Part shown: piece by piece, positions 1-34,277 of the stretch
Numbering within the stretch: the first letter of the stretch is position 1
Layout of the letters: each line of letters starts with the position of its first letter
Made by a program: the position numbers and the translations under genes
The notes under the pieces: generated by a model
Database searches by the model: none
What the model was told of the DNA's origin: nothing
Seen by the model: only the letters and a program-made list of their open reading frames with translations
From: Frankiales bacterium
GTDB lineage: Bacteria > Actinomycetota > Actinomycetes > Mycobacteriales > SCTD01
Reading direction: 5' to 3'
DNA: 34,277 nucleotides
Assembly (NCBI GenBank): GCA_025965475.1
Contig: JAOPWV010000162.1
Span: 1 to 34,277 of the forward strand

Positions 1-1119
1 CTGGCCGTCGCCGGGCCCGCCGGCGTCGGGGTCCCGGCCGTCCGGTCCGCCACCCTGCGGCCCGCCACCGCCGGGGCCGTCGCCCGGGCCCTCGTTCTCG
101 GGCCCGTCCTCGGGCTCGACCGACGACAGGGCGTCGTCCAGCGTCGACTCGTCCAGTCCGGGCGCCTCGAACGGCGTACGCCGGCGGCGGTGCGGCAGGG
201 CGAGCCGGGCCGCGGTGCGGACGTCCTCGGTGGTGACCTCGTCGCGGCCGGCCCACGCCGCGAGGGCGACCGCGGCCTTGGCGGTGACCAGGTCGGCGCG
301 CAGCCCGTCCACGTCGAACGCGGCGCAGACGGTGGTGACCTCGCGCAGCGCGTGGTCACCGAGCACGACCTTGGGCAGGTGCGCGCGGGCGTCGGCGATG
401 CGGGCGGCCAAGGCGGCGTCCTGGGCGGCGTACTCGGCGGCGAACCCGTCCGGGTCGGCCTCGTAGGCCAGCCGGCGGCGCACGACGTCCGCCCGCTCCG
501 CCGGGTCGCGGGTCGCCGCCACCTCTACCGTCAGGCCGAACCGGTCGAGCAGCTGCGGGCGCAGCTCGCCCTCCTCCGGGTTCATGGTGCCGACGAGCAG
601 GAAGCGCGCCGCGTGCCGGACCGAGACGCCCTCGCGCTCGACGTACGACGTCCCGAGGGCGGCCGCGTCGAGCAGCAGGTCGACCAGGTGGTCGTGCAGC
701 AGGTTGACCTCGTCCACGTACAGCACGCCGCGGTGCGCGGCGGCGAGCAGACCGGGCTCGTAGGCGGACACGCCCGTGGTCAGCGCCTTCTCCAGGTCGA
801 GCGAGCCGACGAGGCGGTCCTCGGAGGCGCCGACGGGCAGCTCGACGAGGCGGGCCGGACGGACGGCGGGGTCGGCATGCGTGGCCAGGTCCGGGCAGCC
901 GGGGTCTGGCGCGGCCGGGTCGCACGAGAAGCGGCAGCCCGCGAGCACCGGCACCGCCGGGAGCAGGGCCGCCAGGGCCCGGACGACGGTGGACTTGGCC
1001 GTCCCCTTCTCGCCGCGGACGAGCACTCCACCGACGGCCGGAGAGACCGCGTTGACGACGAGCGCCAGCCGCAGATCGTCCAGACCGACGACGGCGGAGA
1101 AGGGATACAGGGCGGTCAC
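1..1119 (-). CDS. Magnesium/cobalt chelatase ATPase subunit (BchI/ChlI-like AAA+), 3' end outside window
   Basis: AAA+ ATPase subunit of a class I chelatase, most likely the partner of CobN in inserting cobalt into hydrogenobyrinate diamide. The visible 373 residues begin with a GTG at 1119 preceded by a GAAGGAAG ribosome site. Seen: a Walker A of the chelatase type, GEKGTAKST, at about residues 36-44; Walker [12 protein letters not shown]; a sensor segment [23 protein letters not shown]; and then a Gly/Pro/Asp/Glu-rich tail running off the window. That tail resembles the acidic proline-rich linker between the ChlI-like and ChlD/VWA-like halves of the fused actinobacterial cobaltochelatase subunit (about 630-680 aa), so a VWA domain probably follows outside the window. 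A cobalamin riboswitch lies in its leader, which supports the cobalt rather than magnesium assignment. Confidence 0.9.
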
Positions 1120-1164
1120 GAGTGGCCTTCCTTCGGGGTCCGCGCCCCGGGTGGACGGATCGAC

Positions 1165-1300
1165 GGCCGGAGTATCTGGCTGGCTCTTGCGGACAAGAGC
1201 TCACAGTGGCGGGACCGCGCCGGCTGATCCGGCTTCCTCCCTGTCCGTCGCTTGCGCCGGGGACTCTACCGGGCTGGGTGCAGACACCCATGCGCCCGCG
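1165..1300 (-). promoter_or_regulatory. Cobalamin (B12) riboswitch
   Basis: Leader of the chelatase gene, read on the minus strand. The conserved core GCGGTCCCGCCACTGTGA (1218-1201) is preceded by GGGAGGAAGCCGG...CCGGC, the usual P3-P4 junction pattern. It is followed by a B12-box-like GAGCCAGCCAGATACTCCGG (1186-1167). The box is less exact than the core. A hairpin GGGTGTCTGCACCC near 1288-1275 may form the 5' part of the aptamer. The aptamer ends about 45 nt before the GTG start, so ligand control of translation initiation or of early termination is expected: high cobalamin should lower expression. Confidence 0.82.
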
Positions 1301-1390
1301 CCGGTGCGTCCGCCGCCGCCCGGACGGGGGCCACATCCGCGTGCGGCCCGCGGGCCGTCTCCTGGCCGCCACCTCCGGTCGGGCCGGGTA

Positions 1391-1404
1391 AGTCGCTCGC
1401 GACT
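1391..1404. promoter_or_regulatory. Inverted repeat upstream of the ABC exporter, possible operator
   Basis: AGTCGC-TC-GCGACT is a 6+6 bp inverted repeat with a 2-nt centre in the 1301-1469 gap between the riboswitch and the exporter. A weak -10-like TAGCCT follows at 1420-1425 and a strong GGAGAGGAG ribosome site at 1456-1464. DrrAB-type exporters are often controlled by TetR-family repressors binding such repeats, but no regulator gene is in view. The rest of this gap holds nothing else I can name. Confidence 0.25.
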
Positions 1405-1469
1405 GTCGACGGCCCGGCCTAGCCTGTCGGCGAACGGGGGCGACCCGCCTCCGCCGGAGAGGAGCCCAG

Positions 1470-2456
1470 GTGGCTGACGTCATCCACGCCGAAGGTCTGG
1501 TGAAGCGCTACGGCAGCCGCAGCGGCGAGGTCCGCGCCCTCGATGGACTCGACCTCGCGGTGCCGGAGGGCACGGTGCTCGGCCTGCTGGGCCCCAACGG
1601 CGCCGGCAAGACGACAGCAGTGCGCATCCTCACCACGCTGCTGGAGGCCGACGGCGGCCGGGCGACCGTGGCCGGCCTCGACGTGCGCAAGGACGCCAAG
1701 GGCGTCCGCAAGCGGATCGGGCTGTCCGGACAGTACGCCGCGGTCGACGAGTACCTCACCGGCTTCGAAAACCTCGACATGATCGGCCGGATCTACAAGC
1801 TCGGCCGCACGGCCTCCCGGGCGCGCGCCCGGGAGCTGCTGGAGCGCTTCGACCTCGTGGAGTCCGGCGACCGGCCGGTGAAGGGCTACTCCGGCGGCAT
1901 GCGGCGGCGGCTCGACCTCGCCGGCGCCCTGGTGGCTGAGCCCCCGGTCCTGTTCCTCGACGAGCCCACCACCGGTCTGGACCCCCGCAGCCGGACCGGC
2001 ATGTGGGAGGTCATCCGCGAGCTGGTCCGGGGCGGCACCACGCTGCTGCTCACCACCCAGTACCTCGAGGAGGCCGACCGCCTCGCCGACGCGATCGTCG
2101 TCATCGACAAGGGGCGGGCGATCGCGCAGGGCACGTCGGACGAGCTCAAGCGGCAGGTCGGCGGTGAGCGGATCGAGCTCGTCCTCACCGACCCGTCGCA
2201 GCTGGACAAGGCGCGCGCCGTGCTGGCCACGGTCGCCGTCTCGGACATCACCGTGGACGAGGACGGCCGGTCGCTCACCGCACCCGTGTCGGGTGGTCCG
2301 CCCGACCTGATGGAGGCGCTGCGCGGGCTCGACGCCGCCGGGATCGTGGTCAGCGACGTCGGGCTGCGCCGCCCGACCCTCGACGACGTGTTCCTCAGCC
2401 TGACCGGCCACACGACCGAGACCCCACCCCTCGACAAGCAGGAGGACGCGGCATGA
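1470..2456 (+). CDS. ABC transporter ATP-binding protein, DrrA family
   Basis: ATPase of an ABC-2 type exporter of the daunorubicin-resistance (DrrA) family, 328 aa; substrate unknown. Walker A GPNGAGKTT is at residues 41-49, the ABC signature reads YSGGMRRRLDLAGAL, Walker B is VLFLDEPTTGLD, and the H-loop region is replaced by TTQYLEEADRLAD, as is usual for DrrA (Gln in place of His). The C-terminal ~100 residues ending in RRPTLDDVFLSLTG are the DrrA-type regulatory tail. The GTG start at 1470 follows GGAGAGGAG with good spacing. The last codons overlap the permease start by 4 nt (ATGA), so the two are co-translated. It points away from the chelatase gene and separates it from cobN. Confidence 0.93.
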   Translation: MADVIHAEGLVKRYGSRSGEVRALDGLDLAVPEGTVLGLLGPNGAGKTTAVRILTTLLEADGGRATVAGLDVRKDAKGVRKRIGLSGQYAAVDEYLTGFENLDMIGRIYKLGRTASRARARELLERFDLVESGDRPVKGYSGGMRRRLDLAGALVAEPPVLFLDEPTTGLDPRSRTGMWEVIRELVRGGTTLLLTTQYLEEADRLADAIVVIDKGRAIAQGTSDELKRQVGGERIELVLTDPSQLDKARAVLATVAVSDITVDEDGRSLTAPVSGGPPDLMEALRGLDAAGIVVSDVGLRRPTLDDVFLSLTGHTTETPPLDKQEDAA

Positions 2457-3256
2457 GCGTCATGGTCGACGCACTCGGCGACGGCGCGGTCGTCGTCAAG
2501 CGCAACCTGATCAAGATCGTGCGCGTCCCCGAGCTGATGATCTTCACGCTGGTCTCGCCGATCATGTTCGTGCTGCTGTTCGCCTACGTCTTCGGCAGCG
2601 CGATCAACCTCCAGGGCACCGGCTACCGCGAGTTCCTCATCGCCGGGATCTTCGCCCAGACGGTGATCTTCGGAGCCACCTACACCGGCGCCGGCATCGC
2701 CGACGACATGAAGAAGGGCATCATCGACCGGTTCCGGTCGCTGCCCATGTCGCAGGCGGCGGTGCTCGTGGGCCGGACCGCGAGCGACGTGCTCATCAAC
2801 CTCATCAGCATCGCCGTCATGGCGGGGACCGGGCTGCTCGTCGGCTGGCGGATCCGCACCTCGTTCTGGGAAGCCGTCGCCGGCTTCCTCCTGCTGCTGT
2901 TCTTCGCCTACACCTTCTCGTGGATCATGGCCTGGGTCGGCCTGCTGGTCCCGAGCCCCGAGGTCGTCAACAACGCGGCGTTCATCGTGATCTTCCCGCT
3001 CACGTTCATCGCCAACACCTTCGTGCCCCTGGAGAACCTCCCCACCGCGCTGAAGGTGTTCGCCGAATGGAATCCGGTCTCCTCGATGACCCAGGCGACC
3101 AGGGAATTGTTCGGCAACAGCGGCGGTGTGGCCGCGACCTCGCACGCCTGGCCGATCCAGAACCCCGTGCTCTACACCGTGCTCTGGGGGCTCGTCATCC
3201 TCGCCATCTTCGTGCCGCTGTCGGTGCGCCAGTACAAGCGCGCCGCCAGCCGCTGA
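2453..3256 (+). CDS. ABC-2 type transporter permease, DrrB family
   Basis: Membrane partner of the preceding ATPase, 267 aa. It has about six hydrophobic segments: near residues 30-50, 60-80, 105-130, 140-165, 172-192 and 235-255. DrrB-family landmarks include the N-terminal segment with MIFTLVSPIMFVLLFAYVFG, the cytosolic stretch GIIDRFRSLPMSQAAVLVGR that contacts the ATPase, and the late NTFVPLENLPTALKVFAEWNP loop before the last helix. The pair is expected to export a hydrophobic small molecule or lipid; nothing nearby tells which. The stop codon lies in the arm of a hairpin shared with the convergent esterase gene. Confidence 0.92.
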   Translation: MSVMVDALGDGAVVVKRNLIKIVRVPELMIFTLVSPIMFVLLFAYVFGSAINLQGTGYREFLIAGIFAQTVIFGATYTGAGIADDMKKGIIDRFRSLPMSQAAVLVGRTASDVLINLISIAVMAGTGLLVGWRIRTSFWEAVAGFLLLLFFAYTFSWIMAWVGLLVPSPEVVNNAAFIVIFPLTFIANTFVPLENLPTALKVFAEWNPVSSMTQATRELFGNSGGVAATSHAWPIQNPVLYTVLWGLVILAIFVPLSVRQYKRAASR

Positions 3257-3272
3257 CGCCGGCCGTCAGCGG
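3250..3272. terminator. Bidirectional hairpin between convergent genes
   Basis: CCGCTGAC (3250-3257), loop GCCGGCC, GTCAGCGG (3265-3272): a perfect 8-bp stem. The exporter permease stop TGA (3254-3256) and the esterase stop (3268-3266 on the minus strand) are symmetrically placed in the two arms. There is no T-run on either side, so it is a candidate intrinsic terminator of the U-less kind common in high-GC actinomycetes. Confidence 0.55.
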
Positions 3273-4195
3273 CGGAAGCGCAGGAGGAAGGCCGCGAGCT
3301 CGGCGGTCGTGTCGTACCGGGACCCGACCGGGTGCGGCCAGCCGTGGCCGACGCCGGCGAGGTTGACGTTCTTGACCGGCACCCCGTAGCGGGCGTTGAC
3401 CCGGCCGAACACGGCGTTGGTCTGCGCCACCGAGGGGATGGACGTCTTGAGCAGCTTGCTCCACGGCGTCCCGCCGTACGGCACCGTCCGGTCGAGCTTG
3501 CCGTGGACGTGCATGACGGGAACCGGCGAGGTGGGCATGCAGTCACCGCGCGCCATGTATGCCCCGCCGACGACGCCGATGGCGGCGACCAGTCCGGGAT
3601 GCTCGCAGGCGAACCGGTAGGCCATCATCCCGCCGTTGGAGTAGCCGGTGACGTACAGCCGGCTCCGATCCTGCGGGTAGAGCGTGCTCTCGACCTCGAG
3701 CATCCGCAGCAACGCCGCACTGTCGTCGATCTTGCGCCCCACCGCCGGCCCGCAGCACCGGCCGGCGTTGTACGACGCGCCGTCACCGCGCGCGTAGATG
3801 ACGACGAACTTCTTCGCCACGGCGAGGCGCTGCCAGCCCATGTACAACTCGGGGTCGCCGGTCAGACCGAGGCCGCCCATCGCCACCACGGTGGGGGCGG
3901 GTCCGGTCAGGCCCGGCGGCACGAAGACGCGGAACGACCGGTCGACGTCGCCGATCGGCACGGTCACGTCGGCCTTGTACGCCGCGGCGGTGGACCGCAG
4001 GGGCGGCAGGGTCTGCCCGCGCTGCACGAGGAACTGGATGACACCGGCCCTGCTGCCGCGCTGGACCGCGACCGCCGCCTGGCCCGCGGTCGCCGTGGCG
4101 TCGGCCATCGCCGGCAGCGCGGCAGCGACGACGGCCACGCCCGTCCCGAGAGCCACCAGCGCCAGGCGGGCGCGGCTCGGGGTGGTGCGCCTCAA
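3266..4195 (-). CDS. Secreted alpha/beta-hydrolase, PHB-depolymerase/feruloyl-esterase-like (LpqC family)
   Basis: Exported esterase, 309 aa. The N-terminus has a basic start (MRRTTPSRAR), a hydrophobic core and a likely signal-peptidase site near PAMA-DATA (about residue 31); no lipobox is seen. The nucleophile motif is GYSNGG with Ser186; the likely acid is Asp235 in HGKLDRTVPYGG; the likely base is His284 in GVGHGWP. The NAGRCCG segment (residues 143-149) is typical of the family. The substrate could be a polyhydroxyalkanoate, a feruloyl ester or another ester and is not decided by sequence. The start is a TTG at 4195, chosen because GGAGGAGA sits about 7 nt upstream and the signal peptide begins there. 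It is leftward and convergent with the ABC exporter. Confidence 0.85.
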   Translation of the reverse strand: MRRTTPSRARLALVALGTGVAVVAAALPAMADATATAGQAAVAVQRGSRAGVIQFLVQRGQTLPPLRSTAAAYKADVTVPIGDVDRSFRVFVPPGLTGPAPTVVAMGGLGLTGDPELYMGWQRLAVAKKFVVIYARGDGASYNAGRCCGPAVGRKIDDSAALLRMLEVESTLYPQDRSRLYVTGYSNGGMMAYRFACEHPGLVAAIGVVGGAYMARGDCMPTSPVPVMHVHGKLDRTVPYGGTPWSKLLKTSIPSVAQTNAVFGRVNARYGVPVKNVNLAGVGHGWPHPVGSRYDTTAELAAFLLRFRR

Positions 4196-4356
4196 CGGGC
4201 CGTCTCCTCCGGTCGTACGGCCGGTCGCCGCGGGTGGGGAGTCTGCCCTCGAAGATCGCGCTTTGGTGGGATTTCAGCGCGGAACCGCCGGTCGGGTCGT
4301 CGTGGGGAGCGAACGGGCCTTGTCAGCCCTCGGCCCGCAGGGAGGCGCTCCGCGAG

Positions 4357-7300
4357 CTACTCCCCCTCGAGGTCGCCCTCCAGCTCGAGGAACGTCCGGC
4401 GCAGGCCGTCCAGCGTCTCCTGCTCCGGCGACTCCCACAGGCCGCGGTCGGCCGCCTCGAGCAGCCGCTCGCTGATCCCTCGCAGCGCCCACGGGTTGCT
4501 CTTCTTCATGAACGCGCGGTTCGTCTCGTCGAAGACGTACGACGACGCGAGCTTCTCGTACATCCAGTCGTCGACGACCCCGGCCGTCGCGTCGTACCCG
4601 AACAGGTAGTCCACGGTCGCGGCCAGTTCGAAGGCGCCCTTGTAGCCGTGCCGCTGCATCGCGGCGATCCAGCGCGGGTTGACGACGCGGGCGCGGAAGA
4701 CCCGGTGCGTCTCCTCCTGCAGCGTGCGGGTCTTGACCGTGTCCGGCACCGAGTTGTCGCCGACGTACGCCTCCGGCGAGGAGCCGGTCAGGGCACGGAC
4801 CGCCGCGACCATCCCGCCGTGGTACTGGAAGTAGTCGTCGCTGTCGACGATGTCGTGCTCGCGGGTGTCCTGGTTCTTCGCGGCGACCCGGACCCGCTTG
4901 TAGACGCGCTCCATGTCGCCGCGGGCCGGGGCGCCGTCGAGGTCCTTGCCGTAGGCGTAGCCGCCCCAGACCGCGTAGACCTCGGCGAGGTCGGCGTCGG
5001 TCTTCCAGTCCCGCGAGTCGATGAGCGGGAGCAGGCCGGCGCCGTACGCACCCGGCTTGGAGCCGAACACGCGGGCGGTGGCCCGGCGCGGGTCGGCACC
5101 GTCGGCGAGGTCCGCGTCGACGTGCGCCTTCAGCAGGTTGTCCGCCGGCGACTCGTCGAGCGCGGCGACCGTACGGACGGCCTCGTCGAGCATCGCGACC
5201 ACGTGCGGGAAGGCGTCGCGGAAGAACCCGCTGATGCGCAGCGTGACGTCGACGCGCGGCCGGCCGAGCTCCTCGAGGGGCACGACCTCGAGGCCGGTCA
5301 CCCGGCGGGACGCCTGGTCCCAGACCGGGCGCATCCCGAGCAGCCACAGCGCCTCGGCGATGTCGTCGCCGGCGGTCCGCATGGCGCTGGTGCCCCAGAC
5401 GACGAGACCGACCGACGCCGGGTACTCGCCGTGGTCGGCCAGGTAGCGACTGAGCAGCGAGTCACCGAGGGCCCGGCCGACCTCCCACGCGTTGCGCGAC
5501 GGGATGGCCTTCGGGTCGACGGAGTAGAAGTTGCGGCCCGTCGGCAGGACGCCCACCAGCCCGCGGGTCGGCGAGCCGGACGGGCCGGCCGGTACGTGCC
5601 CGCCGGACAGTCCGTGCAGCAGGTGGTCGATCTCGTCCGTCGTCCGGGCCAGCCGCGGCACGACCTCCTCGCAGGCGAACCGCAGCACCGCCTCGACGTC
5701 GGGCAGCTCCTCGCGGTCGAGGACGTCCCGGACGATCGCCGGTACGGCCGCGGCGTCCCAGCCCTTGACGTCCAGCCCCTGCACCAGCAGCCGGGCCATC
5801 CGCTCGAGCTCATCGGCCTGGACGCGGTCGTCCTCGACGAGGCCGTACGCCGCACCGAGCGCCCGACGCAGGCCCGGCAGGGCGCCGGCCGTACCGCCCC
5901 AGGTCTGCTGGGCCCGCAGGATGCCGAGCACCAGGTCGACCCGCGGCTCACCGGCCGGGGCCAGCCCGAGGATGTGCAGCCCGTCGCGGATGAGGACGTC
6001 CTTGACCTCGCACAGGTAACCGTCGACGTGGAGGATGAAGTCGTCGAACTCCTCGTCCGAGGGGCTCTCGGACACGTGCAGGTCGTGGTGCAGCTGGGCG
6101 GCCGTCACGACCTCCCAGATCTGCCCGCGGATGGTCGGCAGCTTCGCCGGGTCCATCGCCTGCACCTGCGCGTACTCGTCGAGCAGCTGCTCGAGCTTGG
6201 CCATCTCGTCGTACGTCTCGGCGCGCGCCATCGGCGGTACCAGGTGGTCGACGACGGTGGCGTGGCCGCGGCGCTTGGCCTGCGTCCCCTCGCCCGGGTC
6301 GTTGACGATGAACGGGTAGAACAGCGGCAGGTCGCCGAGCACCGCGTCCGGCGCGCACCCCGCCGACAGCCCCAGGCCCTTGCCGGGCAGCCACTCGAGC
6401 GTGCCGTGCTTGCCGAGGTGCACGACCGCGTGCGCCCCGAAGTCCTCGGCCAGCCAACGGTAGGCGGCCAGGTAGTGGTGGCTCGGGGGCAGGTCGGGGT
6501 CGTGGTAGATCGCGATGGGGTTCTCGCCGAACCCGCGCGGCGGCTGGATGGCGAGCACGACGTTGCCGTACTGCAGGGCGGCCAGCACGATGTCGTCGCC
6601 GTCGACGTACAGCGAGCCGGGCGGCTCGCCCCAGTGCTCGAGCATCTTGGTCCGGAGCGTCTCGGGCAGCGCGTCGAACCACTCCCGGTAGCGGGTCAGC
6701 GGGACGCGGGCGACCGCGGCCTGCAGCTGGTCCTCGGTGAGCCACTCCACGTCGTGGCCGCCGGCCGCGATGAGGGTGTGGACGAGCTCGTCGCCGTCCT
6801 CGGGGAAGGTCCCCACGTCGTAGCCCGCGGCGCGCAGCGCCTGCAGCAGCCGGACGGCACTGGCCGGGGTGTCGAGGCCGACCGCGTTGCCGACCCGGCT
6901 GTGCTTGGTCGGATAGCTGGAGAGCACCAGGGCGAGCTTCTTGTCGGCGTTCGGGACGTGCCGCAGCCGGGCGTGCGCGACCGCCGTGCCGGCGACGCGG
7001 GCGGCCCGCTCCGGGTCCGCGACGTACGCCGGGACGCCGTCGGGCCCGGTCTCCTTGAACGAGAACGGGGCGCTGATGAGCCGGCCGTCGAATTCGGGGA
7101 TGGCCACCTGCATCGCGGCGTCGATCGGGGCGAGCCCGGCGTCGGACTCCGCCCACTCGGCCCGGCTGCTGGTCACGCACAGCCCCTGGAGCACGGGCAC
7201 GTCCAGGTCGGCGAGCGCCCGGGAGTCCCAGCCCTCTGCGTCCGCCGCGTTCGAGCCGCCGCTGGCCAGCACCGTGACGACCAGCGCGTCGACCCGGCCG

Positions 7301-7926
7301 GCCAGCAGCTCCTCCACGACGGGGATCCGGCCGTCCGCCTCGGGCCGCAGCGAGCCGGCGTACACCGGCAGGGCGTTGCCGCCGGACTGCTCGACGGCGT
7401 CGCAGAGCACGTCGACGAACGACGTGTTGCCCGACAGCTCGTGCGCCCGGTAGTAGACGATCCCGACCGTGGGCCGGCCAGGCACCCGAGCTCGCTGCCC
7501 ACGCACGCCGTACGCCGGCAGGCTCGTCGGCGGCTCGAAGCCCAGGCCGGTCAGCAGCACGGTGTCGGAGAGGAAGGCCAGCAGCTGGCTGAGGTTGGCG
7601 ACGCCGCCCTCACGCAGGTACGCCGCCGCGTCGGCAACCACCCCGGACGGGACGGTGCTGGCCGCCGTGAGCTCCGCGTCGAGGGCGCCCTCCCCGCCGA
7701 GAGCCACCAGCGGGATGCCGCGCGTCCGGCAGTCGGACTGCAAGCGGTCGAAGCCGTCCCACGCGCGCCGGCCACCGAGCAGCCGGACGACGACGAGGCG
7801 GATGCCGTCGAGGTCGACTGCATCGAGCCGCGACGGGTTCGCGAGGCGGAGCGGGAGGGCGGGGTCTGCGACGGCGCGGGCGGCGAGGAGGTCGGTGTCG
7901 GCGGTGGACAGCAGGAGCAGGCTCAC
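4357..7926 (-). CDS. cobN: Cobaltochelatase subunit CobN
   Basis: Large subunit of the aerobic cobaltochelatase, 1189 aa, normal for actinobacterial CobN. It binds the corrinoid substrate and cobalt, and needs ATPase subunits to insert the metal. Conserved blocks seen: HLGKHGTLEWLPGKGLGLS near the middle, NDPGEGTQAKRRGHATVVDHL shortly after, and the C-terminal YGKDLDGAP, KTRTLQEETHRVFRARVVNPRW and MQRHGYKGAFELAATVDYLFGYDATAGVVDDWMYEKLA segments. The GTG start at 7926 follows GGGAG, which lies in a small hairpin. Its usual partner gene is 3.2 kb downstream on the same strand, beyond the esterase and the ABC pair. No cobalamin riboswitch is seen in front of cobN, whose leader is only 51 nt from the upstream small membrane-protein gene. 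Confidence 0.95.
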   Translation of the reverse strand: MSLLLLSTADTDLLAARAVADPALPLRLANPSRLDAVDLDGIRLVVVRLLGGRRAWDGFDRLQSDCRTRGIPLVALGGEGALDAELTAASTVPSGVVADAAAYLREGGVANLSQLLAFLSDTVLLTGLGFEPPTSLPAYGVRGQRARVPGRPTVGIVYYRAHELSGNTSFVDVLCDAVEQSGGNALPVYAGSLRPEADGRIPVVEELLAGRVDALVVTVLASGGSNAADAEGWDSRALADLDVPVLQGLCVTSSRAEWAESDAGLAPIDAAMQVAIPEFDGRLISAPFSFKETGPDGVPAYVADPERAARVAGTAVAHARLRHVPNADKKLALVLSSYPTKHSRVGNAVGLDTPASAVRLLQALRAAGYDVGTFPEDGDELVHTLIAAGGHDVEWLTEDQLQAAVARVPLTRYREWFDALPETLRTKMLEHWGEPPGSLYVDGDDIVLAALQYGNVVLAIQPPRGFGENPIAIYHDPDLPPSHHYLAAYRWLAEDFGAHAVVHLGKHGTLEWLPGKGLGLSAGCAPDAVLGDLPLFYPFIVNDPGEGTQAKRRGHATVVDHLVPPMARAETYDEMAKLEQLLDEYAQVQAMDPAKLPTIRGQIWEVVTAAQLHHDLHVSESPSDEEFDDFILHVDGYLCEVKDVLIRDGLHILGLAPAGEPRVDLVLGILRAQQTWGGTAGALPGLRRALGAAYGLVEDDRVQADELERMARLLVQGLDVKGWDAAAVPAIVRDVLDREELPDVEAVLRFACEEVVPRLARTTDEIDHLLHGLSGGHVPAGPSGSPTRGLVGVLPTGRNFYSVDPKAIPSRNAWEVGRALGDSLLSRYLADHGEYPASVGLVVWGTSAMRTAGDDIAEALWLLGMRPVWDQASRRVTGLEVVPLEELGRPRVDVTLRISGFFRDAFPHVVAMLDEAVRTVAALDESPADNLLKAHVDADLADGADPRRATARVFGSKPGAYGAGLLPLIDSRDWKTDADLAEVYAVWGGYAYGKDLDGAPARGDMERVYKRVRVAAKNQDTREHDIVDSDDYFQYHGGMVAAVRALTGSSPEAYVGDNSVPDTVKTRTLQEETHRVFRARVVNPRWIAAMQRHGYKGAFELAATVDYLFGYDATAGVVDDWMYEKLASSYVFDETNRAFMKKSNPWALRGISERLLEAADRGLWESPEQETLDGLRRTFLELEGDLEGE

Positions 7927-7942
7927 CGGGACAGTCTCCCGG
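7926..7942 (-). promoter_or_regulatory. Hairpin covering the cobN ribosome binding site
   Basis: On the minus strand CCGGGA-GACTG-TCCCGG forms a perfect 6-bp stem with a 5-nt loop directly before and touching the GTG start. The GGGAG ribosome site is in its 5' arm. It could lower translation unless coupled to the upstream gene. Hairpins of this size are frequent by chance at this GC content. Confidence 0.25.
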
Positions 7943-7977
7943 GTGACGGTTGCGGCGCCCCCGCTGGGTCCGCCCGG

Positions 7978-8361
7978 CTACTCCTCGGAGACGACCTCGC
8001 CTGGCAGGGCATCGGCCTTGCGGCGCGCCGGCAGCTCGCCAGCAGCGGTGGCCCCGCCGGGGTCGGGCTCCGCATCGAGGCTGCCGGTCTGCGCCGGGCG
8101 GCTCGCGGCAGCACCCGGATCGCCGGCGGCCTTCGCCCGCCCGGCCGCCGTCGGCGAGGGTGTGAGGACCGCCCGCAACAGGCTGAGCGCCAACCAGCTG
8201 ACGACGAGAGCGACGAGGAACCGGGTCGCGGCGACCGTCACGGGCACATCTCCCTGGAGCGCGAGCAGCACCACGGGCCCGCTGAGGACGACCGCAAGGA
8301 ACACGAGCGTGCCCGGGCCGCCGCGCGGCGGGACGTTCGTGGGCGGCGCGGGCGTGGTCAC
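7978..8361 (-). CDS. Small membrane protein of unknown function
   Basis: A 127-aa protein that I do not recognise. It has a Pro-rich N-terminus, then two hydrophobic segments at about residues 17-36 and 44-64 (the second ending in ALSLLRAVL), then a hydrophilic Ala/Gly/Pro/Glu-rich tail of about 60 residues. The GTG start at 8361 was chosen over longer in-frame starts because GGGAG lies just upstream and the gene then begins 28 nt after the PilZ gene stop. It is the last gene of the flagellar strand run before cobN. It may be the tail of the flhA-flhF-PilZ unit, but a flagellar role is only inferred from position. Confidence 0.6.
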   Translation of the reverse strand: MTTPAPPTNVPPRGGPGTLVFLAVVLSGPVVLLALQGDVPVTVAATRFLVALVVSWLALSLLRAVLTPSPTAAGRAKAAGDPGAAASRPAQTGSLDAEPDPGGATAAGELPARRKADALPGEVVSEE

Positions 8362-8389
8362 GGCACTCCCGCGGGGCCCGGCCCGCCGG

Positions 8390-9034
8390 TCACTGCTGGT
8401 GCAGCCGCGCCGCGCGCAACTGGTTGCGCTCACGCAGCTGGAACTCGAAGACCCACTTGCGGATCGTGTCGGCCTGGCTGTGCTCGGTGAACTGCAGGGC
8501 GGCCACCTGCGTCGCCCCCCGGCTCTCCCGGGTGTCGTCCTCGCCGGCCCGGGTCCACAGGACGCGCGCCGACACGACGAATCTCTCCCCGCCGAAGGAC
8601 AGCGCGACGGTCAGCAGGTCGTCGGTGGGCAGTACGGCGGAGCCCGGCACGCGGCAGCGCATCCCACTCTCGCTGACGTCCAGCGTCGTGGCGGCGACAG
8701 CCCCGCGGTCACTGCCGGTGAGGGTCACGTCCATGACGAGCCCGGCCCGGACGTGCCGCCGGCGCTGAATGCGCTCCATCTCGCCCTGCAGCCGCAGCTC
8801 CAGCCAGCCGTTGTCGTCGATCCCGCAGAGCAGGGCCTGCACGCGGTACTCGGCCTCCGGACGGAACCAGCTGACCGTCACCGGCGGGAGCGGGTCGGCG
8901 GGCTGGTGGCCCTGCGGCACGGCCACGAGCACCGACACCTGCGAGATCACGCCCCGGACCTCGCTCTCGAAGGTCTCGTCCTCGGCAGTGACGAAACGGA
9001 CGGGAGTGCCCTTCTCCGGCATCACGTAGCTCAC
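8390..9034 (-). CDS. PilZ domain protein, YcgR-like c-di-GMP effector
   Basis: A 214-aa protein with an N-terminal YcgR-type beta domain (about residues 5-85) and a C-terminal PilZ domain (about 88-200). The two c-di-GMP-binding signatures are intact: RxxxR as R92-RHV-R96 and DxSxxG as D119-VSES-G124. YcgR proteins act as a c-di-GMP-dependent brake on the flagellar motor in enteric bacteria and Bacillus (YpfA/MotI). Its place directly after the FlhF-like gene fits such a role here. The GTG at 9034 overlaps the upstream stop slightly; an ATG at 9022 is an equally possible start and would give 210 aa. Confidence 0.85.
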   Translation of the reverse strand: MSYVMPEKGTPVRFVTAEDETFESEVRGVISQVSVLVAVPQGHQPADPLPPVTVSWFRPEAEYRVQALLCGIDDNGWLELRLQGEMERIQRRRHVRAGLVMDVTLTGSDRGAVAATTLDVSESGMRCRVPGSAVLPTDDLLTVALSFGGERFVVSARVLWTRAGEDDTRESRGATQVAALQFTEHSQADTIRKWVFEFQLRERNQLRAARLHQQ

Positions 9035-9038
9035 GACG

Positions 9039-10775
9039 TCACTCTGCCAGGCGGTCCGTGATGATGGCCGCCCAGAGCTGCGCACTGGACCTGCGGCCGT
9101 CGACCATGCCCACCGGTATGGTGCCGGTCAGGATCGCCGCCGGGTCGAGGGTGGCCTCCAGCCCGTCCACGGCGAGTGCGTCGATCTGACCGACACGCTC
9201 CGCCCACGCGCCGATGTCGGCGACCTTGGTGGTGGCGGACACCGCGCCCCACACGAACGTCGGTGCCAGCGCCGACAGGGCGGACTTGGCCCAGCCGGCC
9301 GGCCGGAGCAGCAGAGGCGCGTCGACCACGACGATCGTGCCGTGCGGGCGCTTCGCCCATCGGGCGCGGCGGACCGCCAGGTCCCCCGGCTTGGACAGCC
9401 GCCGGGCGGCCGGGAACTTCATCGTGTTGCTGTGCGGGCTCGCGAAGAACACCGACGACTCGTCCATGCCGAGTTCGTCGGCCAGGTCGACGGCGGTGCG
9501 CAGCGCACGCTCCGGCTCACCGACGACGGCGAGGACCTGGCCGGGCGAGTACGCCGGCGGAGGTACGGCGGGCAGCGCGCGGAGCCAGCGCAGCAGCGCC
9601 ACGTAGGCATCGCCGTCGACGAAGCCCGCCTCGCCGGGTGCCAGCAGGTCCGCCGGCAGGCCACCGACGAGCTTGCTTCCGCCCCGCTTCGCGAGCTGCT
9701 TGGACGGGCGGGTGGCGAGCTCCTTGCCGGGCAGGGTGGCCGCCCGCTTCGCCGGCTGCTTGGCAGCGCGCTTGGCGGGCTGCTTGGCCGCACGCTTGGC
9801 CGGCCCCTTCGCGGCAGTCGCGCCGGCACCCGCACTGGCCAGGTCGGGCTCCATATCGGCGGCGGCCTCCTGCTGCAAGCGGGCGAGAACCTCGGAGAAC
9901 GACGCCGTCTCCGTGGACAGGTCCGGCCGCTCACCCTCCCGGGGCAGGGCCACTCCGCCGAGCTCCTGCTCGTTCAGGCTGTCGGCGAGGTCGAGCACGG
10001 ACCGGAGCGGCCGGTCGTCGGTCGCCGGCTCGACCGGCCGGGTCGGCACAGTCGGGTCAGCCGACACCGTCGGCTCGGCGCGCTTCCGGGTGGCCGGCTT
10101 CGCGGCGCGGGTGCCGGTGGTGGTGTCTGCCCGGGCGGCGCCGGTCGCGGCAGTTCCGGTCGTGGCGGGGCCGACCTCAGCCGCGAGCGCATCGGACCGA
10201 GGGAGCTCCACGGGGGCCGTGTGGGCGATGGGGGCCATGGACTCCTCGGCGGCACCGGTCGCGGCAGCGCCCGTCGTGGTCGCGGACCTGGCCGAGCGCG
10301 CGCCGGAGCGTGCGGAGGCCCAGCGGGCGGACACCGATCGGGCAGGTGCGGCCGGCTTCCCGGGCCTGGTCTGGTTCGCGGGGCGGTCGTCCGCTGTCGC
10401 CGGACCGGTGACGCGGTCGACCGCTGCCGGTTCGGCGGCGCCCTCGGCGTACGCCCGCCTAGCGGTGCCGGGCCGGGCGATGGTGGGGCCGGGATCCGGG
10501 GCGGGCGATGGCGCCGACGGGGCCGTCGCCTTGGCCGCCCGGGCCCCGGCGGCCGGGCTCTGGGCACGGCCGCCGCGTACGGCGGGGGCGCCGGTCAGCT
10601 CGTCGTCGATCTCCACGTCGATCTGGAAGTGCTCACGGGCGAAGAAACCGCCCAGGCCACCGGAGCGCACCTTCTCGGCCTGCAGGATCCGGGCGCCTTC
10701 GCCGTACTGCCTACGGACCTGAGCCAGCAGGTCCTCCAGGTTCGGACCCTCAAGCTGCAGTCGCGTGGACGGCAT
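9039..10775 (-). CDS. flhF: FlhF-like protein with degenerate GTPase domain
   Basis: A 578-aa homologue of the SRP-type GTPase FlhF, which sets flagellar position and number. Residues 1-58 match the FlhF N-terminus (PNLEDLLAQVRRQYGEGARIL...FFAREHFQIDVEID). Residues 60-370 are a long low-complexity Ala/Thr/Pro/Lys linker. Residues 412-575 align with the FlhF G domain but lack its key motifs. The P-loop position reads VVGEPERALRTAVD where GxTGVGKTT is expected, the DTAGR position reads DAPLLLRP, and no TKLDE-like G4 is visible. The FlhF landmark VSATTKVAD (512-520) is kept, so the homology is real. The ATG at 10775 follows GGGAG and overlaps flhA by 26 nt. No flhG follows. It is probably unable to hydrolyse GTP and may be a structural pseudo-GTPase. 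Confidence 0.85.
   Translation of the reverse strand: MPSTRLQLEGPNLEDLLAQVRRQYGEGARILQAEKVRSGGLGGFFAREHFQIDVEIDDELTGAPAVRGGRAQSPAAGARAAKATAPSAPSPAPDPGPTIARPGTARRAYAEGAAEPAAVDRVTGPATADDRPANQTRPGKPAAPARSVSARWASARSGARSARSATTTGAAATGAAEESMAPIAHTAPVELPRSDALAAEVGPATTGTAATGAARADTTTGTRAAKPATRKRAEPTVSADPTVPTRPVEPATDDRPLRSVLDLADSLNEQELGGVALPREGERPDLSTETASFSEVLARLQQEAAADMEPDLASAGAGATAAKGPAKRAAKQPAKRAAKQPAKRAATLPGKELATRPSKQLAKRGGSKLVGGLPADLLAPGEAGFVDGDAYVALLRWLRALPAVPPPAYSPGQVLAVVGEPERALRTAVDLADELGMDESSVFFASPHSNTMKFPAARRLSKPGDLAVRRARWAKRPHGTIVVVDAPLLLRPAGWAKSALSALAPTFVWGAVSATTKVADIGAWAERVGQIDALAVDGLEATLDPAAILTGTIPVGMVDGRRSSAQLWAAIITDRLAE
9738..9809 (-). repeat. 24-nt in-frame tandem repeat in the FlhF-like gene
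   Basis: Three consecutive copies of an 8-residue unit of the form K(Q/G)PAKRAA at residues 323-346, followed by looser copies to about 364. It makes a basic, histone-H1-like stretch at the end of the linker. The DNA copies are imperfect. Confidence 0.7.
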
Positions 10776-12795
10776 TGACCACTCCCATCGGAACCACGTT
10801 CAGCTGACCGGCCAGCTCACCGTACGAGAGCACCGGCAGGCCGGGCATCGCGTGCTGGACGAGCCGCCGCACCGCGGTGCGCAGTGGCTGGGCACATATC
10901 AGCACAGGCGACTCCCCGCGCTGCTCAGCCTCCCCGACGAGTCGACCCACCTCGCGGACGAGCCCGTCGATGAAGCCGGCCTCGAGCATGAGGAACGCAC
11001 CCGACTCGCCGTGCCGCAGCGACTCCAGCAGGGACTGCTCGAGCATCGGGTCGAGGGTGATGACCGGGAGTTGACCGTCCACCGCGTGCGCAGCGGAGAT
11101 CGCCGGTCCGAGTGCCGCCCTGGCCGCATCCACCAGCCCGTCGGCGTCACTGCCCGAACGGGCCCGCTGGCCGATCGCCTCGAAGATGCGGACCAGGTCG
11201 CGGATGGACACCCGCTCGGACAGCAGGGACTGCAGGCAGCGCTGGATCTCCCCCAGCGACAGCGGGGCGGGGGTCAGCTCCTCCACCACGACCGGGTGGG
11301 ACTCCTTGACCATGTCGACGAGGGTCTTCACGTCCTCCCGGCCGAGCAGGTCGGGGGCGTGCGTGCGGGCCACCTCGGCCAGGTGGGTGGTGATCACGGA
11401 CGAGCGGTCGACGACGGTCGCGCCGATCAACTCGGCCTGGCGGCGGACCTGCTCGGGGACCCACTTGGCGGGCAGTCCGAAGACCGGCTCCTTGGCGGGG
11501 GTGCCCGGCAACGCGGTGAGGTCGTCACCGATCGCCAGCACCATCCCGGGGGGTGCCTCACCGCGCGCCGCCTCCACACCGTGGACCCGGATCGCGTAGA
11601 CGCTGGGCGGCAGGTCGAGGTTGTCGCGCGTCCGCACGAGGGGGATGACGACGCCGAGCTCGAGCGCCAGCTTGCGGCGCAGCGAGCGCACCCGGTCGAG
11701 CAGGTCGCCGCCGGTGGCCGAGTCGACCAGGTCGATGAGGTCGTAGGACAGCTCGAGTTCGAGCCGCTCGAGCCGCATGTCCTTGGCGATGGCCTCCGGG
11801 GTGTCCAGCGCGGGCGGCAGGGTGAGGGGTGCCTCGACGGTCACCTCGTCCGGGTCCACCGGCTTGGCCACCCGCGAGGCGATGACCAGCATGCCGCCGC
11901 CGACGAGCAGGAACGGCAGCTTCGGCAACCCGGGGATGACCGCGAGGAACAGCGCCGAGCAACCGGCGATCTGCAGCGCACGCTTCTGCTTGCCGAACTG
12001 GTGCAGCAGGTCGCTGCCCATGTCCCGGTCGGTCGTCGCGCGGGTCACGATCAGGCCGGTGGAGATGGAGATGAGCAGGGCCGGCACCTGCGAGACGAGG
12101 CCGTCACCGACGGACAGCAGGCTGTACGTGTGGATGGCCTCGGCCATCGACTGGCCCCGCTGTACGACGCCGATGATGAACCCGCCGAGCAGGTTGACCA
12201 TCGTGATGACGATGGCGGCGATGGCGTCGCCCTTGACGAACTTCGAGGCGCCGTCCATCGCGCCGTAGAAGTCGGCCTCCCCGGCGACGTCGGCACGCCG
12301 CTGCCGCGCGGTCTCGTCGTCGATGAGGCCGGAGTTCAGGTCCGCGTCGATCGCCATCTGCTTGCCGGGCATCGCGTCGAGGGTGAAGCGGGCGGCCACC
12401 TCTGCCACGCGCCCGGCACCGTTCGTGATGACGACGAACTGGATGACGATGAGGATGATGAAGATGACCAGGCCGACGATGATCGAGCCGCCGACCACGA
12501 AGTTGCCGAACGACTCGATCACGTGCCCGGCGTTGCCGTGCAGGAGCACCAGTCGGGTGGCGCTGACGTTCAGGGCCAACCGGAACATCGTCGCGATGAG
12601 CAGCAGCGACGGGAACACCGAGAAGTCGAGCGGCCGCGTCACGTACAGGCTGACCAGCAGGATCAGCACGGCGCCCGTGATGTTGGCGGCGATCAGCACG
12701 TCCAGCAGCATCGTCGGCAAGGGGATGATCATCATGACGACGATCGAGATGATGGCGACCGGCACGCCGATCTGGCCGAAACGGCTCGACTTCAC
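10750..12795 (-). CDS. flhA: Flagellar export gate protein FlhA
   Basis: Large inner-membrane component of the flagellar type III export gate, 681 aa, normal for the family. The N-terminal half has about eight transmembrane segments. The FHIPEP signature region RVAEVAARFTLDAMPGKQMAIDADLNSG comes near residue 140, followed by the FLIDDE-like segment with DDETARQRRADVAGEADFYGAMDGASKFVKGD. The cytosolic C-terminal domain, about residues 340-681, binds chaperone-substrate complexes. The GTG start at 12795 follows GAGG. A flagellar-sigma promoter lies 61 nt upstream, so flhA heads its own transcript with flhF and the PilZ gene. Confidence 0.97.
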   Translation of the reverse strand: MKSSRFGQIGVPVAIISIVVMMIIPLPTMLLDVLIAANITGAVLILLVSLYVTRPLDFSVFPSLLLIATMFRLALNVSATRLVLLHGNAGHVIESFGNFVVGGSIIVGLVIFIILIVIQFVVITNGAGRVAEVAARFTLDAMPGKQMAIDADLNSGLIDDETARQRRADVAGEADFYGAMDGASKFVKGDAIAAIVITMVNLLGGFIIGVVQRGQSMAEAIHTYSLLSVGDGLVSQVPALLISISTGLIVTRATTDRDMGSDLLHQFGKQKRALQIAGCSALFLAVIPGLPKLPFLLVGGGMLVIASRVAKPVDPDEVTVEAPLTLPPALDTPEAIAKDMRLERLELELSYDLIDLVDSATGGDLLDRVRSLRRKLALELGVVIPLVRTRDNLDLPPSVYAIRVHGVEAARGEAPPGMVLAIGDDLTALPGTPAKEPVFGLPAKWVPEQVRRQAELIGATVVDRSSVITTHLAEVARTHAPDLLGREDVKTLVDMVKESHPVVVEELTPAPLSLGEIQRCLQSLLSERVSIRDLVRIFEAIGQRARSGSDADGLVDAARAALGPAISAAHAVDGQLPVITLDPMLEQSLLESLRHGESGAFLMLEAGFIDGLVREVGRLVGEAEQRGESPVLICAQPLRTAVRRLVQHAMPGLPVLSYGELAGQLNVVPMGVVNAVHATAA

Positions 12796-12855
12796 ACTTA
12801 CCTCAGTGGGCGGGGTGGACCGTCCTTGGTGGTGCTTCGCCGTCCTGGCGCTCGC

Positions 12856-12883
12856 TCATCGGCAGGAATGGCCGGTACCTGAG
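12856..12883 (-). promoter_or_regulatory. FliA/WhiG/SigD-type promoter before flhA
   Basis: On the minus strand, CTCAGGT (12883-12877), 13 nt, GCCGATGA (12863-12856), in the 98-nt gap between flhB and flhA. It has the same boxes and spacing as four other sites in this window. Known flagellar sigma promoters read TAAA-N15-GCCGATAA; counting from TCAG, the spacing here is also 15. The predicted leader is about 50-55 nt. Confidence 0.75.
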
Positions 12884-12893
12884 CCGCGGCCGG

Positions 12894-13985
12894 TTACCCG
12901 GCGACAGCCAGCACCGGGGCGCGGTACGGGCCGACGGCCACGCCACGCTTGACGGCCATCACGAAGGCGAGGACCCGGGCGACCGCGTCGTACAGCTCCA
13001 CCGGGATCTGCTCCCCCACCTCGCAGGCGCCGTAGATCGTGCGCGCCAGGGGGATGTCCTGGACCATCGGCCGGTCGTGCTTCTCCGCCTCCTCCCTGAT
13101 GCGGGCGGCGACGGCCCCCTTGCCCTTGGCCACGACCCGCGGGGCGCCGTTCCCCTGCTCGTAGACGAGGGCCACCGCGACGTGTGTCGGGTTGACGATG
13201 ACGACGTCGGCGTCGGCGACACTGGAGATCATGCGGTTGCCGCTCATCTCGCGCTGGCGTGCGCGGACGGCAGCCTTCTGGTGCGGGTCGCCGTCCGACT
13301 GGCGGGTCTCCTGCTTGATCTCCTCGTGGCTCATCATGATCGACTTGCCCACCCGGCGCTTCTCGACCATGTAGTCCAGGGCGGCGAGCACCAGCCCGAT
13401 GGCGGCGATGTTGCGGACCAGCTGCAGCGACGACGCGCCGGCGGTCGACACCACGGCCGTGAGCGACCATGCGCCGGTGTCGGTGTACTGGGCGGCGGCG
13501 CCCTTCAGGATGAGCGCGGCCACGCTCCCCATGGCCACGAACTTCAGCATGGTCTTCCCGAAGCCCCACGCGGCCTGCACCCCGAACATGTGCTTGAAGC
13601 CCTTGAGCGGGTTGAGCTTGTCGAACTTGGGCTTGAACCTCTTGGTGGACACCCGCAGGCCACCCTGCAGGGCGCCGCCCGCAAAGGCCACCGCGACGCT
13701 GGCCAGCAGCACCGGCGCCAGCACGCCGACCACCCCGGTTCCCGCGAGCGTGAACACCCGCGTCGCCCGCACCGGGTCCGGGTGGGCGATGACGTCCACG
13801 ACGGCCTGCATGAGCTGGTCGAACAGCCCCCGCAGCTTGCCGACGGTGAGGGGCGCGAGGACGGTGAACGACAGGACCGTCAGCCAGGCGGTCAGGTCCG
13901 GCGTACGCGGGGTGTTGCCGTCCCGTACCGCGTCGCGGGCGCGCTTCGGTGTCGGCTTCTCCGTCTTCGACGCCTTGTCGCTCAT
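12894..13985 (-). CDS. flhB: Flagellar export protein FlhB
   Basis: Export-gate component and substrate-specificity switch, 363 aa. It has four hydrophobic segments in the N-terminal ~210 residues and the FlhB cytosolic domain after them. The autocleavage motif NPTH is at residues 265-268, followed by the usual HVAVALVYE strand. The highly conserved KRFKPKFDKLNPLKGFKHMF-like cytosolic stretch is at about 115-134. The ATG start at 13985 overlaps the fliR stop (ATGA) and was preferred to an upstream in-frame ATG inside fliR. The stop is TAA, rare in this window. The protein works with FliK (23758-22463) to switch export from hook to filament subunits. Confidence 0.96.
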   Translation of the reverse strand: MSDKASKTEKPTPKRARDAVRDGNTPRTPDLTAWLTVLSFTVLAPLTVGKLRGLFDQLMQAVVDVIAHPDPVRATRVFTLAGTGVVGVLAPVLLASVAVAFAGGALQGGLRVSTKRFKPKFDKLNPLKGFKHMFGVQAAWGFGKTMLKFVAMGSVAALILKGAAAQYTDTGAWSLTAVVSTAGASSLQLVRNIAAIGLVLAALDYMVEKRRVGKSIMMSHEEIKQETRQSDGDPHQKAAVRARQREMSGNRMISSVADADVVIVNPTHVAVALVYEQGNGAPRVVAKGKGAVAARIREEAEKHDRPMVQDIPLARTIYGACEVGEQIPVELYDAVARVLAFVMAVKRGVAVGPYRAPVLAVAG

Positions 13986-14752
13986 ACGCCGAGCGCCTTC
14001 AGGGCGGTCGACCACTCGGTCATGATCCGGCCGAGCAGGCTGGTGACGGCGCCGGGCAGCAGGGTGAGCGCCAGCCCCGCGATGGACAGGGTGAGCAGGA
14101 TCTTGATCGGGAAGCTCATCGAGAACACGTTCAGGGACGGCACGGCGCGTCCGACCAGGCCGAGCGCGAGTTCTGCGAGGAAGAGCACCGCCAGGACCGG
14201 CGCCGCGATCTCGAGGGCGGCGACGAAGAACCGGCCGACGTTCGCCGACACGGTCTCCGCAAGAGCCGACGGACTCACCGGGTGCAGCGGGAACGCCTCG
14301 AACGACGTGAGCAGACCCCGGACGAGCATGAGGTGGCCGTCGAGCGCGAAGAGCAGCGTGATCGCGACCAGCTGGTTGATGCGGCCGAACATGCTCGCGG
14401 TCACGTTGGACAGCGGGTCGTACAGGCTCGCCAGCGTGAAGCCGCTGGCCAGGTCGATCAGCTCACCCGCCGCCTGGACCGCCGCCAGCAGCAGCTGCGC
14501 CAGGAACCCGAGGACCAGCCCGACGGCGAGCTGGAAGAAGATCGCGCGGGCCAGCGGGAACAGCTCCAGGGCAGGGGCAGTCGCGGCCAGCCGCGGCGCC
14601 ACCGGCATCGCGAGGGCGAGCGCCAGCGCAACCTTGACGACGGCCGGCACGGCGCGCGTGTTGAACGGCGGAGCGACCGCCAGCCAGGCCGAGACGCGGA
14701 CCACGACGAGCAGGAAGGCGACCAGCGTCGAGACCGGCAGCTCGACGTTCAT
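13982..14752 (-). CDS. fliR: Flagellar biosynthetic protein FliR
   Basis: Export-gate membrane protein, 256 aa, with six or so hydrophobic segments. Family features seen are FARVSAWLAVAPPF-like text near the N-terminus (VVVRVSAWLAVAPPFNTRAVP), GFLAQLLLAAVQAAGELIDLASGF, DPLSNVTASMFGRINQLVAI, and the C-terminal GRAVPSLNVFSMSFPIKILL. The ATG at 14752 shares one base with the fliQ stop (TGATG), and a longer start inside fliQ was rejected. FliR forms the export pore core with FliP and FliQ. Confidence 0.96.
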   Translation of the reverse strand: MNVELPVSTLVAFLLVVVRVSAWLAVAPPFNTRAVPAVVKVALALALAMPVAPRLAATAPALELFPLARAIFFQLAVGLVLGFLAQLLLAAVQAAGELIDLASGFTLASLYDPLSNVTASMFGRINQLVAITLLFALDGHLMLVRGLLTSFEAFPLHPVSPSALAETVSANVGRFFVAALEIAAPVLAVLFLAELALGLVGRAVPSLNVFSMSFPIKILLTLSIAGLALTLLPGAVTSLLGRIMTEWSTALKALGV

Positions 14753-15024
14753 CAGCCAGCCAGCAGGCGGGGCAGGTCGGCGAACAACTGGTGCGTGAAG
14801 TCCACCGCCTGGCTGAGCATCCAGTGTCCGCACACCAGGATGACCAGGGCGACACCGATGAGCTTCGGCACGAAGCTCAGCGTCTGTTCCTGGATCTGGG
14901 TGACGGCCTGCAGCAGGCTGACCCCGAAGCCGATCACCAGGGTCACGAGCAGGATCGGCATGGACAGCTTCAGGGCCAGGATCAGGGCCTGGCTCGCAAG
15001 GTGCAGGACTGCCGTGTCGGTCAT
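14752..15024 (-). CDS. fliQ: Flagellar biosynthetic protein FliQ
   Basis: A 90-aa export-gate protein with two transmembrane helices, about residues 12-38 and 50-75. The family core GFGVSLLQAVTQIQEQTLSFVPKLIGV is intact. The ATG at 15024 follows a strong GGGGGAG. It starts 10 nt after the fliP stop and overlaps fliR by one base. Confidence 0.96.
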   Translation of the reverse strand: MTDTAVLHLASQALILALKLSMPILLVTLVIGFGVSLLQAVTQIQEQTLSFVPKLIGVALVILVCGHWMLSQAVDFTHQLFADLPRLLAG

Positions 15025-15034
15025 GGCTCCCCCT

Positions 15035-15964
15035 CTACGCGTAACTCGAGACGAGGGCCTTGGCGACCAGATTCCAGCCGTCGACCATGACGAACAGCAG
15101 CAGCTTGAACGGCAGGGAGATCAGCACCGGCGGCAGCATCATCATGCCCATCGACATCAGCGAGGAGCTGACGACGAGGTCGATGATGAGGAACGGGATG
15201 AAGATCACGAAGCCGATGATGAAGGCCGACTTGAGCTCGGACAGGACGAAGGCCGGGATCAGCGTCGTCAGCGGCACGTCGGCCGGCGTCGCGGGCTTCT
15301 TCTCCTTGCTGAGCGTCACCATCGTCGCCAGCTCGTCCTTGCGCGTCTGATGCATCATGAAGTCGCGCAGGGGGACGACGCCGTCCTTGTAGGCCTGCGT
15401 CTGGCTCTTCTCGCCCTTGAGGTACGGCTGCACGCCCTTGTCGTTGACCTGCGACAGCACCGGCGACATCACGAAGATGCTCAGGAACAGGGCCAGGCCG
15501 GCCAGCACCTGGTTCGGCGGGATGGTGGGCGTTCCGAGGGCGTTCCGCAGCAGCGACAACACCACGATCATCTTGGTGAAGCTGGTGACCAGGATCAGCA
15601 GCGCCGGCGCGACCGACATCACGCTGAGCAACAGGATGATGAGGATCGTCTGGCTGGGCTTGCCACCGGTCGGGTTGAGGTTCACCGAGACCGAGCCGGG
15701 CGACGGGGTCGGCGCCGGTGCAGCGAGGGCCCCCGGCGCGGCGGTCACGACCGTGGCGGCCAGGGTCGCCCGTTCGGGCGCGGCGGTGGTGGCGCCGGAC
15801 GGGCCGGCGGACAGCGCGGCCGGCACGAGCAGCAGCGCGGCCAGCAGCCACGGCAACAGCAGCGCCGGCCGCGGGGCGGGCCGGCCGGTGCGCCTGGACA
15901 CAGGGCTCCGTCGGGTGGTGGAGGTCGGGTGGGCGGGCAGGTGAACCGGCAGGGCGTCAGCCAC
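15035..15964 (-). CDS. fliP: Flagellar biosynthetic protein FliP
   Basis: Export-gate core protein, 309 aa, with an N-terminal signal-like hydrophobic stretch (LLLPWLLAALLLVPAAL) and an Ala/Pro-rich linker before the conserved body. Family motifs are TSFTKMIVVLSLLRNALGTPTIPPNQVL, FLSIFVMSPV, and a C-terminal block ending PPVLISLPFKLLLFVMVDGW. The GTG at 15964 overlaps the fliO stop by 8 nt; a GTG 21 codons later is an alternative. A cleavable signal peptide is known for FliP in other bacteria. Confidence 0.95.
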   Translation of the reverse strand: MADALPVHLPAHPTSTTRRSPVSRRTGRPAPRPALLLPWLLAALLLVPAALSAGPSGATTAAPERATLAATVVTAAPGALAAPAPTPSPGSVSVNLNPTGGKPSQTILIILLLSVMSVAPALLILVTSFTKMIVVLSLLRNALGTPTIPPNQVLAGLALFLSIFVMSPVLSQVNDKGVQPYLKGEKSQTQAYKDGVVPLRDFMMHQTRKDELATMVTLSKEKKPATPADVPLTTLIPAFVLSELKSAFIIGFVIFIPFLIIDLVVSSSLMSMGMMMLPPVLISLPFKLLLFVMVDGWNLVAKALVSSYA

Positions 15965-16373
15965 GGCGCAGCGTGCGCTCACGGAGGGCGTCCAGGGCCG
16001 GGCGGAGGCCAGGCAGCGCCGGGACCCTCAGGTTGGCCAGGGACGGCAACCCGGGCAGGGTGATCGGTGCTGCGGCCGGGGTCTCGGCCGCGGCGGCGTG
16101 CGCAGCCAGCTGTTCGTCGCTGAACTCGCGCAGCACCTGGATCGACTGCTCGGTGACGCCCAGCAGCAGGACCTGGCCGGCCACGTCCACGAGCGTCACG
16201 GAGCTGGTCCGGCCCAGGCCGTGCCGGGCGAGGACCCGGACCTGCACCTTGGCGGCGCCGGCGCCGCTCGCGCGGCCACCGAGCTGCCGGCGCTGCAGGA
16301 AGCGCGCCAGGACGGCCATGAGGACCAGGACGAGGCCGAGCGAGAACACCAGACGCAACAGCATGACCAGCAC
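15957..16373 (-). CDS. fliO: Flagellar biosynthesis protein FliO
   Basis: A 138-aa protein with one N-terminal transmembrane segment (about residues 2-22, LVMLLRLVFSLGLVLVLMAVLARF) and a small cytosolic beta domain containing VQVRVLARHGLGRTSSVTLVDVAGQVLLLGVTEQSIQVL, typical of FliO. FliO helps assemble the FliP ring. The GTG at 16373 is spaced well from GGGGAG; an ATG three codons later is possible. It begins 5 nt after fliN. The C-terminal third is Ala/Pro-rich and variable. Confidence 0.9.
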   Translation of the reverse strand: MLVMLLRLVFSLGLVLVLMAVLARFLQRRQLGGRASGAGAAKVQVRVLARHGLGRTSSVTLVDVAGQVLLLGVTEQSIQVLREFSDEQLAAHAAAAETPAAAPITLPGLPSLANLRVPALPGLRPALDALRERTLRRG

Positions 16374-16378
16374 CGAGG

Positions 16379-17176
16379 TCAGCTCCCCAGCCGGTTCTCG
16401 GCGTCCGGGCCGACGATCTCGGAGATGCGTACGGCGAACTCCTCGTCGACGACGACGACCTCACCGCGTGCCAGCAGGGTGCCGTTGACGAGCAGGTCGA
16501 CGGGGCTGCCCGCGGCACGGTCCAGCTGGACGATGGTCCCGGGCGCGAGGGCGAGCAGCTCGCGCACCGTCATCCGGGTACGGCCGAGCTCGACGCTGAC
16601 CTCCATCGCGACGTCACGCAGGAGGTGCAGGCGGCGCGGGTCGAGCGCCACGTTGGCGCCGCCGGTGAGGGGCTGGAAGGCCGCCAGCTCCGGACCAGCG
16701 TCGAGGGCCACTGCGGCCGGTGCTGCGGCGGTGATGACGGCCACGGCCAGCGGGCGGCCGTCCACCATGAGGGCCACCGCGCCCTGGAACGAACCCGGGT
16801 CGACGGCGAGCACGGCGGCCGGCTCCACCGCGCGGGCCGGCTCACGGTCGACGGGACCCGTCTGCTCGGCCAGGGCCGACACCAGCTCGTTGACGGCCGA
16901 CTCCCAGATCGCGACCGCGTCCGCGGCGCCGGGCTCCCCCGTCCGCGCGAGGTGCGCCTCGGGTGCGATCAACAGGGCGACGTCGCCCTGCACCGCCCCT
17001 ACGGTGCGGACGGCGACACCGGCGGCGCCGTTCGGCATGTCGATGCCGGCGAGCTCGTCGCTCGTGAGCGCGGCAAGGTCGGCCGCCCCGTCGACGGGCA
17101 TGTGCGGTGCGACGACGCGCATCGCCTCGCCCAGCGCGGCGGTGAGGTCGGGTGCGGACACAGGCGTGACAGTCAT
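16379..17176 (-). CDS. fliN: Flagellar switch protein FliN with long CheC/FliY-like N-terminal extension
   Basis: C-ring protein, 265 aa, about twice the size of a plain FliN. Residues about 185-258 are the FliN/SpoA domain (RDVAMEVSVELGRTRMTVRELLALAPGTIVQLD...VNGTLLARGEVVVVDEEFAVRISEI). The first ~165 residues are an extra domain with the pattern GDVALLIA...IWESAVNELVSALAEQTG...GSFQGAVALMVDGRPLAVAVI. This looks like the CheC-type fold present in FliY, but the ExxN phosphatase motif is not clean (E92-SAV-N96). The ATG at 17176 follows GAGGA, 13 nt after fliM. FliY of Bacillus dephosphorylates CheY-P; whether this protein does is uncertain. Confidence 0.92.
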   Translation of the reverse strand: MTVTPVSAPDLTAALGEAMRVVAPHMPVDGAADLAALTSDELAGIDMPNGAAGVAVRTVGAVQGDVALLIAPEAHLARTGEPGAADAVAIWESAVNELVSALAEQTGPVDREPARAVEPAAVLAVDPGSFQGAVALMVDGRPLAVAVITAAAPAAVALDAGPELAAFQPLTGGANVALDPRRLHLLRDVAMEVSVELGRTRMTVRELLALAPGTIVQLDRAAGSPVDLLVNGTLLARGEVVVVDEEFAVRISEIVGPDAENRLGS

Positions 17177-17189
17177 GAGGGTCCTCGGA

Positions 17190-18101
17190 TCAGGGGTTGA
17201 TGACCTGGCAGGCCAGGCGTTGTCCATGGCTGCCGGGGACCGCGGACGCGACGGTCACGCCGTCCACCTCGATCGACAGCGGTGCGGTGACGGGATGGCG
17301 GAGCGGGAGCAGGTCGCCGACGGCGAGCGCCATCACCTCGCTGGAGGTCAGCGTGACGGAGCGGAAGGCGACGGAGACCTCGACGCCCAGGGACTGGAGG
17401 TTCTGCTCGAGCAGCCGTTCGGCGGCGGGCGTGTTGCCTCCCGCGCCGCGCACGAGGGCACGCGTGCCGACGGCCTCGAGGACCGGCTCCAGGGTCTGGA
17501 ACGGAAGGCACAGCGATGCGGTGGCCGCGAGCTCACCGATGCGGACGTCGAACGAGGACACGATGACCGGCTCGGACGGCGACGCGAGCTGCATGAACTG
17601 CGCGTCCGACTCCAGGTTGAGCACCCGTGCCACCACCGGCGACAGGGACTCGAAGGCGTAGGTGAGCTCGTGCACGACCCGCTGGACCAGCTGGCGCGCG
17701 AGGCCGGTCTCGATGTCGCTCAGCGCCCGGCTGGGCTGCTCGGGCCCACCCTGGCCACCGAGCAGGCGGTCCACCACGGCCATGACGATGTCCATGGGCA
17801 GCTGGAAGACGCCCGCGGCCGGCAACGGGTCGAAGGCGAGTACGGCGAGCAGCGACGGGTTCGGCAGCCGCCGGACGTACTCGTCGTAGGTGATCTGGCC
17901 CACGTCGACGAGGGTCACCTGGGAGACCACGCGGAGGGTCGTCGACAGGACCGTCGCGAACTGGCGCGCGAAGGTCTCGTTGACGATCTGCAGTGCGCGG
18001 ACGTGCTCGCGACTGAACCGGTTGGGCCGGCGGAAGTCGTACAACTGGGCCCGGGAACGGTCGAGCCGCGCGGCTGAGGGGACTGCGGCTTGCGTGGTCA
18101 C
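17190..18101 (-). CDS. fliM: Flagellar motor switch protein FliM, without N-terminal CheY-binding motif
   Basis: C-ring switch protein, 303 aa. The body is typical: YDFRRPNRFSREHVRALQIVNETFARQF, the middle-domain LLGGQGGP motif, and a C-terminal SpoA-type domain (RSVTLTSSEVMALAVGDLLPLRHP). Only about 20 residues precede the YDFRRP block, and they contain no LSQxEIDALL-like sequence, the short helix that binds CheY-P in other FliM proteins. The GTG at 18101 is the first possible start: the upstream in-frame codons contain no ATG, GTG or TTG before a TGA. A flagellar-sigma promoter ends 7 nt before the GTG, so the mRNA is probably leaderless, and there is no good ribosome site. Confidence 0.95.
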   Translation of the reverse strand: MTTQAAVPSAARLDRSRAQLYDFRRPNRFSREHVRALQIVNETFARQFATVLSTTLRVVSQVTLVDVGQITYDEYVRRLPNPSLLAVLAFDPLPAAGVFQLPMDIVMAVVDRLLGGQGGPEQPSRALSDIETGLARQLVQRVVHELTYAFESLSPVVARVLNLESDAQFMQLASPSEPVIVSSFDVRIGELAATASLCLPFQTLEPVLEAVGTRALVRGAGGNTPAAERLLEQNLQSLGVEVSVAFRSVTLTSSEVMALAVGDLLPLRHPVTAPLSIEVDGVTVASAVPGSHGQRLACQVINP

Positions 18102-18108
18102 GGCCCGC

Positions 18109-18136
18109 CCATCGGCGGCGGCGGGGCCTACCTGAG
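18109..18136 (-). promoter_or_regulatory. FliA/WhiG/SigD-type promoter before fliM (leaderless)
   Basis: On the minus strand, CTCAGGT (18136-18130), 13 nt, GCCGATGG (18116-18109). The -10 box ends 7 nt before the fliM GTG, which places the expected transcription start at or within a base or two of the start codon. It lies in the 72-nt gap after fliL. Confidence 0.7.
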
Positions 18137-18173
18137 CTGTCTGGTCAGGACAGGATCAAATCGGACACTTCGG

Positions 18174-18680
18174 TCACTGCATGACGAACTCCGTGAAGTA
18201 GACCTTGAGGACCTCGCCTTCGTAGCGGTGGGCCACCTCCTTGGTCAGGTCCAGCTGCGCCTTGGCCCGCCCGCCGGGCGCGAGCAACTGTGCGTAACTA
18301 CGCGCGCCCAGGACCGAGATCGCCGCATCGAGCGCCTTCGCCCCGTCGAAGCCGGACGTCGAGCCCGCCGCCGCGGATGAGCTCGAGGAGGCGTGGCTGC
18401 CGCTCGCCGCCGCGGTATCCGCGGCCTTGCTGAGCTGGAGAGACAGACCCGCCTTCAGGAACCGCCCGTCGGACAGGTTGAGGGTGATCGGCGTGAGCGC
18501 GACGACCGACCCCGGCTCCTTGGTCAGGTCGGCCACGGGGGCGGACGGGCCGCGGGTGAAGAAGAACCCACCGCCGCCGAGGGCGAGGACGATTACACCC
18601 ACCACGAGGATGAGCTTGCGTTTGCTCCTGGGCCCCTTGGCCTTCTTGGCCTTCTTGGGCTTGTCGGCGTCGCTGGGCAT
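18174..18680 (-). CDS. fliL: Flagellar basal body protein FliL
   Basis: Single-pass membrane protein that surrounds and supports the stator, 168 aa. It has a Lys-rich cytosolic N-terminus, a transmembrane helix at about residues 22-42 (KLILVVGVIVLALGGGGFFF), and a periplasm-side domain ending in EGEVLKVYFTEFVMQ, the usual FliL C-terminus. A Ser/Ala-rich insertion lies at about residues 90-113. The ATG is at 18680, 3 nt after motB. Confidence 0.92.
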   Translation of the reverse strand: MPSDADKPKKAKKAKGPRSKRKLILVVGVIVLALGGGGFFFTRGPSAPVADLTKEPGSVVALTPITLNLSDGRFLKAGLSLQLSKAADTAAASGSHASSSSSAAAGSTSGFDGAKALDAAISVLGARSYAQLLAPGGRAKAQLDLTKEVAHRYEGEVLKVYFTEFVMQ

Positions 18681-18683
18681 GGG

Positions 18684-19508
18684 TCAGGCTCCCGGGATCG
18701 AGGGGATGGCGGATGGCGCCGTGGCTGCGACGTCGTCGAGTGCTGTGGCGAGGACGACGATGGCGACGCGCCGGTTGCGCGCGCGGTGCTCCGTCGTGTC
18801 GTTGGCCACGAGGGGCCGTTGGTCGGCGTAGCCCGCGGCCGAGATCTTGCTCGGCTTGATGCTCTGGCCCAGCAGGTATCGGAGCACGGTGGTGGCGCGC
18901 TCGGCGGACAGCTCCCAGTTGGTCTGGAAGACGCCGCTGATCGGGACGTTGTCGGTGTGGCCTTCGACGGTGAGTCGGTTCGGGAGGCCGGCGAGGGGGG
19001 GCGCCACGGCGCTCAGGACCCGGCCGCCCTCGGGGCGCAGCGTCGCCGACCCGAGCTCGAACAGCACGCGGTCGGTGACCACGTTGATCACGAGGCCGCG
19101 CTTCTCCTGGGTGAACTGGACGGCATTGGCCAGTCCGGCCGCGGCCAGCGCCGCGCTGATCTTCTGCTGGACACGCGACATGTCGGCGGCTTGACGCTGT
19201 GCGTTCTGCGCCGCCTGGTTCTGGACCTGCAGTGCCTGGAGCGCCTGCCTGCTCTGGTCCGGGGCGATCGACTGGGCGGTGCTGCCCTGCAGGATCCCTG
19301 CGCCGCCGTCGAGGACCGTCGCCGTGCCGAAAGACTTCGCCAAGCCGTCGTGCAGCTCCTGGAACTTCTTCTGGTCCACCTGGCCGATGGCGAACAGCAC
19401 GATGAACAGCACCATCAACAGGGTGATCATGTCGGCGTACGTGAGGAGCCAGCGCTCGTCGTTGACGTGCTCCTCCTCGACGTGCGCCTTCCGCTTCCGG
19501 GCGGACAT
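18684..19508 (-). CDS. motB: Flagellar stator protein MotB
   Basis: Stator subunit, 274 aa. The conserved ion-binding aspartate is D26 in RWLLTYADMITLLMVLFIVLFA, within the single N-terminal transmembrane helix. A Gln/Ala-rich helical linker (about residues 80-115) follows. The C-terminal OmpA/MotB peptidoglycan-binding domain has TVEGHTDNVPISG, NWELSAERATTVLRYLL and the late NRRVAIVVL. The ATG overlaps the motA stop (TGATG). Ion type (H+ or Na+) cannot be settled by eye, although the sequence resembles H+-type actinobacterial MotB. Confidence 0.96.
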   Translation of the reverse strand: MSARKRKAHVEEEHVNDERWLLTYADMITLLMVLFIVLFAIGQVDQKKFQELHDGLAKSFGTATVLDGGAGILQGSTAQSIAPDQSRQALQALQVQNQAAQNAQRQAADMSRVQQKISAALAAAGLANAVQFTQEKRGLVINVVTDRVLFELGSATLRPEGGRVLSAVAPPLAGLPNRLTVEGHTDNVPISGVFQTNWELSAERATTVLRYLLGQSIKPSKISAAGYADQRPLVANDTTEHRARNRRVAIVVLATALDDVAATAPSAIPSIPGA

Positions 19509-20302
19509 CAGGCGGCCGCCGCATCGGCCGGGGCCTCAGCCGACTTCTTCGGGACGGTGCGGACGGGCAGGATCGAGCGCAGCTTCTGCTCGACCAGCCG
19601 CGGGTTGGTGCCGGACTGCACGGCGAGGACGCCCTCGACCAGCATCTCCATGTGGGCCGCCTCGAGCTCGCTGATCCGTTTGAGCTTGTTCGAGATCGGC
19701 AGCCAGAGGGCGTTGGCGCTGAGCACACCCCAGAGGGTGGCCACGAACGCGCCGGCGATGAGGTGGCCCAGCTTCTCGGGCGAACTGAGGTTGCCGAGCA
19801 CGTGGATCAGGCCGATGACCGTGCCGATGATGCCGAGGGTCGGCGCGTAGCCACCCATGTCGCCGAAGAACTTCGCGCCGACCTTGTCCTGGGCGCGCTT
19901 CGTCGCGATCTCCGACTCGAGGATCTCGCGGATCTCCTCGGGGTCGGTGCCGTCCACCGTCAGCTCGATCCCCTTGCGCAGGAAGGGATCCTCGACGTCG
20001 CGCGCCATCTCCTCCAGGGCCAGCAGCCCTTCGCGACGCGCCCTGTCGGCCATGCCGACGATGACGTCCACGACCTCGTGCCCGGACGGAACCTTGCCGG
20101 TGAAGGCCTTCTTCAGGTGCCCGACGACGGCCTTGGTGTCGGTCATCAGGCCACCCGCCATGGCGGCGCCGAAGGTGCCGATGAAGACCAGCAGCAGAGC
20201 CGGCAGGAGAAGCACCGCCGTCGGGCTGCTGCCCTCAAGGATCATCGAGACGACGACCGCCGCGAAGATCGCGACGATGCCCCCGATGGTTCCGAGTTCC
20301 AT
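19508..20302 (-). CDS. motA: Flagellar stator protein MotA
   Basis: Four-helix stator subunit, 264 aa. The first two helices lie at about residues 5-25 and 30-50; the long cytosolic loop carries RREGLLALEEMARDVEDPFLRKGIEL with the charged torque-generating residues; helices 3 and 4 carry the conserved PTLGIIGTVIGLIHVLGNL and GAFVATLWGVLSANALWLPI. The C-terminal tail is Ala/Lys-rich. It starts one base after the flbD stop and overlaps motB. Confidence 0.96.
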   Translation of the reverse strand: MELGTIGGIVAIFAAVVVSMILEGSSPTAVLLLPALLLVFIGTFGAAMAGGLMTDTKAVVGHLKKAFTGKVPSGHEVVDVIVGMADRARREGLLALEEMARDVEDPFLRKGIELTVDGTDPEEIREILESEIATKRAQDKVGAKFFGDMGGYAPTLGIIGTVIGLIHVLGNLSSPEKLGHLIAGAFVATLWGVLSANALWLPISNKLKRISELEAAHMEMLVEGVLAVQSGTNPRLVEQKLRSILPVRTVPKKSAEAPADAAAA

Positions 20303-20303
20303 C

Positions 20304-20558
20304 TCAGCGCTCGCCGTCGGTCACGGGGCGCAGATGGGTGGGGCGGGCCGGCACCTCGTCGGACAGGTGGTCGACCGCAGCGACCACCGAGGCCCGGAAC
20401 TGGCGGACCTCGTCGATGAGCTCCTCGACCGACTCCTCGACGACGTACTTCGTACCGTCGGTAAGGGTGAGGACCGTGTCCGGGGTCGCCTCTGCCCGCT
20501 CCAGCAGGTCAGGGTTCAGCGCGAACTTGGTGCCGTTGCGACGCGTGACCATGATCAT
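20304..20558 (-). CDS. flbD: FlbD family protein
   Basis: Small flagellar-locus protein of 84 aa, of the short FlbD family (not the Caulobacter regulator). The family signature is clear: MIMVTRRNGTKFALNPDLLE, then TPDTVLTLTDGTKYVVEESVEELI. In Gram-positive flagellar operons this gene usually precedes motA or fliL, as here. Its molecular role is not established. ATG 20558 was chosen to match the family N-terminus; ATG 20552 is possible. Confidence 0.9.
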   Translation of the reverse strand: MIMVTRRNGTKFALNPDLLERAEATPDTVLTLTDGTKYVVEESVEELIDEVRQFRASVVAAVDHLSDEVPARPTHLRPVTDGER

Positions 20559-20616
20559 GTAGGTGTCCGTCCGTGGTGACTGGCAATAACAACGGGCCAT
20601 CCATGACCCGGTTCAC

Positions 20617-20644
20617 CTATCGGCGCGTGTCCGGCGCACCTGAG
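20617..20644 (-). promoter_or_regulatory. FliA/WhiG/SigD-type promoter before flbD-motAB-fliL
   Basis: On the minus strand, CTCAGGT (20644-20638), 13 nt, GCCGATAG (20624-20617), about 58 nt before the flbD ATG. It sits just downstream of the hairpin that follows flgE, so it would restart transcription after the hook operon ends. Confidence 0.75.
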
Positions 20645-20654
20645 GGGCGGACAC

Positions 20655-20691
20655 GACGAAAGGGCCACCGGAAGCCCGGCGGCCCTTCGTC
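20655..20691 (-). terminator. Terminator-like hairpin after flgE
   Basis: GACGAAAGGGCC (20655-20666) pairs with GGCCCTTCGTC (20681-20691) with one bulged A. CCGG/CCGG in the loop can extend the stem. Read leftward it comes 23 nt after the flgE stop, and the T-rich stretch after it is short. It probably ends the flgB-flgE transcript. Confidence 0.65.
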
Positions 20692-20713
20692 ACGCACTTC
20701 GCGACAGGTGGAA

Positions 20714-21997
20714 CTACCGCTTCATGCTCAGCAGGTCCTGCAGGATCTCGTCGGAGGCGGTGACCACCTTGGAGTTCGCCTGGAATCCGCGCTGGGCGAC
20801 GACGAGGTTGGTGAACTCCTGCGCGAGGTCGACGTTGCTCATCTCGAGGGCACCACTGGCCAGGGAGCCGCGGCCGCCGCTGCCGGCCGTGCCGACGGTG
20901 GCCGTGCCGGAGTTGGCGGTGGCCGAGTACAGCGAGCCGCCGGCCTTCTCCAGGCCGGGCGGGTTGTTGAAGTTCGCCATGGCGACCCGGCCGAGCGCCT
21001 GCTTGAGGCCGTTGGAGAAGCTGCCGAGGAGGGTGCCGTCCGGGGCGAGCGTGAACGACTGGAGGGTGCCGGTCGCGGAACCGTCCTGCTCGAGCGGCTG
21101 GACGGTGTTCGCCGCGGCGTACTGCGTCAGCGGCTGCGTGGCGGTGCCGAGTGACACGGTGACGGGCGCGGTGAAGGTGTATCCCGCGCTGGTGAGCCCA
21201 GCCGCGCCCATCGTCGTCGTCGCGGGCGTGAACTTCGTCCCGTTCCAGTCGATCGCCTGGGTGGCCACGCTGACCGGGCCGGTGCCGTCCGCCTTGGGCA
21301 CCGTCACGTCCAGGCTCCACTTGTCCGCCGCCGTGTGCGTGTAGGTGAAGGTGGCCGGGACCGCCTTGCCCTGCGCGTCGTAGATGTTCATGGAGTTGAC
21401 GAGGACCGACCCGGCCACCGCCGGTGCCGGCGGCGTTGCCGCGGCCGGCGCGAGCGGCGCGTCGCTGGGCAGGTTGCCGCCGACGGAGAGCGTGCTCGTG
21501 GCGACCGGCTTGATGGACTGCCCGATCGGCAGCTTCAGCCCGCCGGTGGGCCCGTTGACGCTGATGACGCCGTTGTTGTCGGCCATCCACCCCTGCACGA
21601 TCGCGCCGTCCGGGTTGACCACGTTGCCGCTGGCGTCGAAGTTGAAGGCACCGGCCCGGCTGAACATCGTCTGGCCGTCCTGCTTCACGACGAAGAAGCC
21701 GTCGCCCTGGATCGCGATATCGGTCTGCCGGCCGGTCAGCTGGGTGGCACCCTGCGAGAAGTTGGTGGTGATCCCGCCGAGCCGCATGCCGAGGCCGACC
21801 TGGGCCGGGTTCGTACCACCGGAGGCACCCTGCGGCGCACCGGCGCTCTTGACGACCTGGCTGAGGGTGTCCTCGAAGACCGTCGAGCTGCTCTTGTAAC
21901 CCGCGGTGTTGACGTTGGCGATGTTGTTTCCGATGGTGTCCATCATCACCTGGTGGCCGCGGAGGCCGGAGACGGCGGAGAACAGAGAACGGAGCAT
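20714..21997 (-). CDS. flgE: Flagellar hook protein FlgE
   Basis: Hook subunit, 427 aa. The N-terminal rod/hook signature is LRSLFSAVSGLRGHQVMMDTIGNNIANVNTAGYKSS, the FlgE/F/G core GDGFFVV is near residue 100, and the C-terminal helix reads ALEMSNVDLAQEFTNLVVAQRGFQANSKVVTASDEIL. The middle domain is Thr/Ala/Gly-rich and variable. It is too long for FlgF or FlgG (about 260 aa) and follows flgD and fliK, which supports the hook assignment. A GGAAGGA site precedes the ATG. It is the last gene before a terminator-like hairpin. Confidence 0.95.
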   Translation of the reverse strand: MLRSLFSAVSGLRGHQVMMDTIGNNIANVNTAGYKSSSTVFEDTLSQVVKSAGAPQGASGGTNPAQVGLGMRLGGITTNFSQGATQLTGRQTDIAIQGDGFFVVKQDGQTMFSRAGAFNFDASGNVVNPDGAIVQGWMADNNGVISVNGPTGGLKLPIGQSIKPVATSTLSVGGNLPSDAPLAPAAATPPAPAVAGSVLVNSMNIYDAQGKAVPATFTYTHTAADKWSLDVTVPKADGTGPVSVATQAIDWNGTKFTPATTTMGAAGLTSAGYTFTAPVTVSLGTATQPLTQYAAANTVQPLEQDGSATGTLQSFTLAPDGTLLGSFSNGLKQALGRVAMANFNNPPGLEKAGGSLYSATANSGTATVGTAGSGGRGSLASGALEMSNVDLAQEFTNLVVAQRGFQANSKVVTASDEILQDLLSMKR

Positions 21998-22044
21998 GGA
22001 AGTTCCTTCCGAGTAGAGCCGGGGGGATGCGGTACGGGACCGGC

Positions 22045-22452
22045 TCAGCCGGCGTGGATGTCGGTGACGTCTGCGAGCGGGATCTTGCTGTTGCCGACCG
22101 AGAGGACCGGGCCGGTCGGCGTGATCTGGACGCCGGTGACGATGCCCTGAGCGGTGTTCGTGCCGCTGCTGTAGGAGACCGAACGGCCGACGAGGCCGAT
22201 CGCGCTCAGCGTGTGCTGCTCGGCCAGCAGCTGGGTGTTCTGGTCGGCGAGCTGCTGCAGCTTCTCGACCATCTGGAACTGCGCCGTCTGGGCCAGGAAG
22301 GCCGTGCTGTCCGCCGGCTTCGACGGGTCCTGGTACTTCAGCTGCGCGACGAGCAGCTTCAGGAACGTGTCGCTGCCCATCGCCGTCGCGTTGGTCGCCG
22401 CAGCCGGAGCCGGCGCGGGGGTCGCCGCGGTCACACCGATGACGTTGCTCAT
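22045..22452 (-). CDS. flgD: Flagellar hook capping protein FlgD (short form)
   Basis: Hook-cap protein needed for polymerisation of FlgE, 135 aa. The N-terminal family motif MGSDTFLKLLVAQLKYQDPSKPADSTAFLAQTAQFQMVEKLQQL is clear, followed by LSAIGLVGRSVSYSSG and a short beta tail. It lacks the extra Ig-like domain of enteric FlgD (about 230 aa), as is common in Gram-positive species. The ATG at 22452 follows GAGGAC, 10 nt after the fliK stop; an earlier in-frame ATG within fliK was rejected. Confidence 0.95.
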   Translation of the reverse strand: MSNVIGVTAATPAPAPAAATNATAMGSDTFLKLLVAQLKYQDPSKPADSTAFLAQTAQFQMVEKLQQLADQNTQLLAEQHTLSAIGLVGRSVSYSSGTNTAQGIVTGVQITPTGPVLSVGNSKIPLADVTDIHAG

Positions 22453-22462
22453 GCTGTGGTCC

Positions 22463-23758
22463 TCACATTCGGACGTCGAGGGCGCCGGCGGAGTGCGCGG
22501 CACGGGTGGGCTGGACGGGGTCCTCGGGCGGGACCGGGGCGCTGACGCCGCCGGGCGCGGCCGTCTGCGTGTTCTGGGGGCGCGGGCGGCGCTGGGCGTC
22601 ACCCGAACCGACGTCGAGGTTGCCGGTGCTCAGCCCCTGTTGCTCGAGCTGCTCGCGCAGTTGCGGCAGGCTGTCGCGCAGGGCGGCACCGGCCGCCGGG
22701 TCGTCCGCGTGCAGGTGGATGCTCACCCGACCGTCGGCCATGTCGACCGTGACCTGGACCTGACCGAGGTCGTTGGGTGCAAGCTGCAGCTGGATCGAGT
22801 AGCTGCCGTCCGGACCGTGCACGACCGGCGAGACCGCGTGCAGGACCTGCAGGTGCATGGCCGGCGGTGCGGCGGTGACCGGGGCCGCCGCTGCTACCGG
22901 CGAGCCGGCCTGGACAGCCGGGGGGGGCTGCCCGACGGCACCGCTGGCGGTCGCCGGCGTGACGGTCTCCGCCTGGTCCCGGCTCGGGAGCTTGCCCGGG
23001 GTCCGCTCGACCACCGCTGCCACGTCGGCCGGCGCCGTTGCCGCGGTGGGCAGGGCGGACAGGGCGGGAACGGCGGTGGCGTCCGGGCCGGTCGCGGAGG
23101 CCGCACCGCCCGCCTGCGCCTCCGGATGCCCGGCTGCCGGGGGCGGGAGCGCCGGACCGGCGGGGTCGGCCGGTACGGCTTCGGGCACGGCGGCCGGGGC
23201 GGCCGCAAGCGTCGGAGTCATCGGAGTCATCACGGCAGGCGATGTCGCGCCCACCGCTGCGCGCAGAACGGCCGTCTGGAGCCCGGCGGCCTGCATCGCG
23301 GCGGGGTCGACGAGGCGGCCGGCCGGCGGCGGAACAGGCGTCGCAAGAGCCGGCGCGGCTGGGGCGGCCGCGGACACGGTGGCGGTGGTGGGCGCCAGCT
23401 CCGGCGTACCCGTTGCCGGGAGCGTGGGGGGGAGCCCGGTCGTGGCGGGCACTGCCGTGGGTGCGGCGGCCTGGAGCACGCCTGCCGGAGCCTGGGGGGC
23501 GGCCGCCACGGGCGCCGCCGCCAGGTCCGGCCCCGTGCCGACGGCGGACCAGCCGGCTCCTGCGACACCGCCGACCGGGCCGGCCGCCGCCGTGCCACCC
23601 GCCGTACCGGCGGCCGGGGCAGCCGGCGCAGGCAGGGCCTGCGGGAGCAGCGCCGTGAGCAGCGCGAGGAACGCAGCGGACGTCTCCGGGTCGCCGGCGG
23701 ACTTGGAGGTGCCGGGCTGCTCGGCAGGCAGACCGGGTTCGGTCACCGAGATGGTCAC
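22463..23758 (-). CDS. fliK: Flagellar hook-length control protein FliK
   Basis: Secreted ruler and export-switch protein, 431 aa. About 300 N-terminal residues are extremely Ala/Pro/Thr/Val-rich, as is usual for the extended ruler part. The C-terminal Flg_hook domain has SYSIQLQLAPNDLGQVQVTVDMADGRVSIHLHADDPAAGAALRDSLPQLREQLEQQGL. This domain contacts FlhB. The GTG at 23758 overlaps the preceding hydrolase stop (GTGA). Confidence 0.9.
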   Translation of the reverse strand: MTISVTEPGLPAEQPGTSKSAGDPETSAAFLALLTALLPQALPAPAAPAAGTAGGTAAAGPVGGVAGAGWSAVGTGPDLAAAPVAAAPQAPAGVLQAAAPTAVPATTGLPPTLPATGTPELAPTTATVSAAAPAAPALATPVPPPAGRLVDPAAMQAAGLQTAVLRAAVGATSPAVMTPMTPTLAAAPAAVPEAVPADPAGPALPPPAAGHPEAQAGGAASATGPDATAVPALSALPTAATAPADVAAVVERTPGKLPSRDQAETVTPATASGAVGQPPPAVQAGSPVAAAAPVTAAPPAMHLQVLHAVSPVVHGPDGSYSIQLQLAPNDLGQVQVTVDMADGRVSIHLHADDPAAGAALRDSLPQLREQLEQQGLSTGNLDVGSGDAQRRPRPQNTQTAAPGGVSAPVPPEDPVQPTRAAHSAGALDVRM

Positions 23759-24774
23759 GCAGCAGCTCCTTGCAGGTAGGACTGGACACGCTGGACGTAG
23801 GCCTGCGTCTCCGGATAGGGCGGGATGCCGCCGTACTTGGACACGGCGCCGGGGCCGGCGTTGTAGGCGGCGAGCGCCAGGGACACCGAGCCGTTGTAGG
23901 AGCGGAGCCCGTCAGCGAGCAGCCGCGCGGCACCGTCGACGGCCTGCGCCGGGTCGCCCGGGTCGATACCCAGACCCTTGGCGGTGCCCGGCATGATCTG
24001 CATGAGGCCGATCGCGCCGGCGCCACTGCGGGCCTGCGGGTCGAAGCCGCTCTCCGCGCGGGCGACGGCGGCCAGCAGATCGGGTGACACGCCGTACCGC
24101 GCGCCGGCAGCCGTGAACAGGCCGCGGAACGCGGCAGGTGCCGAGGCCAGCGTCGGCGTGGAGCCGGCCGGGAGCTGCGCCGTCGCGGCCGTGGCGAGGG
24201 CGGTATCCGGGACGATCCGCCGGATCGCCGTCGGGGTGCGGTAGATGGTCTGCACCTTGACGACATCGCCGGTCTTCGGGGCGACGACCATCGTGTTGTT
24301 GCCCGCGTAGATGCCGATGTGGTCGACCGGACTGCCGAACGCCACCAGGTCCCCCGGCCGCGCGTCGGCCAGGCTCGCCACCGGCTGGCCGGCGCGTGCC
24401 TGGTCGTCGGCCACGCGAGGCACGTCGATGCCGAGGTCCTTGAAGACCCGCTGCACCAGGCCCGAGCAGTCCAGGCCGCTCGCCGGGTCGGTGCCACCCC
24501 AGACGTACGGGACCCCGAGGTAGCGCTTGGCATCGGCCACGACAGCGTCACCGCCGACCGCGCCGCTCATGGAGGTCCCCGTGACGGACAGGTTCCCCGC
24601 GGTGGCCGACGAGGGCGAGGTGTACGACGCCAGCGCGTCGGCGAAGCCCGTCGAGGACGCCGTGCCGCTGCTGGCCGTGCCCCGGGCCGTACCTGCCTGC
24701 ACCTGGCCGAAACGGCTCTGGATCGACGCGATCCGGGACTGGATGTCGGCCATGCCGGTCATGTCGACGCTCAT
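23755..24774 (-). CDS. Two-domain peptidoglycan hydrolase: NlpC/P60 peptidase plus SLT lytic transglycosylase
   Basis: A 339-aa protein. Residues 1-70 are Ser/Thr/Ala-rich after a short helical N-terminus. Residues 74-185 are NlpC/P60 with the catalytic Cys103 in GLDCSGLVQ and His152 in DHIGIYAG. Residues 215-335 are an SLT/lysozyme-like domain with catalytic Glu241 in ARAESGFDPQA, GAIGLMQIMPGTA and LAAYNAGPGAV. No Sec signal peptide or membrane anchor is visible. Its place between fliJ and fliK, overlapping both by 4 nt, suggests export by the flagellar apparatus to open the wall for the rod, the job FlgJ does in proteobacteria. That role is inferred. Start ATG 24774. Confidence 0.9.
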   Translation of the reverse strand: MSVDMTGMADIQSRIASIQSRFGQVQAGTARGTASSGTASSTGFADALASYTSPSSATAGNLSVTGTSMSGAVGGDAVVADAKRYLGVPYVWGGTDPASGLDCSGLVQRVFKDLGIDVPRVADDQARAGQPVASLADARPGDLVAFGSPVDHIGIYAGNNTMVVAPKTGDVVKVQTIYRTPTAIRRIVPDTALATAATAQLPAGSTPTLASAPAAFRGLFTAAGARYGVSPDLLAAVARAESGFDPQARSGAGAIGLMQIMPGTAKGLGIDPGDPAQAVDGAARLLADGLRSYNGSVSLALAAYNAGPGAVSKYGGIPPYPETQAYVQRVQSYLQGAAA

Positions 24775-25202
24775 CGGGCGTCCCGGGCGGTGGCCAGTGC
24801 GGCCGATGTCTCCTCGGCGGTCCGCTGGTCGGCAGCGAGCATCCGCTGCCGGCGGGCCTCCTTGGCACGCTCGGCCAGCCGCTCGAGGGCGGCCAGCCGC
24901 ATCGCGGCCTCGCTCCAGTCGACACGCGACGCGGTGACCGCCTCCGAGGCCTGCGTCTCGCCGGCCGTGGCGGCGAGCAGCGACCCGGCGTACGCCGTGC
25001 GGCGCTCCCGGTCGGCCAAAAACGCGTGGGAGGACAGCGGACCGGTGTCCGCGGTCGCGGCCGTGTAGGCGAACCGGGCGTCCGCGACGACCTCGGTCGC
25101 CTGGTGGTGCGCGGAGACCGTTCCGGCCAGCCGGCCGCGGGCGAGGTCCTCCTCGATGCCGCGGATCCGCAGGACGGTCGCGAGGGGGAAGCGCTTGCTC
25201 AT
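24771..25202 (-). CDS. fliJ: Flagellar export protein FliJ
   Basis: A 143-aa predicted coiled-coil protein in the fliI-fliJ position. It begins MSKRFPLATVLRIRGIEEDLARG, the FliJ pattern of a short basic start plus LxxVLxLR(x)xEE. The rest is Ala/Arg/Glu-rich helix (TASRVDWSEAAMRLAALERLAERAKEARR). FliJ couples the FliI ATPase to FlhA. ATGA overlaps with fliI upstream and the hydrolase downstream fix both ends. Sequence identity to well-known FliJ proteins is low by nature, so position carries much of the call. Confidence 0.85.
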   Translation of the reverse strand: MSKRFPLATVLRIRGIEEDLARGRLAGTVSAHHQATEVVADARFAYTAATADTGPLSSHAFLADRERRTAYAGSLLAATAGETQASEAVTASRVDWSEAAMRLAALERLAERAKEARRQRMLAADQRTAEETSAALATARDAR

Positions 25203-26494
25203 GCCGCACCGACCAGCTGCTCGAGCGCCGCCCAGCTGTCGCGGGCGTCGCTGAGCTCGTGCGCGTCCTGTCGCAGGAAGGCGTCGATCGCGTCGCCCTG
25301 GGCCAGCGCACGGTCGACGAGCGGGTTCGACCCGGCGACGTAGGCGCCGATCTCGACGAGGTCCTTCGCGTCGCGGCGAGCGGCGAGCAGCCGCCGCAGC
25401 ATGGTCGCGAGCTCCCGCTGGTGGCGGTCGGTGACCGCGGAGCCGGCACGCGACACCGACTCGAGCACGTCGATGCTCGGGTAGTGCCCGGACGTGGCCA
25501 GCCGGCGGTCCAGCACGATGTGCCCGTCGAGGATCGAGCGCGCGGCGTCGGCGATGGGGTCGTTCATGTCGTCGCCCTCGACGAGGACGGTGTACAGGCC
25601 GGTGATGCTGCCCCGCTCGGCCGTGCCGGCGCGCTCGAGCAGCTGCGGGAGCAGGCCGAACACCGACGGCGGGTAGCCGCGGGTGGCCGGCGGCTCGCCG
25701 GCCGACAGACCGACCTCGCGCTGCGCCATGGCGACGCGGGTGAGGCTGTCCATGAGCAGGACGACGTCCTGGCCGCGGTCGCGGAACCACTCGGCGATGC
25801 GCGTCGCCGTCGAGGCGGCGCGCAGCCGGACGAGTGCGGGCTCGTCGGAGGTCGCCACGACCACGACGGACCGCTTCAGTCCCTCGGGGCCGAGGTCGTT
25901 CTCGACGAACTCGCGGACCTCTCGGCCACGCTCGCCGATGAGCGCCAGGACGCACACCGGCGCGTCCGTACCGCGCACGATCATCGACAGGACACTGGAT
26001 TTGCCGACGCCGGAGCCGGCGAAGATGCCCATCCGCTGGCCGCGGCCGCACGGCGTCATGGTGTCGAGCGCGCGTACGCCGAGCCCGAGCTGGGTGTCGA
26101 TCCGGGCCCGCGTCATCGCGGAGGGCACCAGACCCTCGGTGCCCACGAGCTCGACGTCGGTCAGCGCGGGGCCGCCGTCCATCGGCCGGCCGAGCGCGTC
26201 GACGACGCGGCCCAGCAGTCCCTCGCCCACCGGAACCGTGAGCGTCCGGCCGGTCGCCGAGACGAGCGCGCCACGTCGTACGCCGCGGATGTCGGCGACC
26301 GGCATGCAGGTCGCCTCGGTGTCGTGCAGCGCGACGACCTCGGCCAGGACCGGACCGGACTCGGTGTGCACGTGGACGGCCTCGCCGACGGCGAGGTCGA
26401 GCCCGGCCACGTCGATGCGCAGGCCCACGGCCCGGGTCACCTTGCCGGTCACCACGGGCTCGGCCGCCTTCAACAGGCGAGCGGTGGTGCTCAT
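25199..26494 (-). CDS. fliI: Flagellar export ATPase FliI
   Basis: Hexameric ATPase of flagellar export, 431 aa, F1-beta-like. Walker A AGSGVGKSS is at residues 159-167; the catalytic Glu is in GERGREVREF; Walker B is DVVLLMDSLTRVAMAQREVGLSAGEPPATRGYPPSVF; followed by SITGLYTVLVEGDDMNDPIADAARSILDGHIVLDRRLA. These are diagnostic for FliI over rotary ATP synthase subunits. The ATG at 26494 overlaps the fliH stop (ATGA). Confidence 0.97.
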   Translation of the reverse strand: MSTTARLLKAAEPVVTGKVTRAVGLRIDVAGLDLAVGEAVHVHTESGPVLAEVVALHDTEATCMPVADIRGVRRGALVSATGRTLTVPVGEGLLGRVVDALGRPMDGGPALTDVELVGTEGLVPSAMTRARIDTQLGLGVRALDTMTPCGRGQRMGIFAGSGVGKSSVLSMIVRGTDAPVCVLALIGERGREVREFVENDLGPEGLKRSVVVVATSDEPALVRLRAASTATRIAEWFRDRGQDVVLLMDSLTRVAMAQREVGLSAGEPPATRGYPPSVFGLLPQLLERAGTAERGSITGLYTVLVEGDDMNDPIADAARSILDGHIVLDRRLATSGHYPSIDVLESVSRAGSAVTDRHQRELATMLRRLLAARRDAKDLVEIGAYVAGSNPLVDRALAQGDAIDAFLRQDAHELSDARDSWAALEQLVGAA

Positions 26495-27210
26495 GAGGCG
26501 AGCACCTCGCGCATCCGGTCCAGGGCCGGGCCGATCTGCGCGTCGATACGGCGGGGGCCGCAGTCGGCGACGCAGCCGCCCAGCTCGATCGACGGGTCGG
26601 CGACGACCGCGGCGAGACGCCCGGCCAGCGCGGGGCTCAGCACGGCAGCGTCGTCCGGGTGCAGGTGGACGGTCACCGGCTCGTCGCCTGCCAGGCGCAG
26701 CACGCGCGTCACCGCGTCGTCGCCGCCGCACTCCCCCACCTCGAGGTGGTGACCGACGAGCGTCGCGGCGATCTCCACCGCCAGGGCGGAGGCGATCCGC
26801 TCCACCTCGTCGCGGGCCGGCGCCTGGCGCCGGTCGAGTGCCTCGGCGGCGTCCGCCAGCGTCTGCAGGGCGAGGGCCAGCTGCGTGTGCCGGTACTGGT
26901 GGTCCGCGTGCGTCTGCTCCGCCCGCAGGCGTTCGGCGAGTACGGCGGCGTCCTGTGCGGCCTGCTGACCGGCGAGCTGCCCGGACCCGTACCCGGCCGC
27001 CCAGCCGGCGGCGCGGGCCTGCTCGGCCGCGGCGGCGGCGGCCTCGGCGACCACACCCTCCAGGCTCGGGTCGACCAGCCGCGGGTCGAACCCGCGGGTG
27101 CCGGCGAACGGGCTGCTCCGCAGGTCCGCCGACAGCCGGGCCGGCCGCAGCGTCGACGCGTCGACGCCCTTGAGCACGGTTCCCCGCGCGGTCTCAGTCG
27201 ACGAAGTCAT
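26491..27210 (-). CDS. fliH: Flagellar assembly protein FliH
   Basis: FliI-binding regulator, 239 aa. An Ala-rich N-terminal helix with a GxxxG-like run (AAGWAAGYGSGQLAGQQ, about residues 87-103) is a FliH hallmark. The C-terminal domain resembles the FliH/V-ATPase E stator (IASALAVEIAATLVGHHL...VHLHPDDAAVL...PSIELGGCVADCGPRRIDAQIGPALDRM). It overlaps fliG by 17 nt and fliI by 4 nt. Confidence 0.92.
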   Translation of the reverse strand: MTSSTETARGTVLKGVDASTLRPARLSADLRSSPFAGTRGFDPRLVDPSLEGVVAEAAAAAAEQARAAGWAAGYGSGQLAGQQAAQDAAVLAERLRAEQTHADHQYRHTQLALALQTLADAAEALDRRQAPARDEVERIASALAVEIAATLVGHHLEVGECGGDDAVTRVLRLAGDEPVTVHLHPDDAAVLSPALAGRLAAVVADPSIELGGCVADCGPRRIDAQIGPALDRMREVLAS

Positions 27211-28204
27211 CGGTGTTCCCGCGGGAGATGATGATCTGGCCGGCCTCTTCGAGGGAACGAATCTGGCGCACGATCTGCACCTGGGCCTCTTCGACCTGGG
27301 TCAGCCGGGTGGGCCCGAGGACGTCGATCTCCTCCTTGAGCGAGATCGCGGCCCGCTCCGACATGTTCTTGGTGATCTTCTCCCGGACGTCCGGCCGGAC
27401 GCCCTTGAGCGCGACCGCCAGGACCTTGGAGTCGGTCTGGCGCAGAACCAGCTGCACGGACCGGTCGTCGAGGTTGATGATGTCCTCGAACATGAACATG
27501 TGCGCGCGGACCGCCTCCGCGAGCTCCCGGTCGCGCTGCTCCAGCCCCTCGAGGATGAGCCGCTCGGTGGACCGGTCGGAGTGGTTGATGATGTCGACCA
27601 GCGGCTGCAGGCCGCCGACGGCCGAGTAGTCGTTGGACTGGAGCACGGTGGACAGCCGCCGCTCCAGGTGCACCTCGACCTGCTTGACGATCTCCGGCGA
27701 GGTGCGGTCCATGACCGCGAGCCGGTGGGCGACGTCCGCCTGGACCAGCTCGGGCAGCCCGCCCAGCACGACCGCGGCCTGCTCGGCCGCCATGTGCGCG
27801 AGCACCAGCGTGATGGTCTGCGGGTGCTCGTCCTGGAGGAACGACAGCACCAGGCGGGGGTCGACCCGGCGGAGGAACTCGAAGGGCATCTCCACCAGCG
27901 CTGCGGACAGCCGGCTCATGACCTCCCGTGCCTTCTCCGGGCCGAGGGTGGCGATGAGCACCTCCTCCGCGAACGGCATGCCGCCCTGGCTGAAGTACTG
28001 CCGCGCGTGCGCGAGCTCCTGGAACTCGGAGAACACCGCATCGACCGTCTCCAGGTCGACGTCCTCGAGCCGGGCGATCTCGGCCGTGAGCGCCTCGACC
28101 TCGGTCTCTCGCAGAGACTTGAGCACGTGCGCCGAGTGCTCCTTGCCCATCTGGACCAGGAGAACGGCGGCCTTGCGCAGTCCGCTCAGCTCGGTGGCCA
28201 TCAC
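27194..28204 (-). CDS. fliG: Flagellar motor switch protein FliG
   Basis: C-ring rotor protein, 336 aa, with all three FliG domains. The N-terminal part is LSGLRKAAVLLVQMGKEHSAHVLKSL, the middle part contains EHPQTITLVLAHM (the EHPQ motif that contacts FliM), and the C-terminal torque region contains MFMFEDIINLDDRSVQLVLRQTDSKVLAVALKG and VREKITKNMSERAA, with the conserved charged residues. The start is GTG 28204 or the immediately following ATG 28201; both overlap the fliF stop. Confidence 0.97.
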   Translation of the reverse strand: MMATELSGLRKAAVLLVQMGKEHSAHVLKSLRETEVEALTAEIARLEDVDLETVDAVFSEFQELAHARQYFSQGGMPFAEEVLIATLGPEKAREVMSRLSAALVEMPFEFLRRVDPRLVLSFLQDEHPQTITLVLAHMAAEQAAVVLGGLPELVQADVAHRLAVMDRTSPEIVKQVEVHLERRLSTVLQSNDYSAVGGLQPLVDIINHSDRSTERLILEGLEQRDRELAEAVRAHMFMFEDIINLDDRSVQLVLRQTDSKVLAVALKGVRPDVREKITKNMSERAAISLKEEIDVLGPTRLTQVEEAQVQIVRQIRSLEEAGQIIISRGNTDDFVD

Positions 28205-29793
28205 GACCGCCGGTCCGCGAGCCAGCCGCGCAGGAGGCGGGCCACTTCGTCCGGTTGGCGTTCGATGAGCTCACCGATCTCGGACCGCACGGCGAGACGC
28301 TGGACGTGCGCCGGGTCGGGCTGCTCCAGCTCCCGTGCGCCGGCGGGCGCCAGTGCGCGGCTCTCCTCCGCGGCCAGCAGGGCCTGCAGCGCCTCGTCGA
28401 GCGAGTCGGACGGGAGGTAGACCGGCGTGCGCTGAACCTGCCGGCTCTTGCGGACCAGCCAGAACACGGCCAGTGCGACCACGAGGAGGATCAGCCCGGT
28501 CTTGATCATGCTCATGAGCTGGCTCTTCTGCTTGGCGGCCGACGCGGCGGCGAGCTCCGCCTTGGCGGTCTTCGCCGCCGTCGTGTCGAAGGCCATCTGG
28601 CTCACCTGGACGGTGTCGCCACGCGTCGTGTTGATGCCGGCGGCGGCGGAGACCAACTTGCTCACCGTGGCGGGGTCGGCAGCCGGAGCGGCCTGGTCGA
28701 GAACGACGGCGATCGACATCCGGCGGACCTGACCCAGGGCGGAGGTGACCGTCTGCTTCTCGGTGCCGACAGCGTTGTTCCGGGTCACGTTGTCCTTCTG
28801 GTACTTCGTCTGGCCACCGGCCGCGCCCGTGGGCACGGAGATGTTGTCCGGGCCGAGGACACCGCCGACGGGCGAGCCGGTTCCCGTGTACGTCTCCTTG
28901 CTGGTGGTGATGTTGAGCGGCACCGCGTTCTTGTCCGTGATGTAGCGCTCGGTGTTGGTCGTCTGCTGGTCGTAGTTGAGGTCGGCCACCACGCGGACCA
29001 CGGCACGACCGGGGCCGAGCACGTTGTCGAGCATCGACTGGACGGCCTGCGCCTTGGCGTTCTGGAACGACAAGGTCTGCTGCGTCCGGGCATCGGCCAC
29101 GGCCGACCCCCCGCCGTCGGTGCCCGGCATGTTGAGTACGCGCCCTGCTCCGTCCGCGACCGTCACGTCGGCGGGCGCGAGGCCCGGCACCGAGGAGGAG
29201 ACGAGGTGCACGACGGCTTCGACCTGCTGCGGGCTGAGCGTCGCGCCCGGGCGGGTCTTGACCAGCACCGAGCCCGAGGTCTTGCTCTTGTCGTCGGCGA
29301 AGACGCTCTTCTGCGGCACGGCGAGGTGCACCACCGCGGCCTCGACCCCGTCGATCGCCTCGATCGTCTTGCTCAGCTCACCTTCCAGGGCACGCTGGTA
29401 GGTGACCTGCTGCTGGAACTCCGAGGACGTGAGGCTCTGCTTGTCGAGCAGCGAGTAGCCCTGCGTCCCGCCGGCCGGGAGGCCGGCACCGCTGAGGTCG
29501 ATGCGCTTCTGGTAGAGCTCGCTCTGCGGAACCATGATCGTGCCGCCGCCGTCGGCGAGCTGGTAGGGCGTCTTCGTCTCGGTGAGCTTGGCCGTGATGG
29601 CCGCAGCGTCCGCCGCGGACAGGCTGGTGAACAGCGGCACGTACGTGGGCTTGCCTGCCCAGGACATGAACATGAGGCCGCCGACGAGCACGGCCACGAC
29701 GGCCACGCCGCTGATCGCCTTCTGGCCGGTGGTGAACCCGGCGAACAGGCTCTTGGAGCGCTCGAGCACCCACTTCGGGTCGAGGGCGCTCAC
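28201..29793 (-). CDS. fliF: Flagellar MS-ring protein FliF
   Basis: MS-ring protein, 530 aa. Transmembrane helices are at about residues 26-45 and near residues 435-455. Between them are the ring-building motifs [60 protein letters not shown], and [13 protein letters not shown]. The C-terminal cytosolic tail ([21 protein letters not shown]) is the FliG-binding segment. The GTG start at 29793 overlaps fliE (GTGA). Confidence 0.97.
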
Positions 29794-30098
29794 ATCTGCA
29801 TCCGCATGATCTCGGTGAACGCCTCGAGCGCCTTGTTGCGGACCGCCACGGTCATCTGGGTCGCGACGGACGCCTCGGTGGAGGCGATCATGTAGTCGTG
29901 CACGTCCGTGAGGTCACCGGTGGCGGCCTTGACCGCCAGGTTGTCGCTCTTGTCCTGGAGCCCCTGCAGCTTCTGCAGGCCGTCGGCCAGCAGGTTGCCG
30001 AAGTTCGGCGCACCGGCCGCGGCGGTCGCCCCGGAGGCGGCGACGGGCGGCAGCGGCAGGTTGGCGATTCCCGCGAGGGGGGCGATACCGATGGTCAC
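29790..30098 (-). CDS. fliE: Flagellar hook-basal body protein FliE
   Basis: A 102-aa adaptor between the MS ring and rod. The family motif [70 protein letters not shown] is complete and ends at the C-terminus as usual. The GTG at 30098 overlaps the flgC stop; the downstream end overlaps fliF. Confidence 0.96.
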
Positions 30099-30493
30099 TT
30101 ACCCAGCTCCAAAGCCTTCTGGTACGCCTCTTGGGCGCGCTGAACGACGTTGACGTTCGCCTGGTAGCCGCGCTGGGCCATGATCAGCTGACCCATCTGC
30201 TCGGCCAGGTCGATGTCCGGCACCCGGACCATGCCGTTGGCATCGGCCAGCGGGTGGTCGGGCTGGTAGCTCATACGGCCCGCGGCACTGCCGTAGGTGA
30301 TGCCGCCCACCTGGACCCCACCGGCCTGGCCGTACCCGACCGCCTGCGCCACCACGTAGCGCGCCTGGAAGGCGCTCTGGCTCGTGGGCCGGACGTCGTT
30401 GATGTTGGAGATGTTGTCCGAGACCGCGTCCAGCCACTTGCGGTAGACCACGAGACCGGAACCGGCGTTGTCGATCGCGCCGAACATGCTCAT
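30095..30493 (-). CDS. flgC: Flagellar proximal rod protein FlgC
   Basis: A 132-aa proximal rod protein. The N-terminus [32 protein letters not shown] and the C-terminus [37 protein letters not shown] are both typical. The ATG overlaps the flgB stop (ATGA) and the stop overlaps the fliE GTG. Confidence 0.97.
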
Positions 30494-30849
30494 CCCTGAC
30501 CACCCAGGGCGATGCGCAGGCGCTGGAACTTCGCGTTCACGGCCTCGACGGCGAGCTGGTACTCCAGGTTCGTCTTCGTCGAGGAGAGCATCTCCTGGTC
30601 GAGGTTGACGTTGTTGCCGTTCAGCTGCGTCGGCTCGAGAGAGCGCTGGACGCTCGTCTGGACCGCGGAGGGGTCCGCACCGGTCGCCATCGCGCCGCGC
30701 AGGCTGTCCTCGAAGTTGACCCGGCCGGCGAGGAAGCCGGGGGTCTGGATGTTCGCGATGTTGTCGGCGATCGTGCGCTGCCGAAGACTGAGACCTGAGA
30801 GCGCTGTGTGCAGAGCACTCATCGTGGCGTCGCCGAGGGGATCGACCAT
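30490..30849 (-). CDS. flgB: Flagellar proximal rod protein FlgB
   Basis: A 119-aa rod protein and first gene of the flagellar run. Motifs: LHTALSGLSLRQRTIADNIANIQTPGFLAGRVNFEDSL near the N-terminus and VNLDQEMLSSTKTNLEYQLAVEAVNAKFQRLRIAL at the end. ATG 30849 was chosen because AGGAAGAG lies just upstream; an internal ATG at 30822 lacks a ribosome site. A flagellar-sigma promoter lies 104 nt upstream. Confidence 0.96.
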   Translation of the reverse strand: MVDPLGDATMSALHTALSGLSLRQRTIADNIANIQTPGFLAGRVNFEDSLRGAMATGADPSAVQTSVQRSLEPTQLNGNNVNLDQEMLSSTKTNLEYQLAVEAVNAKFQRLRIALGGQG

Positions 30850-30952
30850 GCTGCTCTTCCTGGACTGGTCCGGTTACCGGATACCCCGAGCCGGGGCGTC
30901 CGGTGATCACCGCCTGTCCTTGGCAGCTGCTGGTCATCCTTGACCGCGTGCC

Positions 30953-30980
30953 TCATCGGCATGGGCTCCCTCGACCTGAG
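30953..30980 (-). promoter_or_regulatory. FliA/WhiG/SigD-type promoter before flgB
   Basis: On the minus strand, CTCAGGT (30980-30974), 13 nt, GCCGATGA (30960-30953). The boxes are identical to the flhA promoter. It would drive the 12-gene flgB-flgE operon with a leader of about 95-100 nt. Confidence 0.75.
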
Positions 30981-31005
30981 CGATTACTCCGGCCTGTTCG
31001 GACAG

Positions 31006-31033
31006 CTCACAACGTGACCCTGGGGGCCGATAA
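31006..31033 (+). promoter_or_regulatory. FliA/WhiG/SigD-type promoter before cheA
   Basis: CTCACAA (31006-31012), 13 nt, GCCGATAA (31026-31033); the -10 is an exact match to the flagellar-sigma consensus. The -10 ends 36 nt before the cheA ATG. Its -35 box is 25 nt from that of the divergent flgB promoter. Confidence 0.78.
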
Positions 31034-31069
31034 GCCTGCCGTTCAGGCCAGCTGACCCAGGAGTGTCCG

Positions 31070-33496
31070 ATGACAGAGCTAGACGACGAGATCGTCCAGG
31101 AGTTTCTCGTGGAGAGCCACGAGAACCTCGACCAGCTCGACCGTGACCTCGTCGCGCTCGAGCGCGAGCCGGCTTCCCGGGAGCTGCTCGGTAGCGTCTT
31201 CCGGACCATCCACACCATCAAGGGGACGAGCGGCTTCCTCGCGCTTCACCAGCTCGAGTCGGTGAGCCACGTGGGCGAGAACCTGCTGAGCCGCCTCCGG
31301 GACGGCGTCCTCACCCTGGACACCGAGCGCGCCGCCGCGCTGCTCGACCTCGTCGATGCGGTCCGCGCCATTCTGGGGTGCCTGGAGACGACCGGCGCCG
31401 AGGGCACCCACGACCTGGCCGAGCTGACCGCGCGCCTCGCCAGCCTCCTGGAGCCCGACGCGGCGGGCGCCGCCGCTCCGGTCTCCGCTGTTGCCGCGGC
31501 CGCCGCGGTGGCGGCTGCGGTGGTCGCGGCTCCCGGAGCAGCCACCGAGGCCGCGTCCCCCGCATCCGCCGCGCCCCCCGAGGCCGCCCTCCCGATCCAG
31601 CCGGAGCACGAACTGCTCGGCGAGATCCTGCTCGAACACGGCACCGTCTCGCCGTCCTCGGTCGAGGCCGCGCTGCTGGAGCAGCAGGTCGCCGGCGACG
31701 AGAGGCCGATCGGCGAGATCCTCGTCGACCACGGCGCCGTCAGCGAGAAGCAGGTCTCCGAGGCTCTCGAGACGCAGAGCGAGGGTCGGCGCAGCGTCGC
31801 CGACAGCACCATCCGCGTCGACGTGGATCTGCTCGACGCGCTCATGCGACAGGTCGGCGAGCTCGTCCTGACGCGCAACCAGGTCGTCTCCCAGGCGGCG
31901 ACGCTGCGCGACACGAACCTGCTGCGCGCGGCCCAGCGGCTGAACCTCATCGCCAGTGAGCTGCAGGAGGGTGTCATGAAGACGCGCATGCAGCCCATCG
32001 GCAACGTCTGGGCCAAGCTCCCGCGCATCGTCCGCGACCTCGGGGTGGCCTGCAACCGGCAGGTCCGCCTGGAGATGGAGGGTGCGGAGACCGAGCTCGA
32101 CAAGACGCTGCTCGAGGCGGTCAAGGATCCGCTGACCCACCTGGTCCGCAACGCGGTCGACCACGGCATCGAAACCGCCGAGGACCGTCTCGCCGCCGGC
32201 AAGCCGGCCGAGGGCGTCCTCACGCTCCGCGCGTTCCACGAGAGCGGCCAGGTCAACATCGAGATCCGCGACGACGGCCAGGGCATCGACCCGGCCCGGG
32301 TGGGCGCCAAGGCGCTCGAGCGCGGCCTCGTCACGCGTGACCAGCTCGCCGTCATGTCGACGCCGGAGATCGTCAACATGATCTTCCTGCCTGGCTTCTC
32401 GACGGCTGCCGCCGTGACGAACGTGTCCGGCCGCGGCGTCGGCATGGACGTCGTACGGACGAACATCGAGAAGATCGGTGGCACCGTCGACGTCGCCAGC
32501 GTGCCTGGCAGGGGCAGCACCATCCGGATCAAGATCCCGCTGACGCTGGCGATCATCCCGGCCGTCACCTTCCAGTGCGCCGGCGAGCGCTACGCGATCC
32601 CCCAGGTCGCACTCGTCGAGCTGGTGTCCCTGGACGCCGAGGAGGCCCAGAAGGGCATCGAGTGGGTCTCCGAGGCGCCCGTCTACCGGCTGCGCGGACG
32701 CCTGCTCCCCCTCGTCTACCTCGACGCGGTGCTGGGCCTCAGCGCCGAGGACGGCACCCGGCAGCCGCGTGAGTCGCTGTCCCTCGTCGTCCTGCAGGCC
32801 GACGGCCGGCAGTTCGGCCTGGTCGTCGACCGCGTCCTCGACAGCGAGGAGATCGTCGTCAAGCCGCTCGGGCGCCAGCTCAAGGGCATCGGCATCTACT
32901 CGGGCGCCACGATCACCGGGGACGGCGCGGTCGCCCTCATCCTCGACGTGCTCAACGTCGGCCTGCAGTCGGGCGTGCTCAGCGCGTCGCGCGACCGGGC
33001 CTTCACCGACGCGTCGGTGGTCGCCGCCGTGGAGGAGCGCGAGTCGCTGCTCCTCGTCGGCGTCGGCGAGGACCGGCGCATGTCGATCCCGCTGGGGATG
33101 GTCACACGGCTCGAGGAGTTCGCCGTCTCCGCGATCGAGCGGGTGGGCAGTCGCGAGGTCGTCCAGTACCGCGGCCAGATCCTGCCGCTCGTCCGCCTGG
33201 CCAGTCACCTCGGCAACTACTCCGACCCGGACCGCGAACGCGTCCAGGTCGTCGTGCACGCCGAGGGCGGCCGCAGCGTCGGGCTGCTCGTGGAAGCGAT
33301 CCACGACATCACCGAGGAATCGGTGACCGGCCGCAGCGACCTGGACAGCACCGGGCTGCTCGGCTCGGCGATCGTCGACAACCGGGTCACCGAGATGCTG
33401 GATGTGCGCAGCGCCGTGCTGGCCGCAGATCCGAACTTCTTCCGTAACGCACCGGTGGAACAGCCGGCCTTCGAGATGAGCGGGGCGTACTCCTGA
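31070..33496 (+). CDS. cheA: Chemotaxis histidine kinase CheA with MshEN-like insert and two CheW-like domains
   Basis: An 808-aa CheA. The HPt domain (1-105) has phospho-acceptor His48 in IHTIKGTSGF. An Ala-rich linker spans 131-172. Residues 182-236 hold two related 24-residue units, LLGEILLEHGTVSPSSVEAALLEQ-type and PIGEILVDHGAVSEKQVSEALETQ-type, 7 residues apart, where the CheY-binding P2 is normally found. P3 dimerisation runs about 247-305. The P4 ATPase has HLVRNAVDHGIE (N box), DDGQGID (G1) and NVSGRGVGMDVV (G2), so it should be active. P5 (about 495-640) is CheW-like, and a second CheW-like domain follows (about 655-785). AGGAG precedes the ATG. The stop overlaps the cheW start (TGATG). 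Confidence 0.95.
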   Translation: MTELDDEIVQEFLVESHENLDQLDRDLVALEREPASRELLGSVFRTIHTIKGTSGFLALHQLESVSHVGENLLSRLRDGVLTLDTERAAALLDLVDAVRAILGCLETTGAEGTHDLAELTARLASLLEPDAAGAAAPVSAVAAAAAVAAAVVAAPGAATEAASPASAAPPEAALPIQPEHELLGEILLEHGTVSPSSVEAALLEQQVAGDERPIGEILVDHGAVSEKQVSEALETQSEGRRSVADSTIRVDVDLLDALMRQVGELVLTRNQVVSQAATLRDTNLLRAAQRLNLIASELQEGVMKTRMQPIGNVWAKLPRIVRDLGVACNRQVRLEMEGAETELDKTLLEAVKDPLTHLVRNAVDHGIETAEDRLAAGKPAEGVLTLRAFHESGQVNIEIRDDGQGIDPARVGAKALERGLVTRDQLAVMSTPEIVNMIFLPGFSTAAAVTNVSGRGVGMDVVRTNIEKIGGTVDVASVPGRGSTIRIKIPLTLAIIPAVTFQCAGERYAIPQVALVELVSLDAEEAQKGIEWVSEAPVYRLRGRLLPLVYLDAVLGLSAEDGTRQPRESLSLVVLQADGRQFGLVVDRVLDSEEIVVKPLGRQLKGIGIYSGATITGDGAVALILDVLNVGLQSGVLSASRDRAFTDASVVAAVEERESLLLVGVGEDRRMSIPLGMVTRLEEFAVSAIERVGSREVVQYRGQILPLVRLASHLGNYSDPDRERVQVVVHAEGGRSVGLLVEAIHDITEESVTGRSDLDSTGLLGSAIVDNRVTEMLDVRSAVLAADPNFFRNAPVEQPAFEMSGAYS

Positions 33497-33945
33497 TGTC
33501 GAGCACCACGACGACCATGAACCAGTTCTCCACCTTCCGCGTGGCCGACCAGCTGTTCGGTGTCGACGTCGGCCGGGTGCAGGAGGTGATCAGGTACCAG
33601 CCGATGACGCCGGTCCCGATGGCCCGCCCGGCCGTCGCCGGCCTGATCAACCTGCGCGGCCAGGTCGTCACCGCGGTGGACCTGCGGGTGCAGCTCGGTC
33701 TGCCCCCGCGCGCCGAGGGCGAGCTCCCGCTGAACGTCGTCGTCCGCACCGGCGAGGAGGCGGTCAGCCTCCTCGTCGACTCGATCGGCGACGTGGTCGA
33801 CACGACCGGCGACCTGTTCGAGGCCCCGCCGGAGACGGTCTCGGGCCCGGCCCGCGAGCTCATCAGCGGTGCCTACAAGCTCGAGGGCAAGCTCCTGCTC
33901 GCGCTCGACGTCGACCGTGCTGTGGACGTTGACCGCACCAGCTGA
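33496..33945 (+). CDS. cheW: Chemotaxis coupling protein CheW
   Basis: A 149-aa adaptor linking receptors to CheA. CheW landmarks: FSTFRVADQLFGVDVGRVQEVIRYQPMTPVPMARPAVAGLINLRGQVVTAVDLRVQLGLP, then VSLLVDSIGDVVD. It is translationally coupled to cheA. The final codons (DRTS, stop) are the first unit of a 13-nt tandem repeat that continues past the stop. No receptor, cheY, cheB or cheR is in the window. Confidence 0.96.
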   Translation: MSSTTTTMNQFSTFRVADQLFGVDVGRVQEVIRYQPMTPVPMARPAVAGLINLRGQVVTAVDLRVQLGLPPRAEGELPLNVVVRTGEEAVSLLVDSIGDVVDTTGDLFEAPPETVSGPARELISGAYKLEGKLLLALDVDRAVDVDRTS

Positions 33946-34013
33946 CCGCACCAGCTGACCGCACCAGCTGACCGCACCAGCCGACCGCACCAGCCGACCG
34001 CACCAGCCGACCG
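33931..34013 (+). repeat. 13-nt tandem repeat, six copies plus a partial, starting in cheW
   Basis: The unit GACCGCACCAGCT/C starts at 33931, 33944, 33957, 33970, 33983 and 33996, with GACCG left at 34009. Copies 1-3 end in T, so copy 1 supplies the cheW TGA. Copies 4-6 end in C and would read CGA. Apart from this one position the copies are identical, which suggests recent expansion. Confidence 0.95.
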
Positions 34014-34014
34014 A

Positions 34015-34051
34015 CAGCTCCGGTCCCCGGCCGCATCGGGGATCGGAGCTG
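34015..34051 (+). terminator. Terminator-like hairpin after cheW
   Basis: CAGCTCCGGTCCCCG (34015-34029), 7-nt loop, CGGGGATCGGAGCTG (34037-34051): a 15-bp stem with one G-T pair. No T-run follows. It probably ends the cheA-cheW transcript. The rest of 34052-34154 shows nothing clear except a palindrome CGTGATCACG at 34122-34131. Confidence 0.65.
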
Positions 34052-34154
34052 CGAGTACCGGCCGGGCGCCCCGTGGACGTTCGGCCTTCTGGCCGTGCCG
34101 CCGTCACCCGAGCGGCGGATGCGTGATCACGTCCCGACAGGGCATCCTGGACGC

Positions 34155-34277
34155 GTGCTGAGCCTGGACTACTCCCCCGCCCTGTGTTTCGACCTCGTGC
34201 GCCTGCCCGGCGGTGCCTCCGCTGCCGCCGTGCTCGCGACCGCACTCAACGCGGGCCCGGAGGACCTCGACCGGCTC
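34155..34277 (+). CDS. Start of an unidentified gene, cut by the window end
   Basis: An open frame of 41 codons from GTG 34155 to the edge, reading VLSLDYSPALCFDLVRLPGG and then an Ala-rich helix with NAGPEDLDRL. I do not recognise it. An in-frame ATG at 34119 is an alternative start. There is no strong ribosome site for either. A -10-like CATCCT lies 6 nt before the GTG, which would allow a leaderless start. The coding call rests on the open frame and GC-rich third positions only. Confidence 0.4.
   Translation, partial: MLSLDYSPALCFDLVRLPGGASAAAVLATALNAGPEDLDRL

Follow-up and report, generated by a model that had tools for sequence, protein, structure and literature searches.

c-di-GMP slows or redirects swimming through motor brakes, CheY-like proteins, PilZ adaptors and receptors. 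Here we describe a CheA that this settle-down messenger may target directly, so that the steering enzyme of swimming would itself receive the signal. A c-di-GMP-binding domain in CheA would put control at the central kinase, one purifiable and assayable polypeptide. In described systems, c-di-GMP acts on the chemotaxis pathway at other proteins: the CheY-like regulators of Caulobacter, through which it reaches the chemotaxis and flagellar pathway, are motor regulators (PMC5677366), and the PilZ protein Cbp1 is a chemoreceptor (PMC6454048); none of these is a CheA. ShkA, a hybrid histidine kinase of Caulobacter, is bound and stimulated directly by c-di-GMP (PMC7010744). ShkA thus provides a precedent for direct control of a histidine kinase by c-di-GMP, albeit through another domain: it binds the nucleotide via a pseudo-receiver domain rather than MshEN, and is not a chemotaxis kinase (PMC7010744).

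The MshEN domain of Vibrio cholerae MshE (PDB 5htl) shares with the CheA described below two 24-residue units, each with Gly3, Leu6, Gly10 and Gln24, and a four-helix bundle. By contrast, MshE has Arg1, Leu17, a 5-residue spacer and a C-terminal beta subdomain, and is a pilus ATPase, not a kinase. The isolated N-terminal half, MshEN_N, binds c-di-GMP at 0.35 μM without MshEN_C; mutating any one conserved hydrophobic residue of MshE costs more than tenfold; and XpsE, a non-binder, carries changes at Gly3, positions 11, 17 and 21, Gln24 and Arg1 of unit II (PMC5013675). In PilF of Thermus thermophilus, the GSPII-B domain binds with a KD of 6 nM and has Lys and Leu, neither of them Arg, at position 1, and the authors accordingly widened the consensus to (R/K/L)LG (PMC11731258). 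GSPII-C of the same protein, in which motif II begins with Pro, binds c-di-GMP at 324-460 nM (PMC11731258).

An association of MshEN with CheA was listed by Wang et al. in 2016, in one clause and Supplementary Table 4 (PMC5013675). The passages of that paper that we found contain no test of binding by, or of an effect of, MshEN-CheA (PMC5013675). Our search of the open-access literature, with subscription journals outside its scope, returned no paper describing a CheA that itself binds c-di-GMP. The CheA described here is therefore a well-supported member of the kind listed in 2016, to which we add a P2-less family, the occurrence of MshEN_N alone and its fixed place beside P3.

Domain architecture of the window CheA

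The window, a stretch of 34,277 nucleotides from a Frankiales bacterium, encodes a protein in which Pfam recognized Hpt, dimerisation, HATPase and CheW-like domains in CheA order (Table 1). No Pfam P2 match was obtained between P1 and P3, and the P2 model PF07194, which matches Bacillus subtilis and Thermotoga maritima controls, found nothing in the organism's own genome. The window CheA is the sole H-kinase_dim protein found in this 3.9 Mb genome. The flagellar genes fliG, fliF, fliH, fliI, flgE, flhA and flhB lie upstream of cheA on the opposite strand, which makes it very probably the flagellar chemotaxis kinase. The cheA-cheW order recurs in nearly all carriers of the insert that were checked.

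Table 1. Features of cheA and the adjacent gene, in positions of the window
Feature	CheA residues	Positions	Strand	Remarks
cheA ORF: P1 (Hpt), linker, MshEN_N, P3, P4, two CheW-like domains	808 aa	31070..33496	+	
P1 (Hpt)	7-100	31088..31369	+	Pfam PF01627
Ala/Pro-rich low-complexity linker, P1 to insert	126-181	31445..31612	+	Length and sequence differ among relatives
MshEN unit I	182-205	31613..31684	+	Leu182 (position 1), Gly184 (3), Gly191 (10), Val198 (17), Leu202 (21), Gln205 (24)
Spacer QVAGDER, 7 residues	206-212	31685..31705	+	GDxR signature common to most CheA inserts
MshEN unit II	213-236	31706..31777	+	Pro213 (position 1), Gly215 (3), Gly222 (10), Val229 (17), Leu233 (21), Gln236 (24)
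Short hinge to P3	237-245	31778..31804	+	~8 loop residues in model
P3 dimerisation domain (H-kinase_dim)	246-305	31805..31984	+	Pfam PF02895
P4 (HATPase_c)	352-492	32123..32545	+	Pfam PF02518
First CheW-like domain (P5); second at residues ~655-790	498-628	32561..32953	+	Pfam PF01584, two stretches
cheW		33496..33945	+	Directly 3' of cheA

The flagellar cluster also encodes a PilZ protein (8390-9085, minus strand) whose RxxxR (RRRHVR) and DxSxxG (DVSESG) motifs are intact and which is likely to be a second c-di-GMP input to the same flagellum. This gene had initially been placed in the same regulon as cheA; the two share only the flagellar cluster.

Identity of the insert

The insert in the P1-P3 linker comprises unit I, LLGEILLEHGTVSPSSVEAALLEQ, and unit II, PIGEILVDHGAVSEKQVSEALETQ, which are identical at 12 of their 24 positions. 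The NCBIfam model NF053729 ('cyclic di-GMP-binding domain-containing protein, MshE-related') matched CheA residues 183-236 above its threshold (52.1 bits, E 4e-14; cut-off 38). An independent profile built solely from PilB-type proteins matched the insert with E 1e-16, and its closest PDB sequence was Thermus PilF (E 4e-14). As judged from these scores, the twin-repeat match is far above chance. A match to the twin motif was likewise obtained for 27 of 27 CheA inserts at E<=0.001.

The Pfam MshEN model, PF05157, did not match the window CheA. This model describes the C-terminal beta subdomain: in a control with the PilB of the same genome, it matched residues 55-140 and missed the 53-residue motif segment. 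We therefore rejected the silence of Pfam on the insert as evidence against MshEN. Together with the positive motif profiles, and in agreement with the modelled fold below, this silence indicates that the insert is MshEN_N: of the N-terminal domain of MshE/PilB it has the four-helix, c-di-GMP-binding-type half but not MshEN_C. DUF4388 was considered as a better name and discarded: its match (E 0.0008) fell below the cut-off, and the true MshEN segment of PilB matches DUF4388 equally weakly.

The first-pass annotation had described an MshEN-like twin repeat here, and its coordinates, residues, two 24-residue units and 7-residue spacer proved exact. It was also correct that the canonical leading Arg is replaced by Leu182 and Pro213, that the units resemble MshEN and that no P2 is recognizable. 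Checks it had proposed bore this out: the NCBIfam profile recognizes the insert, the predicted fold matches that of MshEN, and a survey of CheAs recovered the insert in related proteins.

As a separate observation, PF05157 run against PilB (L001:1-1659, minus strand) does not cover the twin motif that binds c-di-GMP; surveys relying on this model will therefore overlook motif-only fusions like the window CheA.

Predicted fold of the insert

An AlphaFold2 model calculated from the window insert and 26 natural relatives was a four-helix bundle with a core pLDDT of 82-89; such a model reaches the fold only, ligand and dimer being outside its scope. The top Foldseek rows were structures of PilF GSPII-B and MshE, nearly all of them c-di-GMP-bound, which superimposed with an RMSD of 0.9-1.2 Å, the top rows at about 1.2 Å over 51-56 columns. 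A second aligner gave Z values of 8.1-8.8 for the best PilF and MshE structures; alone, these values would be middling for a helical bundle, but the sequence evidence points the same way. The complexes of the Xanthomonas PilB N-domain with PilZ (7lko and 7lkn) also matched, with a Z of 7.2 and 12-18% identity. No P2-type fold was among the matches listed, although absence there is no proof. In a first model, the insert ran into P3 as an unbroken helix. We discarded this feature, as a longer model of insert plus P3 places ~8 loop residues between the two.

Distribution and conservation among related CheAs

To place the insert among its relatives, we scanned one genome per species across 84,980 species, which yielded 80 related CheA loci; the scan retains the nearest relatives, and its counts are not frequencies for all CheAs. 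Twenty-six of the 80 loci, from 25 genomes, contained the insert. The carriers belong to Planctomycetota, Acidobacteriota, Gemmatimonadota, Actinomycetota and Armatimonadota, with one unclassified, so that the insert spans CheAs of at least five phyla. The other 54 loci have a low-complexity linker or other motif-free sequence. Pfam detected P2 in none of 81 CheAs, the window protein and its 80 relatives. This P2-less family thus has either the insert or a bare linker, and the insert did not replace P2 in this lineage. The proposal that it stands in place of P2 was accordingly abandoned, since close relatives that lack the insert are P2-less too.

Mapped onto a kinase-core tree, presence and absence of the insert require 11 changes of state, at least two of them falling on well-supported branches; the insert has thus probably been gained or lost repeatedly. 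The P1-P3 linkers of three insert-free loci (L049, L060 and L062) contain sequences, such as RRIGESPFGERKPRDVVEPAEVQ and IGESSFVF, that look like what is left of a degraded unit; in these lines the insert would then have been lost, not gained.

In the full-length alignment of the carriers, the invariant insert columns are Gly184, Leu187, Ala201, Gln205, Gly215 and Leu218. Across the 27 CheA inserts, Gly3 and Gln24 are invariant in unit I and occur in 26 and 25 of the 27, respectively, in unit II. The mean entropy of the contact positions (2, 3, 17, 21 and 24) is 0.88 bits, versus 1.99 elsewhere in the insert (permutation p 0.001). The geometry is conserved on one side only. In the carriers, 10-16 residues, and nearly always 11 or 12, separate the insert from P3, whereas its distance from the histidine motif of Hpt varies from 105 to 154. 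It is therefore P3, and not P1, to which the insert is tied.

A search with a shorter query over 60 relatives showed that the insert is retained in all three CheAs found in the same family and absent from the CheAs found in other families of the order. Within the family, the insert is 35-47% identical, as compared to 60-78% for P3/P4, and is thus the faster-evolving part; two of the same-family inserts score below the NCBIfam cut-off, at 26 and 33 bits. Twenty motif-containing frames of the same class (~680-1060 aa) were inspected as further CheAs; none is a CheA.

c-di-GMP in the carrier genomes

The genome of the window contains 35 GGDEF matches, two PilZ proteins and two proteins with the MshEN motif, PilB and the window CheA. 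GGDEF domains occur in every carrier genome examined (25 of 25), versus 32 of 40 non-carriers (Fisher 0.019), the latter representing 40 of the 54 non-carrier loci. On the tree, this association reduces to two independent pairs and is not significant once phylogeny is considered. We therefore rejected the link between insert and GGDEF as evidence on its own; it is merely consistent with a role of c-di-GMP.

Ligand-contact residues

Both units of the window insert have Gly at positions 3 and 10, Gln at position 24, Leu at position 21 and Val at position 17 (Table 1). Val17 is also found in most CheA inserts and in unit II of GSPII-C; MshE has Leu there. Among the positions changed in XpsE, 3, 21 and 24 still carry Gly, Leu and Gln in each unit of the insert, and position 17 is still hydrophobic. 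Gly3 and Gln24, intact here, are among the residues lost by both XpsE and GSPII-A. At position 1, Leu182 fits the extended consensus (Arg/Lys/Leu) and Pro213 lies outside it; the PilB of the same genome has Gln and Ser at this position. Position 11, hydrophobic in the consensus, is Thr or Ala.

The first-pass annotation had considered binding uncertain because both units lack the leading Arg and the spacer has 7 residues. Both features are real, and both have measured counter-examples in PilF that weaken them as objections. GSPII-B, like the window insert, has no Arg at position 1 of either unit. GSPII-C, the closest PDB sequence, shares the 7-residue spacer and, in its unit II (PLGEILVELGLARPEDVEEALQKQ), Pro1 and Val17, according to the PDB sequence alignment; it has a third motif, so which pair binds in GSPII-C is not certain. 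The two PilF domains differ from the CheA insert in their traffic ATPase context and in the presence of the C-terminal subdomain. The doubts that remain from the residues themselves are Val17 in both units and the non-consensus position 11. Overall, we consider it probable that the insert binds c-di-GMP.

Proposed role of the insert and alternatives

The best explanation overall, to which we assign a probability of roughly 0.6, is that MshEN_N serves as a c-di-GMP input that tunes the output of CheA. The idea of such an input to the chemotaxis kinase, raised in the first-pass annotation, is plausible. One c-di-GMP would bind between the two units of the insert, which a short hinge of constrained length connects to the P3 dimerisation helices. 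Binding would stiffen or reorient the bundle where it adjoins the N-terminus of P3. Access of P1 to the P4 kinase core, or signalling by the P3/P4 core, would change as a result and CheY phosphorylation would be altered, so that c-di-GMP would directly tune CheA output and flagellar switching. The model predicts no sign for this change. An effect of the insert on kinase activity is favoured, somewhat less strongly than binding. In its broadest form, the proposal would make these proteins a widespread P2-less flagellar CheA subfamily gated directly by c-di-GMP through MshEN_N beside P3, with the gain or bias of chemotaxis set at the kinase, upstream of CheY and independently of PilZ proteins; we consider the chances of this to be about even.

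The insert could instead be a degenerate MshEN_N that has lost c-di-GMP binding and docks a protein, for example PilZ, CheY or a localisation partner, in the manner of the Xanthomonas PilB N-domain with PilZ. The match to 7lko and 7lkn fits this explanation, as such PilBs bind no c-di-GMP, and so do the intact PilZ protein of the same cluster and the departures from consensus at positions 1 and 11. However, the ligand-serving Gly3 and Gln24, lost in XpsE and GSPII-A, are among the most conserved positions of the CheA inserts, and ligand-bound domains head the structural matches, above Xanthomonas PilB. A docking role of this kind therefore seems unlikely. Another alternative, in which the insert stands in for P2 and docks CheY near P1 to speed phosphotransfer with no role for c-di-GMP, strikes us as highly improbable. 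The insert does occupy the P1-P3 linker, where other CheAs have P2, and no P2 is present. Yet two thirds of the related loci have neither P2 nor the insert, so the family manages there without a docking domain; moreover, the insert keeps its distance from P3, not P1, and the fold matches listed include no P2-like structure, for what their silence is worth.

The insert might also be a passive spacer, or a disappearing relic with no present function. Its patchy distribution, with 11 state changes of which at least two are well supported, would be expected of such a sequence, as would its evolving faster than the kinase core and the Ala at contact position 21 in some carriers; that many CheA relatives lack the insert likewise speaks against a c-di-GMP input. 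Against this, the contact residues of the insert are preserved both within the family and across five phyla, although the sequence of the linker around it cannot be aligned. We thus judge a functionless insert to be very unlikely, and retain a c-di-GMP input as the preferred reading.

Divergent inserts

In four carrier loci, mostly from Nitriliruptoraceae (L045, L050, L076 and L089), contact position 21 of unit I is Ala. Judging from this substitution, binding may be weakened in these proteins.

In the same order as the window, L156 (positions 1010-3217) and L157 encode a divergent class of CheA that is ~40% identical to the window CheA. These proteins, too, have MshEN units immediately ahead of P3; the spacer is 11 residues long and unit II begins with Pro. 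From its sequence features, this class is possibly a second fusion of CheA and MshEN.
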